From positions 1-64,000 of the forward strand of contig JAJRUF010000008.1 of the NCBI GenBank assembly GCA_024277935.1: a stretch of 64,000 nucleotides of DNA. The letters are read 5' to 3'. Positions 1 through 64,000 of the stretch are shown piece by piece; within the stretch, counting starts at the first letter, position 1, and the number at the start of each line of letters is the position of its first letter. The notes below the pieces were generated by a model that searched no databases, was not told the origin of the DNA, and worked only from the letters and a program-made list of their open reading frames with translations. A program made the position numbers and the translations under genes. Source of the DNA: Gammaproteobacteria bacterium. GTDB taxonomy: Bacteria > Pseudomonadota > Gammaproteobacteria > Methylococcales > Methylomonadaceae.

Positions 1-246
1 AGGAGAAAAAGGTGTAAAAATGACAATTTCAAGCTAATTTTGAAAAATAAATTGATTATTAAAAATAATTTTAATTTTTTTTCAAAAATTGATTACAAAT
101 ATTCCTTTGTCTTGGCTGTTTTCGGACAGGCTCCTAGGTACGAGACCAAACTGCTGTAATGGAAATAGAAAAGATAAAAAATAGCTTCCCCACATAAGAA
201 TAAGGAAGACAAGAATAGCTTTTATGGATTGATTCAATTGCTTAGC

Positions 247-795
247 TTATTTCTTAGTAGGCTCTAACAAAGGCTTAACAAAAGTCTCAAAAGATTGTTT
301 ATTTAAAATGCCTTGTTGCATAAAGACTAAATGCCCATCTCTAGCAATAATGATGGTAAAAGGTAATATACCAAAAGGGTTGCCCCATTGTTTTAATAGT
401 GAATATTGTAATTCTGGATCAGCTTGCAATATAGGATAATTAATACCAACCGTTCGAACATAATTTTTTAATTTTCTTACTTTATCAAGACCAATCCCTA
501 TTATCTGTAGTTCTTTATCTTGATAACGTGTTTGGTAATCAATAAAGTCGGGTATTTCAATTTGACAAGGGCCACACCAGGTTGCCCAAAAGTTAAGCAT
601 AATAACTTTACCATGCCAGTCATATAAATTATGTTTTTGTCCATCTAAATCATCAAGAATGAGAGCGGGTAATTCCCAGGCATTAGAAATAGCTTTATTG
701 CTATTTTGAACTTCAGCAAAAATAGTTACTGAGTAAGACAATAAAAATAAGCTTAAAAGTATAATTTTTTTTCTTAAGGTAGACGCTGAATGCAT
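247..795 (-). CDS. TlpA/ResA-family thiol-disulfide redoxin
   Basis: Signal peptide-like N-terminus and NFWATWCGPCQIEIPDF redox motif. The ORF-track start (876) overlaps yaaA; Met at 795 is more likely. Confidence 0.85.
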   Translation of the reverse strand: MHSASTLRKKIILLSLFLLSYSVTIFAEVQNSNKAISNAWELPALILDDLDGQKHNLYDWHGKVIMLNFWATWCGPCQIEIPDFIDYQTRYQDKELQIIGIGLDKVRKLKNYVRTVGINYPILQADPELQYSLLKQWGNPFGILPFTIIIARDGHLVFMQQGILNKQSFETFVKPLLEPTKK

Positions 796-829
796 AGGAT
801 AATTAATGTGTTGAAGAATTAATAAGTTG

Positions 830-1594
830 TTAACCTCGGCTAAAAATCCATTCTTTTTCTGAAGATAAAGGTTCATTAAAACTATAGCTTTCCAAATTAA
901 AAGCTTTAACTTGCTCAGCTTTAGTTAATCGGTTTTTAATAATAAAGTTAGTCATCAAACCACGGGCACGTTTGGCATGAATACCAATGGTTTTATATGC
1001 CCCTGCTTTATTTTCTTTAAAAGCCAAGGTTAATATTTTAGCATTCAACAGCTTGGGTTTAATAACCTTAAAGTACTCAGTCGAGGCTAAATTAAGTAAA
1101 ACAGGGGATTCTTTATTATTAAAATCCTGGTTAATAAGTTCGGTAGGCTGTTGCCCCCAGAATTCATATAAATTTTTCCCTTGTGGGTTTTGTAAGCGTG
1201 TTCCCATTTCTAAACGATAAGCTTGTATAAGGTCTAAAGGCCTTAATACACCATATAAACCCGATAGAATTCTTAAATGTTGTTGGGCAAAATTAAAATC
1301 CTCTTCAGTGTAATTAGCTGAGTCAATCCCTCCGTATACATCACCCTTAAAAGCGAGTAAGGCTTGTTTTGCATTACTTAAGGAAAAAGGAGTGGAAAAG
1401 TCTCTATAACGTTGCCAGTTGAGCTGACTTAATTTATCACTGATCTTCATTAAGCTAGATAACTCTTCTGTGCTGAGTTGTTTAACGGTATTAATCAGCA
1501 TCTGGCTTTGTATTAACTGCCTCGGTAGAGTATGTGGCAGGAATTGACTCTCTGAGAAGTCTAAAGTTTTTGAGGGAGATATAACTATAATCAT
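830..1594 (-). CDS. yaaA: Peroxide stress protein YaaA (DUF328)
   Basis: N-terminus MIIVISPSKTLDF and internal LSGLYGVLRPLDLIQAYRLEMGT are typical of YaaA. Confidence 0.93.
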   Translation of the reverse strand: MIIVISPSKTLDFSESQFLPHTLPRQLIQSQMLINTVKQLSTEELSSLMKISDKLSQLNWQRYRDFSTPFSLSNAKQALLAFKGDVYGGIDSANYTEEDFNFAQQHLRILSGLYGVLRPLDLIQAYRLEMGTRLQNPQGKNLYEFWGQQPTELINQDFNNKESPVLLNLASTEYFKVIKPKLLNAKILTLAFKENKAGAYKTIGIHAKRARGLMTNFIIKNRLTKAEQVKAFNLESYSFNEPLSSEKEWIFSRG

Positions 1595-1739
1595 TGTTTT
1601 ATCTAGGCTAAAAGGAATAAAATAATTATTCTTTATTTTGAATTTTAGCTATTTTACTCTAGATTACTGCTTGCCAGCTATGTGTTGATAGCCTATTCTT
1701 AAGATATTTATTTAAATTCAGTTATACAAAGGACAATAC

Positions 1740-3296
1740 ATGATTACAGATGCAGTTGTGGAGCTGTCCCGCTGGCAGTTTGCTGTTACTACCTTATACC
1801 ACTTTCTATTTGTACCTCTTACCATAGGCTTATCGGTTCTTTTGGCTATTATGGAATCAACTTATGTATTGACTGGCCGAGAGATTTATAAAGATATGAC
1901 CCAGTTCTGGGGCAAGCTCTTTGGAATTAATTTTGCTTTAGGGGTAACGACTGGTTTAACTATGGAATTCCAGTTTGGAATGAACTGGTCTTACTTTTCT
2001 CATTATGTGGGGGATGTCTTTGGCGCACCTTTAGCTATTGAAGGTTTAATGGCTTTTTTTATGGAGTCTACCTTTGTTGGCTTGTTTTTTTTCGGTTGGG
2101 ATAAACTGAGTAAAGGTCAACACTTAATAGTTACATGGTTGGTTGCACTGGGTTCAAATTTATCTGCACTTTGGATTTTAGTGGCAAATGGCTGGATGCA
2201 ACATCCTGTTGGTGCTGAATTTAATTACGAAACAATGCGGATGGAAGTGACAAGTTTCGCAGCCTTACTATTTAATCCTGCGGCTCAAGTCAAGTTTGTA
2301 CATACCGTTGCTGCTGGGTACACAACGGCATCAGCCTTTGTTTTAGCGATTAGTGCATACTATATGCTAAAAGGGCGTGATTCAGCCTTTTCTCAACGTT
2401 CTTATACCATTGCTGCGGGCTTTGGTTTTGCTGCGGTTTTATCCGTTATTGTGCTGGGCGATGAAAGTGGTTATACCGATGGGGAAGTGCAAAAAGCTAA
2501 GTTAGCAGCCATTGAGGCCGAGTGGCATACTGTGGAAGCACCGGCTGCTTTTACCGTGATAGGGTTCCCTGATCAAGCGGCTATGAAAACGCATTATGCA
2601 ATAAAAATACCCTGGGTTTTGGGCTTGATTGGTACGCGGTCTATTGATACGCCTATTATTGGGTTAACTGAAATTTTAGAGAATAATAACAAGCATATTC
2701 ATAATGGTATAAAAGCTTATGGGTTATTGCAACAACTGAGGGACGGTAATAAAGATAAAGCTTTAATTTCAGAGTTTGAATCAGTAAAGAATGAATTGGG
2801 CTATGGTTTATTATTAAAACGCTATACAGAAAATGTTGTTGATGCGACTGATGAACAAATTGCGCTGGCAGTAAAAAATTCAATCCCTCATGTGGCTCCT
2901 TTATTCTGGACCTTTAGGGTGATGGTTGGCAGTGGTTTTATTATGCTGATTGTTTTTACCATTGCTGTAATAGCAAGTTCGATTAGGAAATGTAGAAAGG
3001 ACTGGATTTTAAAATTAAGTCTTTATACCGTTCCTCTTCCTTGGATAGCTTGTGAAACAGGGTGGTTTGTTGCTGAATTTGGGCGGCAGCCTTGGTCAAT
3101 TGCAGAAGTACTACCTACTTTTTTAAGCACTTCATCTTTAACTAAATGGGATATTATTTTAAGTCTGTCAGGTTATATTCTTTTCTATACTGTTTTCCTA
3201 GTAATAGAAATGTTTTTAATGCTGAAATATATTAAGCTGGGGCCGAGTAGCTTGCATAAAAGGCGCTATCATTTTGAAGTAGACCAAAGAGGTTAA
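1740..3296 (+). CDS. cydA: Cytochrome bd ubiquinol oxidase subunit I
   Basis: SRWQFAVTTLYHFLFVPLTIGLS, GRQPW motif, about 518 aa (long Q-loop type). Confidence 0.96.
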   Translation: MITDAVVELSRWQFAVTTLYHFLFVPLTIGLSVLLAIMESTYVLTGREIYKDMTQFWGKLFGINFALGVTTGLTMEFQFGMNWSYFSHYVGDVFGAPLAIEGLMAFFMESTFVGLFFFGWDKLSKGQHLIVTWLVALGSNLSALWILVANGWMQHPVGAEFNYETMRMEVTSFAALLFNPAAQVKFVHTVAAGYTTASAFVLAISAYYMLKGRDSAFSQRSYTIAAGFGFAAVLSVIVLGDESGYTDGEVQKAKLAAIEAEWHTVEAPAAFTVIGFPDQAAMKTHYAIKIPWVLGLIGTRSIDTPIIGLTEILENNNKHIHNGIKAYGLLQQLRDGNKDKALISEFESVKNELGYGLLLKRYTENVVDATDEQIALAVKNSIPHVAPLFWTFRVMVGSGFIMLIVFTIAVIASSIRKCRKDWILKLSLYTVPLPWIACETGWFVAEFGRQPWSIAEVLPTFLSTSSLTKWDIILSLSGYILFYTVFLVIEMFLMLKYIKLGPSSLHKRRYHFEVDQRG

Positions 3297-4441
3297 TGAT
3301 GATTTTTGATTATGAAACTTTACGCATTATTTGGTGGGCTTTTTTAGGATTTCTAATTATTGGCTTCGCAATTATGGGGGGCTATGATTTAGGTGTCGGT
3401 ATATTATTGCCTTTCTTGGGGAAAAATGATGATGAAAGACGCGTTATATTGAATGCTATCGGATCAACCTGGGAAGGTAACCAAGTCTGGTTTGTTATGG
3501 CTGGCGGTGCCTTATTTGCTGCTTGGCCAACGGTTTATGCGGTAACTTTTTCAAGCTTTTATTTTGCCTTGCTATTAGCTTTGTTTGCTTTATTTTTACG
3601 TCCTTTGGGGTTTGATTACCGGAGTAAAGTTGCAACACCCTTATGGCGTGAAAATTGGGATAGAGCATTATTTGTTGGAGGCTTTGTTCCATCCTTAGTG
3701 CTAGGTATTGCTTTTGGAAATCTATTAAAAGGTATTCCTTTTTATTTTGAAAGTAGTGATATGCGTATTATATATTCGGGTACTTTTTGGGGCTTATTAA
3801 ATCCCTTTGCTTTATTAGCAGGGCTATTAAGTTTGTCTATGTTTACTATGCATGGTGCTATTTACCTGCAGATTAAAACAATTGATAGCATTAATTGGCG
3901 AGCTAAAAAAGCTGTACTTATATTTACTATGAGCACTTTGGTTTTATTTGCCTTGGCAGGTCTTTGGATTGTTAATCTTAATGGCTATCATATTACCTCA
4001 GAGGTATTGACTAATGGGGCATCTAACCCTCTCTCTAAGTTTGTTAAACGTGAGCCTGGCTTATGGCTAGACAACTATGGTCACCTTCCCAGCTTATGGG
4101 CGGTTCCTGTTACAACTTTTATTTCAGCAATAATTGCATTAGTACTTTCTAGGGCTGATAAGCCAGGGAGTGCTTTCGTTTTTAGTAGTATTACCATTGC
4201 GAGCATTATATTGACGGCAGGATGTTCTATGTTCCCTTTTCTTATGCCTTCTAGTCTTTCATTAAATAGTTCCTTAAAAGTCTGGGATGCAAGTTCTAGT
4301 ATAAAAACCTTAAATGTTATGTTTTGGGCAACAGTCATTTTTTTACCACTGATTATAATTTATACCAGCTGGGTATTTCGGGTTTTGCGGGGTAAAGTGA
4401 CTGTTGAGCATGTTCGAAAAAATAATCATACACTTTATTAG
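3296..4441 (+). CDS. cydB: Cytochrome bd ubiquinol oxidase subunit II
   Basis: Overlaps the cydA stop; GGYDLGVGILLPF and GSTWEGNQVWFV motifs. Confidence 0.96.
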   Translation: MMIFDYETLRIIWWAFLGFLIIGFAIMGGYDLGVGILLPFLGKNDDERRVILNAIGSTWEGNQVWFVMAGGALFAAWPTVYAVTFSSFYFALLLALFALFLRPLGFDYRSKVATPLWRENWDRALFVGGFVPSLVLGIAFGNLLKGIPFYFESSDMRIIYSGTFWGLLNPFALLAGLLSLSMFTMHGAIYLQIKTIDSINWRAKKAVLIFTMSTLVLFALAGLWIVNLNGYHITSEVLTNGASNPLSKFVKREPGLWLDNYGHLPSLWAVPVTTFISAIIALVLSRADKPGSAFVFSSITIASIILTAGCSMFPFLMPSSLSLNSSLKVWDASSSIKTLNVMFWATVIFLPLIIIYTSWVFRVLRGKVTVEHVRKNNHTLY

Positions 4442-4449
4442 GAGGACGC

Positions 4450-5043
4450 ATGTGGTACTTTACTTGGATATTAGGTGTATTACTGGCTTGTTCCTTAGGT
4501 ATTATTAATGTTTTAAGACTTGAGGCTCAGGAAGCACTAGAAAAAGAACATATAGCGATAGATCCTTTAACGCAGTTATTAGCTAGAGAAAGTGTACTTG
4601 AGCGACTTCAGGAAAAGGTTGATAACTCAAAGCGGAATGAAATGCCTTTTTCATTGTTGTACCTTAGTTTAACGGATTTTAAAAATAAACATCATTTAGC
4701 AGAGTATGAGATGGATACTACACTGTTTAAAGTTGTTGAAACACTTAAGCAGGACATTCGAACAGGACTAGATATTGCTGCAAGGGTAGGAGAAGAAGAT
4801 TTTGTTTTGGCCTTACCAGGAATATCTCTTGATAGAGCTAAAATTATTGCAGAAAGAATTAAACGGAATATTTTTGTTAATGTAACCACACCTAGAAAAG
4901 ATGCTGTTGATATTGCGGTAGGTTTTGTTGAATATACTGATCACACAGATGTTATTGCTGAAGAAGTTGAAATGGGAATGGGGGAAGTGGAAGCTTTGTT
5001 AAGTATTGCCATTGGGAAGTGTCTTGAGTCTACATTGACCTGA
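4450..5043 (+). CDS. CydX-like N-terminal segment fused to a degenerate GGDEF domain
   Basis: MWYFTWILGVLLACSLGIINVLRLE resembles CydX/YbgT; from residue ~38 the GGDEF fold follows (DPLTQLLARESVLERL, RVGEEDFVLALPG). Strong AGGAGG just upstream, 8 nt after cydB. Confidence 0.88.
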   Translation: MWYFTWILGVLLACSLGIINVLRLEAQEALEKEHIAIDPLTQLLARESVLERLQEKVDNSKRNEMPFSLLYLSLTDFKNKHHLAEYEMDTTLFKVVETLKQDIRTGLDIAARVGEEDFVLALPGISLDRAKIIAERIKRNIFVNVTTPRKDAVDIAVGFVEYTDHTDVIAEEVEMGMGEVEALLSIAIGKCLESTLT

Positions 5044-5102
5044 CTCATTAAACGAGCCAGGTGATAATACTTTCCTTATAAAAAATAATAAAAGAGAAAG
5101 AA

Positions 5103-5819
5103 ATGCCAGTTGATATTCTATTTACAGTTATTATAACTGCTGTTATTCAATCCGTTTTTGGTGTAGGTGTTTTGCTATTTGGTACGCCTATTCTACTTAT
5201 ACTGGGCTATGATTTTATTAATGCATTAAGTGTATTATTGCCTATCTCAATTGCTATAAATTCTTTACAAATCATTAAACACTACCAGTTTATTGATGCT
5301 ACGTTTTATAAACGAGTGTTGGTTTATAGTATTCCATTAGTAGTGGTATTTTTGTTTTTTGTAAGCTCTAGCAAAATAAGTATTGGCTTATTAGTGGGTG
5401 GTTTTTTGGTTCTGGTTGCATTAAAAAGTTTTTTTCCTGTTATTGAACAAAGACTGCAACAAATGATTAAGTATGAAAAAACTTATCTTGCAGTGATGGG
5501 TCTAGTTCATGGGATGACCAATTTAGGTGGATCTTTATTAACCGCAATCGTACATGGAAAAGGATATAGTAAAAATACCACGCGAGTGACTGTTGCTATT
5601 TGTTATGCCAGCTTTGCTCTATTTCAGCTTATTACCTTATTTTTGATAGGTAGTCATTTTGAGTTGTCTTATGCTGATAATATGAGTTTTTTACAGATAG
5701 GTGTGTTGGTATTTTTACTCACAGAAGAGTTTGTTTATAGCGGAATAGATAATACAAAATATGAACAGTTATTTGCTGTTTTTCTACTGATTTCAGGTAT
5801 TTTACTTATTTTTAAATAA
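5103..5819 (+). CDS. TSUP family (TauE/SafE-like) transporter
   Basis: Multi-TM protein with a GVGVLLFGTPILLILGYDFINALSVLLPISI N-terminal repeat. Confidence 0.75.
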   Translation: MPVDILFTVIITAVIQSVFGVGVLLFGTPILLILGYDFINALSVLLPISIAINSLQIIKHYQFIDATFYKRVLVYSIPLVVVFLFFVSSSKISIGLLVGGFLVLVALKSFFPVIEQRLQQMIKYEKTYLAVMGLVHGMTNLGGSLLTAIVHGKGYSKNTTRVTVAICYASFALFQLITLFLIGSHFELSYADNMSFLQIGVLVFLLTEEFVYSGIDNTKYEQLFAVFLLISGILLIFK

Positions 5820-5844
5820 CGGTTCTCAGTAATGTTTTCTTGCT

Positions 5845-5862
5845 CCCACCGTCCCCGGTGGG
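5845..5862. repeat. GC-rich palindrome GCTCCCACCG TCCC CGGTGGGAACG (REP-like)
   Basis: 7-bp perfect arms cccaccg/cggtggg in an intergenic region. Confidence 0.5.
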
Positions 5863-5908
5863 AACGAAGGTTGTAACAACTATAATAATTATTAAAAAAG
5901 GTATGAGC

Positions 5909-6490
5909 ATGAAAAAAATATTTAACTACTTTCTGATTGGTATTCTGGCATTTTTACCTATCTATGTGATTGGTCAAATTGTATTCTTTTTAAATGACCG
6001 ATTTTCTGATTTAATTCGATTTGTTTATGGCTATTATGATAATTATTTAATCACGGTTATCATATTTGTAGGTAGTTTTACGGTATTTACTTATGTAGGC
6101 TACCGGTTGAGTATCGTGGGTAAGTCGTGGATTATTTCAGGTATTGATACGGTTATTGATAGAATCCCTCTTTTAAATACTATCTATAGGGTTATTAAAA
6201 AAGTAGTTAATATGTTCTCAGGACATGAGCTGAAGGAAGCAAGAGAGGTGGTTTATATTGAATACCCCAAGGAAGGTCTATGGGTTCCCGCTTATGTTAC
6301 AAATAAAGAAAACGACATGTATATTTTATTTGTACCTACATCACCTAACCCCACCTCGGGTTTTACCGTTATTGTGCATAAATCCAAAGTTGTTAAATCA
6401 AAGATGAATATTGAGCAGGCAACCAGTTTTATTATTAGTGTAGGTGTCGATTATGATGAAGCGGAAGAAGCAAATAAATTATCAAGATGA
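5909..6490 (+). CDS. DUF502 family membrane protein
   Basis: MKKIFNYFLIGILAFLPIYVIGQIV..., DRIPLLNTIYRVIKKV, FVPTSPNPTSGF. The upstream TTG in the ORF track lies in the palindrome and is unlikely as start. Confidence 0.85.
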   Translation: MKKIFNYFLIGILAFLPIYVIGQIVFFLNDRFSDLIRFVYGYYDNYLITVIIFVGSFTVFTYVGYRLSIVGKSWIISGIDTVIDRIPLLNTIYRVIKKVVNMFSGHELKEAREVVYIEYPKEGLWVPAYVTNKENDMYILFVPTSPNPTSGFTVIVHKSKVVKSKMNIEQATSFIISVGVDYDEAEEANKLSR

Positions 6491-7821
6491 ATAAGCTTGA
6501 AGAGTTGTTAACTCAACTGAGTAGCTTAGTGTGGGGGCCAGTTATGCTGGCCTTTTTATTGGGTGTAGGAGTATTTTTGACAGTTGGCTTAAAGCTATTT
6601 CCCTGGCGTTATACTGGTAAAGCATTTATTTTGCTTTGGAATACACGCAAGAATAATCAAAAAGGGGAAATATCACCTTTTCAAGCATTAATGACTTCTT
6701 TATCAGCAACGATTGGTACAGGTAATATTGCTGGCGTTGCTACTGCTATTGCTTTGGGTGGACCTGGTGCAGTTTTTTGGATGTGGATGACGGCTTTATT
6801 TGGGATGGCGACAAAATATGCTGAAGCTGTATTGGCGGTAAAGTATAGAGAGATTGATGAAGAAGGGCGCTATGTCGGTGGTCCTATGTATTATATCAAA
6901 AATGGCCTGGGTGAAAATTGGCATTTTTTTGCTGTGATTTTTGCTTTATTAGGCGCACTGGCTGCTTTTGGTATTGGTAATATGGTACAAGCAAATTCTG
7001 TTGCTGATGCTGTTGAAGCATCGTTTCATATCCCTGTCTGGCAGACAGGAGTTGTGTTAACAATTTTCTCGGCAGCTGTTATTTTAGGTGGTTTAAACCG
7101 GATTGCTGTTGTTGCATCTAAACTTGTTCCTGCTATGGCTGTAGCATATATAGTGGGAGCACTGCTGGTTATTTTTATAAATATAGAGAAAGTGCCGAAT
7201 GCTTTGTGGTTAATTGTTTCCAGTGCATTAACAGAAACTGCAGCGGTCGGTGGATTTACAGGGGCTACCGTTTGGGCGGCCATTCGCTTTGGTGTGGCAA
7301 GAGGTGTTTTTTCTAATGAGGCTGGCCTAGGTAGCGCACCTATTGCTCATGCAGCGGCTAAGACCAACAGTCCTGTTCAGCAAGGTATGGTCGCAATGTT
7401 GGGTACATTTATAGATACCTTGGTGATTTGTACTATGACTGCTTTGGTTATTATTATTACAGGAGCCTGGTCAAGTGGAGAAACAGGAGCAGCATTATCA
7501 ACACTGGCATTTAATACTGGAATAGCTGGCTGGGGTGGGTATATTGTTGTTTTTGGTTTGGTGGTATTTGCCTTTACCACTATATTAGGTTGGAGCTATT
7601 ATGGTGAGCGTTGTGCCGAATTTTTATTTGGAGTAAAGGTCATCTGGCCTTATCGAATTTTATGGTTGTGCGCAATACCTGTTGGTGCAGTGGCTAAACT
7701 AGATGTTATCTGGTTAATGGCTGATGTCATGAATGGCTTAATGGCAATTCCTAATCTAATTGCCCTTGTTTTATTAAGTCCTGTCGTTTTTAAATTGACA
7801 ACAAAGTATTTGAAAAACTGA
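6487..7821 (+). CDS. Sodium:alanine symporter family protein (AGCS)
   Basis: FQALMTSLSATIGTGNIAGVATAIALGGPGAVFWMW and FSNEAGLGSAPIAHAAAKT are AGCS signatures. Confidence 0.93.
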   Translation: MNKLEELLTQLSSLVWGPVMLAFLLGVGVFLTVGLKLFPWRYTGKAFILLWNTRKNNQKGEISPFQALMTSLSATIGTGNIAGVATAIALGGPGAVFWMWMTALFGMATKYAEAVLAVKYREIDEEGRYVGGPMYYIKNGLGENWHFFAVIFALLGALAAFGIGNMVQANSVADAVEASFHIPVWQTGVVLTIFSAAVILGGLNRIAVVASKLVPAMAVAYIVGALLVIFINIEKVPNALWLIVSSALTETAAVGGFTGATVWAAIRFGVARGVFSNEAGLGSAPIAHAAAKTNSPVQQGMVAMLGTFIDTLVICTMTALVIIITGAWSSGETGAALSTLAFNTGIAGWGGYIVVFGLVVFAFTTILGWSYYGERCAEFLFGVKVIWPYRILWLCAIPVGAVAKLDVIWLMADVMNGLMAIPNLIALVLLSPVVFKLTTKYLKN

Positions 7822-7899
7822 AGTGGTAGCTTCTCCCGCTGGAGCAGGAGGGGACGGATAAATGAAAATTATGCCTCTTAACAAACCACAACTTATGAT

Positions 7900-7927
7900 T
7901 GTAGAGCGGACTGAAGTCCGCTCTACA
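7900..7927. repeat. Palindrome TGTAGAGCGGACTGAAGTCCGCTCTACA, copy 1 of a dispersed family
   Basis: Near-perfect palindrome; related copies near 9247, 9290, 53503 and 61350. Confidence 0.8.
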
Positions 7928-7996
7928 AAGTCTTAGCCTTTAACTTATAGTTTGATAATAAATTAGCAAGGTAAGGAACGTGCACGGAATAAGCAA

Positions 7997-9124
7997 TTAT
8001 TTAACTAGGCTTAATAAAATACCTGCCGCAACAGCTGAACCAATAACACCTGCTACGTTAGGCCCCATCGCATGCATCAGTAGAAAATTGTGAGGGTTAC
8101 TTTCTAACCCTACTTTATTGGCTACTCTTGCAGCCATGGGAACAGCCGATACCCCAGCAGCACCAATTAAAGGGTTAATAGGTGTACTACTGAATTTATT
8201 CATCACTTTTGCCATAAGTACTCCGCATGCTGTGCCAATGCAGAAAGCAATGGCCCCCAAAGCTAAAATACCGAGTGTTTCAGTTTTTAGAAAATGGTCG
8301 GCACTTAGTTTTGAGCCTACAGAAAGTCCTAAAAAGATGGTAACAATATTGATAAGTTCATTTTGGGATGTTTTACTTAATCTTTCGACAACTCCACAGC
8401 TATTCATTAAATTACCCAGGCAAAACATGCCCACTAAAGGTGCGGCAGAAGGTAGTAATACAGCACAAAGTGTTAACAGCATCAGGGGAAAGATAATTTT
8501 TTCTGTTTGGCTAACCACACGGAGTTGTTGCATTTCAATTTTACGTTCTTCTTCAGTGGTCAAAGCGCGCATAATGGGTTGCTGGATTAAAGGCACTAAA
8601 GCCATATAGGAATAAGCAGCAACCGCAATAGCACCGAGTAATTCAGGAGAAAGCTTTGAGGCAACATAAATGGCTGTTGGCCCATCTGCACCTCCGATAA
8701 TTGCAATGGCAGCTGCATCTTTAAAAGAAAACTCCATACCTGGAATCAGGTTTAAGGCCAAGGCACCTAAAAGAGTGGAAAAAATACCAAATTGTGCAGC
8801 AGCTCCTAACAATAAAGTTTTTGGGTTGGCTAGTAAGGGACCAAAGTCAGTCATCGCACCTACTCCCATAAAGATGAGTAGAGGAAAAACCCCTGATTCA
8901 ATGCCAAAATATAAGTAATATAAAATACCACCCTCTTCAGCAATTCCTGCAACGGGAATGTTACTTAAAATAGCACCAAAACCCATTGGAAGTAAGAGTA
9001 GAGGTTCGAAGCCTTTTTTGATGGCTAAAAATAATAATAAAAAGCCCACTAACATCATAAAGGCTTGTGGGCCTGAAAAGTTGTAAAGACCTGTGCTTTC
9101 CCATAGGGAACTAAGATTTTCCAT
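7997..9124 (-). CDS. oadB: Sodium ion-translocating decarboxylase subunit beta
   Basis: [38 protein letters not shown] and [14 protein letters not shown]. Confidence 0.95.
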
Positions 9125-9178
9125 AAAGCGTTTGTATTTTTAGATTAAGTTATGGGGTATAAAGCTTTTTAAAGAACT

Positions 9179-9208
9179 ATTTGTCTCACTAGATTCAGTG
9201 AGACAAAT
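9179..9208. promoter_or_regulatory. Perfect 12-bp stem-loop between oadA and oadB
   Basis: ATTTGTCTCACT-agattc-AGTGAGACAAAT. Confidence 0.6.
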
Positions 9209-9238
9209 GTACTTTCATGACTTTTAACAAAACACAGC

Positions 9239-9330
9239 TTATAATTGTAGGGCGGACTTTAGTCCGCAATAAGGAGTATAAACTAGCTCTATAGCGGACT
9301 GAAGCCTGCTCTACAAAATTTTAGTCTTAA
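9239..9330. repeat. GTAGxGCGGACT repeat pair with outer arms (CACAGCTTA ... TAAGCTGT)
   Basis: Contains ttgtagggcggactttagtccgc and tatagcggactgaagcctgctctaca, matching the 7900 family. Confidence 0.7.
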
Positions 9331-9371
9331 GCTGTATTGTAATAGTCATGTATTCTACTTTTAATAGATAA

Positions 9372-11141
9372 TTATAGCGTGATTAAAGCTTCACCAACGG
9401 TAACGGTATCGCCCTCTTTTACATTAAGCAGGCTAACAGTTCCCGCTATTTTTGAGCGAACCTCGGTTTCCATTTTCATAGCTTCCATAATTAAAACAAT
9501 ATCACCTGATAAAACTTGAGAACCTGGCGAAACATTCATTTTTAAGATAATACCTGCCATAGGTGATTCAACTATTTCACCATGACTATGAACCGGTGCT
9601 ACCTGGGTATTACTTGTTTGATGTACGCTAATATTTGAGCCTCCAGGCCCAACTGCTACATTAAAGTTTCTTCCATCTACATTTACAGAGTAGGTTTCAG
9701 TGGGGGTACTTTCTACCGAGGCTTTTGTAGCGGTAAATGCTTCAGGGTCTGGTGCAGCTTCAAAAGCACTAGGATTGTTGCGATTGACAATAAACTTCCA
9801 GCCAACTTGAGCAAAAAGGCCATTAATTAAAGCATCTTCTTCAATATTTTCAGCCAGTTTTACCCCTTCGACCTTTGCTTTTTCTTTGACTTCAGCAATC
9901 AGTTTGTGCATTTCTGCTTCAATCAGGTCGGCTGGGCGACAAGTGATAGCCTCTTCACCATCGAGTACACGGGCTTGTAAATCTTTATTTACAGTAGCAG
10001 GTGCCGCACCATATTCACCTTTTAATACGCCCGCTGTTTCTTTGGTAATTGTTTTGTAACGCTCACCTGCAATAACGTTGAGTACAGCTTGAGTTCCAAC
10101 AATTTGTGAAGTTGGAGTTACTAAAGGAATAAAGCCCAAATCTTCACGGACTCTAGGAATCTCTTTTAATACTTCATCAAATTTATCAGCCGCTCCTTGT
10201 TCTTTAAGTTGGCTCTCCATGTTGGTTAACATGCCGCCAGGAACTTGAGAGATTAGGATTCGACTATCAACACCCTTTAAGCTACCTTCGTACTCTGCGT
10301 ATTTTTTCCGAATATCTCTAAAATAATGCGCAATGTCTTCAAGTTTAATGAGGTCTAAACCTGTTTCCCTCTCTTGACCTTCTAGACTTGCAACAATGGT
10401 TTCTGTAGGGCTATGGCCATAAGTCATGCTTAAGGAAGAAATAGCGGTATCAACATTATCAATGCCTGCTTCAGCTGCTTTAATAATGGTTGGAACACTT
10501 AGGCCTGTAGTAGCATGGCAATGTAGGTGTACTGGAATATCAGTTGCTTGCTTTAGTTTTGTTACCAATTCAAAAGCGTCATAAGGTTTTAATAAGCCGG
10601 CCATATCTTTGATGCATATAGAATGGGCTCCCATATCTTCAATCTGTTTTCCTTGAATGACCCATTTATCTATAGTATGAAAAGGGCTGGTAGTGTAAGA
10701 AATTGTACCCTGAGCATGTGCATCAGTATTAAGAACAGCTTTAACCGCCTGTTCAATATTACGCATATCATTCATCGCATCAAAAATGCGGAATACATCC
10801 ATACCATTTATAGCGCATCGCTCAACAAACTTATCAACTACATCGTCTGCATAGTGACGATAGCCTAAAATATTTTGGCCACGAAATAACATTTGTTGTG
10901 GCGTATTGGGCATCGCTGCTTTTAACAAACGCAATCTTTCCCAGGGGTCTTCACCTAGGTATCTAATACAAGCATCAAATGTTGCACCACCCCATGATTC
11001 AATAGACCAATAACCTATTTGATCTAATTTTTCACAAATGGGAAGCATATCTTCGATACGCAAACGAGTTGCCAAGATTGACTGATGTGCATCTCGCAAA
11101 ACAACTTCTGTAATACCTAAAGGTTTGTTAACCTTTGCCAT
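9372..11141 (-). CDS. oadA: Oxaloacetate decarboxylase alpha subunit, biotin carboxyl carrier domain at C-terminus
   Basis: [20 protein letters not shown]-terminus; EAMKMETEV biotinylation motif. Confidence 0.95.
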
Positions 11142-11222
11142 ATTTTATCTCCTGTGACTTTTTTGGGTCAGTTTTATTAAAGCCTACTTTGTGGGCTGGC
11201 TTTAAGTTTCCTATAAAATAAA

Positions 11223-11462
11223 TTATTTATGTTTGTTACGGTATTTATGTACCGCTGCACTAATGGCAGCAATAGTGCCGACATCAGTGTGGCTAGTCAA
11301 AGCCGATGTTGGAACTGTTGCTGTGATAGGCTCTTCTGGAAAGAAGCGTTGAATTATTGCTGTCATAATATTTATCATTACAATGAGTAAAGCTAAAAAG
11401 GCGAAAACTATTCCCATCCCTATAAACATTAGCTCTATACCAGCAGTCATCATTTCGGTCAT
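11223..11462 (-). CDS. oadG: OadG family decarboxylase gamma subunit
   Basis: Small single-TM protein immediately upstream of oadA. Confidence 0.85.
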   Translation of the reverse strand: MTEMMTAGIELMFIGMGIVFAFLALLIVMINIMTAIIQRFFPEEPITATVPTSALTSHTDVGTIAAISAAVHKYRNKHK

Positions 11463-11585
11463 GATTATTCTCTATTTAGAAACAAATATTTTCGGATTAT
11501 AACATATTTTTTATGACAGTTTTTCTGAGAGGGATCTTTGTGTCACAGAGCTGTTAGTATGAATAAACCTTTATAGGCGTTAAAG

Positions 11586-11717
11586 TTAAGGAATGTGTAC
11601 GGAATAACTTCCCGAAATTATAACGTAGGGTTTTTGTTTCAGGTGGAGTGAGAGCATTTCACTTGGAGCAAAAAGACAAGTTAGAAATCGGTAAGTTGTT
11701 TCGTGTACGTTCCTAAG
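11586..11717. repeat. MITE-like element with imperfect terminal inverted repeats
   Basis: Left ttaaggaatgtgtacggaataactt; right aagttgtttcgtgtacgttcctaa. Related arms at 7972-7992 and 59068-59121. Confidence 0.65.
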
Positions 11718-11753
11718 TGTAGAATGAATTTTATATAAAATTTGGAAACCATA

Positions 11754-12143
11754 ATGGACAAGCAAAAAACAGAACAACAATGGCGAGAAATGCTTTCTGC
11801 TGAACAATTTGAAGTTTGTAGAAATAAGGGAACCGAACCTCCTTTTACTGGGAAATATACTGATTGTAAAAAGGTGGGTGTCTATATATGTGCCTGTTGT
11901 GGAAAAAGTTTGTTTGATTCTGACACTAAATTTAACTCAGGTTCTGGCTGGCCAAGTTTTTGGAATATTATTGATGCTAATAATATTAAACAAATTTCTG
12001 ACAATAGCCTAGGAATGAAACGAGTAGAAGTAATATGTAAATCGTGTGGTGCGCATTTGGGACATGTGTTTGAGGATGGGCCCCAACCAACAGGCTTACG
12101 TTATTGTATTAATTCAGTTTCTTTGGAGCTACAAGAAAAATGA
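11754..12143 (+). CDS. msrB: Peptide-methionine (R)-S-oxide reductase
   Basis: CxxC zinc sites (CACC, CKSC), [14 protein letters not shown] catalytic motif. Confidence 0.95.
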
Positions 12144-13447
12144 GTACAGCACGCCAACAAGTTGAAGCATTACTAGATTTTATTGATAAAAGTCCAAGTG
12201 CTTTTCATGCAGTAAAAAATATAAAAAAAAAATTAATTTTATTTGGTTTTAAAGAACTTAAGGAGACTGATAAATGGTGTTTTAAACCGGCTGGGCGATA
12301 TTTTGTCGTGAGAGATGATTCATCAATCATTTTTTTTGTTCTGGGAAGTAAGCCGTTAGCAGAAACAGGATATAGAATATTAGGTGCACATACAGATTCC
12401 CCAAGCTTAAAAATAAAGCCAAATGCGCTTATACATTCAGATGGCTTGCTTAGATTGGGGGTGGAAATTTATGGGGGGCCCATCCTTGCAACATTTACAG
12501 ATAGAGATTTAAGTCTCGCCGGTAGAGTAAGTTATAAGAAAGTTGATGGCAGTATTACCAGTCAATTGGTTAAATTTGACCAAGCCTTATTACGCTTGCC
12601 TAATTTAGCTATTCATATGAATAGGATGGTAAATGAAGAGGGCTTAAAGTTAGATAAACAAAATGAACTGGCCTTGATTTTATCGGAGTCTGTTGCAGAG
12701 CAATTGTCGTCTAAGTCTTTAGATAAGTTACTAGCAACTGCTTTGCACATAGAGGTTGATAGTATTTTAGCTTGGGAATTGAATGTGTACGATACTCAAA
12801 AAGGTAGTTTTTGGGGGGATAGGCAACAATTTTATGCAGATAGCCAGTTGGATAATTTAGCCTCCTGCCATGCAGGCTTACAAGCGATGTTAAATGAAGC
12901 GACTTTAGTTGCCGATAATACTCTAGTCGGTGCTTTTTTTGACCATGAAGAGATAGGCAGTGAAAGTACCAAAGGAGCTAATGGCTGTTTTTTACCTGAT
13001 GTTTTACAGCGGATTGCTTTTGCATTAGAGGTTGATAAAGAAGACTACCGGCGAGCATTAGCACAAAGTTTTATGATCAGTGCGGATATGGCACATGCTT
13101 ATCAGCCTAACTTTCCTTTAGCTTATGAGCCTGAACATAAAGTAACGGTTAATAAAGGGCCGGTTATTAAAGTCAATGCTAACCATAGATATAGTACTGA
13201 AAGTATTTCGGCAGCAAAATTTATTCACTGGTGTGAGGAGAGTGAGGTACCTTATCAAACCTATTCACACCGAACAGATATTCCTTGCGGAAGCACCATT
13301 GGCCCAATAAGCTCAGCAAAGTTAGGTATTAGATCAATTGATGTAGGAAACCCAATGTGGGCAATGCATAGTATAAGAGAAAGTGCGGGAGTTGAGGATC
13401 ATCATTATATGATAAAGGTAATTAATACTTTTTTCTCGGCAGAGTAG
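12140..13447 (+). CDS. apeB: M18 family aminopeptidase
   Basis: [38 protein letters not shown] overlap with msrB. Confidence 0.93.
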
Positions 13448-13785
13448 AATTGCTGAAACTTTAATCTATACTTGGTTTATTGTTTCAGAATGATGTTAAA
13501 GTAAAGAATAAACGCTAGAGTAACGGTTTATTAAGGTTGCTCTATTTCGCATTATAAAGAAGTTAAATAACTATAAAGAAAACGGATGGTACCAAGCTAT
13601 TTGATCAAAATGGCTCTGTGCTTTCCTTGCCCTCTGTGGTGAATGAGCTAAATTTTTACATACTCGTAAGTGTTTTTCTATTTTTTATGCACCGATAAAT
13701 ATACCCTTTGGAAAAGTAATGAAATTAATTGGTAATAGGCAGTTTATAAAGATTTGTTTGGTTTTTGTAAGGTAAAAAAATTTTA

Positions 13786-14313
13786 ATGAGGCTATTCATT
13801 TTTATCTTAAGTTCTTTATTTTTTAGTCAGTCAATTGCTGGAGAGAATAGTATTGAATATAAAATTAAAGCAGGCTATCTTTATAATTTTACTAAATTTA
13901 TTACCTGGCCTGAAAATAAATTAGAAACATTTAATTTATGTATTCTAGGCAAAGATCCCTTTGGAACTATTTTAAACCCTATCGAAAAAAGATTGGTCAA
14001 GGGAAAGCCCATTCGGCTTATTCGAATTCAAAAAATATCTGAAGCTAGGCTCTGTCATATTATCTATACAGCAGAGCCTTCACAGGCTGGTATATTAATA
14101 TCAGGTGCTTTAACCATTGACTCTTTTCCTCTCAAATTAACCGTCGGAGAATCAAAGCAATTTACCTATCAAGGAGGGATGATTTCATTTTTTAAGCGAG
14201 AGGGGAAAATACGTTTACATATTAACTTACAGAGACTTAGAGAAAGTGGCTTAGAAGTGAGTGCAAAACTTTTAGAAGTGGCAGATGTTTATGTAGGAGG
14301 TGAGCATGATTAA
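13786..14313 (+). CDS. YfiR family protein
   Basis: Secreted; KIKAGYLYNFTKFITWPE and LCILGKDPFG are typical of YfiR/DUF4154. Confidence 0.9.
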   Translation: MRLFIFILSSLFFSQSIAGENSIEYKIKAGYLYNFTKFITWPENKLETFNLCILGKDPFGTILNPIEKRLVKGKPIRLIRIQKISEARLCHIIYTAEPSQAGILISGALTIDSFPLKLTVGESKQFTYQGGMISFFKREGKIRLHINLQRLRESGLEVSAKLLEVADVYVGGEHD

Positions 14314-16681
14314 ACCTTTGCAAAACCTTCCCATTCAAAAGAAACTGTTATCAATTCTACTTTTTTCCAGTATCTCTAGTTTAGTGATTGCAGCCTTTTT
14401 ATTACTCATCTTTGAAGCCTCAGATTTTAAGAAAAATGCACAAGATGAATTATCTACAATGGCACAGTTAATTGCAAATCGCAGTACGGCTGCTTTATCT
14501 TTTGATGACCAAAAATTAGCCAAAGAAAATTTATCTCCTTTAGAGAAAGTAACAACCGTTGAATCAGCTTGTATTTATAACAGCCAAGGAAAGATATTTA
14601 GTGATTTTAAGGCACCAAGTTACCAAGGTAAGCTTTGTCCTTTGCAATATATTGGACAACAGACTTATTTTGACCACACAAAATTACACATTTATAAATT
14701 AGTCGAGTTAGAGTCTGAGACGCTAGGTATAGTCTATATCCAGGCTGATATTGAAAAAAAATTCTTACGCAAAATACAATCTATCACTTTGCTTTTTGTT
14801 GGGCTGTTTGTCGCAACTGTTGTTACTTTTTTATTAACAACACCTTTATTGCTTGTTATTACTCGTCCTCTCAATAAACTATTAGCGACTGTACACAAAA
14901 TCACACATAAGCAAGATTTTTCATTGCGCGCTTTAAAGCAGGGGGATGATGAAGTAGGTGAATTAGTCGATGCTTTTAATGCGATGGTTGAGACGGTAGA
15001 GCAGAAAAATACAGAGCTAACGGTTGCTAAAAATCATTATCGAGCTCTTTATGATGATAATCCAACGATGATTTTTCATTTGAGTATAGATGGCATGATT
15101 GTTTCAGTGAATAGTTTTGGTGCTAAACAGTTGGACTTAAGTAGTGAAGAGCTACAAGGTCGATCAATTTATGACTTTGTACACCCAGAAGATCAATTAC
15201 TTGCAAAAATGCTGTTTGATTTGTGTTTAGCATCACCGCATAAAATATATAAACAAGAACTTAGACAGGTTTGTCGTGATGGCAGGGTGATTTGGGTTAG
15301 AGAAACAGCGCGTATTATCAATAATGAAAACCAGCAAATTGATTTTTTACTGGTTTGTGAAGATGTGACAGAAACCAAGCTGTTAGCAGAAAAAATTGTC
15401 TACCAGGCGAGTCATGATGCATTAACTGATTTGGTTAACAGAGTTGAGTTTGATGGGCTTGTTCAACAATCAGTGCAACAGGCGCATACCAATAGAACAC
15501 ATCATGCGCTTTGCTATTTAGATTTGGATCAGTTTAAGGTTGTTAATGATACCAGTGGTCATATGGCAGGAGATGAACTATTAAGACAATTAGGTGATGT
15601 TTTAAAGAAACAAATCAGAAAAGAAGATACTTTGGCGCGTTTAGGAGGCGATGAGTTTGGTATTTTGATGAATAACTGCTCATTGGACGAAGCTTGTCAT
15701 GCCTGTGAAAAGCTCAGGAATATAATTAGAGACTTTCAATTTGCCTGGGAAAGTAGAAGTTTTTCTGTTGGTGTCAGTATTGGTATTTCATCGATTAACT
15801 CTAGTACTGGTAATGCAGGTGATGCTTTAAAAGAGGCCGATGCAGCTTGTTATGCAGCAAAAGAAAAAGGCCGGAATCGGGTGCATGTTTTTAGACCTGA
15901 TGATGAGGAGCTGGCTTTACGGCAAGGTGAAATGCAATGGGTAGAAAAAATTCAACATGGACTTGATGAAAACCGCTTTGTTTTATATGCTCAACTTATT
16001 GTTCCTATTGCAGAGCATAGCCAAGAAGGTTTGCATTTTGAAACCTTGGTTCGATTTTTAGATGAACAGGGGAATATTATTCCACCTGGTGCTTTTTTGC
16101 CTGCAGCTGAACGTTATAATTTAGCAACTCATTTGGATAAGTGGGTTATTTCGCACTTATTTGAGTGGTTAGCAAGCCATCAGGACTGTCTGGATAAACT
16201 GGAACTGTGTTCTATCAACTTGTCAGGGCTGTCACTATCTGATGAAAGCATGCTGAGCTTTATAAATAATATGTTTAAACAACATGCTATTCCAACCGAA
16301 AAAATTTGTTTTGAGATTACAGAAACAGCGGCAATTTCCAGTTTAAATAGCGCGACAAAATTTATTCAGCAATTAAGAAAAAAGGGTTGTTCTTTTTCCT
16401 TGGATGATTTTGGTAGCGGCCTTTCTTCATTTGCGTATTTAAAAAATTTACCCGTTGATTATTTAAAAATTGATGGTTTGTTTGTGAAAGATATTCTTGA
16501 GGATAAAGTTGATTTAGCAATGGTTAGATCAATTAATGAAGTAGGCCATGTTATGGGTAAAAAGACCATTGCAGAATTTGTTGAGAATAAGGAGGTTTTT
16601 AATCTACTTAATAAATTAGGTGTGGATTATGCTCAAGGTTATGGCATAGCAAAGCCGATGCCTCTAGATGAATTGTTATGA
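14306..16681 (+). CDS. Membrane GGDEF/EAL regulator with HAMP and PAS domains
   Basis: CHASE8-like periplasmic region, PAS, RLGGDEF, and EAL-domain motifs LDDFGSG and YLKIDGLFV. GTG at 14300 is an alternative start. Confidence 0.93.
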   Translation: MIKPLQNLPIQKKLLSILLFSSISSLVIAAFLLLIFEASDFKKNAQDELSTMAQLIANRSTAALSFDDQKLAKENLSPLEKVTTVESACIYNSQGKIFSDFKAPSYQGKLCPLQYIGQQTYFDHTKLHIYKLVELESETLGIVYIQADIEKKFLRKIQSITLLFVGLFVATVVTFLLTTPLLLVITRPLNKLLATVHKITHKQDFSLRALKQGDDEVGELVDAFNAMVETVEQKNTELTVAKNHYRALYDDNPTMIFHLSIDGMIVSVNSFGAKQLDLSSEELQGRSIYDFVHPEDQLLAKMLFDLCLASPHKIYKQELRQVCRDGRVIWVRETARIINNENQQIDFLLVCEDVTETKLLAEKIVYQASHDALTDLVNRVEFDGLVQQSVQQAHTNRTHHALCYLDLDQFKVVNDTSGHMAGDELLRQLGDVLKKQIRKEDTLARLGGDEFGILMNNCSLDEACHACEKLRNIIRDFQFAWESRSFSVGVSIGISSINSSTGNAGDALKEADAACYAAKEKGRNRVHVFRPDDEELALRQGEMQWVEKIQHGLDENRFVLYAQLIVPIAEHSQEGLHFETLVRFLDEQGNIIPPGAFLPAAERYNLATHLDKWVISHLFEWLASHQDCLDKLELCSINLSGLSLSDESMLSFINNMFKQHAIPTEKICFEITETAAISSLNSATKFIQQLRKKGCSFSLDDFGSGLSSFAYLKNLPVDYLKIDGLFVKDILEDKVDLAMVRSINEVGHVMGKKTIAEFVENKEVFNLLNKLGVDYAQGYGIAKPMPLDELL

Positions 16682-18669
16682 GTCATATTGTAAATAGCAA
16701 AAATGGGTGTGGCTTTTTTCAGGTAATGATTACTTTATGCTTATTTGGTTTTGCTTTCGATTTAAGAAGTGAAACACTAGCGAATACTTTTTTTGATATG
16801 AGCCTGGAAGAACTGGCTGATATTGAAATTACCTCCGTCGCTAAAAAGCCACAAAAGAAAAGTTTTGCGGCATCATCGGTTTTTGTTGTAAGTCAGCAAG
16901 ATATTAAACGATCAGGCGTTACTACAATTCCAGATGCTTTACGCATGGTGCCTGGCGTTCAGGTTGCTAAACTTGATTCAAATAAATGGGCCATTTCTAT
17001 TCGTGGTTTTAATGATATTTTTACCAATAAATTATTAATTCTAGTGGATGGGCGGACGGTATATTCTCCTTTTTTTGGTGGGGCCCGTTGGGATACTATT
17101 GATACTATTCTACAAGATATAGAACGTATTGAGGTTGTCAGAGGCCCTGGGGGGACTTTATGGGGAGCAAATGCAGTTAATGGTGTCATAAATATTATTA
17201 CCAAAAAGGCAAAAGACAGTGCAGGGTTGTTGCTTAGTGCTCTTGCAGGAAATAAAGAAAAAGGGCAGTTAAGTATCAGATATGGAGGGGACATTAATAA
17301 AAATACACAGTATCGAATCTATGCCAAAGGGTTTGAAAAAGATAGGGCTGAAAATGGAGCCGATGATTGGCGTATGGGGAGGGCTGGGTTTAGGGTAGAT
17401 AGCGAACCTAGTCAACAAGATAAGGTAACGATACAAACAGGAATTTATGCAGGTGAAGAGGGGGAGAGAGCTATATCAAACGTGACTACTCCACCTTTTG
17501 GTACATTTGCAAGTAAGGCAGAAGTTTTTGGTAGTCATGTCTTATTGCGTTGGGACAGGAACCTTGAAGACGGTGCCAATTTAACACTTCAAGCCTATTA
17601 TGATCGTGCTGAAAGAAAACACTTTTATGTGAGTGATAAGCGCGATACGGTTGATATAGATTTTCAGCATCGTTTATATCGTTTTTGGAAACAAGAGTTT
17701 GTTTGGGGTGCTGGGTTTCGGTATATAGGAGATAAAGCCTTAGCAGGAACATTAATGTCATTATCCTCAGAAAAGCGATCTGATCAAATATATAGTGGAT
17801 TTATCCAGGACGAAATTAGCTTAATTGATGAGCAGTTAATTTTAACGCTTGGATCTAAAGTTGAACATAATAGTTATACTGGATTTGAATATCAGCCGAG
17901 TGCTCGCTTGCTTTGGAAGCCGTATGATAAGCATAGTCTATGGGGGGCTGTTTCTCGAGCCGTTAGAGTGCCTAGTAGAGTGGAGCAAGATGCTTTTTTA
18001 CAGCGCAGACAAATAGTTCCTGGAGTGGTTTTAGCTATACAGGGTAATAGAAAGATGAAAGCTGAAAAATTGATAGCTTATGAGCTGGGCTACCGTTTTT
18101 TAGAAAAACAATTCAGTTTTGATCTTAGTGTTTTTTATAATAAGTATGATAATTTGCGTTCGGTTGAGAAATCATCAACGACCTTACCCGGTTTTTTTCC
18201 TTTAATTTTGGGAAATAAATTATATGGTGAAACCTACGGGATAGAATTATCCACTAGTTGGGCGGTAAATAAAAACTGGCGTTTACAAGGTGGGTATTCT
18301 TTTATTCAAATGCAGCTGCATAAAGAGGTATTAAGTACTGATACTACTGAAGAAGCAGATGAAGGTGACACGCCCCATCACCAGTTTAACCTTAGGTCAT
18401 TATGGCAAATGACAGAACAATGGAAACTGGATACAGCAGTACGCTATGTGGGCAGGGTAAAAGAAGCTAGTTTATCCAGAAAAGGTGCTGTTGTTCCCTA
18501 TGTAACAATAGATTTACGGCTAGCATGGCAAGCCCGCAAGGAGTTGGAATTATCAGTTGTTGGTCAAAATTTATTGGGTAAGCATAGGGAGTTTCGTGGG
18601 TCAACTGTGGATACACAGGCGACAGATGTTGAACCTAGCGTGTATGTTAAAGTGGATTGGCATATTTAA
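16678..18669 (+). CDS. TonB-dependent receptor
   Basis: Plug domain VPGVQVAKLDSNKWAISIRGF, VRGPGGTLWGANAVNGVINIITK; beta-barrel C-terminus. Confidence 0.92.
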   Translation: MSHIVNSKNGCGFFQVMITLCLFGFAFDLRSETLANTFFDMSLEELADIEITSVAKKPQKKSFAASSVFVVSQQDIKRSGVTTIPDALRMVPGVQVAKLDSNKWAISIRGFNDIFTNKLLILVDGRTVYSPFFGGARWDTIDTILQDIERIEVVRGPGGTLWGANAVNGVINIITKKAKDSAGLLLSALAGNKEKGQLSIRYGGDINKNTQYRIYAKGFEKDRAENGADDWRMGRAGFRVDSEPSQQDKVTIQTGIYAGEEGERAISNVTTPPFGTFASKAEVFGSHVLLRWDRNLEDGANLTLQAYYDRAERKHFYVSDKRDTVDIDFQHRLYRFWKQEFVWGAGFRYIGDKALAGTLMSLSSEKRSDQIYSGFIQDEISLIDEQLILTLGSKVEHNSYTGFEYQPSARLLWKPYDKHSLWGAVSRAVRVPSRVEQDAFLQRRQIVPGVVLAIQGNRKMKAEKLIAYELGYRFLEKQFSFDLSVFYNKYDNLRSVEKSSTTLPGFFPLILGNKLYGETYGIELSTSWAVNKNWRLQGGYSFIQMQLHKEVLSTDTTEEADEGDTPHHQFNLRSLWQMTEQWKLDTAVRYVGRVKEASLSRKGAVVPYVTIDLRLAWQARKELELSVVGQNLLGKHREFRGSTVDTQATDVEPSVYVKVDWHI

Positions 18670-18690
18670 TGTGGGAGAGCTAAGGCAATT

Positions 18691-18834
18691 CGCAACAAAT
18701 AACCCCACCCACCTTGCTGGTCTTTTTGTCCCTGCTCAAACAATCTCAATCGTTACGTAGCCAGCTATGCGCCTCTTGAGATAATTTGAGCAGAAACAAA
18801 AACCCTGCGTAACATGGGTAGGTTATTTGTTGCG
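18691..18834. repeat. MITE-like imperfect inverted repeat, about 50-bp arms
   Basis: Left cgcaacaaataaccccaccca...cctgctcaaa; right tttgagcagaaacaaaaaccctgcg...tgggtaggttatttgttgcg. Confidence 0.7.
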
Positions 18835-18977
18835 CGTTATCTAAGGGACTAAAAACATAGAGTAGCATTTCGAGTTGTTGGTTAAGAACAGCAGAGAATG
18901 GGAGCGTGTTTTAAAAGCTCTCGTTATATTTTTGTAATGAGTCGGGTAAGATTTATGGAAATTTTAACAGAGAAATT

Positions 18978-21107
18978 ATGATGAAGCTAAATATAATATT
19001 TCAACAAAGAATATTAGCGAGTGTCTTTTTCTTGATGAGCCGTGCTTCTATTGCTGAAGAAATGGATGATTTTTTCTCCATGTCTCCTGAGCAATTAGCA
19101 AATATCTCTGTATCCATTGCATCAGGTACAGCAAAACCTGTTTATCAGTCTGCATCTGTTACTTCAGTGATTACCGCAAAGCAAATTAAAAGTATGGGGG
19201 CGACAGAGCTATTTCAAGTGTTAGAAACGGTACCAGGCCTTCACGTTAGTATTCAGGCGGTTACAAATGATGCCGTTTACTCTATGCGAGGCATGCAAAA
19301 TAGTGTTAATAATCAAGTCTTAGTGTTATTAAATGGTACACGTTATTCAGTCCCTTATAAAGGTAGCTTTATGCAGGGTATGCAACTGCCTGTAGAAGCC
19401 ATTCAACAAATTGAAGTGATTAGAGGGCCGGGGTCAGCACTATATGGAGCCGATGCTTTTGCAGGGGTTATTAATATTGTGACTAAAAAAGCTAAAGATA
19501 TTGCCGGAACCAAAGTGGGAGTTCGTGCAGGTTCATGGGGAACTCAAAGTGTCTGGGGGTTGCATAGTGACCATGGCTTAGGCTGGGATGTGGCTGCAAC
19601 TATACAATATGCACATAATAATAATGATGGCGATCGAATAATTAATAGTGATGCGCAATCACAATTTGATAAACAGCTTGGTACCAGTGCTTCCTTAGCG
19701 CCTAATGAAATGCAAACCAAAGCTGAAAGGTGGGATGCGCACTTAAATTTACAGCGTAAGTACTGGGATGTAAATTTTTGGGCTTTTAATGAAGTAGATG
19801 GTGGTTTAAGAGCTGGAACGGCAGGCGCTTTGGATACTAAAGGGCGAGTTAATGGTGAAAATTATTTAACAGATTTACGCTTTTCGTCTGAAGATTTGAT
19901 TGAAAATTGGGAATTGTTAGCGCATGCCAGTTATCTATTTACTAATGTTAATTCAAATTTACATCTTTTTCCTGATGGTAGCAGGCTGCCTATAGATACT
20001 ACTGGTAATGTTAATCCCCAAAATTTTGTTGGAACTCCTTTATTTCCTAATGGGGTTATTGATCAGATTGGGATTCAAAACCAAGTATTTTCTTTTGAAA
20101 TGGGTGCTATTTATAAAGGCTTTAACGACCATTTATTACGAGTAAGTTCAGAGTTTAGGTATGAACAACTACAGACTAAGGAACGGCGAAATTTTGGCAC
20201 GAGTATACTAAATGGAACAGAAACTTCAGTCGATGGAACGCTTACAGATGTAACAGGGACACAATTTATTTTTATGCCTAATTCCTACCGCACGATTTGG
20301 TCTGTGGTTTTACAAGATGAATGGCAGATTTCCTCAGACTGGCAACTAACGGCAGGTGTGCGCTTTGATGATTATTCTGATTTTGGTAGTACCTTTAATC
20401 CCCGCGTTGCTTTACTTTGGGAAGTTAATCAACAACTAAGTGCTAAAGTTTTATATGGTCAGGCCTTTAGAGCGCCTAGCTTTTTAGAGCAAAAACAACA
20501 AAATAGTGCATTATTTAATGGTAATCCTAATCTGAAGCCTGAAATGATAGAAACAATAGAACTAGCATTTGATTATCGGCCAATAAGCAATTTAAGGTTT
20601 GCAAGTAACTTTTATTATTATGACATTAAGGATTTGATCGCTCAGAAAACATCTGTGGCCACGGTTGTAAATACTCAAGGTCAGACCGCTTATGGAGCTG
20701 AGTTTGAATGGGGCTGGAAGCTTAATGAACAATGGGATTTAAAAGGTAATTATGCTTGGCAATATGCAACAGATAAACAAACCAGGCGACGAATCGCTAA
20801 TGTACCGGAACATCAAGTTTATGTGGCTGCAACCTGGAATTTCTTGCCAAAATGGCAGTTACAGACACAATTAAACTGGATTGGACATAGGCTTAATCCT
20901 GCAACCAGTACGAATAATAAATTAAAAGACTATGAAACAGTTGATGTAACATTAAATAGTAAACGGTTTTTTGAGATAATTGATTTTTCAACTTCAGTCC
21001 GTAATGTATTTGATTCACAAGGTAAAGAAGCTGCAGTTAATAGCTATAAAGATAATTTACCAATTGCGAGCCGTAGTTTTTATTTACAAACAACAATTCA
21101 CTTTTGA
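18978..21107 (+). CDS. TonB-dependent receptor
   Basis: FFSMSPEQLANISVSIASGT N-terminus; IRGPGSALYGADAFAGVINIVTKKAKD plug motif. Confidence 0.92.
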   Translation: MMKLNIIFQQRILASVFFLMSRASIAEEMDDFFSMSPEQLANISVSIASGTAKPVYQSASVTSVITAKQIKSMGATELFQVLETVPGLHVSIQAVTNDAVYSMRGMQNSVNNQVLVLLNGTRYSVPYKGSFMQGMQLPVEAIQQIEVIRGPGSALYGADAFAGVINIVTKKAKDIAGTKVGVRAGSWGTQSVWGLHSDHGLGWDVAATIQYAHNNNDGDRIINSDAQSQFDKQLGTSASLAPNEMQTKAERWDAHLNLQRKYWDVNFWAFNEVDGGLRAGTAGALDTKGRVNGENYLTDLRFSSEDLIENWELLAHASYLFTNVNSNLHLFPDGSRLPIDTTGNVNPQNFVGTPLFPNGVIDQIGIQNQVFSFEMGAIYKGFNDHLLRVSSEFRYEQLQTKERRNFGTSILNGTETSVDGTLTDVTGTQFIFMPNSYRTIWSVVLQDEWQISSDWQLTAGVRFDDYSDFGSTFNPRVALLWEVNQQLSAKVLYGQAFRAPSFLEQKQQNSALFNGNPNLKPEMIETIELAFDYRPISNLRFASNFYYYDIKDLIAQKTSVATVVNTQGQTAYGAEFEWGWKLNEQWDLKGNYAWQYATDKQTRRRIANVPEHQVYVAATWNFLPKWQLQTQLNWIGHRLNPATSTNNKLKDYETVDVTLNSKRFFEIIDFSTSVRNVFDSQGKEAAVNSYKDNLPIASRSFYLQTTIHF

Positions 21108-21685
21108 AAAATATATTACCGCATGATGGGGAGCTCTATTTAGTAAAGCGATTTTACCAACAAGTTGAAGCCGATCAACTATTTGCCGTTTTATTACAAG
21201 GTTTAGCCTGGCAACAAGAAAGCATACATCTTTATGGTCGATGGCTAAAAGTCCCAAGGTTAATGTGCTGGTATGGTGATAAACAGGCACAATATAAATA
21301 TTCAGGGGTAAATCATCTTCCTTTACCTTGGACTAAAGCTTTACTGGCGGTCAAACAAAAAATCGAGTCGATCTATCCTTGTCAGTTTAATAGCGTTATG
21401 GCAAATTTATATCGTAATGGTGACGACTCTATGGGCTGTCATGCTGATAATGAAAAAGAATTAGGTAGTAAGCCGTTAATAGCTTCATTAAGTTTGGGGG
21501 AGCAACGCTTACTAAAATTTCGCCATCAACATAGTCAACAGGTTTTTGATGTGGTGTTAAGGCATGGTGATTTGTTAATAATGGCGGGTGAAATTCAGCA
21601 AAACTGGCGGCATGAGTTGCCAAAAACCAAAAAGCGAGTAGGGGAAAGGATAAATTTAACTTTTAGGTGGGTAATTGTTTGCTAG
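21104..21685 (+). CDS. Alpha-ketoglutarate-dependent dioxygenase, AlkB-like
   Basis: CHADNEKELGSKPLIASLSLGEQRLLKFRH and final H...R (RINLTFRWV); 4-nt overlap with upstream receptor gene. Confidence 0.9.
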   Translation: MKNILPHDGELYLVKRFYQQVEADQLFAVLLQGLAWQQESIHLYGRWLKVPRLMCWYGDKQAQYKYSGVNHLPLPWTKALLAVKQKIESIYPCQFNSVMANLYRNGDDSMGCHADNEKELGSKPLIASLSLGEQRLLKFRHQHSQQVFDVVLRHGDLLIMAGEIQQNWRHELPKTKKRVGERINLTFRWVIVC

Positions 21686-21732
21686 GGGGCTAATTTGTTA
21701 GAAGCCTATTTTTAAGGTCAATATAATAAAAT

Positions 21733-21800
21733 TTTGTAGGATGTGCTGACGATAGGAAGCGCATCGGTTTCCGTATACCTTAGAGTTAATGATGTGCTTC
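21733..21800. repeat. REP-like repeat TTTGTAGGATGTGCTGACGATAGGAAGCGCATCG..., copy 1
   Basis: Nearly identical block at about 52726-52790; related hairpin at 56363-56438. Confidence 0.7.
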
Positions 21801-21844
21801 TTATCTATTTTAACTGGTGGTTATTTATTTCTAGCTACCTTAGT

Positions 21845-23116
21845 TTATAAGGCTTTAAACCCAATATCAGTGCGATAAAACATATTATCCCAATGTATTT
21901 TCTGGCTTAATTTATAGGCTTTAGTTTGTGCATCAGCCAGGTTTTCACCTAATGCACAAGCACATAAAACCCTACCTCCAGAACTTACTATATTGCCCTC
22001 TTTTTCAGCTGTTCCTGCATGAAACACTTTACTATCAGCTTGTTCTTCTAATGGTAAGCCTGAAATTTTATCGCCTTTTTTATAACTATCGGGATAGCCG
22101 CCCGATGCCAGAACAACACCAAGTGCGGGTCTTTTATCCCACTCACTAGAAGTGTTGTTTAAATTTTTGTCTAAAGCGGCTAAACATAAATCAACCAAGT
22201 CACTCTTTAAGCGCATCATAATGGGTTGTGTTTCTGGGTCACCAAAACGGCAGTTGTATTCTAATACTTTAATACTACCCTCTTTATTAATCATTAACCC
22301 GGCATATAAGAAGCCAGTATAAGGTACGCCATCATCTCGCATACCTTTGAGTGTTGGGTTGATAACTTCTTCCATTACTTTTTGATGAATTTCTGGGGTA
22401 ACGAGAGGTGCAGGGGAGTATGCCCCCATACCTCCAGTGTTAGGTCCTTTGTCGCCATTATCTCGGGCTTTATGGTCTTGTGAGGTAGCCATAGCCAGAG
22501 CACTTTCGCCATCAGCAATAACAATAAAACTAGCTTCCTCACCCGTTAAAAAATCTTCAATAATAACGCGATGACCGGCATCACCAAAACTATTGCCAGA
22601 TAACATATCTTCAACAGCAGTAATAGCCTGCTGTTCTGTTTCGGCAACAATTACTCCTTTTCCAGCCGCTAAACCATCAGCTTTAACAACAATAGGGGCG
22701 CCTTTAATTTTGATATAGTCTATGGCGGCTTTTGTTTCTGTAAATGTTTGATATTCGGCTGTAGGGATGTTATGTCTAGCCATAAAATCTTTACAGTAAG
22801 TTTTAGAGCCTTCAAGTTGAGCAGCTTTTGCTGAAGGGCCAAAACATTTTAAGCCTGCTTCTGAAAAGGCATCAACAATACCCATCACTAAAGGAACTTC
22901 AGGTCCAATAATGGTTAAAGCAATATTTTCTTGTTGCGCAAAATTAATAAGGGTCGGAATATCTTCAACAGAAATATCTACATTTGTAATATTGTCTTCT
23001 ATCGCTGTACCTGCATTACCAGGTGCAACAAAAACGCTACTGACAGATGATGATTGTTTGGCTTTCCAGGCAAGGGCGTGTTCACGGCCACCACTGCCGA
23101 CGATAAGGATTTTCAT
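21845..23116 (-). CDS. purD: Phosphoribosylamine-glycine ligase
   Basis: MKILIVGSGGREHALAWK; ATP-grasp signature. Confidence 0.97.
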   Translation of the reverse strand: MKILIVGSGGREHALAWKAKQSSSVSSVFVAPGNAGTAIEDNITNVDISVEDIPTLINFAQQENIALTIIGPEVPLVMGIVDAFSEAGLKCFGPSAKAAQLEGSKTYCKDFMARHNIPTAEYQTFTETKAAIDYIKIKGAPIVVKADGLAAGKGVIVAETEQQAITAVEDMLSGNSFGDAGHRVIIEDFLTGEEASFIVIADGESALAMATSQDHKARDNGDKGPNTGGMGAYSPAPLVTPEIHQKVMEEVINPTLKGMRDDGVPYTGFLYAGLMINKEGSIKVLEYNCRFGDPETQPIMMRLKSDLVDLCLAALDKNLNNTSSEWDKRPALGVVLASGGYPDSYKKGDKISGLPLEEQADSKVFHAGTAEKEGNIVSSGGRVLCACALGENLADAQTKAYKLSQKIHWDNMFYRTDIGFKAL

Positions 23117-23135
23117 TGAGGTTCTCGTGATTTAT

Positions 23136-24695
23136 TTAATGTCTAAAGTGACGCATACCTGTAAATACCATGGCAATACTATGTTCATTGGCCGCTTCAA
23201 TAACTTCATTGTCGCGCATTGAACCACCTGGCTGGATAATGGCGGTAATCCCAGCTTCAGCAGCGGCATCAATACCATCTCTAAAAGGGAAGAAAGCATC
23301 AGATGCCATGGCTGAGCCAGCAACAATTAAATTCTCATCAGCGGCTTTAATACCAGCAACTTTTGCCGAGTAAACTCTACTCATTTGCCCTGCACCTACG
23401 CCAATGGTTTGGCCATTTTTACAATAAACAATGGCATTGGATTTAACAAACTTAGCAACTTTCCAAGAAAATAACATATCAGCCATTTGCTGTTCTGTTG
23501 GTTGGCGTTTGCTAACCACTTTAAGGTCATCTTGAGTGATTTGTCCAAAGTCTTTATCTTGTACCAATAAGCCACTGGCAACCCGTTTAAAATCAAGTTC
23601 AGCTTTGTTATTTTGATCCCAAATACCACACTCTAATACACGTACATTTTTCTTTTCAGTTAAAATAGTTTTAGCCCCATCACCAATAACAGGAGCAATA
23701 ATGACTTCAACAAATTGGCGATTAATAATTTCGGCTGCTGTTTTTTCATCCAGTTCCTGGTTAAAAGCAATAATACCACCAAAAGCTGAGGTCGGATCTG
23801 TTTGAAAAGCTAAGTCATAGGCTTTAGATATATCCTCGGCTTGTGCAACACCACATGGGTTGGCATGTTTAACAATCACGCAAGTAGGGTGTTCTGTAAA
23901 GGATTTAACACACTCCAAAGCGGCATCAGCATCAGCAATATTGTTATAGGATAGCTCTTTGCCTTGTATTTGTGTTGCTGCTGCAATAGTGCCAACAGCA
24001 GGATTTTTCTCAGTATAAAAAGCGGCATTTTGATGAGGGTTCTCACCATAGCGCATTGCTTGAGTATGTTGGAATTGTAAGTTTAATGTTGCAGGAAATT
24101 GAACCTTATTTATTGCTCCCAGGTAAACTGAAATAGCCGTGTCATACTTGGCCGTATGTTCAAAACTTTTTAGTGCTAAGTTAAAACGTGTTTTTGCACA
24201 AATACTAGCATTATTGGCCTTAAGCTCTTCAAGAATTGCAGCATAGTCATTATGCTCAACAATCACTGAGACATCAGCATGATTTTTTGCAGCAGCACGA
24301 ATCATGGTGGGGCCACCAATATCAATATTTTCAATGGCAGTGGTTAAATCACAATCTGGATTAGCAACAGTTTGTTCAAAAGGGTATAAATTAACGATAA
24401 CCATATCAATGGGTTTGATGCCGTTTTTTGACATGATTTCATCATCAATTCCTCGTCGTCCTAAAATCCCACCGTGAACTTTAGGGTGTAAGGTTTTAAC
24501 TCGACCGTCCATCATTTCAGGAAAGCCAGTGTAATCAGAGACTTCTGTAACGGCGACATTATTTTTAGCCAGTAGCTTTGCCGTTCCTCCGGTAGAAAGT
24601 AATTCAATACCAAGTGTATCTAATTCTCGACAAAAATCGAGGATCCCTGTTTTGTCAGAAACACTGACTAGAGCGCGAGTAATTTTTTTGTTCAT
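23136..24695 (-). CDS. purH: Bifunctional AICAR transformylase/IMP cyclohydrolase
   Basis: [27 protein letters not shown]. Confidence 0.97.
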
Positions 24696-24732
24696 GAAAA
24701 TCTCAAAAAGGTTAAAGGTGGGGATTTGGTAT

Positions 24733-25014
24733 TTAGGATAAGCCGTAAAGGTCTAATTTTTTACGCAAGGTACTACGACTCAAGCCCAGAATTTTTGATG
24801 CTTTGGTCTGGTTCTGTCCGCAATAGTCTAAGGCTGCTTCGATAAGTGGTTTCTCTACTTCACTAATAACCATGGCATGCAAACCGCTAGTATCATGACC
24901 ATTAAGTTGATCAAAATAATGTTCTACCGTTTTTTTTACATGAACTGATAAAGGAATCGGTATTTTTTTTTTGTCAATATTGATGACTTTGCTGCTTTGA
25001 TGCATTAATTCCAT
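24733..25014 (-). CDS. fis: Fis family DNA-binding protein
   Basis: C-terminal [26 protein letters not shown]; located after dusB. Confidence 0.94.
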
Positions 25015-25027
25015 ATCTTTCTATACA

Positions 25028-26011
25028 TTATAGGGTGGAAAACTCAGTATTAGAGAATACTAAGTTAACCAAGGATATTTGTTGTAACGGGGTAACTGCT
25101 TGGTATATTTCTTTTTTAAGAGCACTAGGGAGGAGGCCACCTAAATTATCAAAATACCAGCCGATATGCTTACGGGCTATTCTAACACCGCTTAAATCAC
25201 CATAGAAGCTATATAATTTTTCCAGATGATTATTAATGACTAATTGAACCTCATTAATTGATGGTTTTTTATAACTTGTATTGCCGCTAAGTTGTTGTTG
25301 AATTTCCTTAAAAACCCAAGGTTTACCTTGAGCAGCTCTACCTATCATAATGGCATCTGCACCAGTATATTTTAATACTTGCTTGGCTTTTTGTGCATCA
25401 GTAATATCGCCATTAGCAATAATAGGAAGGCTAACAGCTTGCTTTACTTGTTTTATGGTGTCGTATTCAGCCTCGCCGATAAATTTACAAGCTCGCGTTC
25501 TTCCATGAATAGTTAAGGCAGCAATGCCAGATTGTTCAGCAATTTTGGCGATATTAATAGCATTTTTGTTGTTTTTATCCCAGCCGGTACGAATTTTAAG
25601 CGTTACCGGGATATCGACAGTATTAATAATAGCATCAAGGATTTGTTTAACTAATAGTTCGTCTCTAAGTAAGGCAGATCCTGCGGCAACTGAACAAACT
25701 TTTTTTGCTGGACAGCCCATGTTGATATCAATAATTTGAGCGCCACGCTGTTGATTAAGCAATGCTGCATCTGCCATTTGTTGAGGGTCTGTTCCCAAAA
25801 TTTGCACAGAACGTATCCCCGTCTCACCCGTATAATCAGTTTTGAGTAAAGTTCGCCGATGCTTTTGCAAGCTAGGGTTTGAGGCGACCATTTCAGACAC
25901 TGCCAGACCTACACCAAACTGCCGACATAATTCGCGGAAAGGACGGTCAGTAATTCCAGCCATTGGAGCCAGAATAAGTTTGTTTGGGAGAGTGTAAGGG
26001 CCTATTTGCAT
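25028..26011 (-). CDS. dusB: tRNA-dihydrouridine synthase B
   Basis: LAPMAGITDRPFRELCR, INMGCPAKKV, IGRAAQGKPW. Confidence 0.95.
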   Translation of the reverse strand: MQIGPYTLPNKLILAPMAGITDRPFRELCRQFGVGLAVSEMVASNPSLQKHRRTLLKTDYTGETGIRSVQILGTDPQQMADAALLNQQRGAQIIDINMGCPAKKVCSVAAGSALLRDELLVKQILDAIINTVDIPVTLKIRTGWDKNNKNAINIAKIAEQSGIAALTIHGRTRACKFIGEAEYDTIKQVKQAVSLPIIANGDITDAQKAKQVLKYTGADAIMIGRAAQGKPWVFKEIQQQLSGNTSYKKPSINEVQLVINNHLEKLYSFYGDLSGVRIARKHIGWYFDNLGGLLPSALKKEIYQAVTPLQQISLVNLVFSNTEFSTL

Positions 26012-26245
26012 AACATGATCTTTATCAAGGGCAGAGCATAATACATGAAATATTAAAAATAATCACGTTTGATTTTTGTGTTTTCAAATAAGGGTGCTGG
26101 AAAGAAATAACCCTCTATTGTTTGTCAGTAGTCGTGCCGTAGTAGGCAGATAGCAAGTAAAGTCGTCGTAAAACAGAAAGGTGCAATGTCCTACTGTCTC
26201 GAACAGTAGCATTAAGTCTATCTATATTATTTATATATGTGTTTT

Positions 26246-26489
26246 CTATGTCCTATTTTGACTGATTTGAATAATCAGTTGTTGGTCATAAATTGAATAT
26301 ACTATACGGTAATCACCCATTCGAATTCTATAAGCAGACTCTACGCCTGTCAGTTTTTTACATCCATCAGGGCTGGGATCTTCGGCTAAAGTTTTTATTT
26401 TTTATGATTTTAACGGCAAAGGTCTTTGGTATTTTGCTAAGTTCTTTTTGCGCGCTAGGTTTAATCTCAATTTTATGAGTCGTAACCAA
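26246..26489 (-). pseudogene. RelE/ParE-type toxin, frameshifted
   Basis: Minus strand reads (TTG)VTTHKIEIKPSAQKELSKIPKTFAVKIIK, then in another frame IKTLAEDPSPDGCKKLTGVESAYRIRMGDYRIVYSIYDQQLIIQI. Frame change at the A-run around 26398-26403. Confidence 0.75.
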
Positions 26490-26655
26490 TTTCTTTTAGA
26501 GCTACCTCAAAAGGTGTGACTACTTCATCCTTACGTTCAGCTATAGTAGCTAAATCTTCTAGGTCTTCCATTAATTCTTGATAATCTGCTAAGGGTAAAA
26601 TGACAGATATTTTTTCTCCTTTGGTATTAGTTATAAATTGTGGTTGAGTGCTCAT
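26473..26655 (-). CDS. Phd/YefM-like antitoxin
   Basis: FITNTKGEKISVILPLADYQELMEDLEDLATIAERKDE; overlaps the toxin gene. Confidence 0.8.
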   Translation of the reverse strand: MSTQPQFITNTKGEKISVILPLADYQELMEDLEDLATIAERKDEVVTPFEVALKEIGYDS

Positions 26656-26873
26656 TATGTAGTCTCGTTAAATTTTTGCTGTTTTTAATGTGACAATATT
26701 TTGGTTATTTTTTATTTACAAAGTTGAAACTTTCGTTTCCTAGGACAGCTTATGAACCATAAACACGAATATTATAATAACGTAAAATATATCTATCTAG
26801 CCTTAGTCTCAATAAAAAACAAGGACTTTCTAGCAAGAGAAGGTTTAAGAATTAATGCTCATTTTTTTAAAAC

Positions 26874-26891
26874 CCTCCCCTGCTGGGGAGG
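26874..26891 (-). terminator. Stem-loop CCTCCCC-agca-GGGGAGG followed by GTTTT on the minus strand
   Basis: 7-bp GC stem downstream of the 26942-27481 CDS. Confidence 0.5.
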
Positions 26892-26941
26892 CTTTCTAAT
26901 TGGCTATGTTTAGTCTTTTTATTTTCGTTTTTAAGTGGTTG

Positions 26942-27481
26942 TTACTTTAAATCCTTATCATGCTCATCAGTGAAGATAGGATTGCATTTATCATCAGGGT
27001 GTAGCTTTGCTGCATCTTCTGGATAAATATGCCAAAAAGACTTATCGATAGAACCATTTTTATAATTTTCTTTTTCGCCATGTGTGAACGGACACCACCA
27101 GTTTTCTACTACTTTAACCAGGTAAGCATGCCATTCAAAAAGTGCCACACTGTATGGACAATAGACTGTACAGTTTAAAATCCAATAAAGTTTAGACTGG
27201 GCTAAACTCAATTTAAATGAGCCATCCATAGTAATCTGGTTTTTTAGTGAATAACGATGTGTTGCTCTATCGGGGATATAATCCCCCCATTTTTTTACAT
27301 TTTTAGCACCACATAAAATCAAACTATAATATGTCCAATAAGCACTTAATACGATAAATGGGAATGTAAAAATAGGTAAATAGATAAAAATTAGACCTAT
27401 TGCCCTGGATAATTTTGACATTTTTGTGTGGTTTTCACCAATCCGCACTCTGTCAGCAGCGCATTGTTCACAAGCTTTCAT
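26942..27481 (-). CDS. Uncharacterised CxxC-containing membrane protein
   Basis: N-terminal CEQC, two hydrophobic segments (LIFIYLPIFTFPFIVLSAYWTYY; LYWILNCTVYCPYSVALF), no family recognised. Confidence 0.7.
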   Translation of the reverse strand: MKACEQCAADRVRIGENHTKMSKLSRAIGLIFIYLPIFTFPFIVLSAYWTYYSLILCGAKNVKKWGDYIPDRATHRYSLKNQITMDGSFKLSLAQSKLYWILNCTVYCPYSVALFEWHAYLVKVVENWWCPFTHGEKENYKNGSIDKSFWHIYPEDAAKLHPDDKCNPIFTDEHDKDLK

Positions 27482-27648
27482 GTTGTTTCCTCTGTTGTAG
27501 TTATTATTTTATCTTCGTTTAGTAATTGATAAATGCTGACGCAACCCGCACAGCAAAAATGTTTCACCCCTTCTGTCGTTTTTAAGCTAAAACCTTTTAT
27601 TTCAACTGCTTGACCACAAAGAGGGCAGGGTTCTTTGATCTTATTCAT
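27478..27648 (-). CDS. 56-aa CxxC metal-binding-type small protein (not in the supplied ORF track)
   Basis: My translation: MNKIKEPCPLCGQAVEIKGFSLKTTEGVKHFCCAGCVSIYQLLNEDKIITTTEETT*. Resembles the N-terminal metal-binding segment of heavy-metal P-type ATPases; ATGA overlap with the next gene. Confidence 0.75.
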   Translation of the reverse strand: MNKIKEPCPLCGQAVEIKGFSLKTTEGVKHFCCAGCVSIYQLLNEDKIITTTEETT

Positions 27649-27655
27649 ATTGCTA

Positions 27656-28855
27656 TTATAAACTGCTAGAAACTGAACAGAAATAAGTTTTTAAATATTC
27701 TGTTTCTGGTATCGCTGGATGAATTGGATGGTCAGGGCCTTGGCTTCCCGTCGCAAAAAAGCTTAAATGGCGGTCTATATGTCGTGCTGAAGAGCGTAAA
27801 ATTTCATGTAAATTAGCTTTGCTTAAGTGGTGAGAGCAAGAGGCTGAAACTAAAATCCCCTCTTTACTTAATACTTGAAGCGCTAAATGGTTTAACCGGC
27901 GGTATGCTTCATAACCCACTTTAAAATCTTTTTTGCGTTTAATTAATGCCGGTGGGTCTAAAACAATAATGTCATAATGTTCTCTATTTTCGCGGGCTTG
28001 TTTTAAAAATTCGAACACATCACTACGTACAAAACTCATTTTATCTTGGACATTATTGAGTTTAGCACTGCTTTGGGCTAAGGATAATGCTGACTCAGAA
28101 CTGTCAACACAAGTGACTTCTGCTGCACCTCCCAATGCGGCAGGAATTCCCCATGCGCCAGAATAAGAAAATAAATCTAATACGTGCTGGTTTTTAGCAA
28201 GTTTTGCTAGTCTCGCTCTGCTATCTCTATGGTCGTAAAACCAGCCCGTTTTTTGGCCATCAATAGCATTTAATTGAAACTGAGCATTATTTTCTTCAAT
28301 AATAATTGATTCAGGCAAGGAGCCATAAATAACTTCAGATTGTTGTGACAGGTTTTCTAATTGTCTTTGGCTATTGTCATTTTTTAAAATAATAGCTTCT
28401 GGAGAGAGTAACTCAACTAATGAAGTGATTAGGAATTCTTTTTGTTTTTCAATACCTGCTGTTGTAATTTGTACGGATAGTACCGAACCGAAGCGGTCGA
28501 TAACAAGGCCTGGTAGCCCGTCACTTTCACCAAAAATTAAGCGATAAAAGGGTTTGCCTGGAAATAATCGGTCTCTAAAATTTAGTGCGGTGCTTATTCT
28601 ATCTTTAAAGAAGGTTGTACCCATTTTTTGACTAGGTTTTCTAGCAATAAGCCTAGCGCTGACTAAAGTATTTGGGTTAATGTAAGCACTACCTAATGAC
28701 TTTCCACTGCTATCTTTTACAAGCACCATATCACCGGTAGAAAAACTATCTAAAGGTGTTTTTTTTGTATCAACTTCATTACTAAATACCCAAAGATGCC
28801 CTTTGCGTAAGCGTTTGTCTTCATTTTTTTTTAAATAGAGTTCTGGATGTGCCAT
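27656..28855 (-). CDS. rlmI: 23S rRNA m5C methyltransferase, RlmI-like
   Basis: PUA-like N-terminus KGHLWVFSNEVD; FSYSGAWG and LDPPALIKRKKD. Confidence 0.9.
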   Translation of the reverse strand: MAHPELYLKKNEDKRLRKGHLWVFSNEVDTKKTPLDSFSTGDMVLVKDSSGKSLGSAYINPNTLVSARLIARKPSQKMGTTFFKDRISTALNFRDRLFPGKPFYRLIFGESDGLPGLVIDRFGSVLSVQITTAGIEKQKEFLITSLVELLSPEAIILKNDNSQRQLENLSQQSEVIYGSLPESIIIEENNAQFQLNAIDGQKTGWFYDHRDSRARLAKLAKNQHVLDLFSYSGAWGIPAALGGAAEVTCVDSSESALSLAQSSAKLNNVQDKMSFVRSDVFEFLKQARENREHYDIIVLDPPALIKRKKDFKVGYEAYRRLNHLALQVLSKEGILVSASCSHHLSKANLHEILRSSARHIDRHLSFFATGSQGPDHPIHPAIPETEYLKTYFCSVSSSL

Positions 28856-28883
28856 TAGGGCTAAAAACCTTGTTTGGTTGAAT

Positions 28884-29525
28884 TTATATTAACTCAAAGC
28901 GATAACCACCAATCTTACTCGATGGCTTTGCAATAAAAAGAGTTATTTTATCAGCAATATCCGGTTCAAGTTGCTTATCTGGATGTTTTGAATAATCTGT
29001 TGGATAAAAAGTTCTTTGGGCAAAAGAATGTCCATTAAAGTCGAGCAATGTTAACTTAATTGCAGGTTGTTTTTGTGCAAAAAGGGATTGGTTAATAAAA
29101 ATTGTTTTAAATAAATAGTGATTGTTTTGAGGTTCAAAAGAGCTCTTTAAAATACTAATTTCATCAAGGTTTTGATAATCTGCTAATTGACAGTTTGTTA
29201 ATTGACTACAGAGTTGCTGTAACCAAGGTCTTAGGGTGGTATTTTGAGTGAGATTGTAACCTTCAAAAAAATAGATTTGAAAGCTAAAAAGAACTAATAA
29301 TAAGCTAGTTCCAAGCCCCCAGTATTTGAATTGTTGCTTCGGTTTAAAAGAATGATTAAGGAAGCTATCTATTTCAATATCATCGGGAATTGTGCCTTCA
29401 CTTAATAGCTCTAAAGCATCAAATATAGCTGAACATTTTTTACACTTTATCATGCCATGTGTTGAGCGAAGTTTTTCTACTGTAATAGAATAAGCTTGCT
29501 TACATTCAGTGCATAGTGTGTACAT
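28884..29525 (-). CDS. MJ0042 zinc-ribbon / DUF3426 domain protein
   Basis: MYTLCTECKQAYSITVEKLRSTHGMIKCKKCSAIFDAL; TM segment; DUF3426-like C-terminus. Confidence 0.88.
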   Translation of the reverse strand: MYTLCTECKQAYSITVEKLRSTHGMIKCKKCSAIFDALELLSEGTIPDDIEIDSFLNHSFKPKQQFKYWGLGTSLLLVLFSFQIYFFEGYNLTQNTTLRPWLQQLCSQLTNCQLADYQNLDEISILKSSFEPQNNHYLFKTIFINQSLFAQKQPAIKLTLLDFNGHSFAQRTFYPTDYSKHPDKQLEPDIADKITLFIAKPSSKIGGYRFELI

Positions 29526-29530
29526 GATTG

Positions 29531-30412
29531 CTATTGCTTTATACCATCGAGTCGGCACCAGTCATCTTGTATGATGGGTGGCTCAATTTGTATTTTGTGT
29601 TGTTGGTAAGCAGTTATTACTTGTTCGGCCTGTTCTTTTAATATGCCCGATAAAACCAAATATCCAGAAGGTTTTACCAGAGAGGTGATAGATTCTGATA
29701 ACTCACAAAGCGGCTGGGCTAAAATATTGGCAACCACAATATCAGCTTGAAATGCTTTAAACTCTTCAGGTAAATAGCATTTAATTTTAGCTAATACATT
29801 ATTTTTTTCTGCATTGGCTAGGGTTGCTGTTATTGCTTGAGGGTCTATATCAATCGCATGAGCTTCTTTTGCCCCTAAAAGAAGGGCGGCTACAGCAAGA
29901 ATCCCGGAGCCACAACCATAATCAATAACAACTTTATCGTTAAGGTCGTGATTGGCTAACCATTCTAAACAAAGAGCTGTCGTGGCATGAGTCCCCGTAC
30001 CAAATGCTAACCCTGGGTCTAAAGTCATGCAAGTGGTCTTTGCTTCAGTGATTTCCTGACCTGTTGGACAGACCCAGAGTGAATCACCAAATTTCATGGG
30101 CTGATAATGTTCCATCCAGGTTCTTTCCCAAGTTTGATCTTCAAGTATTTCATAAAACCAGTCCTGCAATAGTTGATCATTAAACCTTGAGAATAAAGCG
30201 ACTTTAACTAATTCAGGTTCACTATCTAGTTCAAACAGGGCAATAACTTTAGTAAGAGCCCAAATTTTTGTTTCGCCAGGTGCTGGTTCATAGACAGGTT
30301 GATCTTCAGCATCCATATAGGTAACGGACACTGCACCTATTTCGCTAAAAAAATCAGCAATGTCAGGTGCAGCTTGTTTGTTGCTAATAACAGAAATTTG
30401 ATGCCAGGACAT
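29531..30412 (-). CDS. prmA: Ribosomal protein L11 methyltransferase
   Basis: LDPGLAFGTGTHATTALCLEWL; VIDYGCGSGILAVAA. Confidence 0.96.
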   Translation of the reverse strand: MSWHQISVISNKQAAPDIADFFSEIGAVSVTYMDAEDQPVYEPAPGETKIWALTKVIALFELDSEPELVKVALFSRFNDQLLQDWFYEILEDQTWERTWMEHYQPMKFGDSLWVCPTGQEITEAKTTCMTLDPGLAFGTGTHATTALCLEWLANHDLNDKVVIDYGCGSGILAVAALLLGAKEAHAIDIDPQAITATLANAEKNNVLAKIKCYLPEEFKAFQADIVVANILAQPLCELSESITSLVKPSGYLVLSGILKEQAEQVITAYQQHKIQIEPPIIQDDWCRLDGIKQ

Positions 30413-30515
30413 AGGGGAGAAGCAGGTTAAAGGTTAAAAATGAAAGACGAAAGACGAGCCTTCCGAATTTGCTCTTGCTCTTTTTAGTCTTTCGTCTTGA
30501 GTCTTGTGCCTGCTC

Positions 30516-31859
30516 TTAAGAAATTCCTAATTTCTTTTCCAGGTAGTGAATGTTTTGTTCACCTGTCTGGAAAGCACTATCAGCCATTATATCTACTTGT
30601 AGTGGGATGTTGGTTTTTATGCCATCAATCACCATTTCTTGCAAAGCTGTTTGCATACGAGCAATTGAGCTTGCTCTGGTTTCACCATGAGCAATAAGTT
30701 TGCCTATCATTGAATCATAATAAGGCGGTACTTTATACCCATTGTAAATATGTGTTTCACAACGAATGCCTGGGCCGCCAGGCATATGAAACTGGTCAAT
30801 TTTACCAGGACAGGGCATAAAAGTTTTTGGGTCTTCCGCATTTAGACGACATTCTATGGCGTGACCGGTAAAGGTGATTTCGTCTTGAGTCTTGGATAAT
30901 GGTTCGCCAGCGGCTATACGTAGTTGCTCTTTTACAATATCAAACCCAGTAATCATTTCTGTAACGGGATGTTCAACTTGTACCCGAGTATTCATCTCAA
31001 TAAAGAAGAATTCACCTTTTTCGTATAAAAATTCAAAAGTCCCTGCACCTAAGTAACCAATATCTGTACAAGCTTTTGCACAAAGGTTTCCCATAGCACT
31101 ACGCTGTTCGCCAGTCAGACCAGGAGCAGGGGCTTCTTCCACTACTTTTTGGTGGCGACGTTGCATAGAGCAATCTCGTTCTCCAAGGTGAATGGCATTT
31201 CCATGACTGTCTGCCAATACTTGAAATTCAATATGGCGAGGGTCTTCTAAAAACTTCTCCATATATAAGGTGTCATTATTAAAGGCTGCTGCTGCTTCTG
31301 CTTTAGTTAATGCGATAGCATTGACCAATGCTGCTTCAGTATGCACTACTCGCATACCACGACCACCACCTCCGCCAGATGCTTTAACAATAATAGGGTA
31401 GCCTATTTCTTGAGCCATTTTCAGGTTGGCTTGGCTGTCATCAGTTAATGGCTCTCCATTACCTGGAACACAAGGAATTCCAGCCGCTAACATGGCTTTT
31501 TTAGCAGAAATTTTATCTCCCATCATGCGAATGGTTTCAGCTTTGGGACCAATAAAAGTAAAGCCGCTTAAACTGACTTTTTCAGAAAAATCAGCATTTT
31601 CTGATAAAAAACCATAACCTGGATGAATGGCTTCGGCATCAGTCACTTCAGCAGCACTAATAATGGCTGGAATATTTAAGTAGCTATCAAGAGAGGAGGC
31701 CGGGCCAATACAGACAGCTTCATCTGCAAGGCGGACGTGTTTTAAATCACGGTCCGCATCAGAATGAACCGCAACAGTTTTTATACCTAATTCTTTACAA
31801 GCGCGAAGGATGCGTAAGGCAATTTCTCCACGGTTGGCAATTACAATTTTATCGAACAT
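30516..31859 (-). CDS. accC: Acetyl-CoA carboxylase biotin carboxylase subunit
   Basis: [26 protein letters not shown]; biotin carboxylase motifs. Confidence 0.97.
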
Positions 31860-31877
31860 GTGTTTACCTAAGCTGGA

Positions 31878-32330
31878 TTATTCTATGATAAATAGAGGTT
31901 GGTCATACTCAACGGGTTGAGCATTTTCTACCAAAATTTGCTTAATAACACCGCTCTTATCTGCTTCAATTTGGTTAAGGATTTTCATTGCTTCAATAAT
32001 ACAAAGTGTTTCACCTTCAGTGACAGATTGACCCACTTTTACAAAGGGTGAACCGGCAGTAGGTGATGCTGCGCTATAAAAAGTTCCTACCATAGGGGAT
32101 TTAACAATATGACCGCTTGGTTGCTCGTCGGCTGTCTCTGTAGCTGGTGTTATAACAGGTGTAGCGACAGGAACTGCTGCCGCAACTGGAGCAGAAAGGG
32201 CTACAGGGGCTGGGACGCTAGCAGAGTAGCGGCTAATGCGTACTGATTCCTCACCTTCACTGATTTCGATTTCGGCAATATCTGATTCTTCAATAATCTC
32301 GATTAATTTTTTTATTTTTCTAATATCCAT
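31878..32330 (-). CDS. accB: Acetyl-CoA carboxylase biotin carboxyl carrier protein
   Basis: [23 protein letters not shown]; biotinylation motif EAMKI. Confidence 0.96.
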
Positions 32331-32332
32331 CG

Positions 32333-32779
32333 TTATTTTCTCTCTTCTAATATCTGGTGAGCGGCCTGTAATGCCAGTTCATATCCATGCGATCCTAATC
32401 CACAAATAACCCCTACGGCTATATCGGAAAAGTAGGAGTGAGCCCTAAAAGGCTCACGCGCATGAACATTTGATAAATGTAATTCTATAAAAGGTATTTT
32501 GCTTGCAAGTAATGCGTCACGAATAGCAATACTGGTGTGTGTAAAAGCTGCTGGATTAATAATAATAAAGTCAACTTGCTGCTGAAATGCATGGTGAATC
32601 ATTTCAACAATTTCATGTTCTGCATTCGATTGTTGGAAATTAAGCTTATGACCTAAACCGGCAGATTTTGATATAACAGATTTCTCAATATCTTTAAGGG
32701 TTTTATTACCATAGTGTCCGGGTTCGCGAACGCCAAGTAAATTTAGGTTCGGGCCATTAAGAATGGTAATCGTTGCCAT
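32333..32779 (-). CDS. aroQ: Type II 3-dehydroquinate dehydratase
   Basis: [29 protein letters not shown]. Confidence 0.96.
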
Positions 32780-32918
32780 TAGCTATCGTGTCAAAAAGTG
32801 TTTAATTAGGTAATTTTGCCTAATTTGTTTGGTTTTGTCCAGATATATGTTTTTTATCATCAGATCGCGACAAAACAAGCTGTTTTTATGTGATGTTGTC
32901 GGCGTTTTATAACTTAAA

Positions 32919-33437
32919 TTAAAGTAATGGGGTGATGATTTTAATGATTTTCTGTGAACTAAGCTCACCTGGATGGCGGTGAATAATTTGCCCTTGTTGA
33001 TTAATAATAAGGCTAAAGGGAACGGCGTTAACAATATTGCCTAGTTGTTGAGACAATGCAATAGCCTTATCTTCGCCAATAAGCATGGGATAATTAACCG
33101 GATTGCTTTGTAAATATGTCTCAACAGCTTGTTTGTCATCAACAGCAATGCCGATAAACTGTACGTTTTTATCTTTAAATTTATCTTGTAATTTAATAAA
33201 TTCAGGAATTTCTTTGAGGCAAGGAGGGCACCAGGTTGCCCAAAAATTAATAATAAGTATTTTGCCTTGCCATTCTGTAAGGTCTCTTGGCTTTCCGCTA
33301 ACATCAGGCAAATTAATTTTAACGACTGGCGCTATAATATTTTCTTGTACTGTGTTATTAGTTGAGGTTTGTATAAATATTCCAGCAATTAAAGCCAGTG
33401 AACTGACAAAGAAAATTAGAATTGTATTTTGTTGCAT
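32919..33437 (-). CDS. TlpA family thiol-disulfide redoxin
   Basis: INFWATWCPPCLKEIPEF. Confidence 0.9.
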   Translation of the reverse strand: MQQNTILIFFVSSLALIAGIFIQTSTNNTVQENIIAPVVKINLPDVSGKPRDLTEWQGKILIINFWATWCPPCLKEIPEFIKLQDKFKDKNVQFIGIAVDDKQAVETYLQSNPVNYPMLIGEDKAIALSQQLGNIVNAVPFSLIINQQGQIIHRHPGELSSQKIIKIITPLL

Positions 33438-33442
33438 ATTTT

Positions 33443-35677
33443 TTAAAGATTATCAATATTAGCTAAAAAAACATTGGTTTTCTGGTAACCAATAACGCGG
33501 GATGCTTTTCTTTCCTTTTTATCTGGACCAAAAAATAGAATAGCAGGAGGACCAATTAAATTAAAATACTTCAATAAAGCCTGATCGTCTGAATTATTTT
33601 TGGTGACATCTGCCTGAATTAAAATAAAATCAGCCAGCTTGTTTTTGACTTTTTCATCAGTAAAAGTGTACGCCTCCATTTCTTTACAAGAAATACACCA
33701 GTCAGCATAGAAGTCCAGCATTACCCACTGATTATTGCTCTTGGCTTGTTCAAGTTCGTGCTCAAGGTCATTAAGGGAAACAATTCTTTTAAAGTTTAAC
33801 CCATGTTCTTTGTCAGCAACTTGTCCGCCAGTAAAGCCTCGTAAAGGCTGTAAAGGGTTATTGTTACCCATACTTAAGCCAATAATAAGTAAGGTGCCAT
33901 AAAGTAACATTATGACCCCTAGCCCTTTCCATAATTTATGCCACCCTGAAGCAATCTCAGGTATAGGGTCTAGTGCGCGTAGGTAAACTGCTGGAATAAT
34001 AAGTAAGCAAGCAGAAAGTAGCATGATAATGGGGGCAGGTAGTATTCTATCAAGCATCCAGACAGAAACTGCCAGCATAATAACGCCAAAAACAGCTTTG
34101 GTTGAATTTAACCAATGGCCTGCTTTAGGTAATAAAGAACCGGCTGAAGCACCTAACAATAAGAGAGGAAAACCCATGGCAAAGCCCATAACAAAAAGGG
34201 CGGAACCACCTAAAATAACATCGCCTGTTTGACCTATATAAATTAAAGCGCCAGCTAAAGGTGCGGCTACACAAGGCCCAACAATAAGCGAAGATAACAC
34301 GCCCATAATAGCAGCTCCCAGGTAGGAGCCGTCACGATGTTTATCGCTGGAATTATGTAGTTTTGCTTGAAAAGACTTAGGCAGTTCTAAATTGTAAAAA
34401 CCAAACATGGACAAGGATAGCAGAACAAAAATCCCACTAAACACTGCAATAATCCAGGGTTCTTGAAAAATAGTTTGCAGATTACTGCCAAATAAAGCCG
34501 CTAGGATACCAAAGACTGTATAGGTTAATGCTGAGGCTACAACATAACTAAGAGAAAGTAAAAAAGCTTTACGGGTTGTGATTGAATTACCTTGCCCCAC
34601 AATAATGCCAGATAAAATAGGAATCATTGGAAAAATACAAGGTGTAAATGCAAGTAATAAGCCAAAACCAAAAAAGCTAAGCAGAGTGAGTGCAAATGAA
34701 TCATTTTGTAGTGATTGGGTGATTTGGTCTTGCTCTGATAATTTAGGGGGGGGAGGAGGTGTTGGTATTTTGGGCGATAACAGCGTTGTTTCAGGAAGTA
34801 GTAATTCACTGTTGCTACTCATTGGTGGGTAGCAAACACCACGTTCAGCGCAGCCTTGATATTTAGCTGTTAATATAATGGTTTGGGCGGCTGATGACGA
34901 ACGGATAAGAGGGATGTCAAAACTAAGCTGGTTATGAAAAATCTGTACCTGGCCAAAATCCTGATCATGATACGGCTCACCCTGAGGAATAGTTATTTTG
35001 CCTAATTGAGTTGCAGTATTATTGTTTAAACTAAAATGTATCTTATCTCTGTATAAGTAGTAACCATCTGCAATAGACCAATTGGCACGTAGAGTATTTG
35101 CATCTTTTACGGTAAGGAAAAACTGGAAAGCCTGTTCGGCGGGCAATAATTTATCTTCAAATAGGTTTAGTTTTAAACCTTTAAAGCCATTAACCAGTTG
35201 TTTTATCGGGTTTGCTAATATTTTATTTGATGCTTGAGGTAAATCAATCGTTAAAATTTTCTTTTGTGGCGGATAGCAAATACCTATATCTGCACAACCT
35301 TGATATTTAACTAAAACTTTGAAAGAGGATAAAGATTTTTGATTAATAACAGGAATAATTATCTTTAAATGATTGCGATAAGTTACCACATCGCCAAAAA
35401 ACTCATCATGCTTTGTGTGGCCGACGGGCATATCAGGAACACCTAGTGCAATATCTGTAGACTCAGGTGTTACACTGGTTTTATTGCGGTATAAATAATA
35501 ACCATTAGCAATTTCCCAAGAGACTTCAATCGTATTAGCAGAAACCGCTTTAGCAGAAAGCGCAAACGCTTGATCAACAGCAAGTATATCTTCAGTGCCT
35601 AATGCTTGAACTAATTGAGAGGCAAGGCTAAAAAAAACCAGAAAAACTATTTTGTAGAAATGCATTGTTTTATCCAT
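33443..35677 (-). CDS. dsbD: Thiol:disulfide interchange protein DsbD, with duplicated N-terminal domain
   Basis: Two copies of the nDsbD motif (YQGCADIGICYPP, YQGCAERGVCYPP), TM domain with FTPCIFPMIP, C-terminal DFYADWCISCKEME. Confidence 0.93.
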   Translation of the reverse strand: MDKTMHFYKIVFLVFFSLASQLVQALGTEDILAVDQAFALSAKAVSANTIEVSWEIANGYYLYRNKTSVTPESTDIALGVPDMPVGHTKHDEFFGDVVTYRNHLKIIIPVINQKSLSSFKVLVKYQGCADIGICYPPQKKILTIDLPQASNKILANPIKQLVNGFKGLKLNLFEDKLLPAEQAFQFFLTVKDANTLRANWSIADGYYLYRDKIHFSLNNNTATQLGKITIPQGEPYHDQDFGQVQIFHNQLSFDIPLIRSSSAAQTIILTAKYQGCAERGVCYPPMSSNSELLLPETTLLSPKIPTPPPPPKLSEQDQITQSLQNDSFALTLLSFFGFGLLLAFTPCIFPMIPILSGIIVGQGNSITTRKAFLLSLSYVVASALTYTVFGILAALFGSNLQTIFQEPWIIAVFSGIFVLLSLSMFGFYNLELPKSFQAKLHNSSDKHRDGSYLGAAIMGVLSSLIVGPCVAAPLAGALIYIGQTGDVILGGSALFVMGFAMGFPLLLLGASAGSLLPKAGHWLNSTKAVFGVIMLAVSVWMLDRILPAPIIMLLSACLLIIPAVYLRALDPIPEIASGWHKLWKGLGVIMLLYGTLLIIGLSMGNNNPLQPLRGFTGGQVADKEHGLNFKRIVSLNDLEHELEQAKSNNQWVMLDFYADWCISCKEMEAYTFTDEKVKNKLADFILIQADVTKNNSDDQALLKYFNLIGPPAILFFGPDKKERKASRVIGYQKTNVFLANIDNL

Positions 35678-35964
35678 TGCAAATATTCAGGAAGACCGCG
35701 ATCAATAGGGACAGCAATTATTTCAGGAAGTTCATAAGGGTGTAAGGATTTGATTTTACCTTCTATCGCTAGGTACTTGTCAATATGCGACTTAATCACA
35801 AGCATGTGCTCTGCTGATTTTTCAATTTCTCCCTGCCATTCATAGATAGAAGTAACGCCAGCAATAATATTAATGCAAGCCGCTAATTTTTGGCTGATTA
35901 AAGCAGTTGCAATATCTTCAGCTGTTTTTTGATCAGGGCAGGTACAAAGAATTATTTGATACAT
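35647..35964 (-). CDS. cutA: Divalent cation tolerance protein CutA
   Basis: CTCPDQKTAEDIATALISQKLAACINI; HPYELPEIIAVPI. Confidence 0.95.
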   Translation of the reverse strand: MYQIILCTCPDQKTAEDIATALISQKLAACINIIAGVTSIYEWQGEIEKSAEHMLVIKSHIDKYLAIEGKIKSLHPYELPEIIAVPIDRGLPEYLQWIKQCISTK

Positions 35965-36063
35965 TGGGTTCGGTCACTTAGAAATAAACTGTATATTATC
36001 CTAGAAAATATACTTATATGCCTTTACTATAACTATATAAATATGGATTAAGAGGAAGTTTGA

Positions 36064-36507
36064 ATGAGAGTAATGCAAATAGTGTTTTTATTTTTTCTAA
36101 TAGTGCCCTTTGTAGAAATATACTTACTATTACAAATAGGCGGTATTGTTGGTATTTTACCGACTGTTTTTTTAGTGGTTTTTACCGCAGTATTAGGTGC
36201 CTGGTTGTTAAGGCAGCAAGGTTTTGCAACATGGCAACGCTTTCAGGTTAGCCTTGCAAAGGGAGCTATTCCTGCCTATGAAATGATTGAGGGACCTATT
36301 TTGTTAGTGGGAGGTGCTTTATTGCTCACACCTGGTTTTTTTACCGATGCGATAGGCTTTGCATGTTTGATCCCGTTTACCCGTAGAAAACTTGCTAAAT
36401 ATATAATAGAAAACCAGTTAATTAAGGCTCAAACAGGCTCACCGTTTGGAAATACTCAAGCGAAAAATGACAATGTGATTGAAGGTGAGTTTAAAAAAGA
36501 GGAATAG
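36064..36507 (+). CDS. fxsA: FxsA family membrane protein
   Basis: PFVEIYLLLQIGGIVGILPT; LLTPGFFTDAIGF. Confidence 0.92.
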   Translation: MRVMQIVFLFFLIVPFVEIYLLLQIGGIVGILPTVFLVVFTAVLGAWLLRQQGFATWQRFQVSLAKGAIPAYEMIEGPILLVGGALLLTPGFFTDAIGFACLIPFTRRKLAKYIIENQLIKAQTGSPFGNTQAKNDNVIEGEFKKEE

Positions 36508-36707
36508 GTGTCAGGTTTCAATAAGAGATAGCAGTAAATTTTAAACTCTGAAAAAAGATGAAACCTGAGACGCCCTTAAAACAACAAACCAATAGGAGAG
36601 TGTTGTATCCTAATAAATAGCTTTACCCTGTATTTTCCCTCCTTTCACCTAGAAAGGTTTGGGGGAGTTTCTATATATCAACAATGGTATAAAATGGCAA
36701 GTTAGCA

Positions 36708-37433
36708 ATGGCGTTACCGCCTTCTGCGAAGGTGAAAAGCGGAAAACTAATCTGTTGTAGACCACCTTATTCAGTAAAATGGATTGGCAGCGATGATCCA
36801 ACCCTGATTAATGATGAACGCTTTGCACCCGCAGGTGTATTAGCGCCTAAATCCAAAGCCGATTTTGCTTTTGTGCTGCATGCTTTAAGCTACCTTTCAA
36901 GCAAAGGCCGCGCTGCCATTGTTTGCTTTCCCGGTATTTTTTATCGGGGTGGAGCGGAAAAGAAAATCCGCCAATACCTAATTGATAAAAATTACATCGA
37001 AACCGTTATTTCGCTTGCGCCTAACCTGTTTTTCGGCACCAGCATCGCCGTCAACATACTGGTACTGTCCAAACACAAAACCGACACCACCACCCAGTTT
37101 ATAGATGCCAGTGGTGAGGACTACTTCAAAAAAGCGACTAATACCAATATCCTCACCGACCAGCACATCGAACAGATCATGCAGGTGTTCGATAGCAAAG
37201 CCAATGTTGAACACTTTGCCCAATCGGTGGATAACGACAAAATAGCTGATAACGATTACAACCTGTCAGTTAGCAGCTATGTCGAAGCCAAAGATACCAG
37301 AGAAGTAATTGATATTACCAAGCTCAATGCCGAGCTAAAAACCACCGTGGCAAAAATTGACCGGCTGCGAGCTGATATTGATAGCATTGTGGCGGAGATC
37401 GAGGGCACGCAGATAGCGGGAGCAAAAGGATGA
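36708..37433 (+). pseudogene. hsdM: Type I restriction modification methyltransferase HsdM, 5'-truncated
   Basis: HsdM homology begins at [10 protein letters not shown] (canonical NPPY region, N replaced); the N-terminal half and SAM-binding motif I are absent. Confidence 0.85.
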
Positions 37434-37870
37434 GCAATGTCATTATTTACACTACCGACGACGGCGTTACCAACATTGATTTGCGTCTAGAAAATGGCAC
37501 GGTTTGGCTATCGCAATTGCAAATAGCCGAGCTTTTTCAAACCAGTAAACAGAATATTAGCAAGCATATTCAGGCCATTTATGATGACAGTGAGCTGGAA
37601 GAACAAGCAACTGTCAACCATGAGTTGACAGTTCAAAAAGAAGGCAAGCGAGAGGTTTCACGCAATATTGCGATGTATAACCTTGTTGCAGCATATTTTG
37701 ACCTAGCAGAAATAAACGCTATCGAAGAGCGTGAAATGCAAATGGCTGATTATGTGCGTGAGCTGAATAATATCCTTTCATCAGCAGGGCGAAGTTTACT
37801 GGAAAATGCAGGCACTATTTCCAGCACCCAAGCAAAAAATAAAGCCAAACAAGAGAGCCGTAAAAAATGA
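37430..37870 (+). pseudogene. RhuM-like protein with apparent internal deletion
   Basis: N-terminal RhuM region (TVWLSQLQIAELFQTSKQNISKHIQAIYDD...EVSRNIAMYNL) joins directly to a C-terminal region (VAAYFDLAEINAIEEREMQMADYV); central DMII..GYRV..RGTQFR block missing. Confidence 0.7.
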
Positions 37871-37898
37871 GTGAGCGTTGCCAAAGGAAAACAAGACC

Positions 37899-38504
37899 AT
37901 GATATTGGAAAACAAACTTAACATCACCAATCAGCTTGAACTGGCAAAAGCCGAGGAAAAAATAAGCAAACAAAAGGCCAAACAGTTATTTGACTCTGGC
38001 GATATTAAAAATGTAGACGTTGGAACCTTCAAAGGGCTTGCTTTCATTCATGCCTATTTGTTTGCAGATATATATGACTTTGCCGGTAAAATCCGCGAGG
38101 TGAATAGTGCTAAAGGTAATTTTCGCTTTGCGCCACTGATGTATCTTGAGGTGTCACTAAAAAATATCGATGCCATGCCCCAAACTAATTTTGAAGAAAC
38201 CATCGAGAAGTATGTAGAGATGAATATCGCCCACCCTTTTCGCGAGGGCAATGGCAGAGCAACACGCATTTGGCTGGATTTAATGTTAAAGCAGGAAATC
38301 AAACAAGTGATTGACTGGAACCTGATCGATAAAGAGAACTATCTTTCCGCCATGCAGCGCAGCCCTGTGAAAGACGTGGAAATCAAAATCTTGCTCAAAG
38401 ATGCCCTGACTGACCAAATTGATGACCGCACTTTATTTATGAAGAGTATCGATATCAGCTATTACTACGAAGGCTATAGCCAATTCAAGACGGAGGAACT
38501 GTAG
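37899..38504 (+). CDS. Fic/DOC family protein
   Basis: Intact Fic core HPFREGNGRATR; IYDFAGKIREVNSAKGNFRFAP. Confidence 0.92.
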   Translation: MILENKLNITNQLELAKAEEKISKQKAKQLFDSGDIKNVDVGTFKGLAFIHAYLFADIYDFAGKIREVNSAKGNFRFAPLMYLEVSLKNIDAMPQTNFEETIEKYVEMNIAHPFREGNGRATRIWLDLMLKQEIKQVIDWNLIDKENYLSAMQRSPVKDVEIKILLKDALTDQIDDRTLFMKSIDISYYYEGYSQFKTEEL

Positions 38505-38505
38505 T

Positions 38506-39696
38506 ATGAGTGATATGCGTTTTATGGAAAAGTTACTGGAAGGCGCAGAGGTGGCGTGGATACCGTTGGGGGAAGTGACACAATACGAACAGCCCACTAA
38601 ATACCTTGTAAAAACAAAAAACTATGATGATGCGTTTGAAACGCCTGTTTTAACGGCAGGTAAAACTTTTATCCTTGGCTACACAGATGAAACTAACGGA
38701 ATTAACAAAGCATCAGAAAACCCTGTAATCATCTTTGATGATTTTACAACGGCTAATAAATGGGTTGATTTTGACTTCAAAGCCAAATCATCAGCAATGA
38801 AAATGATCACATCAAGTGATGATGCAAAGTTCATTCTAAAATATGTGTATTATTGGATGAATACCCTACCTAGTGATCTAATTGATAGCGACCATAAACG
38901 TCAATGGATTAGCAATTTTTGCAATAAAAAAAAACCCATCCCATGTCCTGATAACCCAGAAAAATCACTGGAAATCCAGACCAAAATCGTCCGCATTTTG
39001 GATACATTTACCGAGCTTACCGCCGAGCTGACCGCACGGAAAAAACAATACAATTACTATCGCGATCAGTTGTTGAGTTTTGAAAAAGGGGAAGTGGAGT
39101 GGAAGACGTTGGGGGAGGTTGCTTTGGATTTTGGTCGAGGTAAATCCAAACACCGACCTAGAAATGACCCAAAACTATATGGTGGCGACATACCTTTCAT
39201 ACAAACAGGCGATATTCGGAATGCATCTCATATTATTCAGAAATTTAGCCAAACCTATAGCGAGCTTGGTTTAAAGCAGAGTAAATTATGGCCTAAAGGC
39301 ACTTTGTGTATCACTATCGCAGCCAATATTGCTGAAACATCCATTTTGGGATTTGATGCTTGTTTTCCTGACAGTATTATAGGTTTTGTTGCTAATCCAG
39401 ATAAAACCAGCTCAAGCTATGTTGAATATCTTCTTTCATCACTTAAAACAAAACTAGAAGAAAAAGGCCAAGGTAGCGCTCAAAGCAACATAAATTTAGG
39501 CACATTCAAAAATTTAAAATTACCTTTTCCGCCACTTCCAGAGCAAGAACGCATAGTCGCCGTCTTAGATAAATTCGATACCTTAACCAGCTCTATCAGC
39601 GAAGGTTTACCGCGTGAAATTGAACTGCGCCAAAAGCAATACGAGTACTATCGCGATTTACTGTTGAGCTTTCCCAAAACAGAGGTTAGTGCATGA
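38506..39696 (+). CDS. hsdS: Type I restriction specificity subunit HsdS
   Basis: Two target-recognition domains; repeated conserved segments KKQYNYYRDQLLSF and QKQYEYYRDLLLSF. Confidence 0.92.
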   Translation: MSDMRFMEKLLEGAEVAWIPLGEVTQYEQPTKYLVKTKNYDDAFETPVLTAGKTFILGYTDETNGINKASENPVIIFDDFTTANKWVDFDFKAKSSAMKMITSSDDAKFILKYVYYWMNTLPSDLIDSDHKRQWISNFCNKKKPIPCPDNPEKSLEIQTKIVRILDTFTELTAELTARKKQYNYYRDQLLSFEKGEVEWKTLGEVALDFGRGKSKHRPRNDPKLYGGDIPFIQTGDIRNASHIIQKFSQTYSELGLKQSKLWPKGTLCITIAANIAETSILGFDACFPDSIIGFVANPDKTSSSYVEYLLSSLKTKLEEKGQGSAQSNINLGTFKNLKLPFPPLPEQERIVAVLDKFDTLTSSISEGLPREIELRQKQYEYYRDLLLSFPKTEVSA

Positions 39697-39767
39697 ACCA
39701 CAGAACACACAGAATACACAGAAAAAAGAAAATTCACTCTTCTGTGTTTTCTGTGTATTCCGTGGTT
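39696..39767. repeat. Hairpin repeat AACCACAGAACACACAGAATACACAGAAAA...TTTTCTGTGTATTCCGTGGTT, copy 1
   Basis: Long inverted repeat beginning at the hsdS stop. Confidence 0.85.
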
Positions 39768-39781
39768 AAAAAAGGTATCAA

Positions 39782-39844
39782 ATGAATAACGATTTTTTGC
39801 ATAAAGACGAGAGTTACCTGCCCAAAACCGAGGCTAGTGCATGA
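39782..39844 (+). pseudogene. Remnant of an hsdS-like 3' end (…LPKTEASA*)
   Basis: Parallels the hsdS terminus FPKTEVSA*, followed by the same hairpin repeat. Confidence 0.5.
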
Positions 39845-39942
39845 ACCACAGAACACACAGAACACACAGAATACACAGAATACACAGAATACACAGAAAA
39901 AAGAAAATTCACTCTTCTGTGTTTTCTGCGTATTCCGTGGTT
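39844..39942. repeat. Hairpin repeat copy 2 with expanded ACACAGAA(T/C) units
   Basis: Same ends as copy 1, extra tandem units in the left arm. Confidence 0.85.
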
Positions 39943-39958
39943 AAAAAGGGTAAACAAA

Positions 39959-40969
39959 ATGACTAAACCTATCCCACATAACCAGCAGGCATTTGCTGAT
40001 GTACTAAAACAGATCCAACACTCGCGTCAAAAGGTATTTGCCCATATCAATACCGCCTTAATCGATCTTTATTGGCACATTGGGCAATTTATTAGTGAGA
40101 AAGTAAACTCGCAAGCATGGGGCAAGGCGGTGGTGAAAGAGTTAGCGCTTTACATTGCCCAACAAGATCCTGAACTTAAAGGCTTTAGCGATAAAAACCT
40201 ATGGCGAATGAAGCAGTTTTTTGAAACCTACCATAGTGATAAAACTCTCTCACCACTGGTGAGAGAATTACCTTGGACACACAATACCCTTATTTTTTCA
40301 CGCTGTAAGTCCGCCGATGAACGGGCGTATTATTTAAGATTGTCCATCAAGGAAGGGTATTCATCCAGAGAGCTAGACCGTCAAATTAGTGCCTCTCACT
40401 TTGAACGTGCAGAGATTGGCAATCAAAAACTCTCAGCAGTGCTGAGAGAATTGCACCCAAACATCCACAACACATTAAAAGATAATTATGTATTGGAGTT
40501 TTTAGGCTTGCCAAAGTAGCACGCTGAAAGCCATTTGCAAAAAGCCTTAATTGAGAATATGAAGCGGTTTATTCTTGAACTGGGAGCTGATTTTATTTTT
40601 GTGGGCGAAGAGTATCGCCTGCAAGTAGGTAATCAGGATTTCTTTATTGATCTGCTGTTTTTTCATCGTGGCTTATCGGCTTTAGTCGCATTTGAACTAA
40701 AAATTGGTAAATTTAGCCCTGAGCATATAGGGCAATTAAATTTTTATCTTGAAGCCTTGGATCGAGATGTTAAGAAGCCCCATGAAAACCCCAGTATTGG
40801 CGTATTACTTTGCCGAGATAAAGACGATGAAGTGGTAGAATACGCACTGTCGCACAACTTATCGCCTACTATGGTGGCACAATATGAATTACAGCTACCT
40901 GATAAAAAACAACTTAAGAAAAAGTTACATGAGCTGACTGAAAATAACACTTTGGAATCACACCCATGA
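39959..40969 (+). pseudogene. DUF1016/YhcG-family PD-(D/E)XK nuclease gene split by an in-frame TAG
   Basis: 39959-40519 ends FLGLPK*; the same frame continues HAESHLQKALIENMKRFILELGADF... to 40969. Confidence 0.85.
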
Positions 40970-41042
40970 ACCACGAAAGACACGAAAAGCACGAACAAAA
41001 ACAAAATAACAATTTTTCGTGTCTTTCGTGCTTTTCGTGGTT
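40969..41042. repeat. Hairpin repeat AACCACGAAAGACACGAAAAGCACGAA...TTCGTGTCTTTCGTGCTTTTCGTGGTT
   Basis: Inverted repeat between the DUF1016 and GxxExxY genes; variant of the 39696 family. Confidence 0.85.
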
Positions 41043-41067
41043 CCAATAGCTTTTAAGGTTAATAGAA

Positions 41068-41448
41068 ATGAGCAATAAAATACTTTTTAAAGATGAGTCC
41101 TATGAAATTCAGGGAGCAATCTTTGATGTTTACCGTGAGATGGGTTGCGGTTTTCTTGAGGCAGTCTATCAAGAGTGCCTGAACAAGGAGTTTAGTAAAA
41201 GAGGTATATCTTTTGTTGCGCAACAGGCATTGCAGCTATCCTATAAGGGTATGCCTCTTCAGCAAACGTATAAACCTGACTTCATCTGGTATGGTCAAAT
41301 TATTGTTGAACTCAAAGCGGTAAAAGCTATAGCACCTGAACATAAAGCTCAGGTTATAAACTATTTAAAAGCATCTAATATTAGGCTTGGGCTTCTCGTA
41401 AATTTTGGATCTTACCCAAAAGCATCTATTACACGACTGGCTCTTTAA
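41068..41448 (+). CDS. GxxExxY protein (PD-(D/E)XK-like)
   Basis: GCGFLEAVYQECL (GxxExxY) and IIVELKAVKAIAPEHKAQVINYLKA. Confidence 0.92.
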   Translation: MSNKILFKDESYEIQGAIFDVYREMGCGFLEAVYQECLNKEFSKRGISFVAQQALQLSYKGMPLQQTYKPDFIWYGQIIVELKAVKAIAPEHKAQVINYLKASNIRLGLLVNFGSYPKASITRLAL

Positions 41449-41475
41449 CCATGATTTTTTGTGTTTTTCGTGGTT
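41446..41475. repeat. Short AACCA...TTCGTGGTT remnant of the hairpin family
   Basis: taaccatgattttttgtgtttttcgtggtta. Confidence 0.5.
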
Positions 41476-41495
41476 AAAAATAAGGATCAAACCCA

Positions 41496-44303
41496 ATGAT
41501 AGATTACAAAACCATCGCCGAATCCAATCACTTTATCATCCTTGATAACTACCATAAGGATTGGCAAGTTGCTGAAAGCTATCAAAGTGAAGACGAGCTA
41601 GAGCGCGAGCTTATTCATGACCTAGAAAACCAAGGTTATGAGTATGTACCCGGTTTAAATACCCCGGAAAAAATGCTGGCCAATGTGCGGCATTGAATGG
41701 TGTCGCGTTTTTGGAGGGTGAATGGCTGCGTTTTGTTGAGCAATATTTAGATAAGCCTAGCGATAACAGCACTGATAAAACCCGTAAGATTCATGATGAC
41801 TATATCTTTGATTTTGTGTTTGATGATGGCCATATCGAAAACATCTCAACGCGATAAAAATAGCTTTGATTTCACCATGAATTGGGCGAAGTCAGATAAT
41901 GCACTGATAAAAGACTTAAAAGATTTTACGGCGACATTTTTCCAGAAAAATACCTTGTTGAATGTGCTGTTGCACTATTCGGTTTTTGATGTAAGCGGTA
42001 CTTTGTTGGTGATGCGCCCTTATCAAATTGCCGCGACTGAGCGGATTTTGTGGAAAATTAACAGTGCCTATCAAGGCAAAAACTGGAGTAAGACCGAAAG
42101 CGGTGGCTATATCTGGCATACCACAGGCTCAGGTAAAACCTTAACCAGCTTTAAAGCCGCACGTTTGGCGACTGAACTGGACTTTATTGATAAAGTATTT
42201 TTTGTGGTAGACCGTAAAGATCTCGATTATCAAACCATGAAAGAGTACCAACGTTTTTCACCCGATAGCGTGAATGGCTCGGACAGTACCGCAGGCTTAA
42301 AGTGTAATCTCGAAAAGCAAGACAATAAAATTATTGTTACCACCATTCAAAAACTTAACAACTTAATAAAGGGCGAAGGCGACCTCCCTATTTATAATAA
42401 GCAAGTGGTGTTTATTTTTGATGAAGCACACCGTAGCCAGTTTGGTGAAGCACAAAAGAATCTTAAAAAGAAATTCAAAAAATATTATCAGTTTGGTTTT
42501 ACTGGCACACCGATCTTTCCAGAAAACGCCTTGGGTGCTGAAACCACAAGTAGCGTGTTTGGCCGCGAGCTACATTCTTATGTGATTACCGATGCGATTC
42601 GGGATGAAAAAGTACTCAAGTTTAAAGTGGACTATAACGATGTACGCCCACAGTTTAAGGCTATTGAGACTGAGCAGGACGAGAAAAAGCTCAGCGCAGC
42701 AGAAAACAAGCAGGCGTTATTACACCCTGACCGTATCGGTGAAATATCCCAATATATCTTAAATAATTTCAGACAAAAAACGCATCTTCAGAAAACGGGT
42801 GGAAAAGGCTTTAATGCACTGTTTGCCGTGAGTAGCGTGGATGCTGCCAAGGCGTACTATGAATCGTTTAAGCACTTACAAAAGGGTACTGATAATAATA
42901 AGCGGCTCAATATAACGACCATTTTTTCGTTTGCAGCCAATGAAGAGCAAGATGCGGTAGGCGCTATTCCTGATGAAAGCTTTGAAGTGAGCGCGATGGA
43001 CAGCAGTGCTAAAGAGTTTTTAAGTGCCGCCATTGACGACTATAACGCCGCCTTTAAAACCAATTTTGGGGTAGACAGCAATGGCTTTCAAAACTACTAC
43101 CGTGACCTTGCCCTGCGGGTTAAAAATCAACAAGTAGATTTGCTGATTGTTGTGGGTATGTTTTTAACCGGTTTTGATGCGCCGACACTGAACACCTTGT
43201 TTGTCGATAAAAACCTGCGTTACCACGGCCTAATGCAAGCTTTTTCACGCACCAACCGCATTTATGATGCCACCAAAACCTTTGGCAATATTGTTACCTT
43301 TCGCGATTTAGAGCAAGCCACGGTGGATGCCATTACCTTATTTGGCGACAAAAACACCAAGAACGTGGTGTTGGAGAAAAGCTACCAAGAATATATGGAA
43401 GGCTTTACCGATATAACCACAGGCGAAGCCAAACGCGGTTATCTGGATGTAGTAGAGGAATTACAACGACGTTTCCCCAAGCCTGATGAGATTGTGTTAG
43501 AAAAAGACAAGAAAGACTTTGCTAAACTATTCGGCGAATATTTGCGGGTAGAAAATGTACTGCAAAACTATGATGAATTTGCAGGGCTAAAAGCCTTACA
43601 GAACATCGATATGGATGACGTGCAAGCGGTTGATGAATTTAAAGAAAAACACTATTTGAACGACGATGACTTAGCCGCGATGCAAAACATCGAGCTACCG
43701 TCAGAACGAACTATTCAGGATTATCGTTCAACGTATAACGATACGCGCGATTGGTTACGCCGTGAAAAAGCTGATAATGATAAAGAAAGCTCCAATATCG
43801 ATTGGGACGATGTGGTTTTTGAGGTGGATTTGCTTAAATCACAAGAGATTAATCTAGACTACATTCTTGAGTTGATTTTTGAACACAATAAAAAGAACAA
43901 GAGCAAAGCCGAGTTGATTGAGGAAGTGCGCCGACTTATTCGTGCCAGCCTAGGCAATCGCGCTAAAGAAAGCCTGATTGTAGATTTTATTAATCAAACC
44001 AATCTGGACGATATTAACGATAAGGCCAGTATTATTGATGCTTTTTTCTCATTTGCACAAGCTGAACAAAAGCGTGAAGCTGAGGAGTTGATTCGTTCAG
44101 AAAGTTTAAATGAAGATGCCGCTAAGCGTTATATCACGGCATCATTAAAACGGGAATACGCAAGCGAAAATGGTACCGAGCTAAATTCAACTCTGCCAAA
44201 AATGAGCCCTCTCAACCCACAATACAAAACTAAAAAGCAAAGCGTTTTCCAAAAAATAGCTGACTTTGTTGAGAAGTTTAAAGGCGTGGGTGGGCAGGTT
44301 TAA
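41496..44303 (+). pseudogene. hsdR: Type I restriction endonuclease HsdR with frameshifts and internal deletion
   Basis: Fragments: [15 protein letters not shown]...ANVRH*; then [51 protein letters not shown]; then [15 protein letters not shown]...[13 protein letters not shown]. The region expected to hold the nuclease motif is missing. Confidence 0.85.
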
Positions 44304-44343
44304 AACAGGCTATAAGTAGGGGATCAAAATTATTTTAACATTT

Positions 44344-44530
44344 CCTGATTACCCATGAGTCTCAGCCACTTTAAAAACACCCTACCAAACCCCCCGTCAT
44401 TCCTGCATTCTCTTAGCAGGAATCTAACAAACAATAATAGATTCCCGATAAAAGACTTCGGGAATGGCGGGGTCTATGGAGAATTGCGAGAACTCTATTC
44501 TCATTTGGCTGAGGCTCATGGGTAATCAGG
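44344..44530. repeat. MITE-like element with 25-bp terminal inverted repeats
   Basis: cctgattacccatgagtctcagcca / tggctgaggctcatgggtaatcagg, one mismatch. Confidence 0.75.
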
Positions 44531-44555
44531 TAACATTTTGAATTAATAAACCTTA

Positions 44556-44606
44556 GAAGTGAGGCTTTAGCCTCGCCTGACTCGTGCGAGGCTAAAGCCT
44601 CACTTC
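44556..44606. repeat. Perfect 21-bp inverted repeat GAAGTGAGGCTTTAGCCTCGC ... GCGAGGCTAAAGCCTCACTTC
   Basis: Read directly; each arm also contains a smaller palindrome. Confidence 0.85.
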
Positions 44607-44793
44607 CAAATGATAGAATAAATATAGTTACTTACACATCCCAGTATTAGTTAAATATGAAAAAACTGCGTAAAATTAGTTAAATTAATTACGCTTGAAT
44701 ACTTAACTTATATGAATTAAAAGCTTAACAGTTTAGGTTTTACTCACAATCAGCTAAAATCTCCATATTATAAATTTTAAAGTGGAGTGTTAG

Positions 44794-45306
44794 TTGAGTA
44801 TTCTAACCGTTCTTGAGTTCCCCGATAAACGTTTACGTACCAAAGCAAAAGAAGTGACTGTTTTTGATAAAAAAATCATTACATTGGTTGCTGATATGTT
44901 GGAAACAATGTATGACTTTAAAGGGGTGGGTTTGGCCGCGACTCAGGTAAATGTGCATCAGAGGGTGATTGTTATTGATATTAGTGAAGAGAAAGATGCG
45001 CCTTTATGTTTGATTAACCCAGAAATTATTGAAAAGCAAGGGACTGAAGAGTCGGAAGAGGGCTGTTTATCTGTGCCTGGTTTTTTTGAAATGGTTACCC
45101 GTGCCGAAAAAGTTAAGGTTAAAGCGTTTGACCAATATGGCGGGCCTTTTGAGTTAGAAGCAGATGATTTACTATCAGTTTGTATTCAGCATGAAATTGA
45201 TCATTTAGATGGAAAATTGTTTGTGGATTATATTTCAGCGTTTAAACGCAATAGAATAAAAACCAAGCTGGAAAAAATTCATAAACAAGAGGCTAAAAAG
45301 CGATGA
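44794..45306 (+). CDS. def: Peptide deformylase
   Basis: [30 protein letters not shown] start. Confidence 0.97.
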
Positions 45307-46226
45307 AAATTATTTTTTCTGGTACACCTGATTTTGCCGTACCCGCTTTGCAAATGTTGATTGATTCAAAACATGAGATTTGTGCTGTTTATACTCAACC
45401 TGATAGGCCGGCTGGACGAGGGCGTAAACTAACGCCAAGCCCAGTAAAAAAACTGGCTTTAGCAGCAAATATCCCGGTGTTTCAACCGGAAACATTAAAG
45501 ACTGAAGAAGATATTAAACAACTTGAGTCATTTGATGCTGATCTAATGATAGTCGTAGCATATGGACTTATGTTGCCTCAGGCTGTATTGGATGCGCCTA
45601 AATATGGTTGTATCAATATCCACGGCTCTTTATTGCCTCGCTGGCGTGGAGCTGCGCCTATTCACCGAGCCGTAATGGCATGGGATAAAAAAACAGGTGT
45701 CACTATTATGCAAGTGATAAAAAAGCTGGATGCAGGGGATATGTTGCACAAAGAACAATGTGTGATTGAGCCAACTCAGACCAGCAGTGATTTGCATGAT
45801 AAGTTAGCAGAATTAGGGGCAATTGGTTTAGCAAAGGTGCTAGATCAAATTGAACAAGGAATTGTTGTTGCTGAAAAGCAGGATGAAGCATTGATGACTT
45901 ATGCGGCTAAATTAGAAAAAAGTGAGGCTGTGTTGGATTGGAACTTATCAGCTGTTGAACTTGACCGAAAAATCAGAGGGCTAAATAGCTGGCCGGTCGC
46001 TCAAACTCTTTTTGATGGCAAGGTTTTGCGTATTTGGCGCGCCGTTATTGATGAAAATACTAACAATTTATCAGCCGGAAAAGTAACAAAACAAGGTAAG
46101 CGAATGGTGGTGGGGACTGGAGATGGCACGCTTGATTTGCTTGAGGTGCAACTGCCAGGGGGAAAGCGTATGGGAATCCATGCTTTTTTAAATTCACATG
46201 ATGTGGAAGGTATTCAGTTAGGATGA
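45303..46226 (+). CDS. fmt: Methionyl-tRNA formyltransferase
   Basis: [33 protein letters not shown]. Confidence 0.97.
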
Positions 46227-47518
46227 TAAGTTTAAGGAAGCAAGCGGCAATTGTCTTGTCAAAAGTTGTTAAAGAGGGGGTGTCTTTAACGGTTGCTTTG
46301 GATGCAGTGCTTGAATCAGTATCGGAGGCTAAGGATAGAGCCTTTATTCAGGCTTTATGTTATGGCGTGGTGCGTTACTATCATCGACTGGACTTTATTT
46401 TGCAGCAACTGCTTAGTAAACCACTCAGAAATAAAGATACAGATATAAAAATGTTGTTATTGATAGGCATATATCAGTTGCAATATATGCGAGTAAAACC
46501 TCATGCTGCTGTGTCAGAAACCGTTTCGGCTGCAAGCAAGAAAAGTTGGGCTAAGTCATTAATTAATGGTGTTCTTCGGCAATATATGCGAGAACAGGAA
46601 CAACTGGAAAAGCAAGCGGATGAAAATAGGCTGGGGGTCAGTTCTCACCCTGAGTGGTTGATTAATAAAATAAACCAGGATTGGCCTGAGCAAGCACAAC
46701 AAATATTGTCAGAAAACAATAAGCAACCACCCATGGCGATACGAGTAAATTTGAGGCAAAGTAAGCAACAAGATTACCTTAAATTGCTAAGTGAGCATTC
46801 AATTCCTGCGACTGTCGTTTCATTTTGTTCTTCTGCTATTATTTTGCAACAGCCTGTTGCCGTTGAAAAACTCCCTGGTTTTAGTGAAGGCATGGTTTCT
46901 GTACAGGATACTGCTGCTCAATTAGCGGCTGAACTTTTGGAGGTGCGGCCTGGACAAGCGGTACTTGATTTATGTGCCGCTCCAGGTGGTAAAACAGCTG
47001 CGATTCTGGAAGCACAAACAGAAGCTATTTCTATGCTGGCTGTTGATATTGATGCAGGCAGGTTGAGTAGAGTTAAGGAAAATTTACAGCGACTAAAGCT
47101 AAGTGCTAAGGTGCTGGCAGGAGATGCTGCAAAACCAAGTGAGTGGGTGAAAGGCCAAAAATTTGATCGTATTTTGCTTGATGTGCCTTGTTCTGCGTTA
47201 GGTGTCATTAGGCGACACCCCGATATAAAAATTTTACGGCGTGAATCTGATATTGCAGCATTACAACGTGTTCAACAACAGATATTACAAGCTGCCTGGG
47301 AGTTGTTAGTTCCTGGAGGTATCTTGTTGTACGCCACTTGTTCAATCTTAAAACAAGAAAATGAACAACAAATTGAAACTTTTTTAAACCAACGAACTAA
47401 TGCGCAAGAGCTAATAATTGATGCTGACTGGGGTGAGAAAAGGCTGTTCGGACGACAAATCTTAACAGGTAGTCAGAATATGGATGGATTTTATTATGCT
47501 AAGTTGGTTAAGCGGTGA
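46223..47518 (+). CDS. rsmB: 16S rRNA m5C967 methyltransferase
   Basis: NusB-like N-terminus; DLCAAPGGKTAAILE; DVPCSALGVIRRHPDIK. Confidence 0.96.
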   Translation: MISLRKQAAIVLSKVVKEGVSLTVALDAVLESVSEAKDRAFIQALCYGVVRYYHRLDFILQQLLSKPLRNKDTDIKMLLLIGIYQLQYMRVKPHAAVSETVSAASKKSWAKSLINGVLRQYMREQEQLEKQADENRLGVSSHPEWLINKINQDWPEQAQQILSENNKQPPMAIRVNLRQSKQQDYLKLLSEHSIPATVVSFCSSAIILQQPVAVEKLPGFSEGMVSVQDTAAQLAAELLEVRPGQAVLDLCAAPGGKTAAILEAQTEAISMLAVDIDAGRLSRVKENLQRLKLSAKVLAGDAAKPSEWVKGQKFDRILLDVPCSALGVIRRHPDIKILRRESDIAALQRVQQQILQAAWELLVPGGILLYATCSILKQENEQQIETFLNQRTNAQELIIDADWGEKRLFGRQILTGSQNMDGFYYAKLVKR

Positions 47519-48060
47519 GATTTGTTCTTTATCTGCTTTGTTGTTTTATATCTGAAGTTGTTTGGGCGGCTGATTATTCTACGCAAGTTGAAAATATTAA
47601 AGTTGAGCAAGTGGATGATAATTATATTTTAGATGTAGATATTATTTATAACTTAAGTCCACTAGCTAAAGAAGCTTTGCTAAAAGGGATTCCATTAACC
47701 TGGCGAGTGTTTATAAAAGTAAAGCAACAAGGTGTTTTCTGGGATCACAGCATCGAAGATTTTTCCTTAATTTTTCAAATTCAAAACCACCCCTTATTAG
47801 GTTTGTATAGTATTACAAATGTAAGTTCAGGGACAAAAGATATGTTCTCAACTTTTTTTGGTGCTTTAAATTATATGTCAAACATTCGTGCTTTACCGCT
47901 TATCAATAAAGCATTGATTAAAGCAAAGCAAAAATATTATGTTGTTGTCAAGGTAAAGTTTGAGCATGAATTGTTACCTGTTCCCCTTCGTCCTTTTTCA
48001 TACTTTGATTCACAATGGGCGCTTTCCAGTTCTACGGTGTTATGTCCATTAAAAAATTAA
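47515..48060 (+). CDS. DUF4390 domain protein
   Basis: Secreted protein between rsmB and ntrY, as in many gammaproteobacteria. Confidence 0.8.
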   Translation: MRFVLYLLCCFISEVVWAADYSTQVENIKVEQVDDNYILDVDIIYNLSPLAKEALLKGIPLTWRVFIKVKQQGVFWDHSIEDFSLIFQIQNHPLLGLYSITNVSSGTKDMFSTFFGALNYMSNIRALPLINKALIKAKQKYYVVVKVKFEHELLPVPLRPFSYFDSQWALSSSTVLCPLKN

Positions 48061-50198
48061 AAATTCCCATAAGTCTCTCCATCGTTTTTTTCTTTGGGTT
48101 AATACTCCTTTCATTACAATTAATGAGTACAGCAACTCAGGAGTCATCAAGGTTAAGTGATATATATTCCTGGCTGTTAATTGGCAATAGTATCGGTTCA
48201 ATTGGATTGTTTGTGTTAATTGGGTTCAATGTGTATTCCTTGGCGCGTGAGCTAAAAAAGAGAGAGGCAGGCTCCAAGCTAACCACAAGAATGATTTCTT
48301 TGTTTGTGCTGTTATCTATTGCTCCCGCCGCTATCGTTTTTTACTTTTCTGTGCAATTTTTAAATCAAGGTGTAGATAGTTGGTTTAATGTGGAAATAGA
48401 CCGTGCAATGGAGGATGCCCTAGAATTAAGTTCAGAGTCTTTGGAGCAACGTAAACGCTTGCATTTAAAACAAGTTCAAAAGCTTGTTAAGGATGTTGTT
48501 GGTAAGTCTCAGACTTTGATAGCTCTTGAAATAGGGGAGTTACGAGAACGAATAGAAGCAAATGAGGTAACGCTATTCTCGCGACAGGGGCACGTTATAG
48601 CAACAGCAAGTATAAATTCAAGCGATATTTTGCCTTTATTACCAAAAGAGCATGTTTGGTTGCATGTCAGGCAAAATCAAGCGTATGTTGCATTTAACCC
48701 AACCGAAGACGAGTTGTTAATCCAGGTTATTGTGCCGGTGTTAGAGGACGATAATGATCCGAGGTATTTGCAAGCTTTGTTTTCTGTTCCTATGAGAATC
48801 GCTGATTTGGCGGACTCAATTGACTTTGCTTTTAATCGTTACCAGGAAATGACTTTTTTGCGCAACTCATTAAAACATAGTTTTTTATTGCTGTTGTCCT
48901 TGGTTTTATTATTGAGTTTATTGGCCGCAATTTGGGTGGCTTTTGTGAGTATTAGGCATATTGTTGCGCCGGTAAAAGAATTGGTTAAAGGGACGCGGGC
49001 TGTTGCAAATGGTAACTATAGGCAACAATTGTCTGTGGTGAGTCAAGATGATTTGGGATTTTTAGTGGAATCTTTTAATGATATGACGCTTCGTATCGCA
49101 CGTTCGCAAGATGAGATTACTGCAGCAAGTAAAGAAGTTGAGCATCAACGTGCTTACCTGGAAACTATACTGGCGAATTTAACGGCGGGGGTTATTAGTT
49201 TTGGAAAATCGTATAAAATTAGGACGGCTAATCAGGCCGCCTATAGAATCTTACATGTTCCTGTAAGTCATTTTGTTGGGCAAACTTTGCTGGATATTAT
49301 TGTAAGGCATCCTGAACTAACGCAGTTGTGGGCGTCTATTCAGGCATTGATAGAGGAGGCAGAAGATATTTGGCAGCAACGGTTTACCTTTTTAGGAGCT
49401 AACGGCCGTCAAGAATTGCTTTGCAGGGGGACACCTTTATTTTCACCGTCAGGTGAGCGTGTGGGGTCTATTGTTGTGTTTGATGATGTGACTGATTTGA
49501 TTCAGGCGCAGAAAAATGCAGCGTGGGGCGAGGTGGCAAAACGCTTAGCTCATGAAATTAAAAACCCCTTAACGCCCATTCAACTCTCAGCGGAAAGAAT
49601 GCAGCATAAATTAGCTTCGGAACTATCGGAGGCTTCTGCTAAAATATTGCAACGTTCGACACAAACCATTGTAAATCAAGTGGAAGCAATGAAATCAATG
49701 GTTGATGACTTTTCAGAATATGCAAGACCTAGTAAAAAACAAGTGGAATTAATTAACTTAAATTTGTTAATTAATGAAATCCTGGCTTTGTATATATTAC
49801 AAACTGAGATAAAAATTGTAACGGCTTTTACTGTTGAAAATATCGTGATAAAGGCGGATCCAGTCAGTATCAGGCAAGTCGTGCATAATTTGGTGAAAAA
49901 TGCACAGGAAGCAATGAAAGGTAAAGGTCAAATTGAAATAAAGTTAGATAAAATTGTGCGTAATAATACCGAATATGCAGAAATTTCTATTTATGATGAT
50001 GGATGTGGGCTTAATGAAGCTCAAATTGAAACGATATTTGAACCTTATGTGACAACAAAAGCAAAAGGGACCGGCTTAGGTTTGGCAATAGTGAAAAAAA
50101 TTATTGAAGAATATGGTGGCGTAATCTGGGTAGATACGACATATAATAAAGGTGCTGGATTTATTGTCCAGTTGCCAATAGCACTTAATTTAGGATAA
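48042..50198 (+). CDS. NtrY-like sensor histidine kinase
   Basis: HAMP, PAS, AHEIKNPLTPIQLSAERM H-box, GTGLGLAIVKKI. Met at 48042 likely; the ORF start at 48015 lies inside the preceding gene. Confidence 0.93.
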   Translation: MSIKKLKIPISLSIVFFFGLILLSLQLMSTATQESSRLSDIYSWLLIGNSIGSIGLFVLIGFNVYSLARELKKREAGSKLTTRMISLFVLLSIAPAAIVFYFSVQFLNQGVDSWFNVEIDRAMEDALELSSESLEQRKRLHLKQVQKLVKDVVGKSQTLIALEIGELRERIEANEVTLFSRQGHVIATASINSSDILPLLPKEHVWLHVRQNQAYVAFNPTEDELLIQVIVPVLEDDNDPRYLQALFSVPMRIADLADSIDFAFNRYQEMTFLRNSLKHSFLLLLSLVLLLSLLAAIWVAFVSIRHIVAPVKELVKGTRAVANGNYRQQLSVVSQDDLGFLVESFNDMTLRIARSQDEITAASKEVEHQRAYLETILANLTAGVISFGKSYKIRTANQAAYRILHVPVSHFVGQTLLDIIVRHPELTQLWASIQALIEEAEDIWQQRFTFLGANGRQELLCRGTPLFSPSGERVGSIVVFDDVTDLIQAQKNAAWGEVAKRLAHEIKNPLTPIQLSAERMQHKLASELSEASAKILQRSTQTIVNQVEAMKSMVDDFSEYARPSKKQVELINLNLLINEILALYILQTEIKIVTAFTVENIVIKADPVSIRQVVHNLVKNAQEAMKGKGQIEIKLDKIVRNNTEYAEISIYDDGCGLNEAQIETIFEPYVTTKAKGTGLGLAIVKKIIEEYGGVIWVDTTYNKGAGFIVQLPIALNLG

Positions 50199-50202
50199 AG
50201 CA

Positions 50203-51564
50203 TTGAAAATGGAATCACCTTATATATTGGTTGTTGATGATGAGCATGACATCAGGCAGTTAGTATCAGAAATTCTTGAAGATGAAGGATATCAGGTTAC
50301 AATGGCTGAGGATGCGGCTGTAGCAAGAAGTAAAAAGAAACAACGGCAACCTCAGCTAATTTTACTAGATATCTGGATGCCAGATACAGATGGTATTACT
50401 CTACTAAAAGAGTGGGCTGCTGAGGACGAGCCTTTGTGTCCTGTTATTATGATGTCAGGACATGGTTCGGTTGAATCTGCAGTAGAAGCCACGCGACTTG
50501 GTGCGTATGACTTTTTGGAAAAGCCACTATCCTTGGCAAAACTGTTGCTAACCGTTGAACGAGCATTAGAAACCAGTCAGTTACAGCAGGAAAATGCAGG
50601 CTTAAAACAGCAATTAATGCTGGATGTAGAACCGGTTGGTAAAAGTGTCGTTATTGAGCGCACTAAAGAACAATTAAGACGATTGGCTCAACATAATACA
50701 AAGTTATTATTGGTCGGTGAGGCGGGTGTTGGAAAAGAATTATTTGCACGCTATTTACATAATCATACGGCACGCAATGAAGGACCGTTTATTGATGTGG
50801 CTGTCGGTAGTATTTCCCCTGCAAACTCCGCTGTAGAATTTTTTGGTAAAGAAGAAGGTGGGAAAATTTATCAAGGATTATTAGAGCAGGCGCATGGAGG
50901 TACTTTGTTTCTGGGGGAGATAGCAGGAATGGATATGCAAACTCAGATTCGATTATTGAGTGCCTTAGAGTCCAGTTCATTCTTGAGAGTTGGCGGAAGT
51001 GAGTCCGTTCGAGTTGATGTACGGGTTGTCGCTTCAACACGCGTGGCTTTAGATGAAGAAGTGAATGCCGGTCGGTTTAGACAAGATTTGTATTTTTTAC
51101 TTAATGAAGTAGCTCTTGATATTACACCACTTAGAGAGCATGGAGAGGATGTTCCTGCGCTATTAAGTTACTATGTGGATTACTTCGTTAATATTGAAAA
51201 ACTTCCGTTTAGAAAGTTTTCTATGGCAGCACAGAATTATTTGCGAAATTATAGCTGGCCCGGGAATGTTAGAGAATTAAGAAGTTTGGTTCAGCGCTTA
51301 ATGATTTTAGGAGCTGGTGATGATATTGAAATGGATGAAGTAAAGACGGCATTAGGCTCTATTGCAGATAAGCCTGCGCTAAATTCGGCTATGCCAGAGT
51401 TTTTTAATTCGCCATTAAAAGAGGCAAGAGAGCATTTTGAAAAATGTTATTTAGAATATCATTTTGAAAAAAATGGAGGGAGTGTTGCTAAATTAGCCTC
51501 TGCCATTGGAATGGAAAGAACTCATTTGTACAGAAAACTACATGCTTTAAATATTAAGTTATAA
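50203..51564 (+). CDS. NtrX-like response regulator with degenerate AAA+ domain
   Basis: REC domain VVDDEHDIRQLVSEILEDEGY; AAA+ GEAGVGKE; Fis-type HTH. No GAFTGA motif. Confidence 0.92.
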   Translation: MKMESPYILVVDDEHDIRQLVSEILEDEGYQVTMAEDAAVARSKKKQRQPQLILLDIWMPDTDGITLLKEWAAEDEPLCPVIMMSGHGSVESAVEATRLGAYDFLEKPLSLAKLLLTVERALETSQLQQENAGLKQQLMLDVEPVGKSVVIERTKEQLRRLAQHNTKLLLVGEAGVGKELFARYLHNHTARNEGPFIDVAVGSISPANSAVEFFGKEEGGKIYQGLLEQAHGGTLFLGEIAGMDMQTQIRLLSALESSSFLRVGGSESVRVDVRVVASTRVALDEEVNAGRFRQDLYFLLNEVALDITPLREHGEDVPALLSYYVDYFVNIEKLPFRKFSMAAQNYLRNYSWPGNVRELRSLVQRLMILGAGDDIEMDEVKTALGSIADKPALNSAMPEFFNSPLKEAREHFEKCYLEYHFEKNGGSVAKLASAIGMERTHLYRKLHALNIKL

Positions 51565-51570
51565 ATAAGC

Positions 51571-51599
51571 TTGAAAACAAAGGATAGACAAAGTATAAT
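51571..51599 (+). promoter_or_regulatory. Sigma70-like promoter for rplM-rpsI
   Basis: TTGAAA, 17-nt spacer, TATAAT. Confidence 0.75.
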
Positions 51600-51642
51600 T
51601 CTCGCTCTTTATACATGTCTTAACAAATTACTAAAGTAAACG

Positions 51643-52071
51643 ATGAAAACATTTAGTGCAAAGCCAGCAGAAGTTAAGCGCGATTGGTACGTAATTGATG
51701 CAGAAGGCCAGACATTGGGTCGCCTTGCTACTGAAATTGCACGACGTCTTCGCGGTAAACACAAACCAGAATATACACCTCATGTTGATACAGGCGATTA
51801 TATTATCGTTGTTAATGCAGAAAAAATTGGTGTAACAGGAAACAAAGAAAACGACAAAATATACCACCACCATACTGGGTATGTAGGTAGTTTAAAGTCG
51901 GTTAGCTTAGGAAAACTAAGAGGCACTTTTCCTGACCGTATTATTAATAGTGCGGTTGAAGGTATGTTACCTAAAAACCCACTAGGCCGTGCAATGTTCA
52001 AAAAATTGAAAGTTTATGCAGGACCTTCTCACGATCATCAAGCGCAACAGCCTAAAGTATTGGAATTATAG
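51643..52071 (+). CDS. rplM: 50S ribosomal protein L13
   Basis: [33 protein letters not shown]. Confidence 0.98.
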
Positions 52072-52079
52072 GAAAGATT

Positions 52080-52469
52080 ATGGCAGCTCAATATTATGGA
52101 ACAGGACGTCGTAAAAGTGCAGTAGCACGCGTTTACGCAGTAACTGGTACCGGAAAATTTACTATTAATAGCCAATCAATAGAAGAGTACTTTGGTCGTA
52201 GAACTGACCAAATGGTTGCAAGACAACCTTTAGAACTTCTAGAGAAAACAGCAGATTTCGATGTTAACGTTATCGTTAAAGGTGGTGGCCCTTCTGGTCA
52301 GGCAGGTGCAATACGTCACGGTGTGACAAGAGCACTAATGGATTTTGACGAAGAATTACGTCCAGCTTTAAGAGCTGCAGGTTATGTGACACGTGATGCG
52401 CGTGTTGTAGAGCGTAAAAAAGTCGGCTTACATAAAGCCAGAAAACGCCCTCAGTACTCAAAACGTTAA
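52080..52469 (+). CDS. rpsI: 30S ribosomal protein S9
   Basis: [14 protein letters not shown]; ends [11 protein letters not shown]. Confidence 0.98.
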
Positions 52470-52510
52470 TCGTTTTTCAGAACAGTTTTATAAAACTGTT
52501 TCTGTTAAAA

Positions 52511-52545
52511 AAGACCCATTACCTTTCGGTAATGGGTCTTTTTTT
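52511..52545 (+). terminator. Rho-independent terminator after rpsI
   Basis: AAGACCCATTACC-tttc-GGTAATGGGTCTT followed by a T run. Confidence 0.95.
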
Positions 52546-52725
52546 ATGCAATTTCTAGAGAAACAAAAAGTGTCAAGCTTAGTTAAAATACTTAAATTAA
52601 TATTTAGAAGTGATGCTAAAAGTAGGTTTAATGTTAGCTCTTAGTTTTTAATTGTCCATTAATAAAGATTAAAGTCTCAATTTTAAGACTAGCAGTTTAA
52701 TTCTTAACGAATAAAATAAGTAAAT

Positions 52726-52790
52726 TTTGTAGGATGCGCTGACGATAGGAAGCGCATCGAGTTTTTGTATACCTTAGAATTAATGATGCT
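52726..52790. repeat. REP-like repeat TTTGTAGGATGCGCTGACGATAGGAAGCGCATCG..., copy 2
   Basis: Matches 21733-21800. Confidence 0.7.
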
Positions 52791-52802
52791 AATGAAGCAT
52801 TA

Positions 52803-53327
52803 TTAGTGAATATGCACTGTGCGCGATTTATTCTTATCACCCCTTAGTAAAGTATATTGATCCTGCCCTCCCTTCATAGGAGTTCCTTTAGGACTAAGAA
52901 CTATAAGTGCTGTGTCATCTTTAATATACAATTTTCGGGTGCTTGCATCCTTTCTTGAAACCAAGGTAACAATTTTATTTTTATCATCCCAATTATATTT
53001 ACCTTTTTCAAAATACTCTCTGTTCGAGGCTTGGGCATATTGAGTGACTAGTAAATAATTCTTTTTATTCTTTAAGGATAGGGTCATTTTAATTCCTGCA
53101 CAATGTTTACAAGGCAGGTAGCCATAATAAACGCCACGAAACTTTTGACTCTCATCAATGGGTTGCAAGTGCTGTGCATGATTAACACCCCTGCGATTCA
53201 ACTCTCTGGCTCTCTGAACATCCCCCATAATTTGCATATCTGATTTGGCTATAGTAGGGGCAGAAGTAATTGAAAGGATGCTAAGTAAAATTAAAGATAG
53301 CTTTTGTTTTAAAGTTATTGTTTGCAT
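52803..53327 (-). CDS. Secreted NlpE N-terminal domain protein (copper-resistance/envelope-stress type)
   Basis: FRGVYYGYLPCKHCAGIKMTLSL; TLLRGDK C-terminus. Confidence 0.82.
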   Translation of the reverse strand: MQTITLKQKLSLILLSILSITSAPTIAKSDMQIMGDVQRARELNRRGVNHAQHLQPIDESQKFRGVYYGYLPCKHCAGIKMTLSLKNKKNYLLVTQYAQASNREYFEKGKYNWDDKNKIVTLVSRKDASTRKLYIKDDTALIVLSPKGTPMKGGQDQYTLLRGDKNKSRTVHIH

Positions 53328-53597
53328 GGTATTTTTATGTGATTTGAAGAGTATAGACAGGTTAAGCCAAAGGATAACCTTGTAGAGTACTGTATAAATA
53401 CTGGTAAAGAATGTCAATTATAGTGGGCACGGTTTAGGGTGGAGCAACTGTATTTTTGTTTTAAATGCCAAGCAGGGTTATAGCTAAATAAAACAAAATA
53501 TTGTAGAGTGGACTTCAGTCCGTCATAAACAAGAGAGGAAATTAACACTTGTGGTTTGTATCTAGCAAGAATGTCCAATACCTATTGGTGATTTTAA

Positions 53598-55019
53598 TCA
53601 CCCAAAATTAATCTTGGCTTCCAAGTCATTACGTGAATCAGCATTCCTGAGAGCCTCTTCCAACGTGATTCGTTTAGATTTATAAAGTTCAAATAAGGCA
53701 TCATCAAATATTTTCATGCCTTTACCTCCGCTGGTTGACATAGCTTCTTTAATCTCATTTAGATCACCTTTTAAAATCAGGCTAGAGATATGAGGGGTGT
53801 TTATCATAACTTCAATAGCGGCACATCTTTTACCATCAGGAGTGGGAATTAAGCGTTGAGAAATAACGGCATTCATATTGATTGCTAAATCCATAAATAA
53901 TTGCTTGTGTTCCACTTGAGGAAACATATTAATAACCCGTTCCATCGCTTGATTGGCATTGTTGGCATGCATCGTTGAAATACATAAATGCCCTGTATTG
54001 GCCAGTTCTAAAGCTGCTTTCATGGTTTCTTTGTCCCGAATTTCGCCAATTAAAATAACATCGGGAGCTTCGCGTAAACAGGCTTTAAGAGCGCGAGCAT
54101 AAGAGACAGTGTCTGTTCCTACTTCACGCTGGTTTACAATTGATTTTAAGTTGGGGTGGGAAAACTCTATAGGGTCTTCAATAGTTAATATATGACCAGC
54201 TGAATTTGCATTTCGGTGATTAATCATCGAGGCCAATGAAGTTGATTTACCTGATCCGGTACCGCCAACCATTAATAATAGACCACGTTTGGCCAAAATC
54301 AGATCAAGCAAAACATCAGGCAGTCCTAACTCTTCAGGTTTGGGAATAATGGAGGGAATTAAACGAAAGACCAAACCTATAGATTGACGTTGATAAAAAG
54401 CATTAACACGAAACCTTGCACTATTATCAGGTAAGGCAATCGCAAAATCGAGATCTTTAGTTTTAAGAAACTCCGTTTGTTGTTCTTCTGTCATAATACC
54501 AAGAGCGGCTGATTTTGTGAGTTCAGGCGTAAGCAGGTATTTGTCCATAGGAATGGCGCGACCTGATATTTTTATTTTAACGGGGGAATCAACAGTTAAA
54601 AATATATCTGAACCTTCTTGTTTAACCATTTCCTGTAAATAAGGTAAAACATCAAGCGAAGATTCAGGCTTAGCACCAAGTACTTCAATTTTTTCAGTAG
54701 CTTTTCTGGTACTTGACGTTTTTTTATTTGCTGTAATTTGTATTTCCAAGCCGCTAATGTTTTTTTCAGCATTAACGATAAAGTCTGTACCTCAAAGGTG
54801 ATAACTTGTAGATGTATTTTTAAAACTATTAATAATCTGTTTTTGAGATTCATCAAATAGCTCACCAATAAACTGATTTATGAACTCAGCACTTATCGGG
54901 GTTTTCCCAACTTCTTTTACCTGGTCTGATAATCGTAAAGAGGGAGGAGTATCGACTGTTAGAATAAGGCTGTCAGCACTTTTATCAAGCATTAATTTTA
55001 AATAAGGTGATAAGTCCAT
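53598..55019 (-). pseudogene. PilT/PilU-family ATPase with an extra N-terminal domain, interrupted by an in-frame TGA
   Basis: 54792-55019 (MDLSPYLKLMLDKSADSLILTVDTPPSLRL...TSYHL*) and 53598-54749 (...GSDIFLTVDSPVKIKISG..., GGTGSGKST) share one frame. Confidence 0.75.
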
Positions 55020-55075
55020 AATTTATTGGTTTGCTATATTGATTTTGGAGGGGGGTAAATTGATCTTGTGTCGCC

Positions 55076-56203
55076 TTACTCTTCAGTTTCAGTAAGAGAT
55101 AAACCACCTATATCTTGACCATCGCCACTGGCTAATTTAATTTGTAGGCGAAGCTCGTTTCTTGAATCAGCATTCTTTAAAGCTTCGTCATAACTGATTT
55201 TGCCAGATTGATATAAATCTAATAGTGCTTGGTCAAAGGTTTGCATACCCAGTTCGCGTGATTTAGCCATAATAGGCTTCATCCCACTAATATCACCTTT
55301 AGCAATTAAATCCGAAATAAGGGGGGTGTTAAGCATAATTTCAATAGCTGCGCATCGTCCACCATCAACAGTTTTTACTAAACGCTGAGAAATAATGGCG
55401 CGTAAATTTAAGGCAATATCCTGCATCAATTTTGCTTGGCTTTCGATAGGAAAAAAACCAAGAATACGGTCAACGGCTTGGTTAGCATTATTGGCATGTA
55501 AAGTGGCTAATGCTAAATGGCCTGTCTGAGCAAATTCAAGACCAAACTCCATTATTTCAGAGTTGCGTATTTCACCTAACACAATCACATCGGGTGCTTG
55601 TCGCAAGGTATTATGCAGGGCTATTTCCCAGTCTTGAGTATCAACACCGACTTCTCGCTGCATAACAACACAGTTTTTATGGGGGTGAACATACTCAATA
55701 GGGTCTTCAATAGTAATAATATGCCCAAAACTGGTTTCATTACGATGATCAATCATAGCAGCCATTGAGGTTGATTTACCTGAGCCGGTAGCCCCTACCA
55801 TAATGACCAAGCCATTTTTATGGGAGATAATGTCTTTTAAAACGGAGGGAAGACCTAATTTATCGAAGGTGGGTATTTCTGAAGCAATAACACGTAGAAC
55901 TAGCCCTTGATAGCCTTGCTGAACATAGGCATTAACTCGAAATCGACAAAGACCCGCAGGAGAGATAGCAAAGTTACACTCTTGAGTTTCTTCAAATTCT
56001 TTTAACTGCTTATCATTCATGATGCACTGGGTAAGTGCTTGAGAGTCATTCGCTGATAATTTTTGTTGAGAAATAGGCGTCATAATACCTTTTATTTTCA
56101 TTGCAGGTGGGTAGCCTGCTGTTATAAATAGATCTGAGCCATCCTTATGTAATAGAATTTTAAGTAACTTTATCATGAAGGCCATTGCTTCTTCTCTTTC
56201 CAT
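55076..56203 (-). CDS. pilU: Type IV pilus retraction ATPase PilU-like
   Basis: GATGSGKSTSMAAMIDHRN; IITIEDPIEYVHPHKNCVVMQREVGVDT. Confidence 0.92.
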   Translation of the reverse strand: MEREEAMAFMIKLLKILLHKDGSDLFITAGYPPAMKIKGIMTPISQQKLSANDSQALTQCIMNDKQLKEFEETQECNFAISPAGLCRFRVNAYVQQGYQGLVLRVIASEIPTFDKLGLPSVLKDIISHKNGLVIMVGATGSGKSTSMAAMIDHRNETSFGHIITIEDPIEYVHPHKNCVVMQREVGVDTQDWEIALHNTLRQAPDVIVLGEIRNSEIMEFGLEFAQTGHLALATLHANNANQAVDRILGFFPIESQAKLMQDIALNLRAIISQRLVKTVDGGRCAAIEIMLNTPLISDLIAKGDISGMKPIMAKSRELGMQTFDQALLDLYQSGKISYDEALKNADSRNELRLQIKLASGDGQDIGGLSLTETEE

Positions 56204-56362
56204 TAGGATCCCCTTAAATATTTTTTTGTATTGCTTGTTAAGTATATGGTTTTTAAGTTTAGCTTAAAATAATAGACAAACAACTTTTATGGCTATCTTG
56301 TAATAGATCATAAAAAAATGGCATCTTTCAGTTTCCAATTTACACTTTTGTATTGATGTTTC

Positions 56363-56438
56363 TGTAGGATGTGTCGACGTGAGGAGGCGCATCAAATGAA
56401 GTTTAGCTGATGCGCTTCGTTCCTCAGCACATCCTACA
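56363..56438. repeat. REP-like hairpin TGTAGGATGTG...GCGCATCA...TGATGCGC...CACATCCTACA
   Basis: Inverted repeat related to 21733 and 52726. Confidence 0.75.
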
Positions 56439-56584
56439 ATGATGTGTTTATTTTTTCACACTAAAAAGTGTAAGCTACTTTAGGGTTAAAATGAAAGATG
56501 CCTAAAAAATCATCTTTTTGTATGCGCTAAAAAACCGTAACCCAAGGTATAATCAATTCAATTTTTAAAGAATATTTAGGTGTT

Positions 56585-57628
56585 ATGAGTAAGCAAAGAA
56601 AAGCGGTTGCATTAATTTCAGGTGGATTGGATTCATTATTGGCTGCTAGAACCATTATGGATCAAGGGGTGCATGTTGAAGGGATTAACTTTTATACAGG
56701 GTTTTGTGTAGAGGGACACACCCATGCCATTAGGAAAAAAGATAAAGATAAGCCGAAAAGAAATAATGCATTATGGTCAGCTGAGCAGCTGGGTATTAAA
56801 TTACATATCGTTGATATTATTGAGGAATATAAAGATGTCTTGATTAACCCTAAGCATGGGTATGGGGCAAATATGAACCCTTGTTTAGATTGTAAAATAT
56901 TTATGGTACATAAAGCCAAAGAATGGATTAAAGAAAATGACTTTGATTTTATTATTACCGGTGAAGTGATTGGTCAACGACCTATGTCACAAAGAAAAGA
57001 TACGATGCCTGTGATTGCCGAAGAATCGGGTGCTGATGAGCTATTACTTCGTCCTTTGTGTGCACAAAATTTACCCATGACTTTACCTGAGCGTGAAGGC
57101 TGGGTTGATCGAGAAAGATTACATAACTTTAGTGGCAGGGGGAGAAAACCTCAAATGGCCTTAGCAGATGAATTTGGTTTTGAAGATTTTGCCCAGCCTG
57201 CAGGAGGCTGTTGTTTTTTAACAGATAAAAGCTATTCAGATAAACTGGTTGATTTATGGTCTGCGAGAGGGCGAAAAGAATATGACCTCGATGACATTAT
57301 GTTGTTAAAAGTAGGGCGTCATATTAGGCCTAAAGATAACTTTAAAGTGATTGTTGCCAGAGAGGATGGCGAAGCACGTTTTATGCAAGGGTATAAAAAA
57401 GATTTTATTAATATGAACTGTTCAAGTCATCGTGGGCCTTTAGCCATGGTTGATGGTGCACCAACAGAAGAAGACTTATTAGTAGCGGCAAAACTAACCG
57501 CACGATACGGCCAAGGGCGTGATGCCGAAAAAGTAGATATTACCATTAGAGAAAAAGATGGTTCGGAAAGAACAGTGCAGGTTACACCTTTTAAAAGTGA
57601 TGAAATTCCAAAACAATGGTTTGTGTAA
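56585..57628 (+). CDS. ThiI/MnmA-like ATP pyrophosphatase with NFACT-R-like C-terminal region
   Basis: PP-loop ALISGGLDSLLAARTI; NPCLDCK; KVGRHIRPKDNFKVIVAREDGEARFM. Confidence 0.8.
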   Translation: MSKQRKAVALISGGLDSLLAARTIMDQGVHVEGINFYTGFCVEGHTHAIRKKDKDKPKRNNALWSAEQLGIKLHIVDIIEEYKDVLINPKHGYGANMNPCLDCKIFMVHKAKEWIKENDFDFIITGEVIGQRPMSQRKDTMPVIAEESGADELLLRPLCAQNLPMTLPEREGWVDRERLHNFSGRGRKPQMALADEFGFEDFAQPAGGCCFLTDKSYSDKLVDLWSARGRKEYDLDDIMLLKVGRHIRPKDNFKVIVAREDGEARFMQGYKKDFINMNCSSHRGPLAMVDGAPTEEDLLVAAKLTARYGQGRDAEKVDITIREKDGSERTVQVTPFKSDEIPKQWFV

Positions 57629-57853
57629 ATGAGTAAAGAAACATTAAATGCCAAGCGCTTATTGTGCCCTCTACCTGTTATTAGAACGCAGGATAAAGTA
57701 AAAACAATGCAAATAGGTGATGTGCTGGAAGTTGTGTGTACGGATCCAGGTGTGATGCAAGATATTCCTGCCTGGTGCAGAATAAATGGTCATAAAGTAC
57801 TTGATACCTTAACAGATGAAATGGAATATACCATTATATTAGAGGTCGGTTAA
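57629..57853 (+). CDS. tusA: TusA/SirA family sulfurtransferase
   Basis: LCPLPVIRTQDKVKTMQIGDVLEVVCTDPG. Confidence 0.92.
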   Translation: MSKETLNAKRLLCPLPVIRTQDKVKTMQIGDVLEVVCTDPGVMQDIPAWCRINGHKVLDTLTDEMEYTIILEVG

Positions 57854-57854
57854 G

Positions 57855-59000
57855 GTGGCTAAAGCTTATGAGTCTGATCAATTGTTAAAAATAAAAGCAC
57901 GCGTTACTTATGTGGGTGCTTTAATTAATATATTTTTAACCATTATAAAAATTGGTGTTGGTATTGTAGGCCAGTCTGCATCATTAATTGCAGATGGTAT
58001 TCACTCTCTATCTGATTTAATAAGTGATCTTTTTGTTCTTATTGCCATTAAACTAGGTAGTAGGGAAGCTGATCAAGACCATCCTTATGGTCATCGTCGT
58101 TTTGAAACTATGGCAACAGTTTTATTAGGGATAGGCCTGATAGCTGTTGCAACAGGAATAGGTTGGGATGCGATTGAGCATATACTGCACCCCGTAACTC
58201 TAATGACTCCGTCTAAAGAAACTTTAGGGATTGCATTTGTTTCAATTTTAGCTAATGAATGGTTATTTCATTACACTAAACGAGCCGGTGAGAAGACTCG
58301 CTCTAAGTTATTATTAGCTAATGCCTGGCACCATAGAAGTGATGCTTTTTCATCTGTTGTAGTAGTGATAGGTATTGGTGGCGTGTTGTTAGGGTTCTCT
58401 ATGGCAGATGCTGTTGCTGCGGTTATCGTTGCAATAATGATTGCTAAAATGGGTTTAGGGCTGGTTTGGGAAAGTATTAATGAATTAGTCGATTCTGCAC
58501 TGCCTGAAGAGATGGTTAGAGAAATTCGCAGAGTGATTAAGCAAACACCAGGTGTTCAAAGTATCCATTTAATCCGTACCCGACGAATGGGAGAAGATGC
58601 TTGTGTGGATACGCATATTGTTGTTAATGCGAGAATTAGTGTTTCTGAAGGGCATATGATTGGTGATGCTGTTAGAGATAGATTAAAAGCTGAATTTGAT
58701 GATGTTACTGATGTATTGGTTCATATTGACCCAGAAGATGATGAATTTAAGGAAGGCTATCAAAAGCCTATAACGCGAGAACAAGTACAACATTATTTAG
58801 ATCAGTATTTAGCGGAAAAAATCCACACAGTCGATGATTTTAGAATTCATTATCTTGATGGTTTGGTAGAGGTTGAAGTGGTTTTACCTCATGGCATATT
58901 TAATGATAGTGAACAAGTTGAGTGGATTAAAAAGCAATGTGCACAAATAGAAAATGATATTGATTTAATATCTAAAGTCTATGTTTTTTTTAAGGCATAA
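57855..59000 (+). CDS. Cation diffusion facilitator transporter
   Basis: SLIADGIHSLSDLISDLFVL; HHRSDAFSS; VHIDPEDD. Confidence 0.93.
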   Translation: MAKAYESDQLLKIKARVTYVGALINIFLTIIKIGVGIVGQSASLIADGIHSLSDLISDLFVLIAIKLGSREADQDHPYGHRRFETMATVLLGIGLIAVATGIGWDAIEHILHPVTLMTPSKETLGIAFVSILANEWLFHYTKRAGEKTRSKLLLANAWHHRSDAFSSVVVVIGIGGVLLGFSMADAVAAVIVAIMIAKMGLGLVWESINELVDSALPEEMVREIRRVIKQTPGVQSIHLIRTRRMGEDACVDTHIVVNARISVSEGHMIGDAVRDRLKAEFDDVTDVLVHIDPEDDEFKEGYQKPITREQVQHYLDQYLAEKIHTVDDFRIHYLDGLVEVEVVLPHGIFNDSEQVEWIKKQCAQIENDIDLISKVYVFFKA

Positions 59001-59067
59001 AGATAAAGCTTATCTTTACCCTTACAAAAAACAAACTGTGCTAAAAAATATTAAACTTTTATACCCT

Positions 59068-59121
59068 CTTAGGAACGCGCACGGAATAAGTTGCTCAAGT
59101 TATTTCGTGCACGTTCCTAAG
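59068..59121. repeat. Inverted repeat CTTAGGAACGCGCACGGAATAA ... TTATTTCGTGCACGTTCCTAAG
   Basis: 22-bp arms, two mismatches; same TIR family as 11586-11717. Confidence 0.8.
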
Positions 59122-59149
59122 CTATTGAGGGAAATGGAGACATTTAAAG

Positions 59150-60364
59150 ATGGCAGTAGGAAATGTAGACTTTCCTGAAATGAAAGCAGTTTCAGGGATT
59201 AAATTAGGCACCAGTAATGCCGGGATTAAACAAACTGAGCGAGATGATATTCTGCTGATCGAGATGGCCGAAGGGTCTACTTGCGCAGGCGTTTTTACCC
59301 AAAATGCCTTTTGTGCAGCACCGGTACACGTTGCTAAAGACCATCTGCAAAATAGCCCGCGCTGGCTATTAATTAATTCGGGTAATGCCAATGCAGGAAC
59401 AGGCCAACAAGGAATGCATGATGCACATGCAAGTTGCTCGTTTGTTGCATCCGCAGTTGCAGGTGAAGCTAATAAAGTTTTACCTTTTTCAACCGGTGTT
59501 ATTGGTGAAAACTTAGCTGTTGATAAAATTTCAATTGCTTTACCTGAGGCTGTATCGAATCTAAAACAGGATAATTGGAATAATGCAGCTCATGCCATTA
59601 TGACAACAGATACCTTTGCTAAAGGTGCATCTGTAGTGCTTGAGCTAAATGGTCAGCCAGTAACACTAACAGGGATCTCTAAAGGCGCAGGCATGATTCA
59701 GCCCAATATGGCGACTATGCTAGGGTTTGTGGCAACCGATGCAAAAATCAGTCAAAGTCTATTGCAGAAATGTTTGTCACAAGCTGCAGAACAATCGTTT
59801 AATCGTATTACTGTAGATGGCGATACTTCCACAAATGATGCTTGTATTTTAATGGCCAGTGGCTGCTCATCAGCTACTGAAATTACAGCAGACAGTGACG
59901 CTTATCAATTATTTTCAAGTGCGGTAATAAATATTTGCAAGCGCTTGGCAGAACTTATTGTTAGAGATGGTGAAGGTGCGACTAAGTTAATGCGGATTAG
60001 TGTGGAGCAGGCAAGAGATAATGCGGAAGCAGTAATAGTCGGTAAAACGATAGCCCATTCTCCTCTGGTTAAAACAGCCTTTTTTGCTAGTGACCCCAAT
60101 TGGGGGCGTATTTTAGCCGCTGTTGGGCGCTCGGGTATTGAACAAATGGATTTAGATAAAGTTGAGATATACCTGGATGAAGTTTGTATTGTTAAAAATG
60201 GCGGCAGAGCAGAAAGTTACACAGAAGCACAAGGGCAAAGTGTGATGAATAAAGAAGAAATTCTTATTCGGGTGGTTTTGGCGCGAGGAACTGCTAGCCA
60301 AGAGGTTTTAACTTGTGATCTTTCCTATGATTATGTGAAGATAAATGCAGAGTATCGAACGTGA
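59150..60364 (+). CDS. argJ: Bifunctional glutamate N-acetyltransferase/ornithine acetyltransferase
   Basis: SKGAGMIQPNMATMLGF autocleavage region; SDPNWGRILAAVGRSG. Confidence 0.96.
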   Translation: MAVGNVDFPEMKAVSGIKLGTSNAGIKQTERDDILLIEMAEGSTCAGVFTQNAFCAAPVHVAKDHLQNSPRWLLINSGNANAGTGQQGMHDAHASCSFVASAVAGEANKVLPFSTGVIGENLAVDKISIALPEAVSNLKQDNWNNAAHAIMTTDTFAKGASVVLELNGQPVTLTGISKGAGMIQPNMATMLGFVATDAKISQSLLQKCLSQAAEQSFNRITVDGDTSTNDACILMASGCSSATEITADSDAYQLFSSAVINICKRLAELIVRDGEGATKLMRISVEQARDNAEAVIVGKTIAHSPLVKTAFFASDPNWGRILAAVGRSGIEQMDLDKVEIYLDEVCIVKNGGRAESYTEAQGQSVMNKEEILIRVVLARGTASQEVLTCDLSYDYVKINAEYRT

Positions 60365-61302
60365 TGTTGAAAGGTGAAAAATACCTGCATGTGGCTGTTG
60401 GGGTTATAAAAGATAAAGCAGGGAAGGTTTTAATCTCCTTACGGCATAATAAAGCGCATCAAGGTGGCCTATGGGAGTTTCCAGGAGGAAAGGTTGAAGC
60501 TGGTGAGACCGTAGAACAAGCTTTAAGGCGAGAATTAAAAGAAGAGCTGGATATTTCAGTGGGACTGGTGAGACCTTTAATTCAAATTAAGCACCAATAT
60601 ACTGATCTCAATGTATTGCTTGATGTTTGGACGGTTACAGAGTTTTCAGGTATGGCTAAAGGCTGTGAAGGACAGGAATTTACTTGGGTAAGTCAGCAAG
60701 ATTTAGCTAAATATTCTTTTCCAGCTGCCAATATCCCAATTATTACGGCAATAAAATTACCTTCAGAATATGCAATCTTAAATACGGCAACTGAAGATAT
60801 CTTACTGAATAACTTAAATCAAATACTAAAGAGTGGTATTAAGTTAATTCAGGCGCGGGTTAAATCTTTAAGCACTGAACAAATAGAAAGTTTTATTAAT
60901 GTAGCTTTGCCTTTATGTAAGCAGAATGGCGCTCAGTTATTGCTTAATTCAGCAGTACAAAATAGCGATAAATTGAAAGTTGATGGTATTCATTTAACCT
61001 CAAAAGATTTATTAGCATTAAAACAAAAACCAACAGCTTATTCCTGGGTTGCAGCCTCTTGCCATAATCAACAAGAAATAGTACAGGCTGAGAAAATAGG
61101 TGTAGATTTTATTGTGATTGCTCCTGTTTTAGCCACTTCAACACACCCTGAAACAGAACCTTTAGGTTGGGATGCATTTAAGTTATTAGTCAATCAGGTG
61201 AATACCCCTGTTTTTGCTTTAGGTGGAATGCAGAAAAAGCATCTAAATCAGGCACGACAAGCAGGTGCGCAGGGAATTGCCGGGATTACGTGTTTTTTGT
61301 AA
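60361..61302 (+). CDS. Nudix hydrolase (MutT-like) fused to thiamine-phosphate synthase-like domain
   Basis: Nudix box GGKVEAGETVEQALRRELKEEL; C-terminal ThiE-like VASCHNQQEIVQAEKIGVDFIVIAPVLATSTHP. Confidence 0.92.
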   Translation: MMLKGEKYLHVAVGVIKDKAGKVLISLRHNKAHQGGLWEFPGGKVEAGETVEQALRRELKEELDISVGLVRPLIQIKHQYTDLNVLLDVWTVTEFSGMAKGCEGQEFTWVSQQDLAKYSFPAANIPIITAIKLPSEYAILNTATEDILLNNLNQILKSGIKLIQARVKSLSTEQIESFINVALPLCKQNGAQLLLNSAVQNSDKLKVDGIHLTSKDLLALKQKPTAYSWVAASCHNQQEIVQAEKIGVDFIVIAPVLATSTHPETEPLGWDAFKLLVNQVNTPVFALGGMQKKHLNQARQAGAQGIAGITCFL

Positions 61303-61349
61303 GAGTAAAGGGTGTTTTAGCCATTTAAACTAACCATGATTTTATAAAT

Positions 61350-61375
61350 GTAGAGCGGACTTCAGTCTGCAATCA
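61350..61375. repeat. TGTAGAGCGGACTTCAGTCTGC half-palindrome
   Basis: Same family as 7900-7927. Confidence 0.6.
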
Positions 61376-61422
61376 ATATAGAAAGAGTAGTGAGTATGCA
61401 AACTATCAGGGACAGTTAAGCG

Positions 61423-63195
61423 ATGACATTTATCCGAAAAATAGCAGTTAGTTTATTATTTCTAAGTTTATTGGGTATTCTTGGGGCAACATTTATGCTG
61501 ACTGAAATGTTAACACCATATCATTGGGAATGGGGTATTTATGTTAGTTGTCTTATTACTTTTTTGAGTAGCATTATTGTCATTTTCTTTCGTCAGGAAG
61601 GGAGTGAACAAATATTATTAAAATATAAAGAAAGAAAAATACAGGAGGATGAAGAAAGATTACAGCAGTTGCAAAAAGACCTTGAATCTAAACTTAATTT
61701 ATTAGCGCAGCAAGAAAAGGAAGTTAAGCAAAAATTAATGCAATATAAGCAATATGCTGAATTTCCTAATGAAAAAACAACAACTGCAGAGAGTGATGAC
61801 AAGAGCTATTTTGATGATAAAGTGACTCAACTTTTACATGACAAAGCTGAAATAATTTTTGATAAAATCATCAATAAGAAATATATCGAAAAAACTATTT
61901 TCAAACATCAGCTACTGCAGGAAGATATTGTTGATTTGATTGAGTCCGTTGCACGTATACACCATCCAGAATCACAAAGTCCACTACTAGAAACCAGTAT
62001 TGAAAACCTGTTGCGCTCTTTAAATAGAGTTTCATTACAGCTTCTTGTGTTAATTGATAGCTTTCCTATTAATATTAAAGAATACAACCTTAGAAAAACC
62101 TATTTGTATATTCAGAAGTCAGCAACCACGATTGGCTATTACAAAAAGGCAGAGCCATTCCTAACTTTCGCCAGTCCTATCTTACGGATAGGTATGGCAT
62201 CAAACCCTTTAATAGGTGTTGCACAAACCGTGGCAATTGAAGCCGGTAAACAAGCGCTTAAAACGGGTTCGGAAAAGTATGCTTTAAATTTACTTCATGA
62301 TGTTATAGAAATTATTGGCGAACAAGCCTCAACCATTTTTGGAGACAGCTCTTTACGTTATCGTAGTAAAGACTGGATTTATGCCGTGGAATTAACGGAA
62401 CTTATATACTGCTTTACCCCTGTTGAACCAACGGTTATATCAAAAGTAATGAAAATTATTAGTGGCCTATCCATACGCAGTGAATATGACCGAATTTTGA
62501 TTTATCACTGTTTAGCTCAGCACAAAAGCGCAAACCCTGAAAACTTCTCAAGTAACTTTTTGACTGAGCAGGATAAACAAGAGTTGCTTAAAAAACTCAG
62601 GGACTTTATCGAAAATAGAGTGAATAAAAACAGAACGGAAGAAAGTGATAAAAAGCTCTTGAATTGGCGTAAAAAAGCAGAGCAGCGTTTAGCGGTAAAA
62701 ATACCCTTAAATGTTGATAACAAGGATACCGAAGTTTTAAAAAATCAGCTAATGCCTGGCTCACCGGAAAAAAATGTAAAACCTTTTTTAGCAAGAGCCA
62801 TTCTAGCCATGATGGAAAAAGGCGAAACAGTAAAATTTATTTATACCGATATACAAATCGAAGCAATTACCTCGGCAGTAGAAGTCAAACAGCTGTGGTT
62901 AGTTGCATCTAATGTGAGAATGGTTTTGTTAAGCGTTAATGCTAAAGAAAATACAACACAATGTATCTGGCTTCATGACTCAAGAAAAGATAAAGCTTTA
63001 GAGTTTCAGAGAATAAACAGAGTCGTAGCGGATGACTGTAGAGTGTTGGGGGGATCATGGCAAATTCAAGTAAAAACCAATATAGAAACGATTTTTATCA
63101 TAAAAGGTAGAAAAGCCAGTACTTATAATAGCTATTTTGAAGTGTTAGAAGGTTTTAATAAAACAGGTATGACCAATGAATCGAATAATCATTAA
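61423..63195 (+). CDS. Uncharacterised membrane-anchored coiled-coil protein
   Basis: Two N-terminal TM segments, coiled coil, then two conserved-looking globular regions; no family recognised. Confidence 0.75.
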   Translation: MTFIRKIAVSLLFLSLLGILGATFMLTEMLTPYHWEWGIYVSCLITFLSSIIVIFFRQEGSEQILLKYKERKIQEDEERLQQLQKDLESKLNLLAQQEKEVKQKLMQYKQYAEFPNEKTTTAESDDKSYFDDKVTQLLHDKAEIIFDKIINKKYIEKTIFKHQLLQEDIVDLIESVARIHHPESQSPLLETSIENLLRSLNRVSLQLLVLIDSFPINIKEYNLRKTYLYIQKSATTIGYYKKAEPFLTFASPILRIGMASNPLIGVAQTVAIEAGKQALKTGSEKYALNLLHDVIEIIGEQASTIFGDSSLRYRSKDWIYAVELTELIYCFTPVEPTVISKVMKIISGLSIRSEYDRILIYHCLAQHKSANPENFSSNFLTEQDKQELLKKLRDFIENRVNKNRTEESDKKLLNWRKKAEQRLAVKIPLNVDNKDTEVLKNQLMPGSPEKNVKPFLARAILAMMEKGETVKFIYTDIQIEAITSAVEVKQLWLVASNVRMVLLSVNAKENTTQCIWLHDSRKDKALEFQRINRVVADDCRVLGGSWQIQVKTNIETIFIIKGRKASTYNSYFEVLEGFNKTGMTNESNNH

Positions 63196-63206
63196 TGGGG
63201 CAATAA

Positions 63207-63455
63207 ATGATAGGTGATTACCTTAAAGTTTTAAACTTTGTCAAAGTGGGGGAGTGGGATAAAGCACATCAGCTAATTCAATCCCACTCAGATAAAACAT
63301 CATGCTTGATACATGCTTATTTGCATAGAGAAGAAGGTGATTTATCCAATGCAAATTATTGGTATGCTCGAGCTGAATCAACCATGCCAGATAATACGCT
63401 TGAAGAAGAGTTAAAGCGACTTTATCTGCTTGTAGAAAATTACAGTGAACCCTAA
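63207..63455 (+). CDS. Small conserved hypothetical (WDKAHQLIQ...YLHREEGDLSNANYWYARA)
   Basis: Compact TPR-like ORF directly after the preceding gene. Confidence 0.75.
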   Translation: MIGDYLKVLNFVKVGEWDKAHQLIQSHSDKTSCLIHAYLHREEGDLSNANYWYARAESTMPDNTLEEELKRLYLLVENYSEP

Positions 63456-63795
63456 TGTGTCTGGATCTAATGATGTATGAGGAGTAGGGGATTTTGCAGA
63501 AACAATTAGATAAAAATAAAAGGAGTTAGGAATAGGCAGGGCGTAAAATCTCCTTGGTTCTTATTCATACTTTTTTAAGTGTTATTGCTCTTAAACCCTC
63601 CTCTGAAGGAAGTCCACACAGATGTGAGTAAGTAGCAAGTTAGGTCGCTCTCGGTCATCAATCAGAGATTAACAAAATCAAGGTCTTACGATTCTGGGGT
63701 CTATGTTGAATAGAGTAGATACCGGGTACAAATCGTATGGATGGTTTTTATTAAATTCTAGGCTACTGTTTCTATGGGTGGGGGGCTATAAGAAA

Positions 63796-63871
<76 letters not shown>

Positions 63872-63918
63872 ACTGTGTTTTCTGCTACATTAAACTTATG
63901 AAAAGTTTAAATCGATGA

Positions 63919-63994
<76 letters not shown>

Positions 63995-64000
63995 AAGACA

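Follow-up and report, generated by a model that had tools for sequence, protein, structure and literature searches.

The stretch of DNA analysed here (the window) comprises 64,000 nucleotides of contig JAJRUF010000008.1 from a gammaproteobacterium of the order Methylococcales. It carries cydA and cydB, encoding the two large subunits of cytochrome bd, followed by a CydX-GGDEF fusion gene. The features of the locus are as follows.

1740..3296, + strand: cydA, 518 aa, cytochrome bd subunit I (Pfam Cyt_bd_oxida_I, E 7e-168; NCBIfam PRK15097, 857 bits)
3296..4441, + strand: cydB, 381 aa, cytochrome bd subunit II (Pfam Cyt_bd_oxida_II, E 1e-96; TIGR00203, over cut-off)
4440..4445, + strand: AGGAGG, ribosome-binding-site-like in sequence, overlapping the cydB stop codon
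4450..5043, + strand: CydX-GGDEF fusion gene, 197 aa, ATG start 8 nt past the cydB stop codon
4450..4536, + strand: CydX moiety, residues 1-29, single transmembrane helix with invariant E25 (TIGR02106, PF08173, 6rko_X)
4537..4554, + strand: linker, residues 30-35; the CydX helix extends to residue 32 in the model (AlphaFold2)
4555..4950, + strand: degenerate GGDEF-fold domain, residues 36-167, the protein running on to 197 (PF00990; Foldseek)
4666..4668, + strand: S73, occupying the position that holds the metal-binding Asp in active GGDEF domains (HMMER alignments, 47-fusion comparison)
4759..4773, + strand: R104-xxx-D108, one residue longer than the I-site RxxD (invariant, 47/47)
4783..4803, + strand: degenerate signature R-V-G-E-E-D-F, residues 112-118 (sequence, 47-fusion comparison)

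A first-pass annotation had described an ORF that starts 8 nt past cydB as CydX and continues as a GGDEF domain. Both parts score above the curated cut-offs of Pfam, with YbgT_YccB (CydX) covering residues 1-27 (E 2e-15) and GGDEF (PF00990) covering residues 36-167 (E 6e-17), and the CydX equivalog TIGR02106 (NCBIfam) gives 52.7 bits against a cut-off of 31.6. The lack of a structural match to CydX, which the annotation had named as grounds for doubt, does not apply, as residues 1-30 align with solved E. coli CydX (chain X of 6rko, E 2e-10); the remainder matches many solved GGDEF domains. It is near certain that CydX is joined in frame to a GGDEF fold.

A purine-rich stretch like AGGAGG is also present 5' of the start codons in relatives of the fusion. 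No FNR-like site was found upstream of cydA in positions 1595-1739 with up to two mismatches, and a scan for promoters and terminators gave no signal above shuffled sequence. The motif TTGATNNNNATCAA has 102 matches (up to two mismatches) in the whole window, compared to 66 expected in shuffles, and none before cydA; codon content may account for the excess. The fusion is followed by a 238-aa hydrophobic protein (5103-5819) with no Pfam match, which is conserved near the fusion in loci L098, L099 and L100 and absent from the Methylobacter loci compared. The same contig also encodes a GGDEF-EAL protein (15410-16657) that is unrelated to the cyd operon.

Distribution and origin of the fusion

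Of 301 genomes searched in the order, 68 contain the fusion protein, mostly at full length but including a few partial matches. Full-length homologues across Methylococcales are 38-92% identical, and named organisms carrying the fusion include Methylobacter tundripaludum SV96, Candidatus Methylobacter oryzae and Candidatus Methylobacter titanis. In all cases with upstream sequence the fusion starts 8-15 nt past cydB, with one exception at 65 nt.

The same annotation had raised a frameshift or sequencing error as an alternative, and the window genome is indeed fragmented (280 contigs). A frameshift is ruled out by the full-length homologues found in dozens of independent genomes. These carry the identical fusion and junction, and they include near-finished assemblies (G157, 1 contig; G115, Methylobacter tundripaludum SV96, 3 contigs). 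That an artefact of sequencing or assembly joined cydX to a neighbouring GGDEF gene is thus vanishingly improbable.

In a tree of 83 CydB proteins, all fused operons and one truncated form make up one clade (support 99/97), and operons with a standalone CydX lie outside it, even those of the same family. This grouping is explained by a single old fusion event in the ancestor of this Methylococcales cydABX operon. Surveys at the level of the class (369 genomes) and the phylum (399 genomes) revealed no further CydX fusion among the candidates with long open frames that were read. The candidates G464, G572, G471, G433, G573, G984, G844, G709 and others proved to be standalone CydX of 36-56 aa with frames open upstream, and 58 weaker loci considered as extra fusions were all standalone CydX of 34-52 aa.

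Across the loci compared, the constant gene set consists of cydA, cydB and the fusion only, and the neighbouring genes vary. In the Methylobacter-type loci L103, L105, L106, L110 and L093, a divergent oxidoreductase-like gene (MARIVILGAGIGGVPMAYEM) is conserved upstream of cydA. Two ABC-transporter-like genes, possibly cydDC, are found nearby in L103 and L114. One finished genome has two near-identical cydAB-fusion operons (L093 and L094, G180:C1). A 3-kb contig binned as Epsilonproteobacteria (L113, CAIJNA010000055.1) carries a Methylococcales-type fusion and is probably misbinned.

The fusion as the probable CydX subunit

Another concern of the first-pass annotation, a separate functional cydX elsewhere, was not borne out: no second CydX was found in the window genome (~91% complete), where the fusion is the sole CydX match. 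Likewise, an order-wide CydX scan, read by eye, revealed no standalone CydX in the fused genomes, which have one CydX match each or, in G180, two that are both fused. E25 is invariant in 47/47 distinct fusions. In the overall explanation favoured below, the fusion would be the working CydX of the cytochrome bd quinol oxidase.

A 2014 survey of CydX, using pre-structure data, placed the C-terminus in the periplasm (PMC4325964). In the E. coli cryo-EM structure the C-terminus is cytoplasmic, with E25 acting as a float (PMC6853902), and we give preference to the structure. The fusion has no charged residue ahead of R23, which lies shortly before E25; this fits a C-terminus in the cytoplasm. By analogy with E. 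coli, tethering of the GGDEF domain to the oxidase on its cytoplasmic side is supported.

The E. coli CydX tail past E25 tolerates substitutions and tags (PMC4325964, PMC6005532). In one genome (G208; locus L090, contig G208:C58, CydX-GGDEF start at 3539 on the reverse strand), the CydX part is intact and the GGDEF part has an internal deletion and a frameshift; the surroundings of this locus are partly repeated, so misassembly is possible. If the truncation is real, CydX function can survive without the GGDEF domain. Together, the tolerance of the E. coli tail and the broken domain of G208 suggest that the domain may be dispensable for assembly of the oxidase itself.

The degenerate GGDEF domain and its possible functions

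Residues were counted over 47 distinct fusions, with the correspondence to active enzymes taken from HMMER alignments and our own PleD numbering. GG[D/E]EF is kept in 0/47, and the metal-binding Asp is replaced in every case, by Ser (40/47) or Asn (7/47). The signature described in the first-pass annotation as degenerate (VGEEDF) reads RVGEEDF at residues 112-118 in the window; among the fusions, the signature-hairpin glycines are seldom kept, and acidic residues mostly take their place. The D and T of the DxLT motif are invariant, and the guanine-contact positions are partly kept, with Asn (25/47) or His (17/47) at position 81 and Asp at position 89 (38/47). R104 and D108 are invariant (47/47) with RxxxD spacing, as compared to RxxD in the I-site; the canonical position of the I-site Arg holds Arg in 1/47. 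An AlphaFold2 model of the fusion (mean pLDDT 83) has one helix from 2 to 32 followed by a GGDEF fold. The best Foldseek hit of this model is SiaD (7e6g, probability 1.00), and PleD and WspR are also matched at 1.00.

Ratios of dN/dS were obtained from Nei-Gojobori counts and are rough because some dS values are near saturation. For the GGDEF part they were 0.03-0.06 within the window's genus and 0.10 when 13 pairs were pooled, individual pairs reaching as much as 0.33. The CydX part gave 0.024 pooled, and CydB gave 0.01-0.15, with the same roughness. Judged from these substitutions, the GGDEF domain is under purifying selection. Two genomes were informative with respect to signalling. In G121 (99% complete, 1% contamination) the fusion is the sole GGDEF match at E values up to 10, and G237 (84% complete) likewise has no GGDEF besides the fusion. 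Each of the two has one weak EAL match, below cut-off, and one PilZ protein, which may be a remnant of a c-di-GMP system; the other GGDEF genes could have been lost recently. The fusion is intact in both, with a domain dN/dS of 0.083 between them. On present data, the domain has no need of endogenous c-di-GMP in these lineages.

These observations bear unequally on the functions that can be proposed. Retention of the DxLT motif and the GGDEF fold could point to a diguanylate cyclase that is still active and takes its input from the oxidase, through its redox or oxygen state. A degenerate AGDEF enzyme is active (PMC3974145), so loss of the signature by itself is no proof of inactivity. Despite this precedent, the domain is very probably catalytically dead because several catalytic positions are lost together, in line with the non-catalytic domain proposed at first pass; an active cyclase is highly improbable when all 47 fusions have lost both GG[D/E]EF and the metal-binding Asp. 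A dead domain could still bind c-di-GMP as a receptor and in this way link the oxidase to second-messenger state. In favour of this, R104 and D108 are never replaced, and most hosts of the fusion have many GGDEF, EAL and PilZ proteins. Degenerate GGDEF domains are known as c-di-GMP receptors in other proteins, such as PelD. However, the I-site RxxD is replaced by RxxxD throughout, and the domain remains intact and constrained in G121 and G237, which have no other GGDEF; c-di-GMP sensing is therefore disfavoured as a general function, and a c-di-GMP receptor is distinctly unlikely. The tethered sensing domain suggested in the first-pass annotation thus holds with regard to its attachment to the oxidase, on the cytoplasmic side by the E. 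coli structure, and not with regard to general sensing of c-di-GMP.

The result from G121 and G237 does not speak against GTP or other ligands. If the domain sensed GTP, (p)ppGpp or some other nucleotide and so tuned the oxidase to the energy or starvation state, c-di-GMP would be unnecessary, which fits G121; this reading is also consistent with the partly kept positions 81 and 89 and with the solution of PleD structures with ppGpp and pppGpp (9g85, 9g86). On the other hand, the metal-binding Asp is lost in all fusions, the hairpin glycines are usually replaced, and the usual C-terminal phosphate-contact residues are not recognisable in our own reading of the alignment, which makes this rather unlikely. 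More broadly, and as a tentative possibility, the GGDEF fold may have been recruited as a permanent regulatory domain of the terminal oxidase that acts outside c-di-GMP signalling. In methanotrophs at the oxic-anoxic boundary it might, for example, respond to a protein partner, GTP or (p)ppGpp by gating cytochrome bd or bringing about its dimerisation, and the domain would then regulate respiration. Finally, the domain might be functionless in itself and simply be tolerated as a passenger on the tail of CydX, as the tolerance of the E. coli tail and the broken domain of G208 would allow. The frame is nevertheless intact clade-wide with dN/dS mostly 0.03-0.1, and decay would be expected for ~160 surplus codons, so we regard a passenger as quite unlikely.

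Proposed role and known systems

We favour, with middling confidence, a catalytically dead module that cytochrome bd carries in the cytoplasm and that most likely serves assembly, dimerisation or docking. By homology to E. coli, the CydX helix would pack on CydA and end at E25 on the cytoplasmic face; both this helix position and the cytoplasmic C-terminus are taken from the E. coli structure papers. The helix would continue into the short linker and present the GGDEF fold in the cytoplasm. There the domain would very probably be unable to make c-di-GMP, would in general not need it, and would be maintained by selection as a module of the oxidase complex that has no catalytic role. The fusion, its operon position, its single origin, the loss of catalytic residues, the selection and the retention without other GGDEF proteins were all read from sequence. 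From these we infer that the module may act in dimerisation, assembly or docking, either on the oxidase itself or by recruiting a partner.

In active enzymes, GGDEF domains form pairs with one another. AppX, which corresponds to CydX in E. coli bd-II, makes the dimer contact between two oxidases (PMC8585947), and docking by a GGDEF domain has a precedent in PdeB-HubP (PMC9061725). On these points and the AppX contacts given next, an assembly, dimerisation or docking module is favoured. By analogy to AppX, a GGDEF fold on the CydX helix would lie close to such a dimer interface. Of the AppX contacts, L11 is present in 47/47 fusions as compared to 59/109 standalone CydX, and L16 in 44/47 as compared to 15/109, although the fusions form one clade and their counts are not independent. 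Position 23, a dimer-contact Trp in AppX, is Arg in 43/47 fusions, which counts against a dimer role.

Cytochrome bd is a high-affinity oxidase for low oxygen, the condition under which many Methylococcales consume methane. Both parts of the fusion belong to known families, and the new element appears to be their joining. No paper on a CydX-GGDEF or YbgT-GGDEF fusion, or on bd-GGDEF in methanotrophs, was found in the literature searched, from which subscription journals and preprints were mostly absent, and no regulatory domain on cytochrome bd was found there either. Through Methylobacter tundripaludum SV96, which can be cultivated, the fusion offers a concrete case in which direct control of an oxidase via its small subunit could be tested. 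Selection on a GGDEF fold where no other GGDEF was found also cautions against equating every GGDEF with c-di-GMP signalling.

Compared to CydX (YbgT; TIGR02106/PF08173; 6rko chain X), the fusion likewise has E25 and a place directly past cydB. However, the standalone CydX proteins compared are ~29-56 aa and usually have an acidic tail, whereas the tail of the fusion is a GGDEF fold of ~160 residues, and at 197 aa the protein is not a stand-alone short peptide. AppX (CbdX, E. coli bd-II) has the same helix position in its oxidase (PMC8585947) and shares L8, L11, L12, S15 and L16 with the fusion. AppX is 30 aa without a cytoplasmic domain, and the fusion scores under the CbdX equivalog cut-off. 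The degenerate receptor or docking domains of PelD, FimX, LapD and PdeB resemble the fused domain in having a GGDEF fold under selection without a working active site. These proteins act in c-di-GMP signalling, whereas the fused domain sits on a respiratory oxidase subunit and, unlike them, persists without other GGDEF proteins. An ammonium transporter chain (8qj3), found as a profile match, likewise combines a membrane part with a GGDEF domain at its C-terminus; its membrane part is a transporter, whereas that of the fusion is a one-helix accessory subunit.
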